From: Eubacteriaceae bacterium
Lineage (GTDB): Bacteria > Bacillota > Clostridia > Eubacteriales > Eubacteriaceae
Direction of reading: 5' to 3'
NCBI GenBank assembly: GCA_017405085.1
Contig: JAFRBB010000012.1
Coordinates: 1 to 64,000 of the forward strand
Length of the DNA stretch: 64,000 nt
Shown: positions 1-64,000 of the stretch, piece after piece
How positions within the stretch are numbered: the first letter of the stretch is position 1
How the letters are laid out: each line of letters begins with the position of its first letter
The notes under the pieces: generated by a model
Databases searched by the model: none
What the model saw: the letters and a program-made list of their open reading frames with translations, nothing else
What the model was told of the DNA's origin: nothing
Program-made: the position numbers and the translations under genes

Positions 1-1
1 A

Positions 2-91
2 GATTATGAAGAAAAAGGGATTGATTCCAAGCAGCAGTTCTTTTATTTTTTGCATTCAAAGCTTTTTTATGTCGAAAATCGTTCCAAATAG
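2..91 (+). CDS. possible 3' end of an unidentified gene cut by the window edge
   Basis: An open frame enters from the left edge and ends at a TAG at 89-91. It encodes 29 residues beginning DYEEKGIDSK and ending VENRSK. It is charged and aromatic, as a real C-terminus could be, and a terminator hairpin follows about 50 bases later. Another plus frame is also open over part of this stretch, so the assignment is weak. No function can be given. Confidence 0.3.
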   Translation, partial: DYEEKGIDSKQQFFYFLHSKLFYVENRSK

Positions 92-142
92 AAAAGCCGT
101 GCTTAACTCAGTTGTTTAAACACGACTTTGTCTTTGGTCTGG

Positions 143-162
143 CCCGGCATTGCCGGGTTTCG
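143..162 (+). terminator. rho-independent terminator
   Basis: CCCGGC (143-148), a three-base loop and GCCGGG (152-157) form a short GC hairpin followed by a T-rich run. It lies just after the partial frame at the left edge and probably ends that unit before the LysR gene. Confidence 0.55.
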
Positions 163-367
163 TTTGCTTTTACGAAAATATTTCCAAGCTGGGATTATCG
201 TGTCACAGCAGAGCGATAACCCCTTGTCCGCAAAATCAGTTGCTAAGGCAACGACATAATTTACCGATTGACACTCCCCACTTCGGAAGACCATTTCGAG
301 TGAACTTATATTGCCCGCCCGCAAAAATGCTCGCGACATCATTTCATCTATAATCAAAGGAGTCGAT

Positions 368-1285
368 ATGACCATCACACAGCTCACCTATTTTCTCACG
401 ATTGTGGAAGCCGGATCGTTAAACAAAGCTTCCGAAAAACTGTATATCGCTCAGCCGTCGTTAACCGCGGCTTTAAAGGAACTGGAAAAAGAACTGGGCT
501 TTACGCTATTTTACAGAGGTTCCCGGGGCGTCACCTTGACGCCTGAAGGCGCGGATTTTCTGCCCTATGCCGGACAGGTTGTCGAACAATATGACAACAT
601 GATGGAATACGTGGGAAAACGGGAAAGTCAAAAGAAAAAATTCGGCATTTCCACCCAGCACTATTCCTTCGCGGTCAAAGCTTTTGTGGATCTGGTGAAA
701 GAATATGACACCAAATCCTATGAATTCGCTATCCGTGAAACCATGACCCGCGCCGTCATTGACGATGTGGCGACTCTGCGAAGCGAAATCGGTATTCTCT
801 ATCTCAGCGATTTTAATCGGGCCGCCATTTTAAAGCTGCTGGGCAATGCCGGACTGTCTTTTCATCACCTCATCGATTGCGAAACCTATGTGTATCTGTG
901 GCGAGGTCATCCTTTGGCCGGCCGGGATATCATTCGTTTTGAGGAACTCAAAGATTATCCCTGCCTTTCTTTTGAGCAGGGCGACGCCGCTTCCTTTTAT
1001 TTTGCCGAGGAAATTTTGAGCACAGCGGAATATATCCGCACCATCAAAGCCAATGACCGCGCGACAATGCTCAATTTAATGATCGGACTGAACGGCTACA
1101 CCCTTTGCTCGGGCATTATTTGTGAGGAACTCAATGGTGACGATTATCTCGCCGTGCCCTTCGCGGCGGATTCCGTCTCAGAAAGCTCAGTGATGTCCAT
1201 CGGCTACATCACCAAAGGAAACAGACTTGGCCCCATCGGAAAAAACTATATCGAACAAGTCAAGAAATATTTAAATATCGACTAA
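368..1285 (+). CDS. LysR-family transcriptional regulator
   Basis: This 305-residue protein has the length and layout of LysR regulators. The N-terminal winged helix-turn-helix is clear (roughly residues 1-65: QLTYFLTIVEAGSLNKASEK, then AQPSLTAALKELEKELG, then an RGSRGVTLTPEG turn). The rest is a periplasmic-binding-protein-like effector domain. The start at 368 is chosen because AAAGGAG (356-362) sits five bases upstream; the frame is open further upstream but without a ribosome site. The gene stands alone, with an O-acetylhomoserine sulfhydrylase and cysteine synthase downstream, so a role in sulfur amino acid control is plausible. That role is inferred from position only; the effector is unknown. 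Confidence 0.93.
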   Translation: MTITQLTYFLTIVEAGSLNKASEKLYIAQPSLTAALKELEKELGFTLFYRGSRGVTLTPEGADFLPYAGQVVEQYDNMMEYVGKRESQKKKFGISTQHYSFAVKAFVDLVKEYDTKSYEFAIRETMTRAVIDDVATLRSEIGILYLSDFNRAAILKLLGNAGLSFHHLIDCETYVYLWRGHPLAGRDIIRFEELKDYPCLSFEQGDAASFYFAEEILSTAEYIRTIKANDRATMLNLMIGLNGYTLCSGIICEELNGDDYLAVPFAADSVSESSVMSIGYITKGNRLGPIGKNYIEQVKKYLNID

Positions 1286-1519
1286 CGATGCGAAAGACAC
1301 CATGCTAAATGCTGCCCGAAATAAATCTCCGTCTCCCATTGCATGACGCGCATCGAAGGATAATCCCGGGTTTGACCGTCCGATAAATGCCTTGTTTATC
1401 CAGAAACGCGTTGTGGTAACTCTGACTTTAATGAAAAATCATGATGTTTTCCCATTCTCTTTAAGATTCCCGTTTTTTCGTCGATCATCATCAATCTTTT
1501 ATCAAACAAAATAAATTGT

Positions 1520-1549
1520 CGCTTTGCTCTCATCGCAAAGCGTTTTTTT
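1520..1549 (+). terminator. rho-independent terminator downstream of the LysR gene
   Basis: CGCTTTGC (1520-1527) pairs with GCAAAGCG (1535-1542) across a seven-base loop, and seven T follow. It lies 235 bases after the LysR stop codon. Nothing coding is visible in 1286-1519. Confidence 0.75.
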
Positions 1550-1565
1550 GTTATAGTCACTGTCT

Positions 1566-1577
1566 ATATCTCGATAT
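1566..1577. promoter_or_regulatory. short dyad, possible operator
   Basis: ATATC-tc-GATAT is a perfect short inverted repeat about 13 bases upstream of the putative -35 box of the small leader transcript. LysR-type proteins often bind AT-rich dyads in this position, and a LysR gene lies just upstream. Binding is inference only. Confidence 0.25.
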
Positions 1578-1589
1578 CAAAAGGCGATA

Positions 1590-1619
1590 TTAGACAAAGC
1601 TCAAAAACCGCGCTATCAT
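1590..1619 (+). promoter_or_regulatory. candidate promoter for the leader ORF and possibly metY
   Basis: TTAGAC (1590-1595), an 18-base spacer and TATCAT (1614-1619) resemble a sigma-A promoter. It starts 30 bases before the small Cys-containing reading frame at 1650 and after the upstream terminator, so a transcript could begin here and run toward the sulfhydrylase gene. Confidence 0.4.
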
Positions 1620-1649
1620 AAACACATCCCAAAAGAAACGGAGAAAACC

Positions 1650-1727
1650 ATGATTCACACAGACAACCGATGGCATTGCCTTCGCATCAATCTCATCGGA
1701 AAAGGTTTAAGTCTTAATCGAATGTGA
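1650..1727 (+). CDS. candidate 25-residue leader peptide upstream of sulfur genes
   Basis: A short frame encodes MIHTDNRWHCLRINLIGKG followed by LSLNRM. GGAG at 1640-1643 is spaced six bases from the ATG, which is an excellent ribosome site, and a promoter-like pair lies just upstream. It has one Cys and an R-W-H-C-L-R core. Short upstream ORFs controlling cysteine or sulfur genes are known in Actinobacteria, and this one sits 731 bases before O-acetylhomoserine sulfhydrylase. Its stop codon is the first three bases of the repeat element at 1725, so the peptide may have been longer before the repeat arrived. Function is inferred, and the frame could be fortuitous. Confidence 0.45.
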   Translation: MIHTDNRWHCLRINLIGKGLSLNRM

Positions 1728-2346
1728 GCGATAAGCTCTTGACAAATATTTGGATGACCGACGCGCTTGCGCGTCAGGGCATCAGGATATTTGGCAAGAC
1801 AAACGGACATGAGCACATAGCGCGGCAGCGCGGGTGCGAATGGACGCCGAATTGCGGGAGCGTAGCGAAGCAATTCGGGCTTATCGCGTAACTTACGGAT
1901 CTTGAGACATACAACCATTTGACAAGGCAACGGACATGAGCACATAGCGCGGCAGCGCGGGTGCGAATGGACGCCGAATTGCGGGAGCGTAGCGAAGCAA
2001 TTCGGGCTTATCGCGTAACTTACAGATCTTGAGACATACAACCATTTGACAAGGCAACGGACATAAGCACATAGCGCGGCAGCGCGGGTGCGAATGGACG
2101 CCGAATTGCGGGAGCGTAGCGAAGCAATTCGGGCTTATCGCGTAACTTGCAACCGATGAGCTTACTCATCTGGCCAAACGGACATTTGACAAGGCAACGG
2201 CCATGATCACACAGCGCGATTCCACCCGCTTCGCTCGATAAGTTCACATAGACCAAACCAAAGATTTGGATGCTCACTTAAGCGCGGGTGCGAATGGACG
2301 CCGAACCTGGGAGTGCGTAGCACGTAGGGATCGGGTCTATCGCTTA
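1725..2346. mobile_element. MITE-like composite repeat element
   Basis: The element begins with TGAGCGATAAG (1725-1735), the same 11 bases that form the left terminal inverted repeat of the element at 12784-12952. It ends near 2346 with a degenerate right copy (CTATCGCTTA). Inside are three near-identical tandem units and one diverged partial unit (2280-2343). It holds no credible gene: open frames on the minus strand here are translations of the repeat. Around 2223-2280 it contains the reverse complement of the repeat found at 40634-40755, so this is a patchwork of dispersed sequences. Confidence 0.6.
1803..2148. repeat. 127-bp tandem repeat, 2.7 copies
   Basis: Units start at 1803, 1930 and 2057, a period of exactly 127 bases. 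By eye the units differ at about one base each, so amplification was recent. Each unit carries the inverted repeat CCGAATTGC ... GCAATTCGG plus a GCGCggcaGCGC hairpin. The third unit diverges after 2148. The same unit occurs once at about 12850-12952. Confidence 0.85.
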
Positions 2347-2458
2347 TTAAATAGTTTAGTCATTTCAACAATTCAAATAAAATCGAAAAACAAAAAACCA
2401 TCATGATCATCCCTCATGGATTATCACCAAAACATTTAACAAAAAAGGAGAACATAAA

Positions 2459-3766
2459 ATGTCAAACGCAATTAACGATTCCAAAAACTGGAGCTTTGAA
2501 ACCAAACAACTTCACATCGGTCAGGAACAAGCTGATCCCGTCACCGACGCGAGAGCCGTCCCGATTTACGCCACGTCCTCTTTTGTCTTTCACAACAGCG
2601 AGCATGCCGCGGATCGTTTCGGTCTTCGAGACGCCGGCAACATCTACGGCAGACTGACCAATCCCACCCAGGATATTTTTGAACAACGTATCGCCTCACT
2701 AGAAGGCGGAGTCGCCGCTCTGGCCACGGCATCCGGCGCCGCGGCGATCAATTACACCATTACCGCTCTGGCCAAAGCCGGGGAACACATTGTTGCCTCC
2801 AAAACCATTTACGGCGGCACCTTCAATCTTTTAAGCCACACCTTGCCGCTGACCAACGGCATTGAGACCACATTTGTCGATCCCGATGAAGAAGGCGCTT
2901 TCGAAGCGGCCATCAAGCCCAACACCAAAGCCATCTTTATCGAAACCTTGGGCAATCCCAATTCCAACATCATCGATATCGAAGCCGTGGCCAAAATCGC
3001 TCACGCCCATCAAATCCCCCTCGTCATCGACTCCACCTTCGCCACGCCCTACCTCGTTCGTCCCATCGAGTACGGCGCTGACATCGTCATTCACTCCGCG
3101 ACCAAATTCATCGGCGGACACGGAACGGCCATCGGCGGCGTCATTGTCGACGGCGGCACCTTTGACTGGAAAGCCTCAGGCAAATATCCGTGGATTTCCG
3201 AAGCCAATCCCAGCTATCACGGCATTTCCTTTGCCGATGCCGTCGGACCCGCGGCCTTCGCCACCTATATCCGCGCGATCTTGCTCAGAGATACCGGATC
3301 CACCCTATCGCCTTTCCACGCTTTTCTGTTCCTGCAGGGCTTGGAAACTTTATCGCTCCGGGTGGAACGACATGTGGAAAACGCCCTTCAAATCGTCAAT
3401 TATCTCAATGACCATCCCCAAGTCGAAGCCGTGCATCATCCTTCCCTTGAAAGCGAACCGAGCCACAATCTCTATCAAAAATACTTCCCGAACGGCGGCG
3501 GCTCCATCTTTACCTTCGAGATTAAAGGTGACGATGAAACAGCCAAGACCTTCATTGACAACCTCGCGATTTTCTCGCTTTTGGCCAACGTGGCAGATGT
3601 TAAATCTCTTGTTATTCATCCGGCAAGCACGACCCATTCCCAGTTAAGCGACGCGGAATTGTTGGATCAGGGCATTAAACCCAACACCATTCGACTGTCT
3701 ATCGGCATCGAGAAAATCGATGATTTAATTGCGGCCTTGGACGCGGCTTTTGAAGCGGTTCGGTAA
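2459..3766 (+). CDS. metY: O-acetylhomoserine aminocarboxypropyltransferase (sulfhydrylase)
   Basis: This 435-residue PLP enzyme of the Cys/Met metabolism family matches the usual MetY length. It makes homocysteine from O-acetylhomoserine and sulfide in the cytoplasm. The PLP lysine is Lys216 in HSATKFIGGHGTAIGG; the N-terminal block FETKQLHIGQ and NIYGRLTNPT (tetramer and phosphate contacts) and the EGGVAALATASGAAA cofactor loop are all present. GGAG lies about ten bases before the ATG. It is followed by cysteine synthase, so the two share sulfide as substrate. A candidate leader peptide and a repeat element lie upstream. No SAM riboswitch or T-box could be recognised before it. Confidence 0.95.
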   Translation: MSNAINDSKNWSFETKQLHIGQEQADPVTDARAVPIYATSSFVFHNSEHAADRFGLRDAGNIYGRLTNPTQDIFEQRIASLEGGVAALATASGAAAINYTITALAKAGEHIVASKTIYGGTFNLLSHTLPLTNGIETTFVDPDEEGAFEAAIKPNTKAIFIETLGNPNSNIIDIEAVAKIAHAHQIPLVIDSTFATPYLVRPIEYGADIVIHSATKFIGGHGTAIGGVIVDGGTFDWKASGKYPWISEANPSYHGISFADAVGPAAFATYIRAILLRDTGSTLSPFHAFLFLQGLETLSLRVERHVENALQIVNYLNDHPQVEAVHHPSLESEPSHNLYQKYFPNGGGSIFTFEIKGDDETAKTFIDNLAIFSLLANVADVKSLVIHPASTTHSQLSDAELLDQGIKPNTIRLSIGIEKIDDLIAALDAAFEAVR

Positions 3767-3875
3767 AATCAATTTGACAGAACACAAGTTCTCATACCAT
3801 AAACAATAAAACAAAACACATATACGGCAGATATTCATAAAATGTTGATGATATAATGATATAATCAAATCGAAT

Positions 3876-3919
3876 GCTCCGCGCGGTGATCAATCATATC
3901 ATTATTCCGCGGAGCTTTT
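3876..3919 (+). terminator. terminator-like hairpin between metY and cysK
   Basis: GCTCCGCG (3876-3883) pairs with CGCGGAGC (3908-3915), followed by TTTT. It ends metY transcription or, being 25 bases before the cysK start, could act as a leader attenuator for cysK. TATAAT-like sequences at about 3851-3862 just upstream could be a -10 box for a short leader transcript. The attenuator reading is inference. Confidence 0.6.
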
Positions 3920-3944
3920 CAAAAAAATCACAGGAGAAAAAAAC

Positions 3945-4877
3945 ATGGCAGATATCAAACAAAGTTCACTTGATTTAATCGGGAAAACCCCGATATTAAA
4001 ACTTAATCGTTACAGCGAAGACACGAATATCTCAGATGTTAACGTCCTCGCGAAATTGGAATATCTAAATCCCGCGGGATCCGTTAAGGACAGAATTGCC
4101 CTGGCCATGATTGAAGACGCCGAAAAAGCCGGCGTGCTAAAACCCGGCGCCACCATCATCGAACCCACCAGCGGCAACACGGGCATCGGTCTGGCCGCCG
4201 TCGCCGCCGCCAAAGGCTACCGCGCCATTCTGACCCTTCCGGAAACCATGAGTGTGGAACGACGCAATCTTTTGAAGGCCTACGGCGCGGAAATAGTCTT
4301 GACTGACGGCGCAAAAGGAATGAAAGGCGCCATCGCCAAAGCCGATGAACTGCTCAAAAGCATTGACGGCGCGGTGATTCCCGGCCAGTTTGTCAACGCA
4401 TCCAATCCCAAAGCCCATTATGACACAACGGGTCCGGAAATTTGGGACCAAACCGACGGCAAGGTGGATATTTTCATCGCCGGCGTCGGAACCGGCGGCA
4501 CCATCACCGGTGTCGGTGAATATTTAAAAGAAAAAAATCCCGCCGTTGAAATCATCGCCGTCGAACCGGCCACCTCACCCGTTCTCTCCAAAGGTGAAGC
4601 GGGGCCCCACAAAATCCAGGGCATCGGCGCCGGTTTTGTGCCCGACGTCCTCGACACCGGCATTTATGACGAAATTATCACCATCGACAACGAAGACGCT
4701 TTTGCCGAAGGCAAACGATTCGCCCGTACCGAAGGCATTTTGGTCGGCATTTCCTCCGGCGCCGCCCTCAAGGCCGCGAGAATCATTGCCCATCGTGAAG
4801 AAAACAAGGGTAAAACCATTGTTGTGCTCCTTCCCGATTCCGGTGACCGCTATTTATCGACACCGCTCTTTTCTTAA
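3945..4877 (+). CDS. cysK: cysteine synthase (O-acetylserine sulfhydrylase)
   Basis: This 310-residue PLP fold-type II enzyme makes cysteine from O-acetylserine and sulfide. The PLP lysine is Lys48 in [15 protein letters not shown]. The substrate loop [12 protein letters not shown], the phosphate-binding [12 protein letters not shown] and the C-terminal [14 protein letters not shown] are intact, and the length is typical for CysK/CysM. AGGAG precedes the ATG by about eight bases. It follows metY with a hairpin between. A second, diverged paralogue is at 14828-15745. It is assigned as the A-type enzyme on overall motif pattern; CysM-like specificity cannot be excluded. Confidence 0.95.
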
Positions 4878-4909
4878 AGCCATAACCGGAAGGGCAAAAT
4901 CATTTTGAT

Positions 4910-4978
4910 AAAATTGTCTGATTTCGTCTTCGCGTGAATTCACCACACCCATCACGCCGCGGAATCGGACAATTTTTA
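4910..4978 (+). terminator. long terminator hairpin after cysK
   Basis: A 13-bp stem with one G-U pair joins bases 4911-4923 to about 4963-4975. It contains an inner GCGTGA/TCACGC hairpin and is followed by a T-rich run. It separates cysK from the amidotransferase gene. Confidence 0.7.
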
Positions 4979-5084
4979 TACCCAAAATTCAAAAAATCCG
5001 GCCTTCTGATGCTTCATCAGCCCTTTGATTTGCCGAAAAATGAAATTGCCGACGGAAAACCGCGTTACAACATCGAGGTGTATC

Positions 5085-5861
5085 ATGTGTGAATTATACG
5101 GATTTACGGGAAAAAAAACAAAACAACTGAATAGAGATTTAACGGAATTTTTCTCTCATTCCAACGCGCATCCCGATGGCTGGGGATTGGCCTTGATGAA
5201 CGATAACAGACATTTGATTCGTAAAAGACAATGCGCGGCTCATCAAAGCAGCGAGCTTCGTCAAATCCTTCGTTCACCGATACGCTCAGAAAAAGCCATC
5301 GCCCATATCCGTTTCGCCACCGTGGGATACGATGACTATAACAACACTCATCCATTTTGGGCTGAGGACGACAGCGGCAGATCCTGGATTTTTGCTCACA
5401 ACGGCACCGTTTTTGAAGGTGGAGAAAAACTGAGTCCTTATCAGATTTCTCAAAAGGGGACAACGGACAGTGAACGCATTTTTTTGTTATTGCTCGACCG
5501 CGTCAATCAAGCCCTCCGAAAAAAAGGCGGCGCCTTGGATGCCGATGAACGCTTTGCTGTTGTGGACGGATTGGTTCGGGACATTTCCCATCGCAATAAA
5601 ATCAACTTGCTGATTGATGACGGCAGCTCATTTTATGTGCATACCAACGAGCGGGGAACACTGTATTCACAGGAAAACGCAAACGGCGTCACTTTTTCCA
5701 CGCATCCCCTGGGAAAAGCGCAATGGGAACCCGTTCCCATGATGACAACGCTGGCCTATCAAAACGGCCGGCTTTTGCGGGCCGGCACACCCCATCACAA
5801 TGAGTATATTCCGGATGAAGAAGCGATTGCTGCGTTGTTTTTGGCCTATTCCGGATTGTAG
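5085..5861 (+). CDS. class II glutamine amidotransferase, YafJ/EgtC type
   Basis: Translation starts at the ATG at 5085, which puts the catalytic Cys at position 2 (MCELYGFTG) as class II amidotransferases require after Met removal; GAGGTG precedes it. The frame is open upstream, but an earlier start would bury the nucleophile. The family blocks appear in order: NAHPDGWGLA, AIAHIRFATVGY, NNTHPFW, FAHNGTVFEGG and GTTDSERIF. The 258-residue length fits the YafJ/EgtC group. Such proteins hydrolyse glutamine, or, in EgtC of ergothioneine synthesis, a gamma-glutamyl amide. It is followed after 24 bases by a glutamate-cysteine-ligase-like gene, evidently one operon. Confidence 0.88.
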   Translation: MCELYGFTGKKTKQLNRDLTEFFSHSNAHPDGWGLALMNDNRHLIRKRQCAAHQSSELRQILRSPIRSEKAIAHIRFATVGYDDYNNTHPFWAEDDSGRSWIFAHNGTVFEGGEKLSPYQISQKGTTDSERIFLLLLDRVNQALRKKGGALDADERFAVVDGLVRDISHRNKINLLIDDGSSFYVHTNERGTLYSQENANGVTFSTHPLGKAQWEPVPMMTTLAYQNGRLLRAGTPHHNEYIPDEEAIAALFLAYSGL

Positions 5862-5885
5862 AAATTTTTCAAGGAGAAAAAATCA

Positions 5886-7265
5886 ATGAATGAACACATC
5901 CGGAAAATGCTGTATAAACGGTATATTACACCGACAGAAAAGAAAAGGGATCGACGAATCGGCGTTGAAATTGAGATGCCCATTGTCAATTTAACCGGGG
6001 AAGCGACCGATCATGACATCTGTCGGCAGGCCTTTAACACCGCTGCGGCCTACTTTGGCTTTATCCCCCATCTTTATGATCAAAAAGGCAGATGCCATGA
6101 GGCGATGCATCGGAAAACGGGAGATCTGTTTTCTTTTGACTGCTCTTACAACAATTTAGAAATCTCCTTCGGTCCGGAAAAAAGTCTCATCGACGTCGCA
6201 AGCAGATTTGCCTCGTACGTGGGCGTCTTAAATGCCAAGTTGGAAGCCGATCATCATCTTTTAACGGGAATGGGCATTTCACCCTATTATAAGAAATGCC
6301 GAAAAGATTTTATTCCCTGCGGGCGTTATCAGATGCTGGAAGGCTATCTCAAAAAAGCAACCGACTGGAAAAAAGCCGGCGGCTTCCATCCCTATAATCA
6401 TTTTGCTTCTTTTGCCAGCGCGACCCAGGTTCAGCTCGATGTGAAAAAGGAAAATCTCATTCAAACGCTAAAAACCCTTTCTCTTGTGGAGCCGATCAAA
6501 TCCCTGCTCTTTGCCAATTCTGTCATGGAAGAAGATGAACCGGGTACGTTATGCGTCAGAGATGAGCTCTGGAGCTACAGCACTCACGGCATCAATCAAA
6601 GAAATGTCGGGTTGTTTGCTCAAAATCCAGAAACCATTGATGAATTGATTGATTACATTGCTTATACCAGCATTTTTTGCGCCGAACGTGATGGTAAGTA
6701 CCTGTTTTTTTACCCGATTCCCATTGCTGAGTATTTTGAACGTGCCACCATTGTCGGGGAATATTATGAAAACGGCCGTTATCTGACTTGTTCTTTTAAG
6801 CCCGAACACCGGGATATCAACTACCTCAGAACTTATAAGCATCTTGATTTGACCGCCAGAGGCACCATTGAATACCGGAGCCTTTGCACCCAACCCCTTT
6901 CTGAAGCCTTTTCCGCCATCGCCTTTCAAATTGGCTTAAGCGAGAAAATTCCCGAGCTCTCCGAATTGTTCTCCGGTGACGCCGCCTTATATCATCACGG
7001 CCTGACGGCAGACGAGCTCAGATGTCTTTTTAATCACGCCCGTTTCCCGAATACGTTGGATGAGCGCAGATTGCGAAATTTGATCAAATCTGTTATCGCG
7101 CTTTCCGAAGAAGGTCTTAAGACCAGAGGCTATGGTGAGGAAGTTTTTCTCGAAAGTGTCTATGACCGCGCCGAAAGGCTCTCCTCCCCCGCCAAGGACA
7201 TGCAGACCATGTTAAATGACGGGGTGCCGATGAATGATATTATCTATGATTACGCCGCACTATAA
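5886..7265 (+). CDS. glutamate-cysteine ligase-like carboxylate-amine ligase
   Basis: This 459-residue protein carries the hallmarks of the glutamate-cysteine ligase/amidoligase superfamily: the acidic metal/ATP strand RRIGVEIEMPIVN near residue 25, the second strand block YNNLEISFGP, and the C-terminal DLTARGTIEYRSLCTQP arginine/glutamate block. AAGGAG precedes the start by about nine bases. It probably joins a carboxylate to an amine using ATP; Glu plus Cys is the best-known reaction, and the cysteine and homocysteine synthases upstream fit that. The class II amidotransferase upstream recalls the EgtA/EgtC pair of ergothioneine synthesis and known amidoligase-amidotransferase couples, but no egtB, egtD or glutathione synthetase is present. 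Substrate unknown. Confidence 0.65.
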   Translation: MNEHIRKMLYKRYITPTEKKRDRRIGVEIEMPIVNLTGEATDHDICRQAFNTAAAYFGFIPHLYDQKGRCHEAMHRKTGDLFSFDCSYNNLEISFGPEKSLIDVASRFASYVGVLNAKLEADHHLLTGMGISPYYKKCRKDFIPCGRYQMLEGYLKKATDWKKAGGFHPYNHFASFASATQVQLDVKKENLIQTLKTLSLVEPIKSLLFANSVMEEDEPGTLCVRDELWSYSTHGINQRNVGLFAQNPETIDELIDYIAYTSIFCAERDGKYLFFYPIPIAEYFERATIVGEYYENGRYLTCSFKPEHRDINYLRTYKHLDLTARGTIEYRSLCTQPLSEAFSAIAFQIGLSEKIPELSELFSGDAALYHHGLTADELRCLFNHARFPNTLDERRLRNLIKSVIALSEEGLKTRGYGEEVFLESVYDRAERLSSPAKDMQTMLNDGVPMNDIIYDYAAL

Positions 7266-7285
7266 AACATGACAAAAAATGACGG

Positions 7286-7324
7286 CCGCCCTTAAAACCG
7301 ATATGGTTTTAAGGGCGGTTTTTG
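7286..7324. terminator. bidirectional terminator
   Basis: CCGCCCTTAAAACC (7286-7299) pairs perfectly with GGTTTTAAGGGCGG (7305-7318). A T run follows on the plus strand and an A run precedes it, so it can end both the ligase unit and the convergent aro operon. Confidence 0.9.
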
Positions 7325-7336
7325 ATCGGAAAACCG

Positions 7337-7630
7337 TTATGAATGGTCTTTTGAAATGAGCGTGTGCTGCAATGCTTTGCTCTGCGCCATGACAAATGTG
7401 ATAAACGCCCGGTACATTTCCCGGTATTCGGGATTGTCAATGCGCGCCGTATTTTGATCGATGACGGCTTCTTCCCGCTCGGCATCATAAATCGGCAGGT
7501 TATTTTCACGTTTGGCGGCGGCGACGCCTTTTGCCGCGTTCATCCGCGCTTCATAAAGCTTTGCCATCTCGGCGTCGATGCGGTCAATCTCCGCGCGCAG
7601 TTCATTAAGAGTGCGTTTCGTGGCAGTCAT
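7337..7630 (-). CDS. chorismate mutase, AroQ class
   Basis: This small all-helical protein of 97 residues has the standard AroQ pattern: LNELRAEIDRIDAEMAKLYEARMNAA, then GVAAAKRENNLPIYDAEREEAV. Arg, Lys and Glu fall at the expected active-site positions. It converts chorismate to prephenate for Phe and Tyr synthesis. The start overlaps the aroC stop by four bases, and AAAGGAG lies inside the end of aroC, so it is translationally coupled as the last gene of the aro operon. It is a stand-alone domain, not fused to prephenate dehydratase or DAHP synthase. Confidence 0.9.
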   Translation of the reverse strand: MTATKRTLNELRAEIDRIDAEMAKLYEARMNAAKGVAAAKRENNLPIYDAEREEAVIDQNTARIDNPEYREMYRAFITFVMAQSKALQHTLISKDHS

Positions 7631-8721
7631 GACATCACTCCTTTCATTTCAACAAGCAAATCCAAAAGACCGACGGCACACGCGGCTTCCACCACCGGCG
7701 CCGCCCGAAGCACAATGCACGGATCGTGACGGCCTTTGATATGGATATCCGTCTCTGTCATTTCCGCTAAATTCACAGTTCGCTGAGTTTTTGCGATGGA
7801 TGGTGTCGGTTTAAAAGCCACGCGAAAGACAATGGGCATGGCATTGGTGATGCCCCCATTAATGCCGCCATTGTGATTGGTCCGCGTCCTGACCGTCTTG
7901 CCGTCTGTCACAAAAGCGTCATTGGCAAGGGAACCGCGCATGGTCGCGAAATCAAAGCCCGCGCCGAAACTCACCCCCTTCACCGCCGGAATGGCATAGA
8001 GAAGAGAAGCCAGCACCGATTCCACACCGTCAAACATCGGTGAGCCGAGCCCCCCGGGAACCCCCGTCGCGAAGCCTTCAATGACACCGCCGACGCTGTC
8101 TTCTTCCAATGCCGTTTCTTTGATTTCCGCAAGCATCGCCTCTTTTTTGGTCTCATCCGCCAGAGGAAACATGGGATCGGCCGCATGAAAGGTCTCATAG
8201 TCCTCAGGCGTGAGCGTTGTGTCGTCAAAGACACGACCGATGGAGACAATCCGCGAGGAAATGACAAGCCCGGGACATTCGGCCGCGAGCACCTGCTTGC
8301 ACACTGAACCCGCAAACACCAAAGGCGCCGTGAGCCTGCCGGAAAAATGACCGCCGCCGCGATAGTCGCTGTATCCGCCGTACCGCAGCTTTGCTGTATA
8401 ATCGGCATGGCCCGGACGCATGAGATCTTTGGTTCGCGCGTAATCACCGGAACGGGTGTTGCCGTTTCGGATGATGCCGGTCAGCGGCGTTCCCGTGGTT
8501 CGCCCATTAAAAAGGCCGGAGACAATCTCCACCCGGTCAGCTTCCTTTCTCGGCGTGGCCAGCGCTTTTCCGGAAGCGGCGCGCCGCTTCATTTCTTCCT
8601 CAATCAACGTTTCATCGATGGGAACACCGGCCGGAAGGCCGTCTAACGTCGCGCCGATGGCCGGGCCGTGAGACTCTCCGAAAACCGATAGCTTGATGTG
8701 ATTTTGCCAAAATGAACTCAT
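7627..8721 (-). CDS. aroC: chorismate synthase
   Basis: This 364-residue FMN-dependent lyase converts EPSP to chorismate, the last shikimate step. The signatures are FGESHGPAIGATLDGLP at residue 14, RPGHADYTAKLRYG with the following GGGHFSGRLTAP, and RTRTNHNGGINGGITNAMP. GGAGG lies before the ATG, inside the end of aroA, which it overlaps by four bases (ATGA). The riboflavin operon of this window would supply its reduced FMN cofactor, though the two loci are not linked. Confidence 0.97.
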   Translation of the reverse strand: MSSFWQNHIKLSVFGESHGPAIGATLDGLPAGVPIDETLIEEEMKRRAASGKALATPRKEADRVEIVSGLFNGRTTGTPLTGIIRNGNTRSGDYARTKDLMRPGHADYTAKLRYGGYSDYRGGGHFSGRLTAPLVFAGSVCKQVLAAECPGLVISSRIVSIGRVFDDTTLTPEDYETFHAADPMFPLADETKKEAMLAEIKETALEEDSVGGVIEGFATGVPGGLGSPMFDGVESVLASLLYAIPAVKGVSFGAGFDFATMRGSLANDAFVTDGKTVRTRTNHNGGINGGITNAMPIVFRVAFKPTPSIAKTQRTVNLAEMTETDIHIKGRHDPCIVLRAAPVVEAACAVGLLDLLVEMKGVMS

Positions 8722-10001
8722 AACGCCGCGCCTCCGATGGTTTTGTAATCCGAAAAGAAATCAGGATAGGATTTTGCCACAGCCTCCGCGCCGTCAATGA
8801 TCACGGGATGAGCGCACAGGGACGCCGCCGCCGTCATGGCCATGACGATGCGATGATCGTTGTAAGCATCGACCTTTCCTCCGAAAAGCGGTTTCCCGCC
8901 GTCAATGCGCACACTATCCGCGTCCGATTGAATGGTGGCTCCCAATCGACTGAGGGTATCGGTTACCGCGGCCAGTCTATCCGATTCTTTCAGACGAAGG
9001 CGCCCGGCGCCCACAATGCGCGTCGTGCCCTTCGCGGCGGCGCCGATGACCGCGAGAATCGGCACCAAATCGGGGCAGGCCGACGCATCGATGTCGATAC
9101 CCCGTAAATCCGAGGCCGAGACAAACAGTCCCCTTTTTGTGTAAGCGAGCCGTCCGCCCATTTGTCTTAAGATGTCCACAATCACCCGGTCTCCCTGAAC
9201 ATCATCGGGTCGGAGACCGGTGAGATGCAAAGCGCCGCCGAAGGATGCCATCGCCGCGAAAAACGCTGCTTGAGACCAATCCCCGGGAACCGTGAGACAC
9301 GCTCTTTGATAGCGCTGTCCGCCGGAAATGATAAACCGTCTGTGCCCGTCACAGTCCACGCGTACGCCGAAGGCAGCCATGACATCAAGGGTAATGTCCA
9401 CATAGGGCGCCGACTCCAATGGGCCGTCGATGATAATTTCAGAATTCCCTCGGACAAGAGGAAGCGCCAGCAAAAGGCCCGTCACAAATTGCGAAGACAC
9501 ATCGCCTGGAAGATGATAAACACCGTGCTCTAATTTCCCGGAAAGCGTCAAAGGCAGCTCCGTCTTTGAATCCGGTTTGGTAAGCGTCAGCGTCGTGCCC
9601 GCAAAAGCATCGTGATACGGCCCCAAAGGGCGCTCGGGAAGTCTTCCCCGCCCGATAAATTGGGTGTCCTTGGCGTCAAGACCGGCAATGGGGATCAAAA
9701 ACCGAAGGGTCGAACCCGACTCTAGGCAATCGATGGTTTTTCCAGCGGCTTTCGGCATGGCGCATCCGACAATCGACAGCTTAAAAAGCCCTCTCGGCTG
9801 CCGGGTATAGGAAATTTTCGCGCCTAAAGCTTCGCAGGCCGAGACCGTCGCGCGAATATCATCCGAAAGCAACACACCTCTGATCGTCGAAGTTCCTTCC
9901 GAAAGGGCCGCCGCGATAATCATCCGATGGCTCACACTTTTGGAAGGCGGCATGGCAAGGCTGCCGGAAACCCGGCAAGGCAAAATTTTTTTCGTGCTCA
10001 T
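8718..10001 (-). CDS. aroA: 3-phosphoshikimate 1-carboxyvinyltransferase (EPSP synthase)
   Basis: This 427-residue enzyme transfers enolpyruvate from PEP to shikimate-3-phosphate. Motifs are PPSKSVSHRMIIAAAL near residue 18, CLESGSTLRFLIP near residue 88 (the PEP-binding loop, in a form lacking the usual NSGT spelling), GDVSSQFVTGLLLALP, RLKESDRLAAV and DHRIVMAM. AAGGA lies before the ATG, nine bases after aroB. It is followed by aroC in a four-base overlap. Confidence 0.97.
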   Translation of the reverse strand: MSTKKILPCRVSGSLAMPPSKSVSHRMIIAAALSEGTSTIRGVLLSDDIRATVSACEALGAKISYTRQPRGLFKLSIVGCAMPKAAGKTIDCLESGSTLRFLIPIAGLDAKDTQFIGRGRLPERPLGPYHDAFAGTTLTLTKPDSKTELPLTLSGKLEHGVYHLPGDVSSQFVTGLLLALPLVRGNSEIIIDGPLESAPYVDITLDVMAAFGVRVDCDGHRRFIISGGQRYQRACLTVPGDWSQAAFFAAMASFGGALHLTGLRPDDVQGDRVIVDILRQMGGRLAYTKRGLFVSASDLRGIDIDASACPDLVPILAVIGAAAKGTTRIVGAGRLRLKESDRLAAVTDTLSRLGATIQSDADSVRIDGGKPLFGGKVDAYNDHRIVMAMTAAASLCAHPVIIDGAEAVAKSYPDFFSDYKTIGGAAL

Positions 10002-10010
10002 AAATCGTCC

Positions 10011-11078
10011 TTACGTGAAAAGCTGAAGGGCCTTATCCTTGTGAACCCGGACGATTTCAGCAACGCCGATTTTCGGAATCACGCAGACATTCAAAATATC
10101 TCCTTCGAATTTCTTATCGTTATTTAAGATGCTTTTGATTCGTTCGGTGTCCATCTCCGGCAAATCTTTCGGTAAACCATAGGTGTCCAGTAAAACGGCG
10201 AGATTTTTGAGGTTTTCTTCCGGCGTGATGCCTTCGCGCACCGACATCCGCGTGATGTTGTACATGCCGATGGCCACGGCTTCACCGTGGGTATAAGTCC
10301 CGTAATCAAAATAGGTTTCGATCACATGGCCGATGGTGTGCCCGAAATTCAAAATGCGGCGCACCCCGGATTCTCTTTCGTCTTCCTCCACCACATTGCG
10401 CTTTATTTGAAGACATTTTGTGACAATGTCCTCCATATCATCAAGGAGGTCCTCCTGATATTCATAACCCATCAACCGGACAAAAAGTTTGGATGAGCTG
10501 ATGCAGCCGTATTTGATCACCTCGCCCATGCCGTCCATGAGAAAATGATCGTCAAGGGTTTTCAAATATTCCGGATCCACCAAAACGGCCTTGGCCGGGT
10601 AGAATGCGCCGACCAGATTTTTGCCGACGGACAGGTCAACCCCTGTTTTACCGCCAACGGAGCTGTCCACTTGAGCTATCAGCGAGGTGGGCACCTGATA
10701 AAAATCAATCCCGCGCATATAAGTGGCAGCGGCAAAACCAGCGATATCCCCGACGACGCCGCCGCCGAGGGCAATGATGGCATCGGCCCGGGTCACGCCG
10801 TATTCCGAAAGCTCATAATAAATGTGTTCGAGGGTGGATAAATTCTTCGACTGTTCGCCGGGTTCGAGAACAATGGAAAAAACCGCCGCCCCAAAAGATT
10901 TCAGCTGCTTCTTAAGCGAAACCAGATGATGCTTGGCGACATTGCGATCGGTAATGATAACCATGTTGCGATAGGCGCCGAAGAATTGATCCATTTCAAA
11001 AAGGCGATCCTTCAAGCCATTTTCAATCAGAATTTGCGTGTTATCGGTGTGTTGTGTTTTACAGGTTAATTTTCTCAT
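10011..11078 (-). CDS. aroB: 3-dehydroquinate synthase
   Basis: This 355-residue NAD- and zinc-dependent enzyme makes 3-dehydroquinate from DAHP. The family core is clear: ALGGGVVGDIAGFAAATYMR, then VPTSLIAQVDSSVGGKTGVD, then the metal-ligand helix RILNFGHTIGHVIE and HGEAVAIGM. AAAGG precedes the ATG by about 12 bases. It is the first recognisable gene of the aroB-aroA-aroC-chorismate mutase operon; DAHP synthase, dehydroquinase, shikimate dehydrogenase and shikimate kinase are not in the window. Confidence 0.97.
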   Translation of the reverse strand: MRKLTCKTQHTDNTQILIENGLKDRLFEMDQFFGAYRNMVIITDRNVAKHHLVSLKKQLKSFGAAVFSIVLEPGEQSKNLSTLEHIYYELSEYGVTRADAIIALGGGVVGDIAGFAAATYMRGIDFYQVPTSLIAQVDSSVGGKTGVDLSVGKNLVGAFYPAKAVLVDPEYLKTLDDHFLMDGMGEVIKYGCISSSKLFVRLMGYEYQEDLLDDMEDIVTKCLQIKRNVVEEDERESGVRRILNFGHTIGHVIETYFDYGTYTHGEAVAIGMYNITRMSVREGITPEENLKNLAVLLDTYGLPKDLPEMDTERIKSILNNDKKFEGDILNVCVIPKIGVAEIVRVHKDKALQLFT

Positions 11079-11437
11079 GCTTTTGATAAACCTTTCTCTT
11101 TATGCATATCATGAATCGAAAAATCACCGTCTCCGATCCGGTTATTCGGTGCGTTGATCAGTGGCACCAGGATTCCGGGGGATTCGCTTTCATCGATTAC
11201 CGCCCACAAAGCGCGGCATTCAAACGAAACAGAGAAATCACCCGACGAAATCAAAAATTGCAAATGCACCGAGTGAGAACATCTCGTTAAACTGTTTGCT
11301 TTTTTAATTAAGCCAAGAAACGTTTTCCACCGTCAATGCACCGGAAATCGTGATGATTCCTTGAATTTACAAGGTGAATGTCAATTTATATTTTAGGTGA
11401 TTATAAGAACTTTTTCAAGAGAATGTGACGAAAACTA
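11079..11437. other. intergenic region between aro operon and MarR-like gene
   Basis: No convincing gene. A 64-codon minus-strand frame (11075-11269) ends in an ATGA overlap with aroB but lacks a ribosome site and family resemblance. A perfect dyad CCTTG-aattta-CAAGG lies near 11363-11378, and its CCTTGTAAA half reappears at the promoter of the MarR-like gene. No T-box or other riboswitch core was recognised upstream of the aro genes. Confidence 0.4.
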
Positions 11438-11466
11438 TTGCATCAAAACAAAAAACCTTGTAAAAT
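11438..11466 (+). promoter_or_regulatory. promoter with overlapping operator-like dyad
   Basis: TTGCAT (11438-11443), a 17-base spacer and TAAAAT (11461-11466) form a good sigma-A promoter. TGTAAA-atg-TTTACA spans the -10 box, the position expected for an autoregulatory operator; that binding is inference. The transcript would lead into the MarR-like gene. Confidence 0.65.
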
Positions 11467-11531
11467 GTTTACAGGCTTATCATCTCATTGATAAATAGAC
11501 ACACAGTTAAACAAATAAGGACGGTAAACCC

Positions 11532-12377
11532 ATGAAAAAAGACAAAAGCAAAAAAGACAAAACCAAGAAAGACAAAAAGAAAAAGAAAAAACAATCGGAC
11601 ATTGCTGAATTGTTAGAAACCGCGCTGGTCGAGGAAGTCGAAGCGGCTCTTGGCAAAAAAGATAAAAAGAAAAAGAAAAGCAAAAAAAAGGATATGGCTA
11701 AAGCCGCTCCCGCCAAAGCAAAAGCAAACGAAAAATTAGTAAAAGCCAAAAAAAGCACCGGCAAATCGACTAAAACCGTTGATGAACCAAAACCTGAAGC
11801 GGATGTCATCGCCAAACCCGAAAGCGAAGAAAAGAAAATCGCCGCGCCCAAACGCGCAGCCCGTAAACCAGCAGCGCGCAAAAAAACGGCCGCAGCCAAA
11901 CCGCCCGTTCGACGGGCAAAACCCGAAGCCGCGCCCTCTGTCGATGAAGATGCCCCCACAGACATCACATCTCTTATCGCCGCCGCTTCCGATACCCTCT
12001 ATGCTTTCTTTTCCGAGCCTTATGTGTTAGAAGACGGTAGCACTTTAAGTCCTGCCGAAGCGCGCACCTTAAGCTTTACCTGCGATCAGGGCGGTGTCAC
12101 CCTCACCATGATCGCTGCCGACAGCGGCGCCACCAAAAGCGCCGTCACCAAGCCCGTCAATCGATTGGTTGACAAAAACATGCTCGTCCGCAAGCCAATG
12201 CCCGGCAACGGCCGTGAAAAACTCATCGTCGCCACCGATAAAGGTTTATTGGCGCTGAAAGAAATGAAAGTGCTCAAAAGTAAACGTCTCGCCAAATTGG
12301 CAGAACTTGAAGCGTCAATGGACAAAGCGCAAATCGAGGTGGTCAAAGCCTATTTGGAAGCCCTGTTCACCTTATGA
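11532..12377 (+). CDS. MarR-like winged-helix protein with histone-H1-like Lys/Ala-rich tail
   Basis: The 281-residue protein has two parts. Residues 1 to about 135 are low complexity: runs of Lys (KKDKKKKKK, KKDKKKKKSKKK), then Lys/Ala/Pro-rich sequence (AAPKRAARKPAARKKTAAAK) like the C-terminal tails of histone H1-like bacterial proteins. Residues about 145-281 look like a MarR winged helix, with LSFTCDQGGVTLTMIAAD, the recognition helix TKSAVTKPVNRLVDKNMLVRK and a wing ending LIVATDKGLLAL. GGACGG lies nine bases before the ATG. It is monocistronic between a strong promoter and a terminator. It may bind DNA nonspecifically through the tail and specifically through the winged helix; both are inference. 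Such a fusion is unusual. Confidence 0.75.
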   Translation: MKKDKSKKDKTKKDKKKKKKQSDIAELLETALVEEVEAALGKKDKKKKKSKKKDMAKAAPAKAKANEKLVKAKKSTGKSTKTVDEPKPEADVIAKPESEEKKIAAPKRAARKPAARKKTAAAKPPVRRAKPEAAPSVDEDAPTDITSLIAAASDTLYAFFSEPYVLEDGSTLSPAEARTLSFTCDQGGVTLTMIAADSGATKSAVTKPVNRLVDKNMLVRKPMPGNGREKLIVATDKGLLALKEMKVLKSKRLAKLAELEASMDKAQIEVVKAYLEALFTL

Positions 12378-12407
12378 TAGGCGACGCAAAACCGAAACGC
12401 TGAAGAA

Positions 12408-12536
12408 CTCCTCAGTCGCCATCGGCGACAGCTCCCCTAATTTAGGGGAACCTTTTGTTCTCATCAAGTTTACAAAAGCCCCCAAAACCCATCCCTAAAA
12501 ACAAAAATAAGAAACTCAGGACTAGCCTGAGTTTTT
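12408..12536. repeat. dispersed palindromic repeat, copy A
   Basis: The order of parts is a short hairpin (CGCCatcGGCG), the palindrome TCCCCTAA-t-TTAGGGGA (12433-12449), a conserved TTACAAAAGC stretch, an A-rich segment, and a terminal hairpin (AACTCAGG/CCTGAGTT). Copy B at 12632-12762 has the same parts in the same order with different hairpin sequences. Confidence 0.6.
12512..12536 (+). terminator. rho-independent terminator after the MarR-like gene
   Basis: AACTCAGG (12513-12520), a five-base loop and CCTGAGTT are followed by five T. It also forms the 3' hairpin of repeat copy A. Confidence 0.7.
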
Positions 12537-12631
12537 GATTTTAGAAGAGCCGACTGCAAGCAATCTGACCAAAAAAGAATAGCGAACAACTCACACAAAG
12601 GATAAATTCTCGCTAGCTGTTCACAGAAGAA

Positions 12632-12762
12632 CCCTTCCGTCATCTCGCTAAAGCGAGATGCCACCTCCCCTAATTTAGGGGAGGCAATGTGCTCAGCGAG
12701 GTTACAAAAGCTCCTAAAGCCCGACCCAAAATCAAAAAAAGAAATCCGGCAAGGCCGGATTT
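12632..12762. repeat. dispersed palindromic repeat, copy B
   Basis: It has CATCTCGCT-aa-AGCGAGATG, then the perfect palindrome CCTCCCCTAA-t-TTAGGGGAGG (12664-12684), then GTTACAAAAGC, an A-rich run and the hairpin GAAATCCGGC/GCCGGATTTC. The layout matches copy A. Hairpins of this kind recur in many Clostridia genomes (recollection, not a search). Confidence 0.6.
12733..12762 (-). terminator. terminator for the sortase unit
   Basis: GAAATCCGGC and GCCGGATTTC (10-bp stem, three-base loop) are followed on the minus strand by seven T. It lies about 210 bases beyond the sortase stop; the repeat at 12784-12952 sits between them. Confidence 0.6.
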
Positions 12763-12783
12763 CAACCAGAATTATTCATTATT

Positions 12784-12952
12784 TGAGCGATAAGCTCTTG
12801 TCAAACGGCCGTATGGGCAATGAGCTTGCTCATCAGAACATACGGACATTTGACAAGGCAACGGACATGAGCATATAGCGCGGTAGCGCGGGTGCGAATG
12901 GACGCCGAATTGCGAGAATGCGAAGCATGAAGCAATTCGGACTTATCGCTCA
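12784..12952. mobile_element. 169-bp MITE-like element with 11-bp terminal inverted repeats
   Basis: TGAGCGATAAG (12784-12794) and its exact reverse complement CTTATCGCTCA (12942-12952) bound the element. Inside are nested inverted repeats (TTGTCAAA/TTTGACAA, CGTATG/CATACG) and a copy of the 127-bp unit seen at 1803-2148. It has no coding capacity and no transposase. No clear target duplication was found. It is probably non-autonomous, mobilised in trans, or a spreading palindromic repeat. Confidence 0.6.
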
Positions 12953-12971
12953 GTTCCTTAAATATTAATCA

Positions 12972-13721
12972 TTAATTCATCCGCCGGGCAACAATGGCCA
13001 GTCTCCCATCCTCAAATTCCACTTCTTCGGTACAGGTGGATAACGTCAAAATTTGATCCCCGGGAGCAACACTCACCCCGGTATCAATGACGCTGTTCTT
13101 TCGGATATTGTCATAATAGGCCATAAATTCCGCTTCATTAGAAAAATCGGGACGGCGATAATCCATCCAGCTTTCCACCCGGAGCACCGAGAAGATTTCA
13201 TAATCGGCGTTACCTCCCCGTTCGGGCGGCAGATTGTAATGAATGATTTTGTGACCCGCGTAAAATTTGGGATCATCAACATAGTTGTGCAAATCGTCAA
13301 ACATCACGTGAATGCCGCTGTTTTGATTAAACACCGAGTGGCCGTAAAGCACGGCGTTACGACTCATGGGGTCCCATTTAAAATCGCAGTCCAAAAAAAC
13401 CGTTCCCCGTTCATCAACTTGATTATAAAAATTATAATTCAGATAATAGGCGTTGTCCGTGCCCTGCACCACCGGCGTGTCAATGTTCGATCCGTCGATT
13501 TTAAGCCAGCCCACGGTTTGAGGATTGGTTTTTTTAAGCTCTTCCCAATTGGTGCCGCCGCCGGAAGTCATCCGTAAAATCGGCTCATTGTTGGGAAATA
13601 ATTCACGGTAAGCAATGGCGCCGGCCACGCCTAACAGCGCGATCACCACGAGAATAATCACAATGTCGATGATGATTTGTCCCGCCGAGCGTTTCTTTTT
13701 TTCTTTTGTTTGATTTGCCAT
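12972..13721 (-). CDS. class B sortase
   Basis: This membrane-anchored cysteine transpeptidase of 249 residues has a Lys-rich N-terminus and a single membrane helix (IIIDIVIILVVIALLGVAGA), then the sortase beta-barrel. The active site is complete: His128 in VLYGHSVF, Cys230 in LTLSTC and Arg240 in GRLAIVARR. ATG at 13721 is preferred because GGAG lies seven bases away; a GTG six bases earlier is too close to it. It would attach a surface protein to peptidoglycan, but no LPXTG- or NPQTN-type substrate is encoded nearby. It starts two bases after the HAD phosphatase gene, so the two share a transcript. Confidence 0.93.
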   Translation of the reverse strand: MANQTKEKKKRSAGQIIIDIVIILVVIALLGVAGAIAYRELFPNNEPILRMTSGGGTNWEELKKTNPQTVGWLKIDGSNIDTPVVQGTDNAYYLNYNFYNQVDERGTVFLDCDFKWDPMSRNAVLYGHSVFNQNSGIHVMFDDLHNYVDDPKFYAGHKIIHYNLPPERGGNADYEIFSVLRVESWMDYRRPDFSNEAEFMAYYDNIRKNSVIDTGVSVAPGDQILTLSTCTEEVEFEDGRLAIVARRMN

Positions 13722-13723
13722 GT

Positions 13724-14395
13724 TCACACTCCAATAAACTTGAGTAACGCGTCATAAGTATTCGCGATACAGACCGGGTTTTCCGCGCTGAGTTCCGCGG
13801 GAGAACCATTGCCCCAACTCACGCCTGCGCCGTCAATGCCGGCCTCCCGCGCCCCGGAAATATCCGTTGCCCGGTCTCCCACCATCAATACGCCTTTTTT
13901 GGAGTCGTCATCCGCGATGTCAAAGCGTTTCAGATAAGTATTGATGATGTCCACCTTACATGTACGGCCGAATTCGGGCTCCGGCATATAACCGACCACA
14001 TCCTCGGCGGAAAGGCCGATCTTTCCTCGAAGAACAATGGGCTCGGCGCAGTCGTGCCCTTTGTTGGTGCAGACGCCGACGCGAATTCCCGCGGCCTTCA
14101 GTCTCGCCACAGCTTTCGCGGTGCCGTCAAAAAAGGGGTCGGTAAACATCACGCCGTTGTCCTTGTATTCTTCAAGATAATAGGCGCGGCCCCGTTTGGC
14201 ATCCTCCCGGGAGAAACCAAAGGTGTCCACCAATAAATCCTCCAGAGGCGGGCCAATAAACGGTTCGACCTCATCAATGTGCGGATTGGGATAGTCCAGC
14301 CGCGAAAGCGCCGTCTCAAAACAATGCCAAAATCCGTTTTTGGAATCGAGCAGCGTCCCGTCCAGATCGAAAATAACGGTATGGTATTTTCCCAT
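13724..14395 (-). CDS. HAD-family hydrolase, phosphoglycolate phosphatase-like
   Basis: This 223-residue protein has all four HAD motifs: nucleophile FDLDGTLLDSKNG at residue 9, the threonine motif VGVCTNKG, a downstream Lys, and VLMVGDRATDISGAREAG. The helical cap between motifs I and II places it with the PGP/PpaX/beta-phosphoglucomutase group. GGAG precedes the ATG. It is the first gene of a two-gene operon with the class B sortase, whose start follows its stop by two bases. The substrate is unknown; the linkage to sortase may be only co-transcription. Confidence 0.88.
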   Translation of the reverse strand: MGKYHTVIFDLDGTLLDSKNGFWHCFETALSRLDYPNPHIDEVEPFIGPPLEDLLVDTFGFSREDAKRGRAYYLEEYKDNGVMFTDPFFDGTAKAVARLKAAGIRVGVCTNKGHDCAEPIVLRGKIGLSAEDVVGYMPEPEFGRTCKVDIINTYLKRFDIADDDSKKGVLMVGDRATDISGAREAGIDGAGVSWGNGSPAELSAENPVCIANTYDALLKFIGV

Positions 14396-14424
14396 ATTCT
14401 TCTCCTGTGTCCTTTGTTTTTTCT

Positions 14425-14453
14425 ATTATAGACTAATCCTCCGCTTTTCGCAA
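14425..14453 (-). promoter_or_regulatory. promoter for the HAD-sortase operon
   Basis: Read on the minus strand: TTGCGA (14453-14448), a 17-base spacer and TATAAT (14430-14425). It lies 30 bases before the HAD start codon. Confidence 0.7.
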
Positions 14454-14579
14454 TTCACTAAAATGAATTGTGCCCGATCAGTCCGTCACGTCAAAAATCA
14501 ATGAGCTAAGATTTCAAAATACCTCTTGATGATTTTTCCAAAAAACACAGCAAAAGCGCCGGGGCTTTTATACACTTTT

Positions 14580-14803
14580 AAAGCGCGGTCATCACACCAT
14601 AGTTAAGGCGTTAAGTAAAGCGGAACCCGCCATCTGCGCTTGCCGGGATCAACGGACAAATGATATCCCGCGGAAAAAGCATAGGCAAAGCGCGAAATTG
14701 CCGTCAATTTCAAATTTTATAACAAATCCCTATCGTTTATTCTCATTTTATATTATACTAAGATAGTTATCATTATCTCATGAGGCACAAGCGTAGCGCC
14801 TCA
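14580..14803 (+). promoter_or_regulatory. upstream region of the second cysteine synthase gene with dyads
   Basis: Two inverted repeats stand out. CGGGAT and ATCCCG flank about 15 bases near 14643-14670. GAAATTG-ccgt-CAATTTC (14694-14711) is perfect and lies 43 bases before TATACT (14754-14759), the likely -10 box; a matching -35 is weak. TGAGGC/GCCTCA forms a small hairpin in the untranslated leader (about 14779-14803). The dyads are candidate operators; no regulator can be named. Confidence 0.35.
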
Positions 14804-14827
14804 CCGAATCGGAAAGGACAATTCACC

Positions 14828-15745
14828 ATGGCCGATAGCCAAAACGCAATCGCAAATTCCATATTAGATACCATCGGATCCACCCCGATGATCAGACTGC
14901 ACAGACTGAATCCCAATCCCGCAGTCGATCTTCTCGCCAAAGTGGAGGGCTTTAACCCCACAGGCAGCATCAAAGACCGCATTGCCCTCAAAATGATCGA
15001 GAACGCCGTTGAAACCGGCGAACTGACCCCCGGCAAAACCATCATCGAACCCACCAGCGGCAACACCGGCATCGGGCTTGCCATGGTCGGCGCCCTGATG
15101 GGATACCCTGTCGAAATTGTCATGAGCGCGTCGGTTTCCGTCGAACGACGGGAAATGATCAGCGCTTTCGGTGCGAAAGTCACCTTGACCGCAGCCGACG
15201 AGGGTACCGACGGCGCCATTCGCTATGTGCGCGAACGCCTCGCGGAAAATCCCGACGCCTACTACAACCCTAATCAATTCGGCAACGATTTTAACAAACT
15301 CGCTCACCTTGCCACCGCCGAAGAAATCTGGAATCAGACCGGCGGAAAAATCACCCATCTGGTGGCCTCTCTCGGCACCTCCGGCACTTTGATGGGCTTG
15401 GGTCTTGGCCTTCACACCCATAATCCCGACATTCAAATCATCGAAGCCCAACCCGAAATGCACCACGGCATTCAGGGACTGAAAAACATGAACGAAGCCA
15501 TTGTCCCCGATATTTACGACCCCGATGCCGTCGACCGTCATATCATCGTCGAAACCGAACCCGCCTATGAATGCGCTCGCCGCATTGTCCGTGAGGAAGG
15601 CATCTTCGTCGGCATGAGCAGCGGCGCCGCGCTTTACGCCGCCGAACAAATTGCCGCGGAGCTCGATCATGGGTGTGTGGTTGTCATTTTCCCCGACCGC
15701 GGAGAAAAGTATCTCAGCACGGCATTGTTTGAGATCAACGAATAA
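14828..15745 (+). CDS. cysK: cysteine synthase paralogue
   Basis: This 305-residue PLP fold-type II beta-replacing enzyme has Lys49 in NPTGSIKDRIALKMI as the cofactor lysine. It has [29 protein letters not shown] and PDRGEKYLSTALF. The start is placed at 14828 because AAAGGA lies ten bases before it; an in-frame ATG upstream has no such site. It differs from the other copy at the phosphate loop (SLGTSGT against GVGTGGT) and in the 220s region (EAQPEMHHGIQGLK), which resembles CysM-like or dual-specificity enzymes. Unlike the first copy it stands alone with its own upstream dyads, so the two are probably regulated differently. Confidence 0.92.
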   Translation: MADSQNAIANSILDTIGSTPMIRLHRLNPNPAVDLLAKVEGFNPTGSIKDRIALKMIENAVETGELTPGKTIIEPTSGNTGIGLAMVGALMGYPVEIVMSASVSVERREMISAFGAKVTLTAADEGTDGAIRYVRERLAENPDAYYNPNQFGNDFNKLAHLATAEEIWNQTGGKITHLVASLGTSGTLMGLGLGLHTHNPDIQIIEAQPEMHHGIQGLKNMNEAIVPDIYDPDAVDRHIIVETEPAYECARRIVREEGIFVGMSSGAALYAAEQIAAELDHGCVVVIFPDRGEKYLSTALFEINE

Positions 15746-15766
15746 TATAATTGAAAAATCGTTCTT

Positions 15767-15793
15767 GAAATCCGCTGCAGGCGGATTTCTTTT
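15767..15793 (+). terminator. terminator of the second cysteine synthase, T-tract hit by an IS
   Basis: GAAATCCGC (15767-15775) pairs with GCGGATTTC (15781-15789), followed by TTTT. The insertion sequence begins at 15794, inside what was a longer T run. The left copy of the target duplication (15786-15793) overlaps the terminator, so it probably still works. Confidence 0.85.
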
Positions 15794-17331
15794 GGTTCAA
15801 TCACAAATTCTATGGGATTTAGGATTGCGGACGTAGCTTCTGCGGCTGGCATCGAATAGCTTGAGGAAAAAGTATTCATCATCCGGATATCCGTAACCAT
15901 GTTGCCGGAGCGTTTTGATTTTCTGGTTGATGCCCTCGACTTTACCGCTGGTGATTTGGAAGGTGGCGTGAGCAATGATTCCTTCAAAGTGATTATCCAG
16001 CAGTTTGCGAAACCAGAGTAGGTGCGGGTTGCCTGTGGCTTCACAGATGTCCATGATGTCAATGTTTTTCTCTGCCATACGAGCTTCGACCGTATCTTTG
16101 TAGGCCTCGTCCAGTTTTGCCTTAATAAGATCGAGCGTGAATAGAAGTGCATTCTCTTTTAGAAGACTATCATATTTGTCTTCATAGCCGGCTTTTCGGA
16201 TAACATCAGGCGTGCCAAAGAGAGTACTGCCCCGATGAATGATGCGACCTGCTTCGGCATCTCTATCTTTCTTTTGTAGTGTAGAGCGCTTGGACATGAG
16301 TATATATCGGGTCTTTTTCAATGCTTTTGCAGCCTCGATATTTCCCTCATCGTAAAGACGTCGCTGTTCATCTTTGCGGACTTCGCTGACCACCTTGTCG
16401 TTGAAATTCTTGATTAAATGGAAATGATCAAAAACCGGTTGGATATGGGGACAGCGCTCCTCAAATGCTTCTTGAAAGTCGGAGTTCATGTCGCAGGCAA
16501 CCGCTTCTACACTATCCATCCATTCCAATCCAACATGATTGATGAAATCGTACACGACTTGCTTCTTTTTGCCGTTAACAATCCAGAGGATATGTCCTGT
16601 CTCCATGTCGATGATGTGAGTGGCATACTTTCTGCCGTTGTGGAGCTTGAATTCATCTATACCGAGGATCTTTGTAGTTTTCTCCGGTTTGATAATTTCC
16701 TTCCCGTCCATGGTATATCGTTCCTGCAAGCGTTTCTTATCAATGGCTTTTACGACATTTTTGCCGAGACCTGTGATTTCTGCTACTTGTTTGTTGGTAT
16801 ATGTTTCCATGGCAAGAAGATCCCTTGTATATTGATATAGTTCCCTTGTTATGCGGTGTCCCGGAGCCTTGAAAGAAATGAACTGACTCTTTGTAGCTCC
16901 GCAGTCAGGGCATTTAAACTGGTTGTGCGGAAAGAAAACACAGCTCAGATTACCACCGAAACACAAATGCCGTAGGGTGATATTTTGATGAGCATTAATA
17001 TGCATGCGTCTTCCGCATTTGCAGACGCGGTCTTCTTCCTCAATAGACAGACTGCCGCGAAAGCAGAGCACTGTGCGTCCGGACTGAGCCGTCTCTATGG
17101 TCGTTTCTTCATTCCTGAAACCATTCAGATATGATGGTATCTGAAGATATTCATTCGTCTCTGTCTCAAAAAAGAGTTGACCATTAGCTTCTGAGTGTAT
17201 ATACTTCATTTTGAAGAGCCTCCTTTAGGGCGGAGTATTTGGTTGCTTAAATATTCCCCTATCCTAATCTATGGCTCTTTTTTATTCAACTCTTTTGTTC
17301 ACCAGCATCCCACAGAAAAAGTGATTGACCC
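15794..17331 (-). mobile_element. complete ISL3-family insertion sequence, 1538 bp
   Basis: The left end GGTTCAATCAC...TTCT.TGGGAT (15794-15823) and the reverse complement of the right end GGGTCAATCAC...TTCT.TGGGAT (17331-17302) match at about 23 of 30 bases. The element is flanked by a perfect 8-bp direct repeat TTTCTTTT (15786-15793 and 17332-17339), the duplication length of the ISL3 family. It contains one intact transposase gene. Intact ends, duplication and gene point to a recent insertion that could still be active. Confidence 0.93.
15797..17209 (-). CDS. ISL3-family transposase
   Basis: This 470-residue transposase has an N-terminal zinc-ribbon-like region (CKCGRRMH and FKCPDCGATKSQF, residues about 63-114), a helix-turn-helix (TNKQVAEITGLGKNVVKAIDK) and a DDE catalytic domain beginning KILGIDEFKLHNGRKYAT. 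Its later blocks are DMNSDFQEAF, FDHFHLIKNFN and, near the C-terminus, SGKVEGINQKIKTLRQHGYGY carrying the final Glu. AAAGGAGG lies about nine bases before the ATG. The stop codon lies inside the left inverted repeat. No frameshift is visible. Confidence 0.95.
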   Translation of the reverse strand: MKYIHSEANGQLFFETETNEYLQIPSYLNGFRNEETTIETAQSGRTVLCFRGSLSIEEEDRVCKCGRRMHINAHQNITLRHLCFGGNLSCVFFPHNQFKCPDCGATKSQFISFKAPGHRITRELYQYTRDLLAMETYTNKQVAEITGLGKNVVKAIDKKRLQERYTMDGKEIIKPEKTTKILGIDEFKLHNGRKYATHIIDMETGHILWIVNGKKKQVVYDFINHVGLEWMDSVEAVACDMNSDFQEAFEERCPHIQPVFDHFHLIKNFNDKVVSEVRKDEQRRLYDEGNIEAAKALKKTRYILMSKRSTLQKKDRDAEAGRIIHRGSTLFGTPDVIRKAGYEDKYDSLLKENALLFTLDLIKAKLDEAYKDTVEARMAEKNIDIMDICEATGNPHLLWFRKLLDNHFEGIIAHATFQITSGKVEGINQKIKTLRQHGYGYPDDEYFFLKLFDASRRSYVRNPKSHRICD

Positions 17332-17340
17332 TTTCTTTTT

Positions 17341-18300
17341 TTGACAGATGATGCCTTAACATATAACGAACCCGATCCGATCGTCATTGAAATCGACCGA
17401 CAATCGTGGTTTAATAGCCATATCATCAGAAAAAGGAGCTATAGACTGACCGAATCCGGCAATCCCCAAAAGATCAAGGACATAAAATATTACGATTTAA
17501 TTCAGCAAATGACCTTAATGGATGACGCGTTTGCCCAAGTGTTTTTCGAAAACAATCTGACAGCGATGACGATGCTATTAAAAGATCATCTTGGAAAAGC
17601 CAGATATTCGCGCTACTGAAGTCCGTGTCCAGCACAAAACTCCTAATTTGCACAGGCACTCCGTAATATTGGACGTCACTGCCGCCGATCAGGACGGCAA
17701 GCACTACGAAACGGAAATCCAGCGCGGCGATGCCGGTGCCAATCCAAAACGGGCGCGTTATCATTTAAGTCTCATGGTTACGAGTAGCCTTGAAAAAACG
17801 AGAAGATTTCACGGCTTAGCCGAAATCGGTTGTGATTTTCATCACCGAAAAAGATGTCCTAAAGAAAAACAAACCGCTGTACCGCATCGGACGGTAAATC
17901 AAGCGGGCGATGAAATGTTTGCTTTTGACGATGGAGAGAATATCATCTATGTGAATGGCGCATATAGTGATGTGAACACTGATATAGGAAAATTGATTCA
18001 CGACATTAAAAGCAAAGAAGCGAAAAGATATATTATTCGGAAAATGCCGAAACAGCTACGTATATAAAGGAAATTAATGAAGGAGCAAAGACAATGAGCG
18101 GTGTAATAGAAAAATTAATAGAAAAAGAGAGACATGCAGTAAAATAAGAAAACACCATTAATAATGCCGGATTGTTTTACCAAAAAGCAATTGAGCAATC
18201 TGTGATTATTGATGTAATTTCTGAAGGATTGAAAGTCAATCACTCGGAAGCCGAAGAAATATTCCGCAAGGAAATCCTAAACGAAAAAGAAACGGCATGA
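17341..18300 (+). pseudogene. decayed Rpn-family (PD-(D/E)XK nuclease/transposase-like) gene
   Basis: Pieces of one Rpn protein lie in different frames. The N-terminal part YYDLIQQMTLMDDAFAQVFF is in one frame (to 17619). The nuclease core, with VILDVTAADQDGKHYETEIQ and KRARYHLSLM, is in another (17591-18067). A C-terminal part beginning at the ATG at 18094 is interrupted by an in-frame TAA and resumes as AGLFYQKAIEQSV. The D...E-x-Q catalytic pattern is recognisable, but no continuous protein is possible. The IS inserted just upstream removed any promoter reading in from cysK. Sequence between 17341 and 17450 is not recognisably Rpn. Confidence 0.75.
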
Positions 18301-18319
18301 GATTTCGCGGAACAGAGAA

Positions 18320-18499
18320 ATGAAAGACATATCTTTATCAGTCGGACTTCGGGAAAGGCTGATCGAACGCATCGAGGATGAATTGGATTTAGCAGTCTTT
18401 AACCGAGCGGTTTCTGAAAAACTCGAGGATGATGTGACCTGTTCTTTGACTGAAGTCATATCAATGCTGGAAACATCGTCTAACGTCAAGTGTGATTAA
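18320..18499 (+). pseudogene. truncated RelB/DUF6290-like antitoxin remnant
   Basis: A 59-codon frame encodes MKDISLSVGLRERLIERIED, then ELDLAVFNRAVSEKLEDDVT and a LTEVISMLET end. The part IEDELDL...A...EDDVTCSLTEV fits the C-terminal half of RelB-like ribbon-helix-helix antitoxins. The central helices normally found between the N-terminal strand and that half are missing, so this looks internally deleted. No toxin gene follows; a terminator comes next. It is probably a relic, but an expressed fragment cannot be ruled out. Confidence 0.5.
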
Positions 18500-18527
18500 C
18501 AAAAATTGTTAGCACTCACAAACCCAA

Positions 18528-18566
18528 AAAACGGGCTTGGCACCATAGCCTAGCCCGTTTTGCATT
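18528..18566. terminator. bidirectional terminator
   Basis: AAAACGGGCTtGG (18528-18540) pairs with CCtAGCCCGTTTT (18549-18561) with one mismatch. A and T runs flank it, so it can serve both the decayed plus-strand genes and the minus-strand bactofilin-like gene. Confidence 0.8.
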
Positions 18567-18640
18567 TCAAATATAATTTTACGCGGACACTTTTCATCTG
18601 ACCAATTCATTACCGAAAAGCGATTGTCCGCATCAACCGC

Positions 18641-19822
18641 TTACTGCTCCTGCGATTCCTGCTTAATCTGTTCAGGCTGTTTCTTCTGCGGTTTGAATTC
18701 TTTAAACCATTCGGCGAATTTCTGCGATACGTAGCCGAACACATAAATAGAGCAGGCCACACCGACAATCCAGCCGATATAGGGCAGCATGCCCACGATG
18801 ACCAAAACGGCAACGCCGATGAGCATCGACAAGACGGGATGCAGTTTCGGCAAGATCAACCGTGTGACGGACGACGCGGTAAACGCGACGCCGATGCAGG
18901 TAAAGAAGAGATATGCCAAAAGCAGCAGCACCGCCAACGGCATGCCGATAAGTGTGAAGCAGAGTGCCATAATCACGATCGGCGCGCAGATCCACACCAG
19001 TAGGCCGATGAGGATATATCTCCCTTTATTGGCCATGAACATGTCGATCGCTTCCTCGGCATTTTTGCGGAAAACGAGGGTGATCACCAGCCCGATGAGA
19101 AACACCGCGACGATCCAGAACAGACCGCGCATAATCGCGTTGGTCACCGCTTGGGCCTGAGCCGCCTGTCTCTCCGCAGGATCTTCTCCCTTCGTTATCA
19201 CTTTTTCGTATGAGATCTTGTCCTTATTGACCCCGGCGGCAATCTCCGGTTCATTTTCGGAACGGATCATTAGTTTACCGTTGATGACCGTGTCCTGCCC
19301 GATAATAACTTTGCTCGCCTCGATGGCGCCGTCGCCGTTGAGCTTGCCGTTAAAAGCAACCACATTCCCCGACGCCGTCAGCGCGGAACAGTCGGCGTTG
19401 ATATCGCTCACGCTCCCCGTAGTGAGGATACTTCCGAAATTGGAGCCCTTCACCGTGATGGTGTCGCCCATCAGAAAGGCGTTGCCGCCGTCTTTGACAT
19501 TGGCAATCTCCACATTCTGACCCATGCCAAAAATGTCGGCAATCATCGGAATGGTGTCGATTTTCAGGTTTTGTGCACCTGCAAAAAGATTGCCGCTCAC
19601 GTCGCAATTTTTGACGATCACGTCCTTTCCCATCAAAAAGGCATCACGGCATTTTTCGCCTTGAATTTCGGCGCTGCTGTCCATCTTAAAGACATTTCCC
19701 GCCGTGTCATGGTTGGCGCCGGAGCCTTCCTGACTGACCTGAGTCGACTGAGCCATCGCCGCAGACGAGCAGCAGAGCATGATCAGTATGACCACCGTCA
19801 AAACGCTAAACAATTTTTTCAT
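18641..19822 (-). CDS. exported bactofilin-like beta-repeat protein with C-terminal membrane domain
   Basis: This 393-residue protein begins with a signal peptide (MKKLFSVLTVVILIMLCCSS, cleavage after AMA). Residues about 35-190 are a repetitive small-residue beta region (GNVFKMDSSAEIQG, DAFLMGKDVIV, GNLFAGAQNLKI, NAFLMGDTITVKG, GKLNGDGAIEASKVIIGQD) resembling the bactofilin or polymer-forming beta-helix. Three or four membrane helices follow (from about 232 to 375), and it ends in a Lys/Gln-rich cytoplasmic tail. A good GGAGG precedes the ATG. Classical bactofilins are cytoplasmic, so a secreted version joined to a membrane domain would place the polymer-like part outside the cell. It is divergent from lemA. 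Function unknown. Confidence 0.7.
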   Translation of the reverse strand: MKKLFSVLTVVILIMLCCSSAAMAQSTQVSQEGSGANHDTAGNVFKMDSSAEIQGEKCRDAFLMGKDVIVKNCDVSGNLFAGAQNLKIDTIPMIADIFGMGQNVEIANVKDGGNAFLMGDTITVKGSNFGSILTTGSVSDINADCSALTASGNVVAFNGKLNGDGAIEASKVIIGQDTVINGKLMIRSENEPEIAAGVNKDKISYEKVITKGEDPAERQAAQAQAVTNAIMRGLFWIVAVFLIGLVITLVFRKNAEEAIDMFMANKGRYILIGLLVWICAPIVIMALCFTLIGMPLAVLLLLAYLFFTCIGVAFTASSVTRLILPKLHPVLSMLIGVAVLVIVGMLPYIGWIVGVACSIYVFGYVSQKFAEWFKEFKPQKKQPEQIKQESQEQ

Positions 19823-19877
19823 TTTGAACCTCCTTCATATTTTCATTTAATGGACCATATAATTGCTTTACGGTCAT

Positions 19878-19906
19878 ATTATACATCTGAGTCCGATCGA
19901 TTACAA
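19878..19906 (-). promoter_or_regulatory. promoter for the bactofilin-like gene
   Basis: On the minus strand TTGTAA (19906-19901), 17 bases and TATAAT (19883-19878), 56 bases before the start codon. Confidence 0.65.
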
Positions 19907-20094
19907 TATTGTCCGAACAAACGGTCGTTTTTAAAGCACGAACGGTCAAAGACTATTCGCCTCTTAGACCCTGCCGAAAAACGGATCAGATTTTCGCAGC
20001 GAACCGAAAGTGCGCAAGGTGACTTTTTGCGTTTTTTGTCGAAAAAAGTCCGTTGAAATGTTCGATATTTGTAGCGTTTACGCGCCAAAGATGG

Positions 20095-20100
20095 TATAAT
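20095..20100 (+). promoter_or_regulatory. -10 box upstream of lemA
   Basis: TATAAT lies 56 bases before the lemA start. The best -35 at 17-base spacing (TAGCGT) is weak. The 19907-20094 stretch has no credible gene. Confidence 0.45.
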
Positions 20101-20155
20101 AAAATCGCAATTATTTTATATTGTAATAGTTTTAATATTTAAGGAGGAACACCCA

Positions 20156-20728
20156 ATGGTACTTATTGTTTTACTCGTCATCATTGCCATTATCGTCATC
20201 GGCGCCATCTGGTTTATCAGTGTGCGAAACGGCTTGGTCGGAGCTCGAAACCAAGTTGAAGAAGCATTCTCAACCATGGACGTCTATTTAAAGAAACGTT
20301 ATGACCTCATCCCCAATCTGGTGGAAACCGTCAAAGGCTATGCCCATCACGAATCCGACACCTTGGAAAAAGTTATCGCCGCCCGCAACGCCGCCATGTC
20401 CACCTCATCCGACGACATGGACGCCAAACTCAAAAACGAATCACAGCTCAGCGGCACATTAAAAACTCTCTTTGCCGTTGCGGAAGCCTATCCCGATCTC
20501 AAAGCCAACCAAAACTTCATCGATCTGCAAGAACAACTCAAAGCCATTGAGGAAGATATCGCCAACGCCCGCAAATATTACAACGGCACCGTTCGCGCCT
20601 ACAACAACAAAGTCGAAATGTTCCCGGGCAGCGTCGTCGCCGGCATGGGCGGCTTCACCCGCAAACCCTACTTTGAAGTGGATTCCGCCGAAGAACGTCA
20701 AAATGTCAAGGTCAGCTTTGACAAATAA
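20156..20728 (+). CDS. lemA: LemA family protein
   Basis: This 190-residue protein has one N-terminal membrane helix (LIVLLVIIAIIVIGAIWFI), then the coiled-coil LemA domain with its signature RNGLVGARNQVEEAFSTMDV, KKRYDLIPNLVETVKGY and ETLEKVIAARNAA-like blocks, ending near FPGSVVAG and PYFEVDSAEERQNVKVSF. AAGGAGG sits about eight bases before the ATG. LemA proteins are commonly next to DUF2207 membrane proteins, as here, and are thought to work with them at the cell envelope; the biochemical role is not known. Confidence 0.93.
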   Translation: MVLIVLLVIIAIIVIGAIWFISVRNGLVGARNQVEEAFSTMDVYLKKRYDLIPNLVETVKGYAHHESDTLEKVIAARNAAMSTSSDDMDAKLKNESQLSGTLKTLFAVAEAYPDLKANQNFIDLQEQLKAIEEDIANARKYYNGTVRAYNNKVEMFPGSVVAGMGGFTRKPYFEVDSAEERQNVKVSFDK

Positions 20729-20747
20729 TCCCATAGCCAGTCATTAC

Positions 20748-20772
20748 AGCCGGATTCATCCGGCTTTCTTTA
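20748..20772 (+). terminator. rho-independent terminator after lemA
   Basis: AGCCGGAT (20748-20755), two bases and ATCCGGCT (20758-20765), then TTCTTT. The following 20773-20990 holds a GATAAGCTC stretch faintly like the MITE ends but no gene. Confidence 0.75.
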
Positions 20773-20990
20773 AATCAGAATAAACGCGAGAAAAACGTCA
20801 AACAAAACGAAAAGACGAAAGGCGCAAAACGGATAAACCAAAGCGAAATGATAAACCGAACGATGGGGTCAATTTAATCAAAAGGCTTTTCGGCGATAAG
20901 CTCACGCGCCGCGTCAGAATGGCGTGAAGCCTACCGCGGACAGCCGGCGAATCACCCATCGTATCATATTCACAATAAAAGGAAGTTCTC

Positions 20991-22883
20991 ATGAAAAAAC
21001 GATTTTTCACAATCGGCTTGCTGATCTTGCTTGCCTGCCTATTTTTCCCGTCGGCGGTTTTTGCCGAAGCCTATACGACGCCTCAATACGACGTCAAATG
21101 GACCGTGGGGGAAAACCGGTCCTGCCACGTGGAAGAAACCATTCACGTCCATTTTTTGGAACCCCGCCACGGCATCTATCGTTACATTCCCATCAAAGGC
21201 ACAACCTATCGGGAAATTGACGGCAAACCCACCGAAATTACCTACGCCGCCACGGTTAAAAACGTCAAGGTGGAAGGCTACGAATACGACGTCAGCACCA
21301 AAAACAACAACGCCGTCATCCAAATCGGCGACCCGGATTCCACCGTTAACGGCGACCAAACTTACAAAATCACCTATGACTACGATCCCGGCGCCGACGG
21401 CACCAACAACTACGACACCTTCTATTCCAACATTTTGCCCTTCCAGTGGCCGACGGCCATCGATTCGGCCAGTTTTACCATCAACATGCCCAAAACCTTT
21501 GATCCCAAAAACGTCAACATTTACGCCGGGAAATACGGCGCTGTTGATGGCTCTATCGTTGATTACAATGTGAGCGGAAACACGGTTACTGGGCACACCA
21601 CCAAATCCCTCGAAGCCAATCAGGGAATCACTGCCAACATTTTGCTTCCGAAAGGCTATTGGGTAGGTTTTACTACGGGCTACGAAGGTGTCCCCTTTAC
21701 CATCGGCGCCTCTATTCTCGCCATCATTTTAGGCGTTGTGCTATATTTTATTTTCGGCCGCAGCAAAAAACCCGTGGAAGTCGTGGGCTTTTATCCGCCC
21801 CACAATTTTCCGCCGGCCTATGTCGGCAAAATCTACGACGGTGATGTCTCCAACGATGACATTATCGCCACCATCATCTATCTGGCCGATAAAGGCTACC
21901 TGACCATTGAGCAAACGAGCAAGAAAGCCTTCACTTTTCATAAGCAAAAAGCCTTAGCAGGCAATGAAGAGCCCTATGTCAGAGAGGTCTACAACGGCCT
22001 GTTCGAGAAAAAGAATGATGTCACTTCCAAAGATTTGGAAGATGATTTCTACATCGCTGTTCAGGAGGCCCAGGACAGCGTCACGTCTTATTTTGAAGAA
22101 GAGGATCACAAAATCGACAGCGGAAAATCTACAATAGGCACATTGCTCATGAGTGTGCTCGCGCTTGTTACAATGTTTGCTTTTTCCATGGCCGGTCAGT
22201 TTAAACAAACCCATAACATTCAACTGATCTCTTCTCTCATCTATACCGCTGTTTTCGGAATCGGCGCTTTTGGGTCAATTAAATCGATCATTAAAGGGAT
22301 CAAGCAGATTAAAGACAAAAAAGCCGGCAAGGGTATTGTTCAAATCATCATTAGTATCGTCATCACACTGATTTTGTTCGGCGTTGCCAATATCATGCTC
22401 GAACTCGGTTATGGCGTGACCTTCCTCGCTTTCTTGGCCATCGCAGTATTAGGCGTTTTGTCTGAAATCTCCACAAGCCGCACCGACCTCGGCACCACCT
22501 GGTTCGGTGAGGTTTTAGGCTTTAAAAACTTTATCGAAAAAGCGGAAAAAGACCGCATCAACGCCCTCGTGGAAGAAAATCCCAACTATTTTTACGACAT
22601 TCTCCCCTACGCTTATGTGCTCAATGTCACAGATAAATGGGCGAAGAACTTCGAGCATCTGCCGATGGAACCTCCGGTTTGGTATTCCACCTATGACAGC
22701 TATGACGTCTTCAACGCGATGATGTTCTCACGAATGATGCGCACAAGCATGAATCACATGAGTTCAAGCATGATCAACATCCCCTCCGATTCCGGAAGCG
22801 GCGGCTTCGGCGACAGCGGCTTCGGCGGAGGCGGCGGTTCCGGCGGAGGCGGTTCCGGCGGAGGCGGCGGCGGAAGCTGGTAA
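20991..22883 (+). CDS. DUF2207 membrane protein with glycine-rich tail
   Basis: This 630-residue protein has a signal peptide (FFTIGLLILLACLFFPSAVFA) and an extracellular DUF2207 beta domain: residues about 25-225, with YDVKWTVGENRSCHVEETIH, RHGIYRYIPIKG and ILPFQWPTAIDSASFTINMP. A membrane helix lies near 235-257, a cytoplasmic winged-helix-like segment (DDIIATIIYLADKGYLTIEQ) follows, then about four further helices (375-475), the DKWAKNFEHLPMEPPVWY segment and a Gly/Ser-only tail. AAGGAAG precedes the ATG. It follows lemA, and a shorter paralogue follows it. This is the standard LemA-DUF2207 pairing; function unknown. Confidence 0.9.
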   Translation: MKKRFFTIGLLILLACLFFPSAVFAEAYTTPQYDVKWTVGENRSCHVEETIHVHFLEPRHGIYRYIPIKGTTYREIDGKPTEITYAATVKNVKVEGYEYDVSTKNNNAVIQIGDPDSTVNGDQTYKITYDYDPGADGTNNYDTFYSNILPFQWPTAIDSASFTINMPKTFDPKNVNIYAGKYGAVDGSIVDYNVSGNTVTGHTTKSLEANQGITANILLPKGYWVGFTTGYEGVPFTIGASILAIILGVVLYFIFGRSKKPVEVVGFYPPHNFPPAYVGKIYDGDVSNDDIIATIIYLADKGYLTIEQTSKKAFTFHKQKALAGNEEPYVREVYNGLFEKKNDVTSKDLEDDFYIAVQEAQDSVTSYFEEEDHKIDSGKSTIGTLLMSVLALVTMFAFSMAGQFKQTHNIQLISSLIYTAVFGIGAFGSIKSIIKGIKQIKDKKAGKGIVQIIISIVITLILFGVANIMLELGYGVTFLAFLAIAVLGVLSEISTSRTDLGTTWFGEVLGFKNFIEKAEKDRINALVEENPNYFYDILPYAYVLNVTDKWAKNFEHLPMEPPVWYSTYDSYDVFNAMMFSRMMRTSMNHMSSSMINIPSDSGSGGFGDSGFGGGGGSGGGGSGGGGGGSW

Positions 22884-22956
22884 TACACGATAGACACCAT
22901 AACCCTTTCAACCGGCTCAACCGTCATACCGAAAATTTTATCATTTAAACCCAATC

Positions 22957-22988
22957 AAGGCTGCTTTTCCGACGGAAAGCGGCCTTTT
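22957..22988 (+). terminator. terminator after the DUF2207 gene
   Basis: AAGGCTGCTTTTCC pairs with GGAAAGCGGCCTT around a three-base loop, with one bulge and one G-U pair, and TTTTC follows. The rest of 22884-23159 shows nothing coding. Confidence 0.75.
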
Positions 22989-23159
22989 CATCTAAAATGA
23001 CACCTTTATCTTTTGTGATAAAGATCATTTGATGGTTTCTCATCCGGCAACCAAACTCGATCAAAACCGCACTTAACAAAAGATCGTTTTAATCGCAACA
23101 GGTTAGTATCCGGAACGCCGGCCCCTCAACAATATCGCCTTATAAAGCATGAAACACCA

Positions 23160-23188
23160 TTGACGAAATGGAAAAAATATTGTTAAAT
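23160..23188 (+). promoter_or_regulatory. promoter for the second DUF2207 gene
   Basis: TTGACG (23160-23165), a 17-base spacer and TTAAAT (23183-23188), 32 bases before the start codon. With the upstream terminator it makes this gene its own unit. Confidence 0.6.
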
Positions 23189-23220
23189 GATATCCTATCC
23201 TACCAACGCGAGAGGTCAAC

Positions 23221-24459
23221 ATGAAAACAATCATCAAGTTTACGGGATGTCAACTTATCTTGATGATCGTGCTCCTTGCCGCAGGCAGCTCATCTGTCTT
23301 CGCCAACGAGTATTATGATACCGGGCGCTTTGACGTCACAGTCAGCATCGGAGCCGACGCAAAATGCCGTGTCAACGAACGAATCAATCTCCTATTTTCA
23401 CATTCGCAAAACGGTATTCGTCGTGCATTGCCCACAGACCGCGGCGTCCATCGGACAGTGAACGGCAAGGACATCGTCGAGAACGAGCACATTGTCTACA
23501 GTGATTTTAGCGCTTCGGGAAATGAAGTACACACCCAAACCGACAATAAACAATTGATGGCTTATATTTACAGTGACGCGCCGGTCAGCGGTTATCAAAG
23601 TTACAGTCTAAGCTACACCCGAGATGCCGGTGATAACGGTCATGCCGATTTTGATGACCTAATATTGCCCGTCCTGCCCTACACCTGGGATGACGATATC
23701 AGCGAAGGTCATTTTAAAATCACCTTGCCCGAAGCCGTCGATCCCAAATGCGTCGCCATTTACGCCGGAGAGCACGGTGCCAAAGACGGAGCAGGCGTAG
23801 CTTATATCATCAGCGGGAAAAACATCACCGGACATATCACAAAAGTTCTGGGCCCCTGCGAAGGCGTGACGATGGTTCTTCGCGTACCGAAAGGCTATTT
23901 TAAAGGCGCGGCTACCGGCAGGGATTTTTTAATTCCCGATGCCGTCCTCGGCATACTCGGCTGTCTGGCGGCTTATCTGCTTATCCGCCACTTTCAAAAA
24001 CAGCAAAACAACGCTCAACTTTCATCTACAACCCACAGCGTTTTATCCAGACATGATTATCGCGCTCAAACGGCTTTTCGCCTGCGCTCGATCGTCATGA
24101 TGATGGCACTCATCGCGTCTCTTGGTCATGCCTGGGCCATGATGTACGCAGCGCTCCGCAGCTTCTCCCCTGTCATCGGACTGACCATTTGGCTCTTCGC
24201 GGCGCTTTTGCCAGCGGTGGCCGATGCCCTCGCCGTTTATCTGTTTTTTAAATATAAGGACAATGAAACAGCGCTGATATGGTTTGTTTTATCCGCAATC
24301 GCCGCGTTGCTCATCAATCTCTGTGCCGTCATTTTCTGCTATACGATCATTCATACGGTCGTCGTTCCGGCTATGGTATACGCGGGATTTTTGGCTTTGG
24401 GCTTTGCTTACGCCTTTTTCACCAAAAGCCTGAGACCATTTAGAAAAGGGCAGGATTAA
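23221..24459 (+). CDS. short DUF2207 paralogue
   Basis: This 412-residue protein has a signal peptide (IIKFTGCQLILMIVLLAAGS, cleavage after VFA) and the same extracellular domain as its neighbour (FDVTVSIGADAKCRVNERIN, NGIRRALPTDRG, LPVLPYTWDDDISEGHFKI, CVAIYAGEHGAKDGA). One membrane helix lies near 240-258. The cytoplasmic winged-helix segment and Gly-rich tail are missing; instead a four-helix membrane domain ends the protein (about 295-405). AGAGG precedes the ATG. It probably arose by duplication and loss of the C-terminal half. Function unknown. Confidence 0.8.
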   Translation: MKTIIKFTGCQLILMIVLLAAGSSSVFANEYYDTGRFDVTVSIGADAKCRVNERINLLFSHSQNGIRRALPTDRGVHRTVNGKDIVENEHIVYSDFSASGNEVHTQTDNKQLMAYIYSDAPVSGYQSYSLSYTRDAGDNGHADFDDLILPVLPYTWDDDISEGHFKITLPEAVDPKCVAIYAGEHGAKDGAGVAYIISGKNITGHITKVLGPCEGVTMVLRVPKGYFKGAATGRDFLIPDAVLGILGCLAAYLLIRHFQKQQNNAQLSSTTHSVLSRHDYRAQTAFRLRSIVMMMALIASLGHAWAMMYAALRSFSPVIGLTIWLFAALLPAVADALAVYLFFKYKDNETALIWFVLSAIAALLINLCAVIFCYTIIHTVVVPAMVYAGFLALGFAYAFFTKSLRPFRKGQD

Positions 24460-24516
24460 CGAATGACAAACGAAACCCCGGAAACAACATCACGATATTC
24501 CATTTTTCAAAAAGCA

Positions 24517-24556
24517 AAAAGCGGCGGCTCCTATTTCGCGAGCCGCCGCTTTTGTT
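24517..24556. terminator. strong bidirectional terminator
   Basis: AAAAGCGGCGGCTC (24517-24530) pairs perfectly with GAGCCGCCGCTTTT (24540-24553) between convergent genes. Confidence 0.92.
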
Positions 24557-24568
24557 ATTTATTATATT

Positions 24569-25231
24569 TTATGCTTTCGGAACAACGCAGTCCGCTGTTT
24601 TATAGATATGATCCGCCGGAACGATCCCCCGTACCGCCGAAAGGGGATAAACCACCGCTTCGCGTCCGACGATCGTTCCGGGATTGAGCACCGCGTTGCA
24701 TCCCACTTCAACATGATCGCCGAGCATGGCGCCGATTTTTTTTAGTCCGGTCTCAATGAGCTCCTCACCGTCTTTCACAATGATGTTTTTTCTGTCCGCC
24801 TTCACATTAGACGTGATGGAACCGGCTCCCATATGGGCGTAAAATCCCAAAATGCTGTCGCCGACATAGTTGTAATGCGGTGTTTCCACATGGTCAAAGA
24901 GAATGACATTTTTGAGTTCGACGGAATTGCCGACAACGGCATCCCGCCCGACCAAAGCGGAGCCTCGAATAAAAGCGCCGTGGCGCACTTCGCTTCCTGC
25001 GCCGATAATGCAAGGCGTTCCCAAGAAAGCCGATTGATAAACCCGCGCGGTTTTATGGACCCATACACCGGGGTGCACCTCGTTATATTCATTTTTCGGA
25101 AGGGACGCGCCAAGCTTGAAAATCATGTCAGTAATCCCGGAGAGCGCTTCCCAAGGATAGACAAAGCGCGATAAATAATCCGCGGCCAGCGTATGCTTTA
25201 AATCGTATAAATCTGAAATTTTATATATCAA
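24569..25231 (-). CDS. left-handed beta-helix acyl/nucleotidyltransferase-like protein (GlmU C-terminal type)
   Basis: The protein (about 221 residues) has a short N-terminal helical part (KISDLYDLKHTLAADYLSRF, then YPWEALSGITDMIFKLG) and then hexapeptide repeats of a left-handed beta-helix (VHKTARVYQSAFLGTPCIIG, AFIRGSALVGRDAVVGNSVE, MLGDHVEVGCNAVLNPGTIV). It resembles the C-terminal acetyltransferase half of GlmU and sugar-phosphate nucleotidyltransferases, but the pyrophosphorylase half is absent. No ATG is available: TTG at 25231 is nine bases after AGAGG and is preferred over a TTG at 25240 that abuts it. It stands alone, and the substrate is unknown. Confidence 0.75.
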   Translation of the reverse strand: MIYKISDLYDLKHTLAADYLSRFVYPWEALSGITDMIFKLGASLPKNEYNEVHPGVWVHKTARVYQSAFLGTPCIIGAGSEVRHGAFIRGSALVGRDAVVGNSVELKNVILFDHVETPHYNYVGDSILGFYAHMGAGSITSNVKADRKNIIVKDGEELIETGLKKIGAMLGDHVEVGCNAVLNPGTIVGREAVVYPLSAVRGIVPADHIYKTADCVVPKA

Positions 25232-25333
25232 CGGAACCAACCTCTTTTGTTTTTTGCTTTTGTCATTCTATCTTACTTTCGCCAAAAATACAAATGTTTT
25301 ATATGTCTTTTAAAAGAATGGAAACAAAAGCAT

Positions 25334-25355
25334 AAAAAAATCGCCTTTCGGCGAT
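25334..25355 (-). terminator. terminator after tRNA-Ala
   Basis: ATCGCC-gaaa-GGCGAT followed by seven T on the minus strand, 12 bases beyond the tRNA. Confidence 0.85.
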
Positions 25356-25367
25356 TATTTTTAAAAT

Positions 25368-25443
<76 letters not shown>

Positions 25444-25637
25444 ACGAGCAAACTGCTTGATTATAATAATATAAAGCGATTATGATGTCAAGCCTCAAAT
25501 TTAATTTTTTTATAATTTTTTTAAAAAGCGACGCGAAAACCCGTTATTCTCACGGGCTTTCGCGTTTCATTGATCAATAAGATGTTCCGGTTTGACTTAA
25601 GACAAATATTTGGCGTCGCGCCGATTCGAATGTTGCC

Positions 25638-26585
25638 TTAGCTCCACCAGGGTTTTCTGTCAACGGCTTTTTTCGCGGCCGTGACAATGGCATCCGCGGT
25701 AAGGCCGTAATGTTCAAGCACTTCAAGGGCTTTGCCCGATTGTCCGAACTGATCGTTAATTCCGACTTTTTCGACGTGGACGGGTTCCGTTTCCGCAAGC
25801 ACTTCGCAAACGGCGCCGGCAAGTCCGCCGATGACGGAATGTTCTTCCGCCGTCACAATCGCGCCGGTTTCCTTGGCGGCGGCGACAATGGCTTCGCGGT
25901 CGATGGGTTTAATGCTGCCCATATTGAGAACCCGAGCTTCAATCCCTTGGGATTTGAGGGTTTCGGCAGCTTCCAAGGCGCGTTCGACCATCAGCCCGAT
26001 GGCCATGATGGTGACATCTCCTCCGTCTTTTAACATGGCGGCTTTACCGATTTCAAATTTGTAATCTTCGGGCAGCACAACGCCGGTCGCCAGTCTTCCC
26101 AATCGGATAAATACCGGGCCTTCGTGGGCGATGGCGGCATCCATCATACGGCGTGTTTCCACGGCGTCGGCAGGCACCAGCACCGTCATATTGGGAAGCA
26201 CGCGCATCAGGGCGATATCTTCGACAGATTGATGAGAACCGCCGTCTTCCCCGACGGAAAGTCCCGCGTGGGTACAGGCGATTTTGACATTGAGCTTGGG
26301 GTAGCAGATGGTGTTTCGGATAATTTCAAAAGCTCTGCCGGCGCCGAAAATGGCAAAGGTGCTGGCAAAAGGAATTTTACCGGTGGTAGAAATACCGGCT
26401 GCCATCCCCATTAAATCACACTCGGCAATGCCGGCGTTGAAATGACGTTCCGGAAAGGCTTTTTTAAAAATACCGGTTTTGGTGGCACCGGACAGATCGG
26501 CATCGAAAACGACGATTTCCGGATGTTTTTCACCCAATTCTACAAGGTATTTGCCGTAAGCTTCTCTGGTGGCAATTTTTTCCAT
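25638..26585 (-). CDS. transketolase, C-terminal subunit
   Basis: These 315 residues correspond to the pyrimidine-binding and C-terminal domains of transketolase. Recognisable blocks are ATREAYGKYLVELGEKHPEI, DADLSGATKTGIF, FNAGIAECDLMGMAAGIS (with the TPP-activating Glu), STFAIFGAGRAFEIIRN, THAGLSVGEDGGSHQSVEDI and LPNMTVLVPADAVET. The start is ATG at 26585, seven bases after GGAG; earlier in-frame starts overlap the ribosome site. It is 27 bases downstream of the N-terminal subunit, with which it forms the active enzyme of the non-oxidative pentose phosphate pathway. Split transketolases are common in anaerobic Firmicutes. Confidence 0.95.
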   Translation of the reverse strand: MEKIATREAYGKYLVELGEKHPEIVVFDADLSGATKTGIFKKAFPERHFNAGIAECDLMGMAAGISTTGKIPFASTFAIFGAGRAFEIIRNTICYPKLNVKIACTHAGLSVGEDGGSHQSVEDIALMRVLPNMTVLVPADAVETRRMMDAAIAHEGPVFIRLGRLATGVVLPEDYKFEIGKAAMLKDGGDVTIMAIGLMVERALEAAETLKSQGIEARVLNMGSIKPIDREAIVAAAKETGAIVTAEEHSVIGGLAGAVCEVLAETEPVHVEKVGINDQFGQSGKALEVLEHYGLTADAIVTAAKKAVDRKPWWS

Positions 26586-26612
26586 GATCATTCTCCTAAC
26601 TTTCAAAGGGCA

Positions 26613-27500
26613 TTACGCCAAATCCTCAAGGGCAATCGCGAGTTCTTCCGCGTTGGGACCTTTGCCGTGCCAGCCGGCGTTGTTTTCCATATAGGAGACG
26701 CCTTTGCCTTTGACGGTTTTGCAGACAATCACCGTCGGTCTTTCGGTTTCGGCATCCGCCAGAACCAGCGCCGCGCGAAGCTCATCAAAATTATTGCCGT
26801 CGGCCACGTTGATCACATGCCAACCGAAGGCGGCAAATTTTTCGTCAATAGGGTAAGGACTCATGACGTCGGATATGGCACCGTCGATTTGCAAATTGTT
26901 GTTGTCCACAAAAGCGGTGAGGTTTGAAAGGCCATAGTGGGCTGCTGCCATTGCCGCTTCCCAAATGATGCCTTCCTGGATTTCGCCATCACCGAGAAGC
27001 GCGTAGGTTTTCCAATCGGCGTTTTGAATTTTCGCGCCGAGAGCCATGCCGACGGCTGTGGAAAATCCCTGTCCGAGCGAACCGGTGGACATGTCGACGC
27101 CGGGGACATGATCCATGGCGGGATGTCCCTGCAGCATGGCGCCGAGCTGACGCAAATGATCAAGCTCTTCCTTCGGGAAAAATCCTCTTTCAGCCAATGT
27201 CGCGTACAACACCGGCGCCGCGTGGCCTTTAGACAGCACAAAGCGGTCGCGGTCGGCCTTTTGGGGATCGGCAGGATCGATGTTCATCTTTTCAAAATAC
27301 AACAAGGTGAGAATTTCTACTGCGGAGAGAGAGCCGCCGGGGTGACCCGACGCTGCTTTGCTGACGCTTTTTACAATGTCTTTTCGGATTTCTTTGGCAA
27401 CGTCATTTAAATTTTCCGTCAAACGATCCGTAGACACTTTGTTGACATTCTTGACGATGTCTCTGCGTATCTCTTTGGCAACGGCATTCAGATTTTCCAT
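26613..27500 (-). CDS. transketolase, N-terminal (TPP-binding) subunit
   Basis: This 295-residue subunit carries the thiamine diphosphate domain: [57 protein letters not shown] and the [20 protein letters not shown] metal/TPP motif. AAAGGAG lies six bases before the ATG. The N-terminus carries an odd tandem duplication: residues 1-27 ([20 protein letters not shown]) repeat as residues 28-54 ([20 protein letters not shown]), where the second copy is the normal family start. The first copy lacks the catalytic SGHPGG and is an extra helix. It forms an operon with the C-terminal subunit. Confidence 0.95.
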
Positions 27501-27547
27501 AAAACGCTCCTTTGCAAAATTATTTTGTGACAATAATAACTAATGCC

Positions 27548-27576
27548 ATTATAGACAGATCATTGGCAAAAGTCAA
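27548..27576 (-). promoter_or_regulatory. promoter for the transketolase operon
   Basis: On the minus strand TTGACT (27576-27571), 17 bases and TATAAT (27553-27548), 48 bases before the start codon. Close to consensus. The remaining 27577-27689 shows no gene. Confidence 0.85.
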
Positions 27577-27689
27577 TTATTTCTCAGTTTTAAGCGAATT
27601 ATTGCAATATTAGCATAGATTTCAGAAATAAATTTCACACAGTGGGCCATCGTAATAATTCGCGCCGCAAGACCGCTTAAGCGATCGAC

Positions 27690-27707
27690 GAAAAAGGCAA
27701 AGCCTTT
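27690..27707 (-). terminator. probable terminator after the FAD oxidoreductase gene
   Basis: AAAGGC-ttt-GCCTTTTT on the minus strand, about 115 bases beyond the stop codon at 27821. Confidence 0.5.
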
Positions 27708-27820
27708 CTAAACATGACACAGCGAAAAACCGTCGATATCCGTCTGTTGCCGCGATTGTTCGATGTCATCATAGCGGGGGAAAAAGGACGATCAATGAAG
27801 CGACAGCCGATCATAGCCGA

Positions 27821-29197
27821 TTATGATTCGTGTCGCCTTAAAATATCTCTTGCGGCGTGAACACCGCTGGCGGAAGCGTGAGAGAGGGAATGGGTAATGC
27901 CGCTACCGTCACCGATAATATAAAGACCCGGATGGCGCGTCATCAAACGTTCATCCACAGCGACTTCCATGTTATAAAACTTGACCTCCACGCCGTAGAG
28001 CAATGTGTCTTCGTTGGCCGTCCCCGGCGCCACTTTGTCCAAGGCGTAAATCATGTCGATGATGCCGTCCATGATGCGTTTGGGCAGCACAAGACTGAGA
28101 TCCCCGGGACTGGCCTCAAGGGTCGGCCGCACAAAAGATTCGGCTATGCGTCTGACGGTGCTTCTGCGCCCCCGGACCAGATCTCCGAAGCGCTGCACCA
28201 TCACGCCGCCGCCGAGCATATTGCTGAGCCGCGCGATGCTCTCGCCATAACCGTTGGAATCTTTGAACGGCTCGGTGAAATGCTTGGAGACCAGCAGGGC
28301 AAAATTGGTGTTTTGGGTCTGCTTGGCCGCGTCCTGATAGCTGTGCCCGTTGACGGTGACGATGCCGCCGGTATTTTCCGTGACGACGACGCCTCTCGGA
28401 TTCATGCAAAAGGTTCGCACCTTGTCTCCGTATTTTTGGGTACGGTAGACAATTTTGCTTTCGTAAAGCTCATCGGTCAAATGCGAAAAAACCTCCGCCG
28501 GCAGCTCGACGCGCACGCCGATGTCCACGCGGTTTGAATGCGTCTCGATAGCCAAATCCCGACAGACGCTTTCCATCCATTTGCTGCCGCTTCGTCCAAC
28601 GGACACGATGCATTGCTCGGAAAGGAAATCCCCTTTGTCCGTAACCACGCGGTACGTATCCCTCTCGATTTCAATACGCTTTACCGGATTATCGAAAATA
28701 AATTCCACCTTATTTTTTAATTCGGCATAGAGATTTTCAAGAACAACATAATTGACATCGGTGCCGAGGTGACGAATCGACGCGTCGAGCAGGTGCAGAT
28801 CATGCTCCAGGCAGATCTTTTTAAATTTGGTTCCCGCCGAGGCGTAAAGCTTGGTCCCCTCACCGCCGTAACGCATATTGATGCCGTCCACATAGTGCAT
28901 GAGATCCATGGCCTGCTCTCTGCCAATGTACTCATAAAGGGTGCCGCCGAAATCGTTGGTGATGTTGTATTTGCCGTCAGAAAAAGCGCCGGCACCGCCA
29001 AATCCGCTCATAATTGAGCAGCTTTTGCAATGTACGCATTGCTTGATTTTTTTCCCGTCGATGGGACAATGCCGTTTGTGAAGGGGATGCCCCGCCTCCA
29101 GCACGGCAACGCGAAGCGCGGGGTTTTCTTTAATCAGCTCATAAGCCGAAAAGATTCCGCCGGGTCCGGCGCCGATAATGATAACATCGTATTTCAT
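27821..29197 (-). CDS. NAD(P)/FAD-dependent oxidoreductase (COG2509-like)
   Basis: This 458-residue flavoprotein opens with a Rossmann fingerprint (DVIIIGAGPGGIFSAYELIK, acidic end VAVLEAG) and a cysteine-rich segment (CPIDGKKIKQCVHCKSCSIM, residues about 44-63) followed by GFGGAGAFSDGKYN. It ends in a second dinucleotide block, GLYIIGDGSGITHSLSHASA. This pattern is that of uncharacterised FAD dehydrogenases annotated from many anaerobes. The four cysteines in C-x8-C-x2-C-x2-C spacing could bind metal or form redox disulfides; that is inference. AGGAGG precedes the ATG. It is transcribed alone, and its substrate is unknown. Confidence 0.8.
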   Translation of the reverse strand: MKYDVIIIGAGPGGIFSAYELIKENPALRVAVLEAGHPLHKRHCPIDGKKIKQCVHCKSCSIMSGFGGAGAFSDGKYNITNDFGGTLYEYIGREQAMDLMHYVDGINMRYGGEGTKLYASAGTKFKKICLEHDLHLLDASIRHLGTDVNYVVLENLYAELKNKVEFIFDNPVKRIEIERDTYRVVTDKGDFLSEQCIVSVGRSGSKWMESVCRDLAIETHSNRVDIGVRVELPAEVFSHLTDELYESKIVYRTQKYGDKVRTFCMNPRGVVVTENTGGIVTVNGHSYQDAAKQTQNTNFALLVSKHFTEPFKDSNGYGESIARLSNMLGGGVMVQRFGDLVRGRRSTVRRIAESFVRPTLEASPGDLSLVLPKRIMDGIIDMIYALDKVAPGTANEDTLLYGVEVKFYNMEVAVDERLMTRHPGLYIIGDGSGITHSLSHASASGVHAARDILRRHES

Positions 29198-29325
29198 CTT
29201 TTCCTCCTAATTCATATTGGCATTTTGTGGTTGATATGGTTAATGGATTTTTTGAGCATGGTTTGGCCCCGCGATGGTTGGGGGATCGTTGACGCCGCCA
29301 TTGATACGCTTGTCCATCCGGAGCG

Positions 29326-30252
29326 CTATTTTACCTCGTAGCAATACATTTCGCTGATTTCCGTGTCGTATCCCCTGTCATAGCCGTCAATGATGCCGTA
29401 AGACACATGGTATCCCCGGTTGTGAATGACGCAAAGTCTGCCTTGCCCGTCAAAGGTCAAACCTTCGATTTCTCCGAAAGCCGCAAATTCGTCAAAGCTC
29501 TTTTCCAGATTGATCACGACCTCGGTTTGATCGGCGGAAATTTGTCCGCGGTACAGGTGGTCCGGCTCATTTTTAGCCGCGTCCCCATCGTCTGCCGTCA
29601 GATAAAACACGCCGTCATGGTATTTGATGCCCTGACAATGATAGGGCGGCTGCGTCATTTTGATTTTGGAAATATAAGCGCCGTTTTCTAAAGAATACCC
29701 GTAAAGATAGGCACTGCTCTCCCCGGGCTCCCAGGAGACGCTCCATAGTATGCCGCGCTCGGGGTCGTAGGTGACGCCGGAAATTTCCCTTTGTCCGCTT
29801 TTTTCATCAAGGGCGTACAGCTGCCGGAGCTTAAGACTTTCGGCATCGAAAACAGCAATCGCAGGACTCTTTGCCTTACCGCCTTCAAACCATTCAATTC
29901 CGGCAAAAATTTTGCCGTCATGAATATCGATATCCCCAAGGTGATTAACCGGCATGTTGATGCTCTCAAAGGGATAATTGTTCTCAGCGACGATATTAAA
30001 GTCCTTATCGTATTTCCTCAAGCTGTTGGTTCCGCTGACATAATAAAAGCCGCCGTCATAAGCTGTGCCCTGCCTGCCCGAGACAACGCGGTATCCCAAA
30101 AGATGATAGCTAAAAAGCGGTTTCCCGCTCTTTGTCTGTTCGGAATTGCCAGCGCCTGATGTGCCGTTTAAATCACCGAACATCCCCCGGCAGCCGCAAA
30201 GCAATATCATCAAGACAAAAAGGCAAAGCGTCAGCATTAGTTTATGATTCAT
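29326..30252 (-). CDS. uncharacterised lipoprotein, probable beta-propeller
   Basis: This 308-residue protein has a lipoprotein signal peptide (LTLCLFVLMILLCGC, lipid-anchored Cys at about 21). The mature part has repeated strands with Asp/Gly turns (GDIDIHDGKIFAGIEW, AIAVFDAESLKLRQLYALDE, ISGVTYDPERGILWSVSW, LYGYSLENGAYISKIKM, GIKYHDGVFYLTADDGD, IEGLTFDGQGRLCVIHN), which suggests a beta-propeller of about six blades similar to phytase- or strictosidine-synthase-like folds. The ribosome site before the ATG is weak (CAGG). It is probably anchored outside the membrane. Ligand and function are unknown. Confidence 0.7.
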   Translation of the reverse strand: MNHKLMLTLCLFVLMILLCGCRGMFGDLNGTSGAGNSEQTKSGKPLFSYHLLGYRVVSGRQGTAYDGGFYYVSGTNSLRKYDKDFNIVAENNYPFESINMPVNHLGDIDIHDGKIFAGIEWFEGGKAKSPAIAVFDAESLKLRQLYALDEKSGQREISGVTYDPERGILWSVSWEPGESSAYLYGYSLENGAYISKIKMTQPPYHCQGIKYHDGVFYLTADDGDAAKNEPDHLYRGQISADQTEVVINLEKSFDEFAAFGEIEGLTFDGQGRLCVIHNRGYHVSYGIIDGYDRGYDTEISEMYCYEVK

Positions 30253-30463
30253 ATTGATTTAACCTGTCAAAAACCGGTTTTCTGCGGATGCAAGCTAAGA
30301 TTTTTTTCAAAAGGAGAAACCTATTCTTTCTTGAATCGGCCGTTTTTTAAATCTTCACGTTTTCTTCACAGTGATTGGTTTCCAAAATTCAAACCGATTT
30401 TCAATATCCTTTGGATAGGTCCCGCCGACCGTCGGTCTCAGCTCAAGACCGGTTATCGGGTCA

Positions 30464-32668
30464 TCAATTCGCGTCCGGCCCCGTTCTGCGGTCATCATAC
30501 CCTTGAAGTCCGAATCCCGTTTCAAACAGCACTTCATCGGTGATTTTGCCGTTTTGATCCGTTTTATGAAGGGTAACCGGCAGTTTCCCGTAAGGCGTAT
30601 TGCTGCCGAAGGCCGTATAAAGCGCCACGGGCGTATTGGGACCAAAACTGTATTCAGTCACGTTTTGGGCATTGTTTAAGATCTTTTCGTTGATTTTATC
30701 AACAAGGATATTTTTGGCTTCCTCCAAAGCATTCTTTTGTTCATTGCCTTGCTTGTCTTTTTTCTTGATTTCCATTGTCCCTTGATCATTGCTGTCACTG
30801 TTTTTTTGATCACCTTGTTGCTTCGAAACGTCTTTCTCCTGCACAACACCGGTGCTGTTATAACTGCATATCACGGCATCGGCATCGTTGATGTAATAGG
30901 AAGCTTCATAAGGCAGAGCCGTCACGATGACCGTGACCTTGGCACCATGGTTGTGAGCGGTTTTAATGACATTGGACACCCGCCGGACATGGGCCTTGGC
31001 TTTTTCTTTTTGATTAAAATACGTTTCGTTATATGACTCAAGATCCCGATAAATTTCGGTATCCGTCAGCACAATCACATCTCCCACCCCTTTCAAGGCT
31101 TTCTCAAGCTCGGCTTCGCTTGCTTTTTCATAATTGAGATGGGACAGAGAAACGCCTTTTGCGAAGGTGTTGTAATCCTGAAGCTTTGACTCCGTGATTT
31201 GACATTGAACCTCCTGGTCGTCATGCTGATATAAAATGGCGATTTTTTCATTCTCGACATGGCCGATGGGCAAGGTATCATTGTTTTTGATCAAGGTGAT
31301 CGCTTGACAGGTGATATCCCACTCGTCCTTTTGATTGCGTTCGTTGGCTACATTTTTCTTCGCGTACTCAACAGCTTCATCCACCGGGGTCTCGTAATTC
31401 GTATACATTTCGTTTATCTTTTTAAGCCAGAGAATACGCATGACGGACTCGTCTACTTTTTTCTTGTCGATCTCGCCGCGGTCAACCATGGCCGCCACGG
31501 TGGCCACATAGGTGTCGGCATCGGCAATGCTCTCCCGGGATGTCAGAACAAAAGGCGAAAAGAGAATATTGCAGCCGGCATTGATGCAAAGCTTCGCCAC
31601 ATCATAACGGTCATAGTTGTCATAGATTCCGTCCGAGACCACCGGCGCCGCGATTAAACCTTCGAATCCCATATGGCCGCGGAGTTGATTTTCCAGAATT
31701 TCCGACGACATCATGGCCGGAAGAGGGATCGCCTCCCCGGTTTTTTTTGAGATGTACGTTCCCTTTTCGATTTGAGGATAGGCCGTATAACCGGCAACAA
31801 TGATTTGGGATTTTGCTTCCACTGCCTGCCGGAAGGGAATCAGCTCGCTATGACTCATGTCGTTGATGGTTCTGTCGGAAATCGACAACCCTGTTTTGCT
31901 GTCGATTCTCGCGTGCTGAATCCCCGGGAAAAAGCCCACCGCCGGTGCGACGTTTTCGTTTTGCATGCCGTAAATATACGATGCCCCCTGCTCGGACTCA
32001 TTCCGAGGGGTATCGGAGAAAGAACGGGTGTCAATTTCCCCGTCGTCACTGTCGCTGGCGATGTCAAGTTCCGGGGCCAAATTGATGTTAAATCCCAAGG
32101 CGTGCATTTCTTTGGCGAGCACCGTCGCCATTTCCTTCGTGGTGGCCGGATGGAAAATGGCACCCATGGCCATATTGCCCGGCATTTGTGTCGCGAAGGG
32201 AATGCCCGAAACGGCACCACCCTCATGCTCAACCATGATGAACATCGGAATCGGGCTGGTGGACACAAGGTCCCAATTGAGCCGGACGGTTTGCTCAACA
32301 TTGTCCAAATTGGACGCCATCAGAAAAACACCGCCGTATTGATGATCCGTAAAAGCCTTTCGCTGTTCCTTTGACAGCTTGGTGGATTTTTGATAGTCGG
32401 CGGCCGTTGCCTCATTCTCAGGCTTGTCGGTCCAGGTGGGCGCACCGGTGACGATCATTTGCTCGACTTTTTCTTGGGTGGACATGGCTTCCACCTGTTT
32501 TTTGAGCTCCGGATCATCGATGACAGAGCGGTCTTTTGTAAACATATAGATGCCAAACAATAGTCCCATGATCGCGAGGTAAAAGCCGATTAAGCAAAAC
32601 GCGATAAAAAAGCGGTTATGGACCAGATCAGCTAAAGAGCGAAAGATGATACGTAATATTAAGCGCAT
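30464..32668 (-). CDS. membrane-anchored GH3-like protein with degenerate active-site motifs
   Basis: This 734-residue protein has one N-terminal membrane helix (about 18-42) and a GH3 TIM barrel of the NagZ/YbbD type (QYGGVFLMASNLDN, PMFIMVEHEGGAVSGIPFAT, MPGNMAMGAI, GFNINLAPELDIASDSDDGE). A GH3 C-terminal domain follows, with a 50-residue Gln/Asp/Lys-rich insert. In NagZ enzymes the substrate and acid/base loop reads KHFPGHGDT..DSH; here it is VGFFPGIQHARIDSK (244-258), losing the Lys-His and catalytic His. Asp346 in APVVSDGIYD could still be the nucleophile. The start at 32668 follows AAGGGGAAG; longer starts lack a site. It may be a pseudo-hydrolase or have altered chemistry. Confidence 0.8.
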   Translation of the reverse strand: MRLILRIIFRSLADLVHNRFFIAFCLIGFYLAIMGLLFGIYMFTKDRSVIDDPELKKQVEAMSTQEKVEQMIVTGAPTWTDKPENEATAADYQKSTKLSKEQRKAFTDHQYGGVFLMASNLDNVEQTVRLNWDLVSTSPIPMFIMVEHEGGAVSGIPFATQMPGNMAMGAIFHPATTKEMATVLAKEMHALGFNINLAPELDIASDSDDGEIDTRSFSDTPRNESEQGASYIYGMQNENVAPAVGFFPGIQHARIDSKTGLSISDRTINDMSHSELIPFRQAVEAKSQIIVAGYTAYPQIEKGTYISKKTGEAIPLPAMMSSEILENQLRGHMGFEGLIAAPVVSDGIYDNYDRYDVAKLCINAGCNILFSPFVLTSRESIADADTYVATVAAMVDRGEIDKKKVDESVMRILWLKKINEMYTNYETPVDEAVEYAKKNVANERNQKDEWDITCQAITLIKNNDTLPIGHVENEKIAILYQHDDQEVQCQITESKLQDYNTFAKGVSLSHLNYEKASEAELEKALKGVGDVIVLTDTEIYRDLESYNETYFNQKEKAKAHVRRVSNVIKTAHNHGAKVTVIVTALPYEASYYINDADAVICSYNSTGVVQEKDVSKQQGDQKNSDSNDQGTMEIKKKDKQGNEQKNALEEAKNILVDKINEKILNNAQNVTEYSFGPNTPVALYTAFGSNTPYGKLPVTLHKTDQNGKITDEVLFETGFGLQGYDDRRTGPDAN

Positions 32669-33136
32669 TGGCTTCCCCTTGATCCCATGGTTTTTTTCGA
32701 GACAAAACCATGCATGATGAATCAGCATTGTCACGCCCGACGGCATTAACGCAAACGTGACGGCTTTACCGTAGTCAAAATGACAATCGGCACTTTCTTT
32801 GGTTTTATTATATCATAGATTATCGCGTTTAATAAATACGCTCAAAGGTCGAATTGGCGAAAACTTTATCAAAAAAACTTGTTTGTTTGAAAACCGTTTC
32901 CCAAAAGTTAACCCCGCACAACCCGCATTGAAAAGATGAAGTCATGCGCATTTTATTTTATCTGATACCGGGATATATTATGTTCCGGTTTGACCGTTTC
33001 GCCATCGGTCAACTTCTCTCAAATTTAAAGCATTGAAGCCGCTTTTTTAAACGCATCCTCTCATTGTTCACAACCGGGATTTTTTCATCCCTTCCGATCA
33101 TCCGATGACAATCTTTTAAAAATCACTCAAAAACGC
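32669..33136. other. divergent intergenic region between the GH3-like gene and the rib operon
   Basis: A minus-strand TATAAT at 32812-32807 with a weak -35 (TATTAA) is the likely promoter for the GH3-like gene, leaving a leader of about 140 bases. Nothing else coding or structured was recognised until the rib promoter. Confidence 0.4.
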
Positions 33137-33165
33137 TTTACAACACCCGGCGCAACGGCTATAAT
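33137..33165 (+). promoter_or_regulatory. promoter of the riboflavin operon
   Basis: TTTACA (33137-33142), a 17-base spacer and TATAAT (33160-33165), 36 bases before the FMN riboswitch. Confidence 0.85.
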
Positions 33166-33201
33166 CAACATGATATTTGACAAAGAAATGACAAGATAAC
33201 C

Positions 33202-33312
33202 AATCTTCGGGGCGGGGTTCGATTCCCCACCGGCGGTGACAGCCCGCGAGCGCGATCGCGCATGATTCGGTGAAATTCCGAAGCCGACGGTACAGTCCGG
33301 ATGAAAGAAGAT
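33202..33312 (+). promoter_or_regulatory. FMN riboswitch (RFN element)
   Basis: The conserved RFN landmarks occur in order: ATCTTCGGGGCGGGG at the 5' side of P1/P2, CCCCACCGGCGGT, AGCCCGCGAGC, a variable stem, GATTCGGTGAAATTCCGAAGC, GACGGTACAGTCCGGATGAAAGAAGAT closing P1 (given here in parts by position 33287-33312). It binds FMN in the nascent transcript and here would control the downstream terminator hairpin, so that high FMN shuts off ribD-ribE-ribBA-ribH. Confidence 0.97.
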
Positions 33313-33365
33313 GACGAATGCGTTTATCGCTGTTTTCAGCGTCATTCGCCAAGCGCAAACCCAAT

Positions 33366-33387
33366 GCCCCGCCGAGGGCTTTTTTTA
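33366..33387 (+). terminator. riboswitch-controlled terminator
   Basis: GCCC (33366-33369), a six-base loop and GGGC (33376-33379) are followed by a seven-base T run. An alternative pairing of GACGAATG-type sequence (about 33312-33322) with CATTCG (about 33351-33356) lies between it and the aptamer and could be part of the antiterminator switch. The short stem lowers confidence in exact boundaries. Confidence 0.6.
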
Positions 33388-33407
33388 TTCACGATGAAAG
33401 GATTGCC

Positions 33408-34520
33408 ATGACACCTCAAGATTATATGCGCCGCGCGATTTCCCTTGCGGAAAAAGGCGCGGGCTTTACCAACCCGAATCCGATGGTCGGCGCGGTCATC
33501 GTCAAAAATGATAAAATCATCGGCGAAGGCTATCACGAAAAATGCGGCGAGCTTCACGCCGAGCGAAACGCCCTGGCCTCCGTGACCGAGGATCCCAAAG
33601 GCGCAACCATGTACGTTACCTTAGAGCCCTGTTGCCACACCGGGCGAACACCGCCTTGCACCGAGGCCGTCATTGCCGCCGGCATCGCCAAAGTGGTCAT
33701 CGGCTCCCGGGATCCCAATCCCAAGGTGGCCGGCAAGGGCGCCAAAATCCTTCGGGAACACGGCATAGCAGTCGTCGAGGACTTCCTGAGAGAGGAATGC
33801 GACGCGTTAAACCCTGTCTTTTTTCATTATATCAAGACGGGATTGCCTTTCGCGGTGATGAAATACGCCATGACCGCCGACGGTAAAATTGCCGCCTACA
33901 CCGGTTTGTCCCAATGGATCACCGGCGAATCCGCCAGACAATATGTCCACAGGATGCGCGGCCGATACGCCGCCATTTTAGCCGGTATCAAAACGGTGCT
34001 TGCCGATGACCCGATGCTAAATTGCAGAGCCAAAGGCGCCCATCAACCCTTAAGGATTATCATTGACTCTTCCCTGAAAATCCCTTTGACATCCCAAATT
34101 GTCCAAACGGCAAAAGCCTATCCGACAATGGTCGCATGTGCCGAAAAAACAGAAGGAAACGCCAAGGCCGACGCCTTGGCAAAACAAGGTGTTGAGGTCG
34201 TCTCTCTCCCCGATCAAACAGGCCGGGTCGATTTGAATGCGCTGATGCGCCATCTCGGTGATAAGGGCATTGACTCGGTGCTCATCGAAGGGGGCGGCAC
34301 GATCAACGAATCAGCCCTAAAAGCAGGAATCGTCACCCATGTCTTAGCTTTTATCGCGCCGAAGCTTTTGGGCGGGCGCGACGCCAAAACCCCTGTGGAG
34401 GGTGTGGGCTTTGCCTCTCCCGATGAGGCGGTTTTGCTCGGCGCGCCATCCGTCAAACGATTTGACGATGACATCTTGTTGGAATACGATATGAGGAGAT
34501 CATCATGTTTACCGGAATAA
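33408..34520 (+). CDS. ribD: bifunctional riboflavin deaminase/reductase
   Basis: This 370-residue enzyme deaminates the GTP-derived pyrimidine and reduces its ribosyl side chain. The N-terminal cytidine-deaminase-like domain has His50-Ala-Glu52 (GELHAERNAL) and the zinc cysteines Cys75 and Cys84 (TLEPCCHTGRTPPC). The C-terminal reductase domain begins near 150 (FAVMKYAMTADGKIA, WITGESARQYVHRMRG, VLIEGGGTINESAL). The start follows AAAGG with the riboswitch terminator just upstream; in-frame starts inside the riboswitch expression platform are rejected. It is the first gene of the operon and overlaps ribE by 16 bases. Confidence 0.97.
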   Translation: MTPQDYMRRAISLAEKGAGFTNPNPMVGAVIVKNDKIIGEGYHEKCGELHAERNALASVTEDPKGATMYVTLEPCCHTGRTPPCTEAVIAAGIAKVVIGSRDPNPKVAGKGAKILREHGIAVVEDFLREECDALNPVFFHYIKTGLPFAVMKYAMTADGKIAAYTGLSQWITGESARQYVHRMRGRYAAILAGIKTVLADDPMLNCRAKGAHQPLRIIIDSSLKIPLTSQIVQTAKAYPTMVACAEKTEGNAKADALAKQGVEVVSLPDQTGRVDLNALMRHLGDKGIDSVLIEGGGTINESALKAGIVTHVLAFIAPKLLGGRDAKTPVEGVGFASPDEAVLLGAPSVKRFDDDILLEYDMRRSSCLPE

Positions 34521-35161
34521 TCGAAGAAATCGGCGCCATGCGCCACGTCGTTCAAAACAATATCTCCGGGGAAATCGCGGTGAAGGCAAACACCGTGCTG
34601 GAAGGCACAAAAATCGGCGACTCCATTGCCGTCAACGGTGTCTGCCTGACGGTAACATCCATGCAAAGCGATGGTTTTACGGCCGATGTCATGCCGGAAA
34701 CGTTGCGCTACACCAACCTCGGCGATCTCAAAACCGGCGATCCCGTCAATCTGGAGCGGGCAATGGCTGCCGATGGCCGCTTCGGCGGACACATGGTTGC
34801 CGGCCACAGCGACGGCACCGGAAAGCTTTCCGACATCAAAAAAGAAGGCAATGCCGTCTGGCTCACCATCGATGCCGCTCCCGGACTGATGCGCTATATT
34901 GTGGCCAAAGGCTCCGTGGCTTTGGACGGCGTCAGTCTGACGGTTGCCGAAGCGGAAAAAGACAGATTTAAAGTCTCCATCATTCCCCACACCGGCGCCG
35001 AAACCACCCTGCTCACCAAGCGGCTCGGAAGCAGAATCAATATCGAAAATGATCTGGTCGGCAAATATGTGGAAAAACTCTTAACCCCGCAAGCGGAGGC
35101 GGAAAGTTCTTCGCCCTCCCCCTATTTAACCCTCGAATATCTCGAAAAAAACGGATTTTGA
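34505..35161 (+). CDS. ribE: riboflavin synthase, alpha subunit
   Basis: This 218-residue trimeric enzyme dismutates two 6,7-dimethyl-8-ribityllumazines to riboflavin. It shows the internal repeat of two lumazine-binding barrels: MFTGIIEEIGAM with GDSIAVNGVCLTV in the first half, and GGHMVAGHSDGTG with KGSVALDGVSLTVAEAE in the second. GAGGAG lies seven bases before the ATG inside ribD. The C-terminus is slightly longer than usual, with Ser/Pro-rich sequence. Confidence 0.96.
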   Translation: MFTGIIEEIGAMRHVVQNNISGEIAVKANTVLEGTKIGDSIAVNGVCLTVTSMQSDGFTADVMPETLRYTNLGDLKTGDPVNLERAMAADGRFGGHMVAGHSDGTGKLSDIKKEGNAVWLTIDAAPGLMRYIVAKGSVALDGVSLTVAEAEKDRFKVSIIPHTGAETTLLTKRLGSRINIENDLVGKYVEKLLTPQAEAESSSPSPYLTLEYLEKNGF

Positions 35162-35247
35162 TCCCGCGATTTAACTCTGTTTAATCAAACCGAATCAATG
35201 ATTACGTCGACAGCATGATCGCGGCAAACCCATAAAAAGGAGAAACC

Positions 35248-36456
35248 ATGCCAACATTTAACACCATTCCCGAAGCGCTTGACGCGCTTCGTCAGGGAAA
35301 ACTCATTTTAGTCACCGACGATCCCGACCGCGAAAACGAAGGCGATCTGATCTGCGCCGCTGAATTCGCGACGACGGAAAACGTCAATTTTATGGCCACC
35401 TACGCCAAAGGCCTCATTTGTACGCCGATGTCAAGCGACATCGCCAAGCGTCTCGAGCTGCCGTCGATGGTCAAGCACAATACCGATAACCACGAAACGG
35501 CTTTTACCGTCTCCATTGACCACGTAAACACCACCACCGGCATTTCCGCCGAAGAACGCGCCTACACCTGCCGCGCCTGCGTCGATCCCGATACCAAGCC
35601 CTGGGATTTAAGACGGCCCGGACATGTGTTTCCCTTGGTCTCCCGCTTCGGCGGCGTCCTGGTCAGAAACGGCCACACCGAAGCGACGGTGGATCTCTGC
35701 CGCCTTGCCGGTTTACAGGAATGCGGTCTCTGTTGTGAAATCATGGCCGATAACGGTCAAATGATGCGCACGCCGGAACTTGCTGAATTTGCCAAAAAAC
35801 ACGACCTTGTCTTCGTCACCATCAAAGATCTTCAGGATTATATGCGCCGCTACGAACAGCACATGCAGCGCGAAGCCGTTGCCAAGCTGCCGACAATCTA
35901 CGGCGATTTTGACATCTACGGTTATGTCAACGACATTAACGGCGAACATCATGTCGCGCTGGTCTGCGGCGATATCGGCGACGGCGAAGACGTGCTCTGC
36001 CGAGTTCACTCCGAGTGTCTCACCGGCGATGTTTTCGGCTCGGAACGCTGTGACTGCGGCGATCAGCTCCACACCGCCATGAAAATGGTCCAAAAAGAGG
36101 GGCGCGGCATCATTCTCTACATGCGCCAGGAAGGCCGCGGCATCGGTCTCATCAACAAGCTCAAAGCCTATGAGCTTCAGGAACAGGGCCGTGACACGGT
36201 GGAGGCCAACGTGGATCTCGGCTTCGCGCCGGATCTTAGGGAATATTGGAGCGGCGCCCAAATTCTTCAGGATCTCGGCGTGAAATCCCTCAGACTCTTA
36301 ACCAATAATCCGAGCAAAATCTACGGCCTCGAAGGCTTCAATTTCACCATCAAAGAACGTGTACCCATCGAAATCGAGCCCGGTCATTACGACAAGCATT
36401 ATCTCCACACTAAAATGGAAAAAATGGGCCATATCTTTAAATCCATCGATGTATAA
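35248..36456 (+). CDS. ribBA: 3,4-dihydroxy-2-butanone 4-phosphate synthase / GTP cyclohydrolase II
   Basis: This 402-residue fusion makes both precursors of lumazine. Residues 1-205 are RibB, with the acidic loop [17 protein letters not shown] (24-40) and [16 protein letters not shown]. Residues about 206-402 are RibA, with zinc ligands Cys257, Cys268 and Cys270 ([19 protein letters not shown]), [13 protein letters not shown] and [20 protein letters not shown] precedes the ATG by six bases. It lies 86 bases after ribE in the same operon. Confidence 0.97.
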
Positions 36457-36546
36457 TCAATCGATAATCTTCATTTCAAAAAAACCATTTGACGATCGAA
36501 AGTCAATCGCATCAAAAATATTTTTAATTGAAAGGAATCATGTATT

Positions 36547-37017
36547 ATGTCAATTCGTTTATTAGAAGGAAAAGTTGTCGCCCCCAAGGGCATGCGTGTT
36601 GGTATTGTCGCTTCCCGTTTCAACAGCTTCATTGTCGCGAAGCTGTTGGACGGTGCCATTGACGGCCTGGTTCGTCACGGCGTCGATGAAGAAAACATTA
36701 CGGCTTGCTGGGTACCCGGTGCCTTTGAACTGCCGGTTGTCGTCAAAAAAATGGCTGAAAGCGACGATTATGACGCCGTGATCGCTGTCGGTGCCGTCAT
36801 CCGCGGCGCCACCACCCATTATGAAATGGTCTGTAACGAAACCACCAAAGGCATCGCCCAGGTCGGCATCAAAACCGGCAAACCCGTCCTCTATGGCGTC
36901 ATCACAACGGAAAACATCGAACAGGCCATCGAACGCGCCGGCTCCAAAGCGGGCAACAAAGGCTATGACTGTGCCCTCGCCGCCATCGAAATGGTCAACG
37001 TCATGGACCAGATTTAA
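36547..37017 (+). CDS. ribH: 6,7-dimethyl-8-ribityllumazine synthase
   Basis: This 156-residue protein condenses the two riboflavin precursors and usually assembles as an icosahedral shell or pentamer. Motifs are [46 protein letters not shown] (with the catalytic His) and FGVITTEN-like [23 protein letters not shown] lies ten bases upstream of the ATG. It is followed by a HAD phosphatase after 16 bases. Confidence 0.97.
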
Positions 37018-37033
37018 CCCTATTTCCTCATCT

Positions 37034-37720
37034 ATGACACGAAAAATCAACACGCTCCTCTTTGACTGGGACGGCACCCTTCATAACACCAAACATCTGT
37101 ACGGCGAAGCTTTTCGGAATGTGTATCCCGAGCTCGTTGAAGCCGGCTACGCGCCGGACAAAGCCTATGACGATGACACCCTGTCCAAATTTTTGGGCTT
37201 AAACGTCATCGAAGCCTGGGCCATCATCGCGCCGGATCTGCCCGTCCCTGTCAGGGACCGCGCCATCAAAGCCGTCGGCGATCAAATGGAAGACGGCATT
37301 TTCCACGGAAAAGCCGAACTCTATCCCGGCGTGGAAGCCATGCTCGAAAAATTAAAAAACCAGGGCTATACGATGGCGCTGCTTTCCAATTCCAAGGTGT
37401 CCTATATCGAAGCCTTCCGCAAACATTTTGATCTCGATCGCTTCTTTAGCGCCTACTATCCCTGCGAAGCCTTTGACTTCATACCGAAGGAAGAGATATT
37501 CACGCAAATCAAAAACCGTCATCCCGAAGCCTATGTGATGATCGGCGACCGAGATTCCGACTTAAAGGTCGGCGCCGTCCATCATCTGCCGACTGTCGCC
37601 TGCGCTTACGGCTACGGCAGTGCCAAAGAGCGGCAAGGCGCCTCCTGCGTCGCAAAGGCACCGTCGGACATACCGGATCTGATTGAATCTCTCAACCAGA
37701 ACGCGGAGTCAACCGATTGA
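37034..37720 (+). CDS. HAD-family phosphatase at the end of the rib operon
   Basis: This 228-residue HAD hydrolase has LLFDWDGTLHNTKHL (nucleophile near residue 11), MALLSNSKVSYIEAF, and VMIGDRDSDLKVGAVHH, with a helical cap between. It starts 16 bases after ribH with no visible ribosome site, so translation probably relies on coupling to ribH. Riboflavin synthesis needs a phosphatase for 5-amino-6-(5-phosphoribitylamino)uracil, and in other bacteria HAD proteins (such as YcsE and YitU of Bacillus) do this. Position in the operon makes this gene a good candidate; phosphoglycolate-type activity is an alternative. Confidence 0.8.
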   Translation: MTRKINTLLFDWDGTLHNTKHLYGEAFRNVYPELVEAGYAPDKAYDDDTLSKFLGLNVIEAWAIIAPDLPVPVRDRAIKAVGDQMEDGIFHGKAELYPGVEAMLEKLKNQGYTMALLSNSKVSYIEAFRKHFDLDRFFSAYYPCEAFDFIPKEEIFTQIKNRHPEAYVMIGDRDSDLKVGAVHHLPTVACAYGYGSAKERQGASCVAKAPSDIPDLIESLNQNAESTD

Positions 37721-37814
37721 TCATTCGGATTCGGGCAAACAACGAAGACCTCGTTGACACCGATAGATCGTTTGCCGATAAATCCGATCAAAAATAAGGA
37801 GATAATCAAAACCA

Positions 37815-38975
37815 ATGGATTATAATAAAGCCAGTCTTGACATGCATGAAAAGCACCGGGGAAAAATCGAAGTCATCTCAAAGGTCGATGTCAAAACCCG
37901 CGACGATTTAAGCACCGCCTATACACCGGGCGTCGCCGAGCCTTGTCTTGCCATCGCGGGAAATAACGAAGAAGCTTATCGCTACACCGCCAAAGGCAAC
38001 CTCGTCGCCGTGGTCACCGACGGCACAGCGGTCCTCGGTCTCGGAGACATCGGACCGCAGGCGGCCATGCCCGTCATGGAAGGAAAAGCCATTTTGTTTA
38101 AAAATTTCGGCAATGTGGACGCTTTTCCCATCTGCCTGGACACGAAAGATCCCGACGAAATCGTCGAAACCGTCGTGCGCCTCGCGCCGACCTTCGGCGG
38201 CATTAATTTAGAAGACATTTCCGCGCCGCGCTGTTTTGAAATCGAAGCAAAGCTCAAAGAAAAACTCAACATTCCCGTCTTTCACGACGATCAGCACGGC
38301 ACAGCCATCGTTGTTCTCGCGGCGATTATCGGTGGGCTTCGCATCAAAAACACAACACCGGCTGATAATCGCGTCGTCATCAGCGGCTGCGGCTCGGCGG
38401 GAATTGCCATCGCCAAGCTTATGCTGGCTTATGGGTTTAACAACGTCACAATTTGCGACTCCCGCGGCATTGTCACCAAGGAAAACGCCAACAATCCGGT
38501 CAAAAAAGAAATTGCCGGGCTCACCAATCCCGACGGCCTTTCGGGAAGTCTTGCCGACGCTTTGGTCGGCGCCGATATTTTCATCGGCGTTTCCGCGCCG
38601 AACATTGTCGATGAGCAAATGATCCGTTCAATGAATGACGATCCGATGATTTTTGCCCTGTCCAATCCGACTCCGGAAGTCATGCCCGATGTGGCCAAAG
38701 CCGCCGGCGCCCGGATTATCGGCACCGGCCGTTCCGATTTTCCCAATCAAATTAACAACGTTCTGGTCTTCCCCGGCATTTTCCGCGGCGCTCTGGATGC
38801 CCGTGCGCCGCAAATCACCGAAGGAATGAAAATGGCCGCGGCCAAAGGTCTGGCTTCTCTCATCGCAGACGATGAATTAAAGCCCGAATACATCATCCCC
38901 GACGCCTTTGATCCCCGCGCCATGCGCGCCGTTGCCGATGCGGTGATGGCCGAAGTGCAAAAAGAATCAGTTTAA
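37815..38975 (+). CDS. NAD(P)-dependent malic enzyme
   Basis: This 386-residue protein of the short bacterial malic enzyme class decarboxylates malate to pyruvate. It shows AYTPGVAEPCLAI, the catalytic Lys region AMPVMEGKAILFKNFG, the metal-binding block RCFEIEAKLKEKLNIPVFHD followed by DQHGTA, and the Rossmann motif VVISGCGSAGIAIAKLML. FALSNPTPE and FPNQINNVLVFPGIFRGALDA complete the fold. A GGAG lies 13 bases before the ATG. It is 94 bases after the HAD gene and may be read through from the rib operon. The terminator after it is strong. NAD versus NADP preference cannot be read by eye. Confidence 0.94.
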   Translation: MDYNKASLDMHEKHRGKIEVISKVDVKTRDDLSTAYTPGVAEPCLAIAGNNEEAYRYTAKGNLVAVVTDGTAVLGLGDIGPQAAMPVMEGKAILFKNFGNVDAFPICLDTKDPDEIVETVVRLAPTFGGINLEDISAPRCFEIEAKLKEKLNIPVFHDDQHGTAIVVLAAIIGGLRIKNTTPADNRVVISGCGSAGIAIAKLMLAYGFNNVTICDSRGIVTKENANNPVKKEIAGLTNPDGLSGSLADALVGADIFIGVSAPNIVDEQMIRSMNDDPMIFALSNPTPEVMPDVAKAAGARIIGTGRSDFPNQINNVLVFPGIFRGALDARAPQITEGMKMAAAKGLASLIADDELKPEYIIPDAFDPRAMRAVADAVMAEVQKESV

Positions 38976-39033
38976 CAAATCCTCTGCCAACAATGTTCAC
39001 ATCTGTTGTTAAATCAACCATAACAGCGTATAA

Positions 39034-39079
39034 AAAAACCACATCCGTTTTTCCCATCGGAAAAACAGATGTGGTTTTA
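39034..39079. terminator. strong terminator after malic enzyme
   Basis: AAAACCACATCCGTTTTTCC (39035-39054) pairs with GGAAAAACaGATGTGGTTTT (39059-39078) with one mismatch. A and T runs on both sides suit the convergent diguanylate cyclase gene as well. Confidence 0.92.
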
Positions 39080-39139
39080 TCTTACAATCCCCTTGTCCCA
39101 TTCATACAAACCGTCTTTTGAGCTTCCCAAGGCGTTTAT

Positions 39140-40315
39140 TTATGTGGCTTCGATCGATGAAGCGCGATGCCGCATGTGATGTTTTTCTTTTTCTTCGTAC
39201 ATCCGCTTGTCAACAACACTGATGAACTCATCACCGGAAAGATTGCGTTCCGGTTCATACACGGCATAGCCGATACTTAGCTCGATTTTAAACGGGAAAT
39301 TGTTTTGGGCGTTAAAGTCCTCAAGCCGACTTCTAAACCGATCCACGGCTTTTTTAAGGTTGCTCTCATCGTCAATATCGGCCACCACCAGAAATTCATC
39401 GCCCCCGAAACGACAGATGCAATCATCTTCGCGAAAAGCGCTCAAGAGCAGTCTGGCAACGGCTTCCAGCGCCTCATCTCCGCTTTGGTGCCCGTAGGAA
39501 TCATTGATCTCTTTGAAACGATCCATATCGATCATCACCATTGAAAAGGACGCTTTGCCCGCTTGGCAGCGCCTGATTTTTTCTTGAAGAACGGCGTCCA
39601 AAATCCGTCGGTTTCCCACACCGGTTAAATAGTCATGATTTGAATCGCGGTTTTGAATGTTGATGTACAAAATCAGCATGGCCAACACCATCCCGCCATA
39701 TTCGATGGCGAGACCGTAAAACAGCGCTTGAATCAATCCGAAGACAAGGGCGAAAGGCATAAAAATCAAAAGTGTCGTGCGGTAAACAGGATCAATCAAA
39801 TCTTTGAAACGCAAAACGAACAATTCCGTGACGACAATTACCAGAATATTGCAAACCGCCCGAACCATAAAGAGCGGACCACGGTGATAAACCATTCCCT
39901 GATAATAGTAGAACCATCCTAAACCGAAGATTTCCGAAACTGTAATTAAAACAAAATGCAAAACAATATATGAAATCATGGCGGTGCGCCAAACGCGCCG
40001 CTCTTTTTCTTTTCCGACCATCCAGCGATCCAAATACAAAAAAGCCAAAAGAAACATCACCGGATCCAGCACAAAGACCAGATAGTTGGTAATTTTCGCG
40101 ATGAATAATCCTCTTTCGCTATTGACCGCGTAAGTAATGGCAAAATGCGAGAGCATATCCAACACCACCAAAAACAAAACCAACAGCAGCATATCGTTGA
40201 AAATATTGGTTGCGTTTGTTTTGACGGAATCTTTTTTGTATGAAAAAAAACAAAGCATGAGTAGCAAAAGAATCGTATACGAATCAAAAATCGCCCATGC
40301 CGGTATTTCAAACAT
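39140..40315 (-). CDS. membrane diguanylate cyclase (GGDEF protein)
   Basis: This 391-residue protein has about six N-terminal membrane helices (residues 5-215) and a C-terminal GGDEF domain. The domain has DYLTGVGNRRILDAVL, MVMIDMDRFKEINDSYGH, the intact GGDEF in RFGGDEFLVVADI, and the inhibitory RxxD site (REDD, five residues before GGDEF). It should make cyclic di-GMP under product inhibition. ATG at 40315 follows AGAGAGG; an upstream in-frame start has no site. It is monocistronic with a near-consensus promoter. No EAL/HD-GYP partner or c-di-GMP riboswitch was seen in the window. Confidence 0.93.
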   Translation of the reverse strand: MFEIPAWAIFDSYTILLLLMLCFFSYKKDSVKTNATNIFNDMLLLVLFLVVLDMLSHFAITYAVNSERGLFIAKITNYLVFVLDPVMFLLAFLYLDRWMVGKEKERRVWRTAMISYIVLHFVLITVSEIFGLGWFYYYQGMVYHRGPLFMVRAVCNILVIVVTELFVLRFKDLIDPVYRTTLLIFMPFALVFGLIQALFYGLAIEYGGMVLAMLILYINIQNRDSNHDYLTGVGNRRILDAVLQEKIRRCQAGKASFSMVMIDMDRFKEINDSYGHQSGDEALEAVARLLLSAFREDDCICRFGGDEFLVVADIDDESNLKKAVDRFRSRLEDFNAQNNFPFKIELSIGYAVYEPERNLSGDEFISVVDKRMYEEKEKHHMRHRASSIEAT

Positions 40316-40376
40316 ATATATTACCTCTCTATGAATATAGGGACGCATTAAAATTTTTTAGATTATTATATCGTTC

Positions 40377-40405
40377 ATTATAACATGGATGCTTTACCTT
40401 TTCAA
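40377..40405 (-). promoter_or_regulatory. promoter of the GGDEF gene
   Basis: On the minus strand TTGAAA (40405-40400), 17 bases and TATAAT (40382-40377), 62 bases before the start codon. Confidence 0.8.
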
Positions 40406-40580
40406 TTGTTATCATAAGTATACACGTTGTTTTTAATAAAATTGACAGCAAAACCCCTTTAGACAATCAAATTTAAAAACATCGCATATTTAGATTAAAT
40501 TATTGCGGATTCAGTTTGAGTATTTCTTAAATTCTAATCCGACTTAAGCCAAGTTTGTGCATTTAAAATTCCGCTTATGG

Positions 40581-40586
40581 TATAAT
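40581..40586 (+). promoter_or_regulatory. -10 box upstream of the aconitase-family gene
   Basis: TATAAT stands 186 bases before the start codon; the only -35-like sequence (TTGTGC at 40555) is 20 bases away, so the promoter is imperfect. A transcript from here would include the whole 61-bp tandem repeat in its leader. Confidence 0.45.
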
Positions 40587-40633
40587 TAATAAAACAATAA
40601 ATATAAAGAGAACGCGCGACGCACTGACCGTTT

Positions 40634-40755
40634 AAGTTAAGCATCCAAATCTTTGATTTGGCACATGCGAACTTATCGAGCAAAGCGGGTGGATAAGTTA
40701 AGCATCCAGATCTCAAATTTGGCGCATGCGAACTTACCGAGCGAAGCGGATGAAA
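40634..40755. repeat. 61-bp direct repeat, two copies, in a gene leader
   Basis: Units at 40634-40694 and 40695-40755 share AAGTTAAGCATCCA.ATCT, a short hairpin around ATTTGGC.CATGCGAACTTA, and CGAGC.AAGCGG. The same sequence in reverse complement lies inside the composite repeat at about 2223-2280. The second unit ends 16 bases before the aconitase start, next to its ribosome site (AAGGAGG), so the repeat may affect translation or be a passive insertion. Confidence 0.75.
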
Positions 40756-40771
40756 AAGGAGGAACACCAAA

Positions 40772-43057
40772 ATGATAAAACTTTTTGACGATGGTGTCTA
40801 TTTAATCGACGGAAAAACCATCATCGAAAAAAAAGACGCGGCCAAAGTTAAACAGCTCACCGGCCGGGACGCCGATGCCGAGGCGGATCGCCGGGGCACC
40901 ATTGCCTACAATATTTTAAAAGCCCACAACACTGCGGAAGGCATGGATGCATTGAAACTGAAATTTGACGCGATGGCTTCCCATGATATCACCTTTGTCG
41001 GTATTATTCAAACCGCCAAAGCTTCCGGCATGGAAAAATTTCCCTTGCCCTATGTCTTAACCAATTGCCACAATTCCCTTTGCGCTGTCGGCGGCACCAT
41101 CAATGAGGACGATCACGTTTTCGGTCTTTCCGCCGCCCGCAAATACGGCGGGATCTTCGTTCCGCCCCACATGGCCGTCATTCATCAATATATGCGCGAA
41201 GCCTTTGCCGGCTGCGGCAAAATGATTTTAGGCTCCGACAGCCACACCCGTTACGGCGCCCTCGGCACCATGGCCATCGGTGAAGGCGGCGGAGAGCTTG
41301 TCAAACAATTGCTCAAAGACACTTATGATGTGGCCTGTCCCGATGTCATTGCCGTTTATCTCGACGGCGCGCCGGCCCCCGGAATCGGACCTCAGGACAT
41401 TGCCCTAGCCATCATCGGCGCCGTGTTTGAAAACGGCTATGTCAAAAACAAAGTCATGGAATTTGTCGGCCCCGGCGTCTCCTCCATGACCACTGACTAC
41501 CGAAACGGCGTCGACGTCATGACCACCGAAACGACTTGCTTATCCTCGGTCTGGCGCACCGATGATGACACCAAAGCATTTCTCAGCGCCCATGGCCGAG
41601 GCGACGACTACAAACAGCTTGACCCCGCCCCTGTCACCTATTATGACGGCATGATTTATGTGGATCTGTCCAAAATCAAACCGATGATCGCTCTTCCCTT
41701 CCATCCGAGCAATGTTTACACCATCGACGAGGTCAACGCCAATCCCATTGACGTCCTCAAAGCCGCCGAAGACAACGCGAAACAAGTCATCAGCGGCAAA
41801 GACGTTCATTTCTCATTGACGGACAAAGTCGTTGACGGCAAGGTGCATGTCCAACAAGGTATCATTGCCGGATGTGCCGGCGGCACTTATTCCAACATCA
41901 TGGAAGCGGCTCATCTCTTAAAAGATTCCCTGGTGGACAACGATGACTTCACCCTTGCTGTCTATCCCTCATCCCAGCCTGTCTTTTTGGATTTGGTGAA
42001 AAAAGGCGCCATCGCCGATCTCATGGGAGCCGGTGCGACCATCAAAACCGCTTTCTGCGGACCTTGCTTCGGCGCCGGAGACACCCCGGCCAACAACGCC
42101 CTTTCCGTGCGCCACACCACGCGCAACTTCCCCAACCGCGAAGGCTCCAAACCCGGAAACGGACAGCTTTCCGCCGTCGCATTAATGGATGCCCGTTCCA
42201 TTGCCGCCACAGCGAAAGCCGGCGGAATTCTCACCCCGGCCACCGCTTTTGCCGATGACTATGTCGTTCCCGACTATCATTATGACGACAAGCCTTACCG
42301 AGCCCGTGTCTATCAGGGCTATCAAAAGGCCGAACCCGAAAGCGATCTCATTTACGGTCCCAACATTAAGGACTGGCCGGAAATGAGTCCCCTCTCAGAC
42401 AATATTCTGCTCAAGGTCTGCTCGCGCATTTTGGATCCCGTGACGACCACCGATGAGCTCATTCCCTCCGGAGAAACCTCAAGCTATCGCTCCAACCCGT
42501 TGGGCCTTGCCGAATTTACCCTGTCCCGCCGCGACCCCGACTATGTCGGCCGTTCCAAAGCCGTCGACATCCTCGAAAAAGCGCGGGTTGCCGGTGATGA
42601 TCCCGCTTCGATGGATGACGGTCTCAAAGCCGCCTTTGACCAAGTTAAGTCCATGGATCCCGATGTCGACATCAAAACCGTTGAAATCGGCTCGATGATT
42701 TATTGCAAAAAACCCGGCGACGGCTCCGCCCGCGAACAAGCGGCAAGCTGTCAGCGTGTCATCGGCGGTCTCGCCAATATCGCCGAGGAATACGCCACCA
42801 AACGTTACCGCTCCAATGTGATTAACTGGGGAATGCTGCCCTTCCAGATGAAAGGCGAACCGGCATTTGACGTCGGTGATTACATTTATATTCCCAACGT
42901 AAAAGAGGCTTTAAACGGCGATATGCAAAATATCAAAGCCTATCTTTTGGGCGATGACATCCGAGAAATCTCCCTGTATATCGCGCCGATGACCGATGAC
43001 GAAAAGGCGATTGTCAAAGCCGGCTGTCTGATTAATTACAATCGCAACCGCGCCTAA
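40772..43057 (+). CDS. aconitase-family hydratase (YbhJ-like)
   Basis: This 761-residue iron-sulfur hydratase of the aconitase superfamily has [54 protein letters not shown] and [20 protein letters not shown]. The Cys in AGCAGG plus the pair in FCGPC are the expected 4Fe-4S ligands. The [20 protein letters not shown] block precedes a C-terminal swivel domain. The domain order resembles the YbhJ group, whose substrate is uncertain, more than AcnA/AcnB. AAGGAGG precedes the ATG. No citrate synthase or isocitrate dehydrogenase is nearby, so a full citrate branch is not implied here. Confidence 0.85.
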
Positions 43058-43174
43058 TCGCAACATCGCGCGTTATGATAAATCGTCTTGAAAGGCGACT
43101 TATCATCTGAGATAAATGTCAATTCGAATAGACAACGATTTGAATTTATTTCATCATCATTATTCACGACAGAC

Positions 43175-43214
43175 AAAAACGTCCACCGCTTTAATCCGCG
43201 ATGGACGTTTTTGG
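43175..43214. terminator. bidirectional terminator
   Basis: AAAAACGTCCA (43175-43185) pairs with TGGACGTTTTT (43202-43212) between the convergent hydratase and SPFH genes. A second hairpin without a T run (about 43076-43109) lies upstream. Confidence 0.85.
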
Positions 43215-43229
43215 TTTTATTCATGATTG

Positions 43230-44162
43230 TTACGGCTGATCCGCAGCTCTTCGTTTGGATGTTTTGGCAAGCCCTTCGGTATTAACGACTTCCGAGATGG
43301 ACGACGCCAAAGACGCGATGCCCTGCAAATTTGAGGGAACGATAATCTTGGTTGCCTGGCCGTCGGCCATTTTTTCAACGGCTTCGAGGCTTTTGATCGT
43401 CAGGACAGCTTCGTCGGCGCCGGCTTGCTTAATGCGGGCAATGGCGATGGCCTGACCTTCGGCCTCGCGAATCATTTTTTCGCGCTTAGCCTCGGCAAGA
43501 AGGATGGTCGATTGTTTTTCGGCTTCGGCTTCCAAAATCGCCGCTTCCTTTTGCCCTTCAGCCACAAGAATCTGCGAACGTTTCTGCCCTTCGGCACGGG
43601 TAACGGCCTCGCGGCGCTCCCGTTCGGCTTTCATTTGTTTTTCCATCGCGTCGCGGATGGCTGCCGGCGGCACAATGTTTTTCAATTCAACCCGGTTGAC
43701 TTTGATGCCCCAGGGATCTGTTGCTGTATCGAGGGCCGCGCGCATGTGCGTGTTGATCACATCGCGAGAAGTGAGGGTCTCATCGAGTTCCATGTCGCCA
43801 ATGATATTCCGCAGGGTGGTTGCCGCCAGATTTTCCATGGCCATCAAAGGATTTTCGACACCGTAGGCATAAAGCTTTGGATCGGTGATCTGAAAATAGA
43901 TGATCGTGTCGATCTGCATGGTGACATTATCTTTGGTAATGACGGGCTGCGGCGGAAAATCCGCGACCTGTTCTTTTAAACTCATGCGGGTGGACACACG
44001 ATCAAAAAACGGAATCTTAAAATGCACGCCGGTATGCCAGGTGCAAAGATAGGCGCCCAATCGCTCAACAATGTAAGCATGGGCTTGGGGTACGATTTTT
44101 ACCGAGGTCGCGATGACAGCGATAAAAAGCACTAAAAGAACGATTAAGAAAAAAAGCATCAT
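43230..44162 (-). CDS. SPFH/stomatin-family membrane protein
   Basis: This 310-residue protein has an N-terminal membrane helix (MMLFFLIVLLVLFIAVIATS), then the SPFH domain (KIVPQAHAYIVERLGAY, GVHFKIPFFDRV, SLKEQVADFPPQPVITKDNV, NPLMAMENLAATTLRNIIGD). A long Ala/Glu/Lys/Arg coiled coil follows (residues about 185-245), with IKVNRVELKNIVPPAAIRDA at the junction. ATG at 44162 follows GGGAGG; an upstream TTG overlaps that site. Such proteins form oligomeric membrane microdomain scaffolds, often paired with NfeD, whose gene lies 214 bases upstream on the same strand. Confidence 0.94.
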   Translation of the reverse strand: MMLFFLIVLLVLFIAVIATSVKIVPQAHAYIVERLGAYLCTWHTGVHFKIPFFDRVSTRMSLKEQVADFPPQPVITKDNVTMQIDTIIYFQITDPKLYAYGVENPLMAMENLAATTLRNIIGDMELDETLTSRDVINTHMRAALDTATDPWGIKVNRVELKNIVPPAAIRDAMEKQMKAERERREAVTRAEGQKRSQILVAEGQKEAAILEAEAEKQSTILLAEAKREKMIREAEGQAIAIARIKQAGADEAVLTIKSLEAVEKMADGQATKIIVPSNLQGIASLASSISEVVNTEGLAKTSKRRAADQP

Positions 44163-44376
44163 TTGAATTCCTCCCAAAATATAATAAATTCCGATAGCCG
44201 TATTACACGATCGGTTGACAATCGTCCAAATACGTTGATCCTTTTACGGTTACCTTGGTGTTTATGCCCTGTTTGTCCTTTGGTTCATTTTTTAAATTGA
44301 AATTGAAGTTATAATTAAATAGGTTGTTTTTGCAATACATACATCATGATTACTCATTTTAAAATCATAACAGAGG

Positions 44377-44835
44377 TCAATTTTTTTCTTCGGGCTCAGA
44401 TGTGTCGATTATTTCGACAATTAATTTCACGCCTTCAATCCCGACGATCCGGGCTGCAGCGTCTTTCGGTATGATCATATTGGGATCCGCGGATCTTGCG
44501 GTCCATTCCATCCCGCCGACCATCGCCCTTCCTTGCTCGGTCTTGTTGTCAATCGTTTTGATCACTCTGGCCTCTTTTCCGATGAGGGCTTGCGCGCCGG
44601 TTTTAATCGCGCGTTTGTTAACCCATTTTTTTGTTAGCGGCCTGCTGACGATTAACAGCACCACAGACACTGCGATAAACAAAAGAACCTGCTGCCATAA
44701 TACTGCGCCTGCAAAATGCGCGATAAGCGCGGTAGCCGATCCGACCGCGAACCATACCGCTTCAATCATGCCAAAGGCAAGGGCCGCCATGATCGATAAC
44801 ACAAACAATGCGCCCCAAAGTTGTATCTCAGCCAT
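44377..44835 (-). CDS. NfeD-like membrane protein
   Basis: This 152-residue protein has two or three membrane helices (ALFVLSIMAALAFGMIEAVW, VLLFIAVSVVLLIVS) followed by a C-terminal OB-fold NfeD domain (ALIGKEARVIKTIDNK, GRAMVGGMEWTARSADPNMI, GVKLIVEII). It is the short form without a protease domain. AAGGAGGG precedes the ATG, and a near-consensus promoter lies 28 bases upstream. It is expected to interact with the SPFH protein encoded next to it in membrane microdomains; this is a well-known gene pairing. Confidence 0.92.
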   Translation of the reverse strand: MAEIQLWGALFVLSIMAALAFGMIEAVWFAVGSATALIAHFAGAVLWQQVLLFIAVSVVLLIVSRPLTKKWVNKRAIKTGAQALIGKEARVIKTIDNKTEQGRAMVGGMEWTARSADPNMIIPKDAAARIVGIEGVKLIVEIIDTSEPEEKN

Positions 44836-44862
44836 AATCCCTCCTTTTTTCGATCTAATATA

Positions 44863-44891
44863 ATCATAAAAGACCGACTCTATCTTGTCAA
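44863..44891 (-). promoter_or_regulatory. promoter of the nfeD-SPFH operon
   Basis: On the minus strand TTGACA (44891-44886), 17 bases and TATGAT (44868-44863). Confidence 0.85.
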
Positions 44892-44949
44892 CATCATTGG
44901 ATCTGTAAGGTCAATCATGACATCAATCAATATGCACACGGGATAGTCA

Positions 44950-44976
44950 AAAAGCACACTTTCTCGTGTGCTTTTC
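44950..44976. terminator. terminator after the lipoprotein pair
   Basis: AAAAGCACAC (44950-44959) pairs with GTGTGCTTTT (44966-44975), about 90 bases beyond the stop of the lipocalin-like gene. It is symmetric enough to act in both directions. Confidence 0.85.
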
Positions 44977-45063
44977 GTTAGATTCAATGGATTTGACACA
45001 TCTTTTATTCGTGTTTACCGCCAAGTGACTGTACACCTGGTGCGTTCAATTAAAGGATAAACG

Positions 45064-45495
45064 CTATTTTATAAAAACCGCCTGAATTCCCGATCCTTGA
45101 AAGTTGGGAAAAGTGATGGTGAGCCCATCAAATTCGGCCTCTTCTTTGGACGCCTTGTCATTAATGGTCATTTTTTCATCTTTTACCGACCAAGTAATGT
45201 CGGCAGTTTGGGTTGCGTTCGCGTTCTCCCCGTAAGTCAAGGAACCGGAGCCGTCCGGCTTAAGTTCCAATTCAAATTTTCCGACTTCGGAGCCGTTCAA
45301 TGTCGTGCCGTCCTTCGACACATGCTCTAATTTCCACAGACCAACAGCTTCTTCGGGATGATCCTCTTTTTCCGCGGATGCCGACGGCAATGGAACTTTG
45401 TTAATTTGATGATTGCAACTCACAATTAAAACCACCAAAATTCCCAAAAGTATAGTTGCCGCTATAATCGCAATAATCAAAGCCTTTTTTTTCAT
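45064..45495 (-). CDS. membrane-anchored or lipoprotein lipocalin-like protein
   Basis: This 143-residue protein has an N-terminal hydrophobic segment (ALIIAIIAATILLGILVVLI) ending VSC, a possible lipobox. The mature part (residues about 48-143) has alternating beta strands with the pattern GLWKLEHVSKDGTTLNGSEV, ELKPDGSGSLTYGENANAT, ADITWSVKDEKMTIND. This is the layout of small lipocalin-like bacterial domains. It lies 35 bases downstream of a shorter paralogue and shares its promoter. Ligand and function are unknown. Confidence 0.7.
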   Translation of the reverse strand: MKKKALIIAIIAATILLGILVVLIVSCNHQINKVPLPSASAEKEDHPEEAVGLWKLEHVSKDGTTLNGSEVGKFELELKPDGSGSLTYGENANATQTADITWSVKDEKMTINDKASKEEAEFDGLTITFPNFQGSGIQAVFIK

Positions 45496-45530
45496 AAAAT
45501 CTTTTTATCCTTTTCTAGGATCACTTCGTC

Positions 45531-45899
45531 TTATTCCCGCACCATGACAAGATTCGCATCTCCGCCGTATTGATCGACATATAATTTATCGTCCTTCAAC
45601 GTACCTTTTATCGTCGTTTTGTCGTCTCCGAAGGAAATCGTATCATTATCTAGCGTCCATTTCATATCGACTGATGAGCCGTCCCCTTTTATTTTTCCCG
45701 TTCCATCTTGGTTGAAGGTAAAGGAAATGGCGTCCTTTTGATTGTCCCCTGGTTTAACAGTTTCCCCATTAATCGACATGGTTTCAATTTTCCAATCGCC
45801 GACGAGTTTTGCCGCATTTGGATTGACATTACAACTGCAAAGAAATAACGGCATGATCACAAACATTAAACTCAACAACATAAAAAATCTTTTTTTCAT
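45531..45899 (-). CDS. lipocalin-like lipoprotein
   Basis: This 122-residue protein has a lipoprotein signal (FFMLLSLMFVIMPLFLCSCN, lipid Cys at 23). Its domain repeats the neighbour's pattern: LVGDWKIETMSINGETVKPG, SFTFNQDGTGKIKGDGSS, MKWTLDNDTISFGDDKTTIK. It is clearly a paralogue of the gene at 45064-45495, by tandem duplication. AGGAGG precedes the ATG, and a good promoter lies 30 bases further up. It is probably exposed outside the membrane. Confidence 0.75.
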   Translation of the reverse strand: MKKRFFMLLSLMFVIMPLFLCSCNVNPNAAKLVGDWKIETMSINGETVKPGDNQKDAISFTFNQDGTGKIKGDGSSVDMKWTLDNDTISFGDDKTTIKGTLKDDKLYVDQYGGDANLVMVRE

Positions 45900-45928
45900 A
45901 ACATAACCTCCTTTTCTTTTCTGGTTTT

Positions 45929-45957
45929 ATTATAAATGCATCTGGCTAAGAAATCAA
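45929..45957 (-). promoter_or_regulatory. promoter of the lipocalin-like pair
   Basis: On the minus strand TTGATT (45957-45952), 17 bases and TATAAT (45934-45929). Confidence 0.75.
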
Positions 45958-45975
45958 AATATTTTTTCCTTAAAA

Positions 45976-46014
45976 CAAAAAAGCAATCCTTCAATCAAAA
46001 TCGAAAAGATTGCT
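45976..46014 (-). terminator. terminator after dusB
   Basis: AGCAATC (45982-45988) and GATTGCT (46008-46014) form a stem; on the minus strand it is followed by six T. Confidence 0.6.
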
Positions 46015-46092
46015 TACTGATGTTCGCGTTTTATTTAACCAATTCGTGTTTATTCATGCTCGACAAATGATTATCTATTGTGTATCCATCCC

Positions 46093-47058
46093 TTAGGAAG
46101 AAAGATTGTCTCTGTGTTTTTTGAGTAAATCAACCAGTTTCTGACCGTCTTCTTCCTTAAAAATAGCTGTTCTCAACGCGGCCGATCCCGGTATCCCTTT
46201 GGTATAAGCGACAAGCTGTTTTCGCATGGCGCGAATCGCGGCGGGATGATCGCTTGTCATTCGAACCGATTCAAGATGATCGATGGCCGCCGTCAGTTTT
46301 TCAGCGTCGCTTGCGGGCTGATAGGGTTTTCCCAAAAGCGCCGCCTTCACTTCCCGAAAGATGAAGGGATTGCCGACAGCCGCCCGCCCGATCATAATGC
46401 CGTCACAGCCCGTTTGCTCAAACGCGCGCAGGGCATCCGCACCGCATGTAATATCGCCGTTTAAAATGACTGGGATGCTCACTTCGGCTTTGACCCGGGC
46501 AATGGCGTCCCAATCGGCTTTTCCGGAATAAAACATCTCCCGGGTACGACCGTGGATAAACACGGCCGCTGCGCCGGCATCTTCAATCCTTTTTACGGCC
46601 TCGTCAACAACGATGTGCTCTGCGTCCCAGCCGAGTCTGAGCTTGACGGTGACCGGTTTTATACTGGCGTCGGTCATTGCCTTTACAATATCGGACAGAC
46701 GTCCTAAATCCTTCAGTAATGCCGAACCGTCATGGTTTTTAACGATTTTGGGAGCCGGACATCCGGCATTAAAATCAATGAAATCAAAAGCCGTGCCGTT
46801 TAATTTTTCTTCAATCACCCAGGAAATAATGTCGGGATCGTTTCCGAAAATCTGGGCGCCTGCCGGCGCTTCCTCGGCGTCGGTTGCCAGAAGCTTTGCT
46901 GTTTTTTGATCACCGTAGTAAAGGCCTTTCGCGGAGACCATTTCCGTTGTCACAACATCGGCGCCGAATTTTTTTGAAAACAAACGAAATGGCAGGTCTG
47001 TATAACCTGCCATCGGCGCCAGAAATACTGGCTTGTTTTGAAAATTGAAAATTGACAT
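46093..47058 (-). CDS. dusB: tRNA-dihydrouridine synthase
   Basis: This 321-residue FMN-dependent enzyme reduces uridines in tRNA D-loops. The barrel signature is complete: FLAPMAGYTDLPFRLFSKKF, AGAQIFGNDPD, DFNAGCPAPKIVKNHDGSAL (with the catalytic Cys), VTVKLRLGWD, VFIHGRTREMFYSGKADW and PVILNGDITCGADA with GIMIGRAAVGNPFIF. ATG at 47058 follows GAGGTG; a GTG two codons earlier overlaps that site. It lies downstream of coaX, as in Bacillus-type gene order, where it is the next tRNA modification gene after the ftsH-coaX segment. Confidence 0.95.
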   Translation of the reverse strand: MSIFNFQNKPVFLAPMAGYTDLPFRLFSKKFGADVVTTEMVSAKGLYYGDQKTAKLLATDAEEAPAGAQIFGNDPDIISWVIEEKLNGTAFDFIDFNAGCPAPKIVKNHDGSALLKDLGRLSDIVKAMTDASIKPVTVKLRLGWDAEHIVVDEAVKRIEDAGAAAVFIHGRTREMFYSGKADWDAIARVKAEVSIPVILNGDITCGADALRAFEQTGCDGIMIGRAAVGNPFIFREVKAALLGKPYQPASDAEKLTAAIDHLESVRMTSDHPAAIRAMRKQLVAYTKGIPGSAALRTAIFKEEDGQKLVDLLKKHRDNLSS

Positions 47059-47143
47059 TATCACCTCATGAAAGGCATTCTATGACTTTAATTTTCGTCA
47101 GGACTTAAAAATCCTTTGAAAAAGTTTTGATACATCCGCTGTA

Positions 47144-47920
47144 TTATCTTTTGATATTTTTATCGTGAATAATTTTGAGTCCTTTGAGGGCCAGTTGCGG
47201 ATCAAACACGTCAATCGACGGCACCTCATCCAAAAACATCCGTCCGTAACCGCCGGTAGCGATCACCTTGATGGGGTCGCTTCCGCCGATTTCCTGCTTC
47301 ATTTTTTCAATGATATAGGCAACCTGACCGATGTATCCGTACACCAACCCTGCCTGCATGCTGGTCACGGTATCCTTGGCTAAAATGCTCTTGGGTTTTT
47401 TGATGGCGATATTCGGCAACTGAGCCGCGTTTCTAAAGAGCGCTTCAGAGGCAATACGAATACCGGGAGAGGTCACCTTTGCCGCCAGAGCACCTTTGGC
47501 GTTGACGTAGTCAAAGGTGGTTGCCGTTCCGAAATCCAGCACCAAAAGCGGTCCCCCATACAGCGTGTAGGCCGCCACGGCATCAATAATGCGATCTGCG
47601 CCCACTTCGGATGGATCGCTGGTTAAAATCGGCATACCGGTTTTAATGCCGGGACCGACACGCATCGGTTCGATGCCGAAAACTTTTTTGATACCATTGA
47701 CCATTGAATGCATGACGTCAGGCACGACGGACGCGATAATCACGTCATCGACCTCTTTTGCGTCTAAATTATCCGTTCCCAGAAAGCCCCGGAAGGCAAC
47801 GGCGAATTCATCGGATGTCCTGGGTGTTTTGGTCATCATTCGCCAGGAACAGACAAGGTCATCGCCTCGAAAGGCACCGACTTCGGTGTTGGTATTTCCC
47901 ACGTCTATTACTAAAATCAT
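47144..47920 (-). CDS. coaX: type III pantothenate kinase
   Basis: This 258-residue CoaX-type kinase performs the first step of coenzyme A synthesis. It has MILVIDVGNTNTEVGAF (phosphate loop), SWRMMTKTPRTSDEFAV, GADRIIDAVAAYTLYGGPLL, LDFGTATTFDYV and VIATGGYGRM. It is not feedback-inhibited by CoA in characterised members. It overlaps the upstream thioesterase gene by four bases; the ribosome site is weak (AGAGAG), consistent with coupling. Confidence 0.95.
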   Translation of the reverse strand: MILVIDVGNTNTEVGAFRGDDLVCSWRMMTKTPRTSDEFAVAFRGFLGTDNLDAKEVDDVIIASVVPDVMHSMVNGIKKVFGIEPMRVGPGIKTGMPILTSDPSEVGADRIIDAVAAYTLYGGPLLVLDFGTATTFDYVNAKGALAAKVTSPGIRIASEALFRNAAQLPNIAIKKPKSILAKDTVTSMQAGLVYGYIGQVAYIIEKMKQEIGGSDPIKVIATGGYGRMFLDEVPSIDVFDPQLALKGLKIIHDKNIKR

Positions 47921-48342
47921 TGTTGGTCTTGCTCTCTTTTGGTGAGTACCTTTTCCATGAATTTCGTTTTATTAACGACATAACGCACATGGGTCCCGGT
48001 CGCGATCACTTGAACGGTATCCCGTGCTTCCACTTTAAATGTTAATTTGCGGTTATCAACTTCAGTAAGAGTCACAATGACTCTGACTTTCATGCCGACG
48101 GGTGTGGCCGCCACATGATCAATGTCTACTTTGACGCCGACGGTGGTTTGTTCGTCAGCCATGCAAAGCGAAACCATTTCATATGCCGCGTTTTCCACCC
48201 ATTCGATCAGAACCGGCGTCGCGAGCACTTCCAATCCGCCGCTTCCGACTGAACGGGCGGTGTGTGTTCTCGTCACGTCAAAATCTTTTTTTAAACCCAT
48301 GCCGGCCTTGAGCGTTCCGGCAACCGTATGTAGCATCTCCAT
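47917..48342 (-). CDS. hotdog-fold thioesterase, FlK-like
   Basis: This 141-residue hotdog protein belongs to the fluoroacetyl-CoA thioesterase-like group, with DVTRTHTARSVGSGGLEVLA, TPVLIEWVENAAYEMV, TTVGVKVDIDHVAATPVGMK and VEARDTVQVIATGTHVRYVV. The Thr, Glu and His positions used by FlK (T near 34, E near 48, H near 76) have plausible counterparts. AAGGAG lies ten bases before the ATG. Its coupling to coaX by a four-base overlap, inside the ftsH-coaX neighbourhood, suggests a role in acyl-CoA or CoA housekeeping; this is inference. Confidence 0.82.
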   Translation of the reverse strand: MEMLHTVAGTLKAGMGLKKDFDVTRTHTARSVGSGGLEVLATPVLIEWVENAAYEMVSLCMADEQTTVGVKVDIDHVAATPVGMKVRVIVTLTEVDNRKLTFKVEARDTVQVIATGTHVRYVVNKTKFMEKVLTKREQDQQ

Positions 48343-48398
48343 ATCGGTAATACTCCTTTATCCCCCGGTATTTTGCCGCATGCGGCCTTTATTAAATA

Positions 48399-50720
48399 TT
48401 AAAGCAAATATTCATCGACATGCGCATTCACATCATTTTGATCATTTTGGATTTCTTTTGTATTGCTGTCTTTTTCGGCATCCTGTTTTTGCGCAATGTT
48501 GTCTTTTGTTTCTTCCGCCATGTCAATCCCATCGTTTTTTGATCGGTCTTCATCATTGACAGCTTGATTGGCTTCATCCGAATGAGCGGACCCGGTATCG
48601 CCGGTTTTCACGGAATCGTGATTTGTATCCTCCGGAGCGTCAACCTTATTTTGATCTTGCTCTTCGGCGGCTTTATCATCATCATCGGTTGGTGCCTGTG
48701 CCGCATCGTTTTCGTCAGAGTCCTTCTCGTCCGATTGATTACCGTCATTTTCTTCCGTCTCTTCGGATGATTTGACGTCAGCGTCCTTCCCGTTCGCATC
48801 AGAGCTTTTATCCCCGGCGTCCCGGGATTCTTCGGCATCTGTGCCGCTCTCGGTTTTTTCCTGTTCGGGCTGTTCTTGACCGTCTGTTTCATCTTCTTCG
48901 GCGGGCACGATAACGGGACGCACGCCGTTATTGGCATACATCGCGCGGAATTCTTCTCCGGTTAAGGTGCTCACTTTCAAAAGCTCTTCGGCAATGCCGG
49001 TCAAGGTGTCTTTCTTTTCTTCCAGAATTGAAATGGCGCGTTCATAGGCCGTTTCGACAATGCTTCGAATTTCTTTGTCGATGACCGCGGCAACCTCTTC
49101 GCTATAGTTGCGGCTGCGGCCGAGATCCCGTCCGAGGAACACCTCGCCGCCTTCATCCTTACCGAAGGTCATCGGGCCCAAATGTTCGCTCATGCCCCAT
49201 TCGGTCACCATTTTACGCGCGATGGCCGTGGCGCGTTCAATGTCGTTTGAAGCGCCGGTGCAAATATCCTCAAGGGCAACCTTTTCCGCGGCGCGCCCGC
49301 CCAAAAGGCCGGCGATGCGGTCAAGGAGTTTTTGCTTGGGCATATGCTGACTGTCATCGGTGGGCAGGGAAATGGTGTATCCTGCGGCCATACCGCGAGG
49401 AATGATGGAAATTTCGTGAACTTCTTCACCGTTGTGCAGATATTCCATGACAATGGCATGACCCGCTTCATGATAAGCGGTAATGCGCTGATCATTTTCA
49501 TCAATGACACGGCTTTTCTTTTCGGGTCCGGCAATAACACGCTTGATGGCTTCTTCCATTTCGGACATGCCGATATAGCGTTTTTTGCGGCGGGCCGCCA
49601 GCAGAGCCGCTTCGTTCATCAGATTTTCCAAATCGGCGCCGGTAAAGCCGGGCGTGCCCTTGGCAATAACACTGAGATCGACAGCGCTGTCAAGGGGTTT
49701 GTTTTGTTTGTAGATATCCAGGATGGCCTCCCGCCCTTTGACATCGGGAACACCGACTGTGATCTGACGGTCAAAACGACCGGGACGCAGAAGCGCGGGG
49801 TCTAAGATATCGGGACGGTTGGTGGCCGCGATGACAATGATGCCTTCGTTGGCGCCGAAGCCGTCCATTTCGACCAGAAGCTGATTTAAGGTTTGTTCCC
49901 GCTCGTCGTGTCCGCCGCCGAGGCCTGCGCCTCTGTGACGACCAACGGCATCAATTTCGTCGATGAAAATAATACAGGGCGCGTTCTTTTTGGCATTGTC
50001 AAAAAGGTCGCGGACCCGGGACGCGCCGACACCGACAAACATTTCCACAAAGTCCGATCCGGAAATAATGAAGAAAGGCACTCTGGCTTCGCCGGCCACC
50101 GCTCGGGCCAAAAGGGTTTTTCCCGTTCCCGGAGGGCCTACCAAAAGAACCCCTTTGGGAATGCGGGCGCCCAATCGATTGTAGCGATCCGGTGATTTCA
50201 AAAAGTCGACCATTTCTTCAAGCTCTTCTTTTTCCTCATCGGCTCCGGCCACATCTTTGAAGGTGACCCGTTTGTCCTTATCGTTGTGCATCCGGGCATG
50301 GCTCTTGGCAAAGCTCATCACCCGTCCGCCGCCGGCTCCCTGCTGGGTCATCATGATGAAGAACACGACCAGCATCACCATCAAAATGAGTGACGGAATC
50401 AGGGAAATCCACCAACTGTTATCCTCGGCAATGGTGACGCTGAGATTGGAGCCGTCCTTTTGAATATAATCACTGACCACATTGTCAATGGTGTATTCGG
50501 GAACAATGCTTTCAAACTCGTCGCCGTTTCCCATTTTCCCCGAAACCTTTCCGCCGCTGATTTTCATTTCTTTAATCTGATTGCTTTGCAGATTATGAAT
50601 CAAATCACTGTAGGTCAGGGTTTTGACACTAGACTTCATCGGATTCAAAAATGAAACGGCCACGATAATCACTACGAGAATGAGAACGTAAAAGCCGATC
50701 ATTTTGAGGTACTTTTTCAA
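48399..50720 (-). CDS. ftsH: ATP-dependent zinc metalloprotease FtsH with long acidic tail
   Basis: This 773-residue membrane AAA protease has two helices (about 7-25 and 106-126) flanking an external domain, Walker A GPPGTGKT (195-202), [17 protein letters not shown], the second region of homology [20 protein letters not shown], and zinc motif HEAGH (417-421). The normal protein ends near 605. Here a further 168 residues of Asp/Glu/Asn/Gln/Ser/Lys low complexity follow to the C-terminus (ending HVDEYLL). The start is TTG at 50720, eight bases after AAAGGAG. It lies downstream of tilS and hpt as in other Firmicutes. Confidence 0.97.
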
Positions 50721-50824
50721 ATAGTTGTCTCCTTTCTGAGATAAAATTTTTTAATCCATATCGATTCCGCTGTCTTGCACGGATATTAAAGCCGCTTTTG
50801 TAAGCTTTAACAGCCGCGGACAAT

Positions 50825-51358
50825 CTAACTGTATACTTCGCGTTTTAAAACGCCGATATAAGGTAAATTTCTGAATTTTTGATCGTAATCGAGGCCGTAC
50901 CCCACAACAAATTCGTCGGGCACCACAAAGCCGACATAATCGACATCAACGGGAACCACCCGGCGGTCGGGCTTGTCGAGCAGGGTGCAAATCTTGATGG
51001 ATTTGGGGCTTTTATCTTTAAATTGCTCTTTTAAAGCGGCCAATGTCCTGCCGGAGTCCACGATGTCTTCGATGATGATCAAATTTTTTCCGGTCACGTC
51101 GACCATATGCTCATCGATTTTTACATGACCCGCGCTTTCGGTTCCGCCGAAATAACTGGCAGCGTGTAAAAAAGCAACTTCAACGGGTTTGTCAATATTC
51201 CGCACAAGATCGGCGAAAAAGACAAAGCTGCCTCTTAAAATACACAAAGCAAAAATCGGCTCATCGAGGTAGTCATTGTAAATTTCCTGTCCCAATTGTG
51301 CGATACGTTCTTTAAGTTCTTCTTTGGTGATTAATACTTTTTCAATTTCGTTGATCAT
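50825..51358 (-). CDS. hpt: hypoxanthine phosphoribosyltransferase
   Basis: This 177-residue purine salvage enzyme has the PRPP-binding motif NLIIIEDIVDSGRTLAALKE, the ILRGSFVFFADLVRNI block, and DYVGFVVPDEFVVGYGLDYD near the C-terminus. It overlaps tilS by 17 bases. The tilS-hpt-ftsH order is conserved in Firmicutes. Confidence 0.97.
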   Translation of the reverse strand: MINEIEKVLITKEELKERIAQLGQEIYNDYLDEPIFALCILRGSFVFFADLVRNIDKPVEVAFLHAASYFGGTESAGHVKIDEHMVDVTGKNLIIIEDIVDSGRTLAALKEQFKDKSPKSIKICTLLDKPDRRVVPVDVDYVGFVVPDEFVVGYGLDYDQKFRNLPYIGVLKREVYS

Positions 51359-52781
51359 TGAACTGCTCCCATTTTATGCAAATCGTATTTTCTGAGGCCG
51401 TGACCGATTCCTGATCATTCAAGTGAAACAAGCCGGGAATCCATCGGATTGTCTCCTCGTCGGCGATGATGAAAAGATGCTTTCTAACTGCTGAGGGAAT
51501 TTTGCGATTAATCAAAAAATCCTTGAGCTTTTGACGTTTACCGTCCGAAAGCGTCAATCGATCGCCGGGCATTCGATGTCTGATGATCGGTTTATGATTT
51601 ATTTTACCATAACCCAAAATAATTTCATCATTATTTTTACAATTATTGTATTTTTTCAGTCCCTGCTTCCGATTAACCAAAACCGTCAATGCCTGTTTTC
51701 CGGCAGCATCCACATACAAGACATTTTTTTGAGGGCTAAAAGACCGGGAAGCGAGATACGGCTTGATGGGTTCTGCCGTTTTTTGATAACACAAAAGCCA
51801 CTCATAACGGCGTTCGACGACAATATTTCGGGGCAAATTTAGGGTCCAGGTGGTTTTTCCTTGATTCAATGTCGAAAGAATCTTTTCAACGTGGACTCTG
51901 TGAATATCCGTCATATCGGTCTGTCCGGCGATTAATCTGCGAACAATGGCCGCGCGCATCACGATTTCCTCTGACAATAGCGATTTGACGGGATAGGCCT
52001 GATGCGTGTCGATCAAACAAAAATTTGCCTCTCGGCGCTCGACTTCTTTTTGAAAAAAAGCTTCGTATAAGGCGGCGTCCTCGGCAAAGGCCGCGATGTG
52101 CGCCCCCGCGCCGGGATACCTTTTTTCCAAGGGCACCATGATGTCATGCCGAATGAAATTTCGGCTGTATATTCTATCTTCATTGCTCGCGTCCTGACGA
52201 AAGGCAATTTCCCGCTTACCGGCAAAAACTTCGATCTCCCGCCTCGACAGGCCGAGTAGCGGTCTGATTGTTTGATCGGAGCCAAGACGCATCCCCGATG
52301 CCCCTTTGATGCCGGTTCCCCGGGCCAAACGCATGAGGACGGTCTCGGCCTGATCATCGGCGTGATGGGCCAGAGCAAGCTTGTCATAACCATATGTTTT
52401 CATCACGTCATCAAAAAAAGCGTAGCGAACTTCTCGGCCGGCGCTCTCCGTGCTGATGCGGTTTTTTTCGGCAATTGCTTTAATGTCGGCTTTTCTCTCA
52501 AAAAAAGGAATGCCGCGTTTTCGGCAATAATCCGAGACAAACTCTAAATCGGTGTCGGCGTCTTCTCCGCGAAGGCCGTGATGAAGATGGGCACAACCGA
52601 CATCAAAGCCAATTTCCTTGGCGAGTTGCAGCAGGCATTCGGTTAAGACCATGGAATCGACGCCTCCGGAAAGACCGATAAGCACCCGTTCGCCGGGGGC
52701 GATTAAGCAATTGTCCAAAATGATTTTACGCGTGCGGGCAAAGACACTGTCGGCACTGTTTGCCGATTTTTCTTTCATCAT
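51342..52781 (-). CDS. tilS: tRNA(Ile)-lysidine synthase
   Basis: This 479-residue enzyme modifies C34 of tRNA-Ile(CAU) to lysidine using ATP. The PP-loop is LIGLSGGVDSMVL, followed by GCAHLHHGLRGEDADTDLEF, KLALAHHADDQAETVLMRL and the TilS-specific domain, with a C-terminal TilS_C block (HRMPGDRLTLSDGKRQKLKD, FLINRKIP). Two adjacent ATG codons follow GAAGGA; the first (52781) is used here, and the second is equally possible. An in-frame ATG 42 bases further up has no ribosome site. It is followed by hpt in a 17-base overlap. Confidence 0.95.
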   Translation of the reverse strand: MMKEKSANSADSVFARTRKIILDNCLIAPGERVLIGLSGGVDSMVLTECLLQLAKEIGFDVGCAHLHHGLRGEDADTDLEFVSDYCRKRGIPFFERKADIKAIAEKNRISTESAGREVRYAFFDDVMKTYGYDKLALAHHADDQAETVLMRLARGTGIKGASGMRLGSDQTIRPLLGLSRREIEVFAGKREIAFRQDASNEDRIYSRNFIRHDIMVPLEKRYPGAGAHIAAFAEDAALYEAFFQKEVERREANFCLIDTHQAYPVKSLLSEEIVMRAAIVRRLIAGQTDMTDIHRVHVEKILSTLNQGKTTWTLNLPRNIVVERRYEWLLCYQKTAEPIKPYLASRSFSPQKNVLYVDAAGKQALTVLVNRKQGLKKYNNCKNNDEIILGYGKINHKPIIRHRMPGDRLTLSDGKRQKLKDFLINRKIPSAVRKHLFIIADEETIRWIPGLFHLNDQESVTASENTICIKWEQFNDQRN

Positions 52782-52914
52782 AGCGTCCTTCGGATTCCTT
52801 TCATCATGAAATGCCTGTGTCATAGCGCTTCGTCAATTGGCCGGCAGCCCGGCGGCCAAACATCCCTGATGATGGTCGTTTCTTTGGTGAACCGCTTAAA
52901 GTATGAACAGATAT

Positions 52915-52947
52915 TAAAAAAACCCGAAGAATTGAATTCTTCAGGTT
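52915..52947 (-). terminator. terminator of the tRNA cluster
   Basis: On the minus strand AACCTGAAGAATT pairs with AATTCTTCGGGTT through a two-base loop region, with one G-U, followed by seven T. It lies 11 bases beyond tRNA-Glu. Confidence 0.88.
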
Positions 52948-52957
52948 GTTTTTAAAA

Positions 52958-53032
52958 TGGTGACCCCTGGGAGAATCGAACTCCCGTTATCGCCGTGAAA
53001 GGGCGATGTCTTAACCGCTTGACCAAGGGGCC
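52958..53032 (-). tRNA. tRNA-Glu (TTC)
   Basis: A 75-base tRNA with encoded CCA. The anticodon stem ATCGCC...GGCGAT surrounds the loop CTTTCAC, giving anticodon TTC. The acceptor GGCCCCT pairs with AGGGGTC. It is the last gene of the cluster. Confidence 0.95.
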
Positions 53033-53041
53033 GTAAGAAAA

Positions 53042-53118
53042 TGGTAGCGGAGAACGGGGTCGAACCGCTGACACTACGGGTATGAACCGTATGCTCTAGC
53101 CAACTGAGCTACTCCGCC
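53042..53118 (-). tRNA. tRNA-Met (CAT), elongator
   Basis: A 77-base tRNA with encoded CCA. The anticodon stem TACGG/CCGTA holds TTCATAC, anticodon CAT. The anticodon stem lacks the three G-C pairs of an initiator, so it is the elongator form; a tRNA-Ile with modified CAT is less likely but cannot be excluded by eye. Confidence 0.9.
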
Positions 53119-53125
53119 AAAAAAT

Positions 53126-53202
<77 letters not shown>

Positions 53203-53211
53203 ATGTAAATA

Positions 53212-53300
53212 TGGTGCCGGAGACCGGAATCGAACCGGTACGATCGAAAGGGATCGCAGGATTTTAAGTCCTGTGCGTCTGCCAGTTCCGCCACTCCGGC
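53212..53300 (-). tRNA. tRNA-Leu (TAA)
   Basis: An 89-base class II tRNA with a long variable arm (CGATCCCTTTCGATCG hairpin) and encoded CCA. The anticodon stem CAGGA/TCCTG holds CTTAAAA, anticodon TAA. It is the first gene of the cluster, 38 bases after the promoter. Confidence 0.96.
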
Positions 53301-53337
53301 TTTTTCCAGCTAATTAAGTCCGTCAAGAACAAGGATT

Positions 53338-53366
53338 AGTATAGCGTTAAGTATGCGGTCTGTCAA
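53338..53366 (-). promoter_or_regulatory. promoter of the tRNA cluster
   Basis: On the minus strand TTGACA (53366-53361), 17 bases and TATACT (53343-53338). Nearly consensus, as expected for stable RNA genes. Confidence 0.92.
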
Positions 53367-53456
53367 CTCTTTTTTTAATTTTTTCGCCAACTTTTTATGA
53401 AATGATCATAACATCTCTTCGCTTGCTTTTTTCCGTGCCTTTTTGTGATCATATTT

Positions 53457-53491
53457 TTAAAAAAGCAAGCATTAACCAAAATGCCTGCTTT
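53457..53491 (-). terminator. terminator after the divIC-like gene
   Basis: On the minus strand AAAGCAGGCATT pairs with AATGCTTGCTTT with one G-T position, followed by a T/A-rich tail. It separates the division gene from the tRNA promoter. Confidence 0.85.
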
Positions 53492-53524
53492 CGATTTGTC
53501 TTTATGATGGTTTAAAAAGAAAAG

Positions 53525-54133
53525 CTACTGCGCGTTATTGGCTTGCACATTCGCCTGTGCCTGTTGCTCTGCCTGTTTAGCGGCTGCTTCGGCTTCGGCT
53601 TTTTTCCGCGCTTCCTCGGCTTTTCTGGCCTCTTCGGCTTTTTGTTTTTCGTCTCTTTCTTGTTCGGCTTTGGTCTTGACCTGAACGACGATTTTTTCAT
53701 CGGGATAAACCATGCCGAGTTGTTTTCGAATCTGGTATTCGGTGTAAGATTTGGAACTGAATTCCTTGAGTTCCGTGTCTAAAGCCTCTCCCCGGGCCGT
53801 CTCTTCGACAATCTGAGAACGAAGCTCTCTTTGCTCGATGATTTGAGAGGCGATTTTGACGAAATTGCCGCCGACAAAAATAATGAAGAAAACCGCTGCC
53901 AAGCCGATCACCAGCAAATTATATCGCTGTCTTTTGAACCAGACCACAAATCTGTTCGCGAGGCCCCCTGACTTGGCGCGCGCGCCGGCTTTTTTCGCAC
54001 CGGTATTTCTGGTTTGTCTTCGAGTTCTTTCGGTTTTGACGTTAGATTTTTTGTCTTGCGCACGCCGTCTTCCTTCGGGAACAACCCGTCGCAAATTTTC
54101 CGCACGTTCTCTTTCATTGGAACCTTTTGCCAT
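53525..54133 (-). CDS. septum formation initiator protein, DivIC/FtsB-like
   Basis: This 202-residue protein has a basic cytoplasmic N-terminus (residues 1-70, rich in Arg and Lys), one membrane helix (YNLLVIGLAAVFFIIFVGGN), a short external coiled coil (IIEQRELRSQIVEETARGEA) and the SYTEYQIRKQLGMVYPDEKI block typical of DivIC. An unusual Glu/Lys/Ala/Gln helix of about 50 residues (KQKAEEARKAEEARKKAEAE) ends it. ATG at 54133 follows GGAGGG; the longer frame upstream overlaps rqcP. It lies 13 bases after rqcP and joins the division complex with FtsL and DivIB. Confidence 0.9.
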   Translation of the reverse strand: MAKGSNERERAENLRRVVPEGRRRAQDKKSNVKTERTRRQTRNTGAKKAGARAKSGGLANRFVVWFKRQRYNLLVIGLAAVFFIIFVGGNFVKIASQIIEQRELRSQIVEETARGEALDTELKEFSSKSYTEYQIRKQLGMVYPDEKIVVQVKTKAEQERDEKQKAEEARKAEEARKKAEAEAAAKQAEQQAQANVQANNAQ

Positions 54134-54146
54134 CGGACCCTCCGTA

Positions 54147-54389
54147 TTAAGAAATAATGCGATACATGCTCTCCGCCATGTCTTTGGTGACGTGTTCGGG
54201 AAGAGACAAAACCTCAAGAGTGGTGTTGCCGTCGCCAAAGGCAATGGTGACGGTATCGCCGACATTGACCTGGGCGCCGGCTTTCACCACTTTGCCGTTG
54301 ATGGAAACACGTCCGCCGTCACAAGCCGCTTTACCGACTGTTCTGCGTTTAATGATTCTGGCGTTTTTTAGAAATTTATCGATACGCAT
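54147..54389 (-). CDS. rqcP: S4-domain RNA-binding protein of ribosome quality control
   Basis: This 80-residue single S4 domain begins MRIDKFLKNARIIKRRTVGK and continues VSINGKVVKAGAQVNVGD. The YabO/RqcP family (Hsp15-like) helps RqcH add alanine tails on stalled 50S subunits. GGAGG lies before the ATG at 54389; an upstream start overlaps the hup terminator. In spore formers yabP and yabQ normally follow; here divIC comes directly after 13 bases. Confidence 0.93.
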   Translation of the reverse strand: MRIDKFLKNARIIKRRTVGKAACDGGRVSINGKVVKAGAQVNVGDTVTIAFGDGNTTLEVLSLPEHVTKDMAESMYRIIS

Positions 54390-54440
54390 GACATGCCTCC
54401 TTTGATGCCCTGTCAAACCGACCCGGCATGATAATGAATA

Positions 54441-54464
54441 AAAAAGCCGGAGCCTTCGCTCCGA
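54441..54464 (-). terminator. terminator between hup and rqcP
   Basis: On the minus strand GTCGGAGC-gaag-GCTCCGGC, followed by TTTTTT. It lies 15 bases beyond the hup stop, so rqcP may need read-through or its own promoter. Confidence 0.88.
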
Positions 54465-54478
54465 CAATAGGATGCATA

Positions 54479-54754
54479 TTAATCGTTAAGGGCGTCCTTG
54501 AAGGCTTTTCCAACCTTAAATGCCGGTGCTTTGGATGCGGGAATGTCGATCATTTCTTTGGTTCTGGGGTTCATGCCTTTGCGCGCTGCGCGTTCACGCA
54601 CTTCAAAGGTTCCGAAACCAACCAGAGCGACTTTATCATCTGCTTTTAGCGCTTCGATTACCGTATCCACAAAAGCAGTTAATGACTTTTCAGCGTCTTT
54701 TTTTGAAATCCCTGCTTTATCGGCCATTGCTACAATTAATTCTGCTTTATTCAT
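54479..54754 (-). CDS. hup: HU-family DNA-binding protein
   Basis: This 91-residue nucleoid protein has MNKAELIVAMADKAGISKKD, the dimer core LTAFVDTVIEALKADDKVAL, GFGTFEVRERAARKGMNPRT in the DNA-binding arm and a final KVGKAFKDALN. GGAGG precedes the ATG at 54754; upstream in-frame starts overlap that site. It has a near-consensus promoter and its own terminator, consistent with high expression. Confidence 0.97.
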   Translation of the reverse strand: MNKAELIVAMADKAGISKKDAEKSLTAFVDTVIEALKADDKVALVGFGTFEVRERAARKGMNPRTKEMIDIPASKAPAFKVGKAFKDALND

Positions 54755-54797
54755 AGTTAATCCTCCAAGTTTACTCAATTGTTTGCATTGTTATCTT

Positions 54798-54827
54798 ATT
54801 ATACGCTTGAAACCGGGGAATTGACAA
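54798..54827 (-). promoter_or_regulatory. promoter of hup
   Basis: On the minus strand TTGTCA (54827-54822), 18 bases and TATAAT (54803-54798). Confidence 0.8.
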
Positions 54828-54856
54828 GACCTTTTCAGTTAAATTTCTTGATATTT

Positions 54857-56308
54857 TTAGGTAAAATCGGCGCGATGCTTGACTTTTTCCCAAATGGCTT
54901 CCATTTCGTCCAGGCTCAGCTCTTCTAATTTTTTACCTTGTTCCCCCGCGGTTTCGGCCATTAAATCGAATCGTCTGAGGAATTTTTCGTTTCCGGCTTT
55001 CAAAACCAGTTCCGGAGACAGACCGCAGAGACGAATGACATTGACCGCGGCGAAAAGCACATCGCCGAGCTCATCGGCAATGGCCTTCGGGTCTTTTGAG
55101 GCGATGGCTTCGGCTGCTTCCTCGGTCTCCTCCCGGACCTTTTCAAGGGCAGGCATGGGATCGTCCCAATCAAATCCAACACGTCCGGCTTTACTCTGCA
55201 GCTTGTCCGCCGTCATGAGCGCCGTGAAGGATTTGGGAATGGCGTGCATTTCCTCGTTGACGCTTTTGGTCTTTTTTTCCTTTTGTTTAATCTTTTCCCA
55301 GGCGTCGGAGACGGCGTCCGGAGTGTCGGCCTTAAAATCGCCGAAGACATGGGGATGACGGGAAATCATTTTGCTTGTGACGCCTTCCAGAACATCGCCG
55401 ATATCAAAAAGACCTTCCTTCTTCGCCAACGCCGCTTGAAAGACCACCTCAAAAAGAATGTCTCCCAATTCCTCGGCAAGGTTGTCCGCGTCATCCCGGT
55501 CGATGGCATCAATGGCTTCATAGGTTTCCTCAAGGAGATAGCGGCGGAGACTTTCATGGGTTTGGGATTTATCCCAGGGGCAGCCGTCGGGGCCCAGCAA
55601 AGTGTCCATGACATCCGTCAAAGCACGAAAGATTCGTTTGTTGTCGGGATCTGCCGGGATATAAAGGGTCGTCAGATGATTGACATCATGGGCGCGGTCG
55701 ATTTCGTAAAGGGGAAGGGCAAGGGTTCGCTCTTCTTTTGTTCCGGCGCCGATAACATAGGTCACGGTGAGATTTTCATCGTAAAGACGGCTTAGCGCGA
55801 GTTTGACCTCCGAAGCCGTGTGACGGTTGTGAATCTGGGTGATCAGACAGGCCTTTCGGGGATCGGGAAGATCGGCATGAATGGTGTAGGCGTCGATGAT
55901 GGACATGCCGTCAACGACATCAATGCCGAGAGCCGCCGCCACGCTGTCCACAAAGCTGATTCCCGCAAGCACGCGATGGGCAATGCCTTCCTTCTCACAG
56001 ACGTCGATGATCGCCTTGACCGTAGCCTCCCCAAACATCGGATGCCCGGGAACGGCATAAACCGCATCCCCTTCCCCGACGGCGTCAAGGACACGGGCGG
56101 TGATGGCATCATAGACGGCTTCAAAATCCGCCTTGGCCTCATAAATGTCATCACAAGAGGTAAAGCTCACCCCTTCTTCCGACAAAAAAGACACTGTTGG
56201 ATGAACTGCCGTACGCAGGATGACACGGTTGCTTTCTTTGAGACATTTTAAAGCCCCGAGGGATAAATCCTCCGGCGCGCCGGGACCCAGACCGAGAATG
56301 GTTAACAT
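54857..56308 (-). CDS. mazG: MazG-family protein with N-terminal SAM-methylase-like domain (YabN type)
   Basis: This 483-residue two-part protein has a tetrapyrrole-methylase-like fold in residues 1-215 (MLTILGLGPGAPEDLSLGAL, YAVPGHPMFGEATVK). Residues about 235-480 hold two MazG pyrophosphohydrolase units: DGCPWDKSQTHESLRRYLLE with EETYEAIDAI and ADNLAEELGDILFEVVFQAA, and later EETEEAAEAI with ADELGDVLFAAVN. MazG clears noncanonical or excess nucleoside triphosphates. AAAGGAG precedes the ATG at 56308. This fused form sits between the spoVB-like gene and hup as in other Clostridia. Confidence 0.95.
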   Translation of the reverse strand: MLTILGLGPGAPEDLSLGALKCLKESNRVILRTAVHPTVSFLSEEGVSFTSCDDIYEAKADFEAVYDAITARVLDAVGEGDAVYAVPGHPMFGEATVKAIIDVCEKEGIAHRVLAGISFVDSVAAALGIDVVDGMSIIDAYTIHADLPDPRKACLITQIHNRHTASEVKLALSRLYDENLTVTYVIGAGTKEERTLALPLYEIDRAHDVNHLTTLYIPADPDNKRIFRALTDVMDTLLGPDGCPWDKSQTHESLRRYLLEETYEAIDAIDRDDADNLAEELGDILFEVVFQAALAKKEGLFDIGDVLEGVTSKMISRHPHVFGDFKADTPDAVSDAWEKIKQKEKKTKSVNEEMHAIPKSFTALMTADKLQSKAGRVGFDWDDPMPALEKVREETEEAAEAIASKDPKAIADELGDVLFAAVNVIRLCGLSPELVLKAGNEKFLRRFDLMAETAGEQGKKLEELSLDEMEAIWEKVKHRADFT

Positions 56309-56443
56309 GATGACTCCTTTGTATAAAAAACAAATTTGCGGCTTGACACCTGACATAAGCCGCAAATGATTGATTGGCTGATTTTCTTCTGCTCTGCATT
56401 GAGGTTTGGTTATATTTGCACTTGTGCCGACGCAAAGCAGGAT

Positions 56444-58069
56444 TTACCGGTGCATGATTTTGTCTTTAACGGCAAGCACCCGGCCCACAACAGGGACAAT
56501 ATAGCGGCTTCCCGGCAGGGCCTCAAGGGTGTTGTCGTCAATGCCGCCGATCACAATGAGCACAATCGCGTAAACGGCGACGCCGACGATAATCGCCAAG
56601 GTCAGGGCTATAAAGTTACCCGAAAAACGATGGACGAAATGATAAACGGCAAACACCGCGAGGCCCATGAGCGCCGACGCGACGGAGGGCTTGATAATGG
56701 TTTGAACCCAGTGGATGCGCATGCCGGTATAACGCTTGACAAAGAAATAATTGACCACGGTCTGATAGACAAAGGTGATGCCGAAGGCCAGTCCCATACC
56801 GTAGATATTTAAAGCGGGCACCGCCATGGCAAACCAGCCGGAGACGAGGAATATCACCGTCCCGCCCGCCAGTGTGATGAGCGGCACCCGGAAACGATCA
56901 ATGGCCTGCAAAATGCTTTGGAAAATGTTGGAAAGCATCATGAAGATGGTGATATAGGCGAATACCTGCATGAGGCCGGGACCGTATTCCGAACCGGGGA
57001 AAAGCAAATCGAAAATACCTTGCGAGAGCACCGAAAGGCCAACGCAGCTGGGAAATCCGACGATGATAATCAGCCGCATGGCCAAGTCAATGCGATCGAC
57101 AACGGTTTTGTTATCACCGACGGCAAAAGCTTCGGAAATGGCCGGTATCATCGCGACGGCCAAATTGGCGGAAATGACCAAAGGCAGGTTGATGAGCATA
57201 TCGACGTTGGTATAATCGCCGAACATCATCGTCGCCGTCATTTTGTCAATCCCCGCCGCGCCGAGCCTCGGGATATAGATGAAGGAATTGATGGTGGCGT
57301 AAAGGGAAACGATGACCGAAGTGAGGGTGACGGGCACAGCGATGAGCATCAGCCGTTTTAAGGCTTGCTGCCAGGTTTTGGTCGGTGTGAGATCTTTCGC
57401 GAAAATTTCGGGATGCTCTCCCTTATATTTGAGAAAATCATTGATCAAATAGCCCGCGGCAATGACGCCGCCGACCGTCGCGCCTAAAATCGCGCCGGCC
57501 ACGCCCATCCCCGTGCCGTAGCCGCCGGCCACAAAGAGATAGCAAAGCACAACGCCGAGACCCACCCGGACAACCTGCTCCCATATCTGGGAGATTGCCG
57601 TCGGGTTCATCAGCTGCATTCCCTGAAAAAATCCGCGGTAGGCCGAGCATATCGCGATGACAAAGGGCGCAAAGGCGACGGCCATCAAAGCCGGATAACT
57701 CTCCCTCGGCCAATGACCGAAGGCAATAATGGCGTCGGAACCGAAAAGCAAAAACAATGTCGCCGCGCCGCCAAGAATGAGCAGTGACGCCATTGAGACA
57801 CGGTATGTCTGTCTGACGGCGTAAAAATCATCGGTGGCCATCGCTTCCGAAATCATTTTGGAAATGGCAACGGGCATGCCGACGGTGGAGACCATCAGCA
57901 GCATGTTGTAAATATTGGTGACATTACCGTAAATACCGTTGCCGTAGCTGCCCACCATGCGGTAGAGCGGCACCTTATAAAAGAGGCCGATGGCCCGGGA
58001 TAAAATGCCCGCCACGGCCAAAACCGTTGCCCCTTTCACAAATGTCTGAGCCGAACTTTTCTCGCTCAC
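56444..58069 (-). CDS. polysaccharide/lipid flippase of the MOP superfamily (SpoVB/YabM-like)
   Basis: This 541-residue integral membrane protein with about 14 helices has the N-terminal block VKGATVLAVAGILSRAIGLF, YKVPLYRMVGSYGNGIY and VSTVGMPVAISKMISE characteristic of the SpoVB/YtgP/YabM group. These proteins are flippases related to MurJ. Position next to mazG matches YabM in Bacillus. Because the surrounding sporulation genes are missing, a role in vegetative peptidoglycan or polysaccharide export is more likely than in spore cortex; inference. Confidence 0.92.
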   Translation of the reverse strand: MSEKSSAQTFVKGATVLAVAGILSRAIGLFYKVPLYRMVGSYGNGIYGNVTNIYNMLLMVSTVGMPVAISKMISEAMATDDFYAVRQTYRVSMASLLILGGAATLFLLFGSDAIIAFGHWPRESYPALMAVAFAPFVIAICSAYRGFFQGMQLMNPTAISQIWEQVVRVGLGVVLCYLFVAGGYGTGMGVAGAILGATVGGVIAAGYLINDFLKYKGEHPEIFAKDLTPTKTWQQALKRLMLIAVPVTLTSVIVSLYATINSFIYIPRLGAAGIDKMTATMMFGDYTNVDMLINLPLVISANLAVAMIPAISEAFAVGDNKTVVDRIDLAMRLIIIVGFPSCVGLSVLSQGIFDLLFPGSEYGPGLMQVFAYITIFMMLSNIFQSILQAIDRFRVPLITLAGGTVIFLVSGWFAMAVPALNIYGMGLAFGITFVYQTVVNYFFVKRYTGMRIHWVQTIIKPSVASALMGLAVFAVYHFVHRFSGNFIALTLAIIVGVAVYAIVLIVIGGIDDNTLEALPGSRYIVPVVGRVLAVKDKIMHR

Positions 58070-58360
58070 CTATTAACCTCTCAATCGATTTTGACGTGAT
58101 AAACGTCTTTCTTTTTTTGATAATTCATTTTGATTTTGCCCATGTTTTTAAAAACCCGCGCAAAATCAATCCGTCGTCTAAAGGTTTTGACCCCCGCATA
58201 AACCGATATTCACCGCGGACATACATCCCGTCCTAAAAATGTGAACGACATATCGGATTTTGAGGTTGATCATTTTTTGACACGGTAAAAACAGAGAAAC
58301 TCAGGCTAAGCCCGAGTTCCATCCGTTAAGACACATCATCTGCCGTTTTTGAAGGTCCCA
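58070..58360 (-). other. intergenic region with terminator of the foldase gene
   Basis: A minus-strand hairpin (AACTCGGGC/GCCTGAGTT, 58318-58298, with one G-U pair) followed by a T-rich stretch ends the foldase gene. The rest shows no gene and no spoVT-like sequence, which often lies here in spore formers. Confidence 0.55.
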
Positions 58361-59854
58361 TTAAATAATATTTTCATGGGTTTCCACTTTGAGCTCTTCT
58401 TTAAGTTTGTCGATGTATTCTTCATCGGCGTCTTTGATTTTGTCTTCGTGTTCGATTTTCGCTTCTTCCTTCAAACGTTTTTCCAAGTTTTCGTATTCTT
58501 CCTGGGCTTTTTCGGATTTGTAAGCCGCTTCCACCTGTTCACGGTTATCTTCGAGCTTGGGCGCGTCGGCTTTGTTGACGTCATAAACATAGATGACGTG
58601 ATAACCGTATTCGGTTTTAACAGGTTCGCTGACCGTATCCTTTTTCATGGAGAACGCAGCGTCGGAAAATTCCTTGACCATCGACGATTTGGTGAAGCTG
58701 TCAAGATCCGTCGCTTCGGTGATACCGGATTGGCCGTCGTATTGTTTGATTATTTTTTCAAAATCAGCCTTGGATTTGCAATCTTTGGCTTTTTCGTAAA
58801 CTTCGTTGGCCTTGTCTTCGGTTTCGGCCAGAATATGGCAGGCACTCACTGTGGAGGTGTCGTATTCGTCTTTGTGTTCGTTGAAATAGCCGCGAAGATC
58901 ATTATCCGTCGGTTTTAAATCCTCTTCGATTTTGTCCTGAATGGCGGCACTGGCGGCTTTGGCTTTGGCTTCTTCTTTTTGGTAGTCTTTATATTGCTTG
59001 ACGCTCATATAATAGCCTTCCAAAAAGCTTTTCAAACCAGCTTCATCGGAGAAGAACATGTCCATTGTGGACTGAAGGGTTTCTTGTTGGGTTTTGACAT
59101 CGTCGTCGGAGACTTCAATCTTGTTGTCTTCGGCGTATTTAATCAGCTTTCGGTTGAGGGCGATGTTTTCGAAGATGGTTTTGTTGGTTTTTCTCATCAC
59201 TTCATCATCGCTGGTATCCAGCCCGGTTCCCGTTGTGCTGTAGTAGGCGCTGAGGATTTCGGAAATCAAATAGTATTCGTATTCGCCGTGGGTGACAGCC
59301 TTGTCGTCAATGGTTCCGACGGATTCTTCCAAAAATGATTTGGAATCTTTTTTGAGCTCGTCGTGATGAGCCGAAAGCGCTTTGTCGGCGTATTCGACGG
59401 TCACTTCGTTGTCTTCCATAAACTTGGCATAGGTTTTGTCGTCGGTATAATTTTCTTTTAAAATGCCGTCGTATTTTTTGGCCGCTTCTTCTTTGATGGA
59501 TTCGTAGCTGCTCTTGCCGGTTTTTTTCGCGGCGTTTTCATCGACCTTCATTTTTTCTTTTTTGGCTTTGGCAGCCAAAATCGCGTTATTGATGACACTG
59601 TCGGCGACACTGCTGCGCAGTTTGGCGAGGTCTTTTCCCGTCGGCATTTCCTGGCTGCCGCTTGCATAGGTTAACTGGGTCGTGGCCATGGTGTTGTTGA
59701 AGGCGCTCTTGGTCAAATCCTGCCCGTCAATGACAGCCAGAACCTGGGCATTGTCTCTTTCGGGATTTACCGAAACCATCGCGCAGCCGCTGACGGTCAA
59801 TGTCAAACATAGCAAAGCCATAAAGGCCGCGACAAATCGAATCAATTTATGCAT
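58361..59854 (-). CDS. PrsA/SurA-like foldase lipoprotein with parvulin domain
   Basis: This 497-residue secreted lipoprotein has signal RFVAAFMALLCLTLTVSGC, lipid Cys at about 24. An N-terminal SurA/PrsA chaperone part of Lys/Asp/Glu-rich helices spans about residues 40-330. One parvulin PPIase domain follows (about 335-440: VSACHILAETEDKANEVYEK, YDGQSGITEATDLDSF, EFSDAAFSMKKDTVSEPVKT, EYGYHVIYVYDV), then a charged tail. It is longer than PrsA of Bacillus (about 290 residues). It probably folds exported proteins outside the membrane. GAGAGG precedes the ATG. Confidence 0.92.
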   Translation of the reverse strand: MHKLIRFVAAFMALLCLTLTVSGCAMVSVNPERDNAQVLAVIDGQDLTKSAFNNTMATTQLTYASGSQEMPTGKDLAKLRSSVADSVINNAILAAKAKKEKMKVDENAAKKTGKSSYESIKEEAAKKYDGILKENYTDDKTYAKFMEDNEVTVEYADKALSAHHDELKKDSKSFLEESVGTIDDKAVTHGEYEYYLISEILSAYYSTTGTGLDTSDDEVMRKTNKTIFENIALNRKLIKYAEDNKIEVSDDDVKTQQETLQSTMDMFFSDEAGLKSFLEGYYMSVKQYKDYQKEEAKAKAASAAIQDKIEEDLKPTDNDLRGYFNEHKDEYDTSTVSACHILAETEDKANEVYEKAKDCKSKADFEKIIKQYDGQSGITEATDLDSFTKSSMVKEFSDAAFSMKKDTVSEPVKTEYGYHVIYVYDVNKADAPKLEDNREQVEAAYKSEKAQEEYENLEKRLKEEAKIEHEDKIKDADEEYIDKLKEELKVETHENII

Positions 59855-59893
59855 TTTGTGTTGTCCTCTCTTCGTTTTAAAATTGATTTTATT

Positions 59894-59922
59894 ATTTTAC
59901 TATTTGTTAACAGATTTTGCAA
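59894..59922 (-). promoter_or_regulatory. promoter of the foldase gene
   Basis: On the minus strand TTGCAA (59922-59917), 17 bases and TAAAAT (59899-59894). It lies at the very end of mfd (stop at 59930). Confidence 0.7.
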
Positions 59923-59929
59923 GGGCCAC

Positions 59930-62900
59930 TTAAATCGCCCTTAAAAAACCGATGAGCTCACGCAAATCATCTCCCGGCGAACCGCCGGTTTTGGAAATCT
60001 GCCAGGTGCGGGCTTCCCCTTCGCCGGCTTTGAGACGCAAATCATAGCGTTCATACAGCGATTGAATGGTTTTTGCGTCGGGCAATTTGATCTCGGCGTC
60101 TTTGGAAAAGGTGAGGCGCAGGGTTCCCGACTTTTCGCCAATCTCCGCGATGTCATGATCCTCGGCCATTTGCGAAATGAGCGAAAGCATCAAAAGATAA
60201 TCGACACTGCGGGGGATTTTCCCGAAACGGTCGGTGAGTTCCTCGCGCATTTCCCGAAGATCTTCCTCATCGGCAATACGGGCGATTTTTTTGTACACCT
60301 CGTATTTGATCATTTCCGAATCGATATAATGATCGGGAATAAAGGCGTCAATATCAAGATTGAGCCTAATCGGCACTTTTTCCCTTCGAATGGCCCCGCC
60401 TGTGGCTTCGCTCACGGCATCGGCCAAGAGCCTGCAATACATCTCATAGCCGACGTTAATCAAATGTCCCGATTGCTCGGCCCCGAGAATATTGCCGGCG
60501 CCGCGGATTTCCAAATCCCGCATGGCCACCTTAAAACCCGCGCCGAAGGCCGTGAAATCCCGAATGGCTTTCAAGCGTTTTCTCGCTGTCGGAGACAATT
60601 TTTCCTCATTTTTGTTGTAGATGAGATAACAATAAGCCTGGGCGTCGGAGCGACCCACCCGTCCCCGGATCTGATAGAGTTGAGACAGACCCATATAATC
60701 GGCGTTATTGACAATCATCGTGTTGGCCCTCGGCACGTCAAGACCCGATTCGACGATGGCGGTGCTGAGCAGGATATCGAAATTCCCCGACACAAAGTCG
60801 TTCATGACCTGTTCCAGATAGGGACCGGTCATCCGGCCGTGAGCCACCTTGATTTTGGCCTCGGGCACAATCCGGGAAAATTTCGCCGCCACGTCCAAAA
60901 TGTCGTTAATGCGATTGTGGACGATATAAATCTGTCCGCCTCGTGCCATTTCTCTGCGGATGGCGTCGGCCAAAAAGATGGGGTTATCCCGCATGACATA
61001 GGTCTCCACGGGCTTTCGCCCAATGGGTGCCTGCTCGATGACACTCATGTCCCGAACGCCGGTCATCGACATGTGCAAGGTTCGCGGAATGGGCGTCGCG
61101 CTTAAGCTTAGCACATCGACATTAACTCGTAGGGTTTTTAATTTTTCTTTATCCTTGACGCCGAATCGTTGTTCCTCATCGACGATGAGCAGACCCAAAT
61201 CGTAAAAGGCAATGTCTTTGGAGAGCAGCCTGTGGGTGCCGATCAAGATATCTACGGCGCCTTTTTTTAGATTCTCGACAATTTCCGTCTGCTTCTTTTT
61301 GCTTTTAAAGCGGCTGATGGAGGCGATGTTGACCGGGTATTTCGCGAAGCGGGCCTTGAAGGTTTTTTCGTGCTGCTCGGCCAATATCGTCGTCGGCGCG
61401 AGCATGGCCACTTGTTTGCCGGCCATCACGGCTTTAAAGGCCGCGCGCATGGCCACTTCGGTTTTGCCGTAACCGACATCGCCGCAAAGCAGACGATCCA
61501 TCGGTTGGGGCCTTTCCATATCGCTTTTGATCTCGGCGATGCTTCTGAGTTGATCCTCCGTTTCGATATGGGGAAAATCATTTTCAAATTCCCGCTGCCA
61601 TTCGGTGTCGGGGCCGAAGGCATAACCTCTGGTTTTGCTGCGCTCCGCGTAGAGCTTGACCAAATCCTTGGCGATCTCCGCCGCCGCCGCTTTGGCCTTG
61701 GCTTTGGTTTTCTGCCAGTCGCCGCGGTTGAGATTGTTGACTTTCGGTTTGCGGTCTCCCCCGGTGCCGATATAGGCCGAGATGGTATTCATCTGTTCGA
61801 TGGGGATATAAAGCCGGTCATCCCCGGCATAATCGATCACCATCATATCCCGGGTTTTGCCGGTGACCCGAAGCTTTGAGATGCCCCGGTAGATGCCGAT
61901 GCCGTGAACGTCATGCACCACATAGTCACCGATTTTAAGCGTTGTGAAACTGTCGATGCGTTTCGTGTCTTTTCGACGCCTGACCTTGGTGCTGCGCTTT
62001 GGTTTAAACACATCCGATTCGTTGATCATGACGAGGCCGAAATCCGCAAGCTCAAAGCCCGAGATGATCTCCGGATAGGTTAATGTGAGATTCGGGGAGC
62101 GAAGGTGATGTTCATCAAAAAGACTTTGCATATTCGCCATGGTCTTTTTGGACCGGCAGCACATCACAACCCGATGGCCGTCGTCCAAATGGCGTTTGAC
62201 ATAGGCGATGAAATAGGGCAACCGGCCGGCGAAGTTTTCGATGTCCTTCGCGTTTAAGTCGATGGTTAAAGCCGACGGATCCTTTGATGGCGGCGCGTTA
62301 AAAAGCGAACAGGCGATTTCGGCAAAAGGCGAAAGCTTTTCCGAAAGCGCTTCAAAGGTGAGCACGCGGTCCATTTCTTCCGGAAAACGATAGCCCGATT
62401 GAATGAGCTTTTTATAATCTTCGAGGCTTTTTTCCACAAAGCGCTCCGCGTTTTGTTCGCCGACGGCGGGATTGTCCCAAAAGACGACGGTGTCTTTTGG
62501 CAGATAGCCGGTAAAATCGCTGTCTACCTCACAAAACGCCGCCAAAATGGCGTCCTGCTCGGGACTTCTGACATCGAGTCCCGCCATCAGTTCGGCATAA
62601 AGTCCCCGTTCGTCATAGCGTTCTTTGATTTTGGTCAGCGCCTCTTTTCGCTCGGATTCCGTCAGGGTGTCTTCGGAGACGGGAAGCACCCGCAGCATGT
62701 CTTCCGCCTCGCCGCTTCGCTGGGTGGCGATGTCCAAAGCGTTGATACTCTCGATTTCGTCATCAAAAAAGTCCAGACGATAGGCCGTGTCCGACGAAGG
62801 CGGAAAGACGTCGACAATCTCGCCGCGTCTGGCGACCTGTCCTTTGGCATCGATCTCCGGCAATCGCTCGTAGCCCATATCGACCAGCCGCTCGGCAAGC

Positions 62901-63349
62901 GCTTCGGGATCCACGGTATCCCCTTTTTGAAGCATGACGGCGGATTTCGCGAATTGTTCCGGAGCCTTGATCTTTTTGAGCAGCGCTTCCGGCGTGGTGA
63001 CAATCATCATATCGTCACCGAAAAGCAAATGCATCAGCACATCCACGCGGTGATAGGGGATGTCTCTGCTGACCGCGTCGGAAAAATAGGCGTGGGCCGG
63101 TTCCGCCGGATAATAAAAGACGTGATTCGGATCGGCTTTGATGAATTTTTTGGAAATGCTGAGAGCGTCCCGGTCCGAAGGCGCCAGATAAAGCACGGTT
63201 TTTCCTAAGCGATTTAAAACCGCCAACGCCAAAAAACCTTCCAAACCGCTTTGTACGTTTGAAAGGTTGACATCCCGTCCGCTTTGAAGGGCCGTCTCAA
63301 TATCTGAGAACAACCCGGACGTGAATATTTCTGACATGAGATCTGTCAT
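59930..63349 (-). CDS. mfd: transcription-repair coupling factor
   Basis: This 1139-residue translocase removes stalled RNA polymerase and recruits UvrA. It has the UvrB-like N-terminus ([20 protein letters not shown]), the RNA-polymerase-interacting domain with [17 protein letters not shown], the RecG-like helicase core ([75 protein letters not shown]) and the C-terminal TRCF domain. ATG at 63349 is used, overlapping the pth stop as TGATG; a TTG one codon earlier is possible. Length is typical. Confidence 0.97.
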   Translation of the reverse strand: [1139 protein letters not shown]

Positions 63350-63945
63350 CAAGCATTTTCCCCCTTTTCATTTTCTTTTCTTTCTTGCCGGTTAACCTGG
63401 TTCATGGTGGCCTCAATGCCTGTGTCCGCGATGGATAGAGCCGCGTCCGCCGCCTTTTCACAGGCCTCGGCAAACAGCTTTTGATCCGCTTCGGAAAGGC
63501 CGGCCAGGACATAATCCGCCAGATCCCATCTGGGCGGCGCTTTCCCGATGCCGATGCGAATGCGCGGAAAATCAGTGGTGGCCAAGTGCATGACCACCGA
63601 GCGCATGCCGTTGTGGGTGCCGGGACCGCCTTTTTTGCGAACGCGAAGCGTGCCCGGAGGCAGATCGACATCATCGTAAATCAACACAATGTCTTCAGGA
63701 TCCACATCGTAATAATCAGCGATCGCGCCAACGCATTCACCGCTTAAGTTCATATAGGTTTGCGGCTTGACGAGCATGATTTTCTGTCCGCCTTCGAAAA
63801 ACGCCGCGGTGAGCCCCTTGCATTCCCTTTTCCAGGATACGATGCCTTTTTTTCTCGCGATGGCGTCAACGGTCATAAAACCGACGTTGTGTCTGGTTTT
63901 GGCGTATTTATCTCCGAAATTTCCGAGTCCGACAATGACAAGCAT
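63349..63945 (-). CDS. pth: peptidyl-tRNA hydrolase
   Basis: This 198-residue enzyme releases peptides from peptidyl-tRNA. It has MLVIVGLGNFGDKYAKTRHN with the catalytic His at 20, VKPQTYMNLSG, IYDDVDLPPGTLRVRKKGGP and HNGMRSVVMHLATTDFPRIR. GGAG lies 11 bases before the ATG. Its ATG overlaps the TAA of the upstream frame (TAATG), and its TGA overlaps mfd. It equals spoVC of Bacillus in position. Confidence 0.97.
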   Translation of the reverse strand: MLVIVGLGNFGDKYAKTRHNVGFMTVDAIARKKGIVSWKRECKGLTAAFFEGGQKIMLVKPQTYMNLSGECVGAIADYYDVDPEDIVLIYDDVDLPPGTLRVRKKGGPGTHNGMRSVVMHLATTDFPRIRIGIGKAPPRWDLADYVLAGLSEADQKLFAEACEKAADAALSIADTGIEATMNQVNRQERKENEKGENA

Positions 63946-64000
63946 TAATTATAACGCTCCATGAAGAGTTTGCTTAAAGATCTGCCGAAGTGGACATAAT
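63945..64000 (-). CDS. 3' end of a gene, probably ribose-phosphate pyrophosphokinase
   Basis: The minus strand is open from the window edge to a TAA at 63947-63945, encoding YVHFGRSLSKLFMERYN. The pattern V-H-x-G-x-S-L-S-x-L-F matches the C-terminal tail of PRPP synthetases (typically I/V-H-x-x-x-S-[VL]-S-x-L-F). prs lies upstream of pth in many Firmicutes. One-base overlap with pth suggests coupling. Only 17 residues are visible, so the call is tentative, and a second frame is open over the same bases. Confidence 0.45.
   Translation of the reverse strand, partial: YVHFGRSLSKLFMERYN

Follow-up and report, generated by a model that had tools for sequence, protein, structure and literature searches.

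A glutamate-cysteine ligase-fold protein linked to a class II amidotransferase-type protein, and usually to GshA, in Clostridia

What would an amidotransferase-like protein and a glutamate-cysteine ligase-like protein do side by side, downstream of genes for cysteine and homocysteine synthesis? This question is raised by a stretch of 64,000 nucleotides from a Eubacteriaceae bacterium (the window), where a class II (Ntn) glutamine amidotransferase/amidohydrolase of the YafJ-EgtC type (AT, 258 aa, 5085..5861, + strand) is followed by a protein of the glutamate-cysteine ligase (GCL) fold with a remodelled substrate loop (LIG, 459 aa, 5886..7265, + strand). An earlier note on this DNA had proposed that the two proteins either add and remove a glutamyl group or use glutamine-derived ammonia to amidate a carboxylate of a sulfur metabolite, with a new small thiol as a possible product.

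The locus and its possible transcription unit

The AT frame runs from the ATG at 5085 to the stop codon ending at 5861 and begins with MCELYGF..., so that Cys2 is present, and the LIG frame runs from the ATG at 5886 to the stop codon ending at 7265 and contains the GVEIEMP and GTIEYR blocks; 24 bases separate the two genes on the same strand. Upstream on this strand are metY (O-acetylhomoserine/O-acetylserine sulfhydrylase, 2459..3766; 618.9 bits to NCBIfam TIGR01326, cut-off 495) and cysK (cysteine synthase A, 3945..4877; 447.8 bits to NCBIfam TIGR01139, cut-off 351), together with a LysR-type regulator gene (311..1285, + strand; Pfam HTH_1/LysR_substrate) whose start codon is probably located downstream of the listed TTG. 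The sulfur setting extends beyond the window, since metY recurs near the relatives, cysK is also present near their cassettes, and close relatives of the LysR protein are encoded directly upstream of AT-LIG-GshA in three loci (L052, L053 and L101); a further LysR relative (64% identity) adjoins MetY-GshA in L188.

The pair had been described as lying directly after the two synthase genes. Their order and strand are indeed as described, but 207 bases intervene between cysK and AT, and these contain an inverted repeat with 17-nt arms (88% complementary) followed by T's (4910..4976, + strand). This repeat could be a terminator or a regulatory site; a consensus terminator scan of the window did not list it. 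Given the 207-base spacing and the repeat, AT and LIG may form a two-gene transcription unit of their own. Behind LIG, repeat analysis found a perfect 14-bp inverted repeat (7286..7318), and this stem is likely a terminator that also serves the convergent chorismate genes. The latter (chorismate mutase, aroC, aroA and aroB, 7337-11078) directly follow LIG and are not kept with the cassette outside the genus.

At the cassette, Rfam searches of the window and 22 relatives turned up no sulfur riboswitch, whether T-box, SAM or another type. A tandem array (1729-2148; period 127, 2.8 copies, 97% match) lies in the interval from the LysR gene to metY and overlaps an Rfam match to the Clostridiales-1 RNA (1729-1886), and a second Clostridiales-1 RNA is found at 12788-12948.

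Folds and conserved residues of AT and LIG

AT matches Pfam GATase_4 with 116.7 bits (cut-off 23). Its Cys2, Arg76, Asn106-Gly107 and Asp128 are invariant in the 17 relatives aligned, and the oxyanion and gamma-glutamyl-binding motifs R-x-A-T, H-N-G and T-D-S are kept. In class II amidotransferases, residues of this set bind the gamma-glutamyl group. The structure model of AT (pLDDT 89) is nearest to the solved folds of a YafJ-like protein (1te5) and of EgtC (4zfj), with PurF and GlmS behind. The assignment of AT as a YafJ/EgtC-type protein with an intact Cys2 is thus well founded, yet its score to the EgtC equivalog model (NCBIfam TIGR03442) is 53.7 bits, against a cut-off of 218.65.

LIG is more remote from described families. 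It scores 13.4 bits to Pfam GCS2 (PF04107), under the gathering cut-off of 21, 26.6 bits to the plant-type GCL model NCBIfam TIGR01436 (cut-off 463.15), which it matches at 1.8e-6, and 13 bits to the EgtA equivalog model NCBIfam TIGR03444 (cut-off 370.8). A sequence search of the PDB returned plant GCL (2gwc/6gmo) as the best match at 7e-10, or at 1.8e-26 by profile. The AlphaFold model built from an alignment of 62 relatives (pLDDT 96.3) has its best PDB match in plant GCL 2gwc as well (Foldseek E 4e-20, TM 0.77/0.80). The profile searches and structure prediction that the earlier note had called for therefore place AT in GATase_4 and LIG in the GCL fold, as its GVEIEMP and TIEYR blocks had suggested.

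Besides the fold, LIG shares with the plant and proteobacterial GCLs (TIGR01436; 2gwc, 6gmo) the motifs F/L-E-x-S, Q-V-x-L-D, R-x-x-x-W and E-x-R, although the identity is only about 20%. Eleven residues are invariant among the 62 relatives (Glu28, Glu30, Glu92, Gln181, Asp185, Arg225, Arg325, Glu329, Arg331, Cys334 and Gln336), and six of them (Glu92, Gln181, Asp185, Arg225, Glu329 and Arg331) align with the plant GCL motifs. By contrast, the W-x-D-x-D-x-D/P-x-R-T-G motif of plant GCL is missing from LIG in this alignment; S-T-H-G-x-N-P-x-N-x-G stands in place of DxDRTG, and the position aligned with the arginine of that motif (240 in LIG) is occupied by Asn in 56 of the 62 sequences and by Ile in the other 6. 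The motif R-G-T-x-E-x-R-S-x-C-x-Q-P is specific to LIG and does not occur in the plant and proteobacterial enzymes. With the GCL motif residues kept, the DxDRTG loop replaced, and Cys334 and Gln336 invariant, LIG would appear to be a working ligase with an altered substrate site.

A widespread gene set and its variants

A search of genome contigs with the LIG alignment yielded 452 relatives, and the analysis covered the 80 best; a search with the single sequence had found none. Most of these 80 come from metagenome-assembled genomes (MAGs), assigned to Lachnospiraceae, Oscillospiraceae, Eubacteriaceae and Clostridiales Family XIII from rumen and gut, and absences are accordingly soft. AT adjoins LIG at most of the 80 loci, and neighbour clustering found a third gene in 58 of them. 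Its product is a stand-alone GshA-family protein (PF04262; 260.8 bits to the GshA/GshB fusion model), corresponding to the N-terminal half of GshF. No significant profile similarity by sequence was detected between GshA and LIG; LIG belongs to the other GCL lineage. Among the 42 loci flanked by 3 kb or more on each side of LIG, AT is present in 38, GshA in 36 and both in 34. The pair is thus real, but the usual unit has GshA as a third gene rather than being the two-gene unit first pictured.

The order of the three genes varies: AT-LIG-GshA occurs at 39 of the best 80 loci, GshA-AT-LIG at 13, LIG-GshA-AT at 4 and AT-GshA-LIG at one, and the partial sets include one locus with LIG-AT and no GshA. 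In the LIG tree the three commoner orders fall mainly on separate branches, and the window LIG clusters with rumen sequences and not with the LIG proteins of its own family, which together suggest that the cassette has moved between lineages. In four genomes (G342, G350, G351 and G352) AT and GshA are side by side with LIG elsewhere. In three genomes of genus g3 LIG occurs without AT, and in two of these three loci an M20 amidohydrolase gene is directly upstream of LIG (L036:7279-8514 and L037:7305-8507), a weak hint that the role of AT is hydrolysis.

At least one of metY, patB, metQ, cysK or asrC is within about 6 kb at 19 of the 42 well-flanked loci, compared with none of a small control of 10 outlying-LIG loci (p = 0.009). 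The outlying subfamily (L190-L199 and L202; about 30% identity, 200-300 bits, other clostridial families) showed no AT, GshA or sulfur neighbours at these loci. It has other neighbours and lacks Cys86, Gln183, His234 and Arg315, and was rejected as part of the system. Co-variation, expressed as partial r, is 0.65 for LIG-GshA, 0.36 for AT-GshA and 0.32 for AT-LIG.

Co-occurrence was also checked in 291 genomes of the class, with AT orthologues taken at more than 300 bits and GshA/GshF at 250 bits or more. Of these, 5 have close LIG, 10 an AT orthologue and 16 GshA or GshF. In all five LIG genomes AT is adjacent to LIG or in the same cluster, and each also has a gene of the GshA or GshF type. 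Four of the other AT genomes (G145, G172, G191 and G197) carry GCL2, a GCL of the plant type, which scores 145 bits to TIGR01436 and retains the DPDRTG motif (W-D-D-L-D-P-x-R-T-G), its gene overlapping or touching AT, while in the last (G061) a cassette-type GshA is the sole ligase of these types, encoded on a different contig from AT. GCL2 above 800 bits occurs in exactly these 4 of the 291 genomes. The LIG and GCL2 genome sets do not overlap, even though G143 (LIG) and G191 (GCL2) are of the same genus. Hypergeometric values, uncorrected for kinship, are 1.5e-8 for AT-LIG and 7e-7 for AT-GCL2, the ten AT genomes representing nine families. The genes next to GCL2-AT encode CysK, MetN/MetI- or cystine-type transporters, MetY, ThiF/MoeB-like, JAMM and rhodanese-TusA-DsrE proteins.

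The survey hence contradicts the idea that the two genes rarely co-occur, and supports the functional pairing proposed earlier, with the amendment that a plant-type GCL is another partner of AT. The factor shared by its partners LIG, GCL2 and GshA, all of GCL fold, is gamma-glutamyl ligation. Taken together, these loci define a widespread gene set in which a GCL-fold ligase and an amide-cutting enzyme are linked, usually with GshA. A literature search, mostly of open-access papers, gave no description of the AT-LIG pair or of the gene set, and nothing on the pairing of other amidoligases with YafJ-like amidotransferases that the earlier note had mentioned.

A possible gamma-glutamyl shuttle and its alternatives

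The window genome itself has a stand-alone GshA-type gene on another contig (C34:59484-60755, in a 498-aa frame), followed by a thioesterase-like gene and not by a glutathione synthetase gene. When it was searched with the ATP-grasp half of a relative's GshF, a probe for GshF-type and not E. coli-type GshB enzymes, only CarB and D-Ala-D-Ala ligase were returned, and no GCL2-type gene was found. The earlier note had seen no egtD nearby, and this absence holds genome-wide, with no PF10017 match in a search that was positive in 2 of 14 control genomes. Having a stand-alone GshA and no GshF-type synthetase, the cell probably makes gamma-Glu-Cys but not glutathione by the known fused route, as judged from gene content.

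We consider it about an even chance that AT and LIG are the removing and adding sides of a gamma-glutamyl shuttle acting on sulfur metabolites. LIG would use ATP to join the gamma-carboxylate of glutamate to the amine of cysteine or of a cysteine-derived or closely related acceptor, which may differ from cysteine because the DxDRTG loop is rebuilt. AT would cleave the gamma-glutamyl bond, and a GshA-type enzyme, in most relatives within the set and in the window genome elsewhere, would supply gamma-glutamylcysteine. Such a unit could keep cysteine in store, shield it or process it in the form of gamma-glutamyl derivatives, in cells apparently devoid of a GshF-type glutathione synthetase. Direct evidence comes from the folds, the intact catalytic residues, linkage, co-occurrence and the sulfur neighbourhood, and from these we infer the substrates, direction and physiological purpose. 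AT alternates among three GCL-fold partners, for which a gamma-glutamyl-cysteine derivative is the simplest common substrate, and is most likely an amidase that opens such a derivative; we infer this hydrolytic role from fold, residues and linkage. Speaking against a shuttle are the AT-LIG co-variation, which is below that of LIG-GshA, the location of AT homologues away from LIG in genera g4 and g5, and the g3 genomes without AT. A further objection is that, if GshA already makes gamma-Glu-Cys, a duplicate enzyme in one operon would be odd, so LIG probably has an acceptor or donor other than that of GshA.

The strongest co-variation, that of LIG with GshA, is a hint of two ligations in succession and not of a LIG-AT pair: GshA would make gamma-Glu-Cys, LIG would add a further unit to it in the place of a glutathione synthetase, and AT would trim or recycle the gamma-glutamyl end, giving a non-glutathione thiol. 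The GshA- or GshF-type gene in all five close-LIG genomes of the class sample, the GshA without GshF-type synthetase in the window genome and the replaced DxDRTG motif agree with this sequence of steps, which we nevertheless regard as rather unlikely. Family XIII genomes and G007 yielded LIG and AT but no GshA (some assemblies being incomplete), LIG is found alongside fused GshF in G014 and three g3 genomes (G027, G028 and G033), and the described enzymes of this fold mostly work by activating glutamate at its gamma-carboxylate. The same two arrangements weaken the proposal that LIG simply replaces the missing glutathione synthetase.

Amidation, the other mechanism of the earlier note, would have AT hydrolyse glutamine and pass ammonia to LIG, which would form an amide on a sulfur metabolite. 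By family AT is a class II glutamine amidotransferase, and it adjoins a ligase whose fold is related to that of glutamine synthetase. However, the partners of AT are ligases of three unrelated types, and its gene is not always linked to LIG, which ill suits a channelled two-subunit enzyme; the co-variation of AT with LIG is the weakest of the three pairs, and the AT fold is nearer to EgtC than to GlmS or PurF. Amidation is thus improbable, and glutamyl addition and removal fits better. We find it more improbable still that the pair carries out the EgtA and EgtC reactions within an anaerobic route of sulfur transfer ending with a C-S lyase such as PatB. The weak matches to both Egt models and a PatB-family lyase gene within reach of the cassette at 9 of the best 80 loci point that way, but both scores fall far under the equivalog cut-offs, EgtD is absent from the window genome and PatB is missing at most loci. 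Membership in the ergothioneine pathway proper was rejected on the low EgtA/EgtC model scores and the lack of EgtD. That two ordinary sulfur or nitrogen genes merely happen to be side by side is scarcely credible: a terminator-like repeat may part them from cysK and the g4/g5 homologues of AT have other neighbours, but adjacency and co-occurrence in several gene orders across Lachnospiraceae, Oscillospiraceae, Family XIII and Eubacteriaceae contradict it.

For the favoured shuttle, EgtA/EgtC is the precedent of adding and then removing, EgtC opening a gamma-glutamyl bond in ergothioneine synthesis (PMC6374457). The mycobacterial pair likewise combines a GCL-fold ligase with a class II Ntn amidohydrolase to put a gamma-glutamyl group on and off in a sulfur pathway, whereas the present cassette differs in its low model scores, the lack of EgtD, the recurrent extra GshA and its anaerobic hosts. 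Yeast Dug2-Dug3 opens the gamma-glutamyl bonds of glutathione and gamma-Glu-Met (PMC7617739) and, like AT, involves a class II glutamine amidotransferase-type protein; unlike AT, Dug3 depends on Dug2 and is not encoded beside a ligase. The M20 amidohydrolase beside LIG in g3 loosely recalls the M20-like Dug2.

The interpretation of the earlier note is thus partly supported, and a new small thiol is possible. It is conceivable, though less likely than not, that in rumen and gut Clostridia without glutathione synthetase GshA, LIG and AT build and recycle a low-molecular-weight thiol derived from a gamma-glutamyl compound and not described before, LIG being a new GCL-fold branch with a new acceptor or donor. 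For the question of which small thiols strictly anaerobic gut and rumen Clostridia use, the cassette offers three genes and a candidate chemistry, and with carriers that can be cultured, such as Ruminococcus flavefaciens 007c (locus L114), it opens the way to direct tests.

The survey also suggests that some widespread YafJ-group class II amidotransferases may remove gamma-glutamyl groups rather than supply ammonia. The AT family is not exclusive to the cassette, as the g4 and g5 homologues have other neighbours. Those of g4 (L044, L046 and L047; about 290 bits) adjoin glutamate-synthase-like or glutamine-synthetase-like genes, which suggests a second role in nitrogen metabolism in that genus. 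At one GCL2 locus (L224:187-8265), the row consists of LysR, a cysK fragment, GCL2, AT, thioredoxin-like, JAMM, ThiF/MoeB-like and MetY-like genes and a rhodanese-TusA-DsrE fusion, an arrangement resembling sulfur-carrier-based cysteine or homocysteine synthesis.
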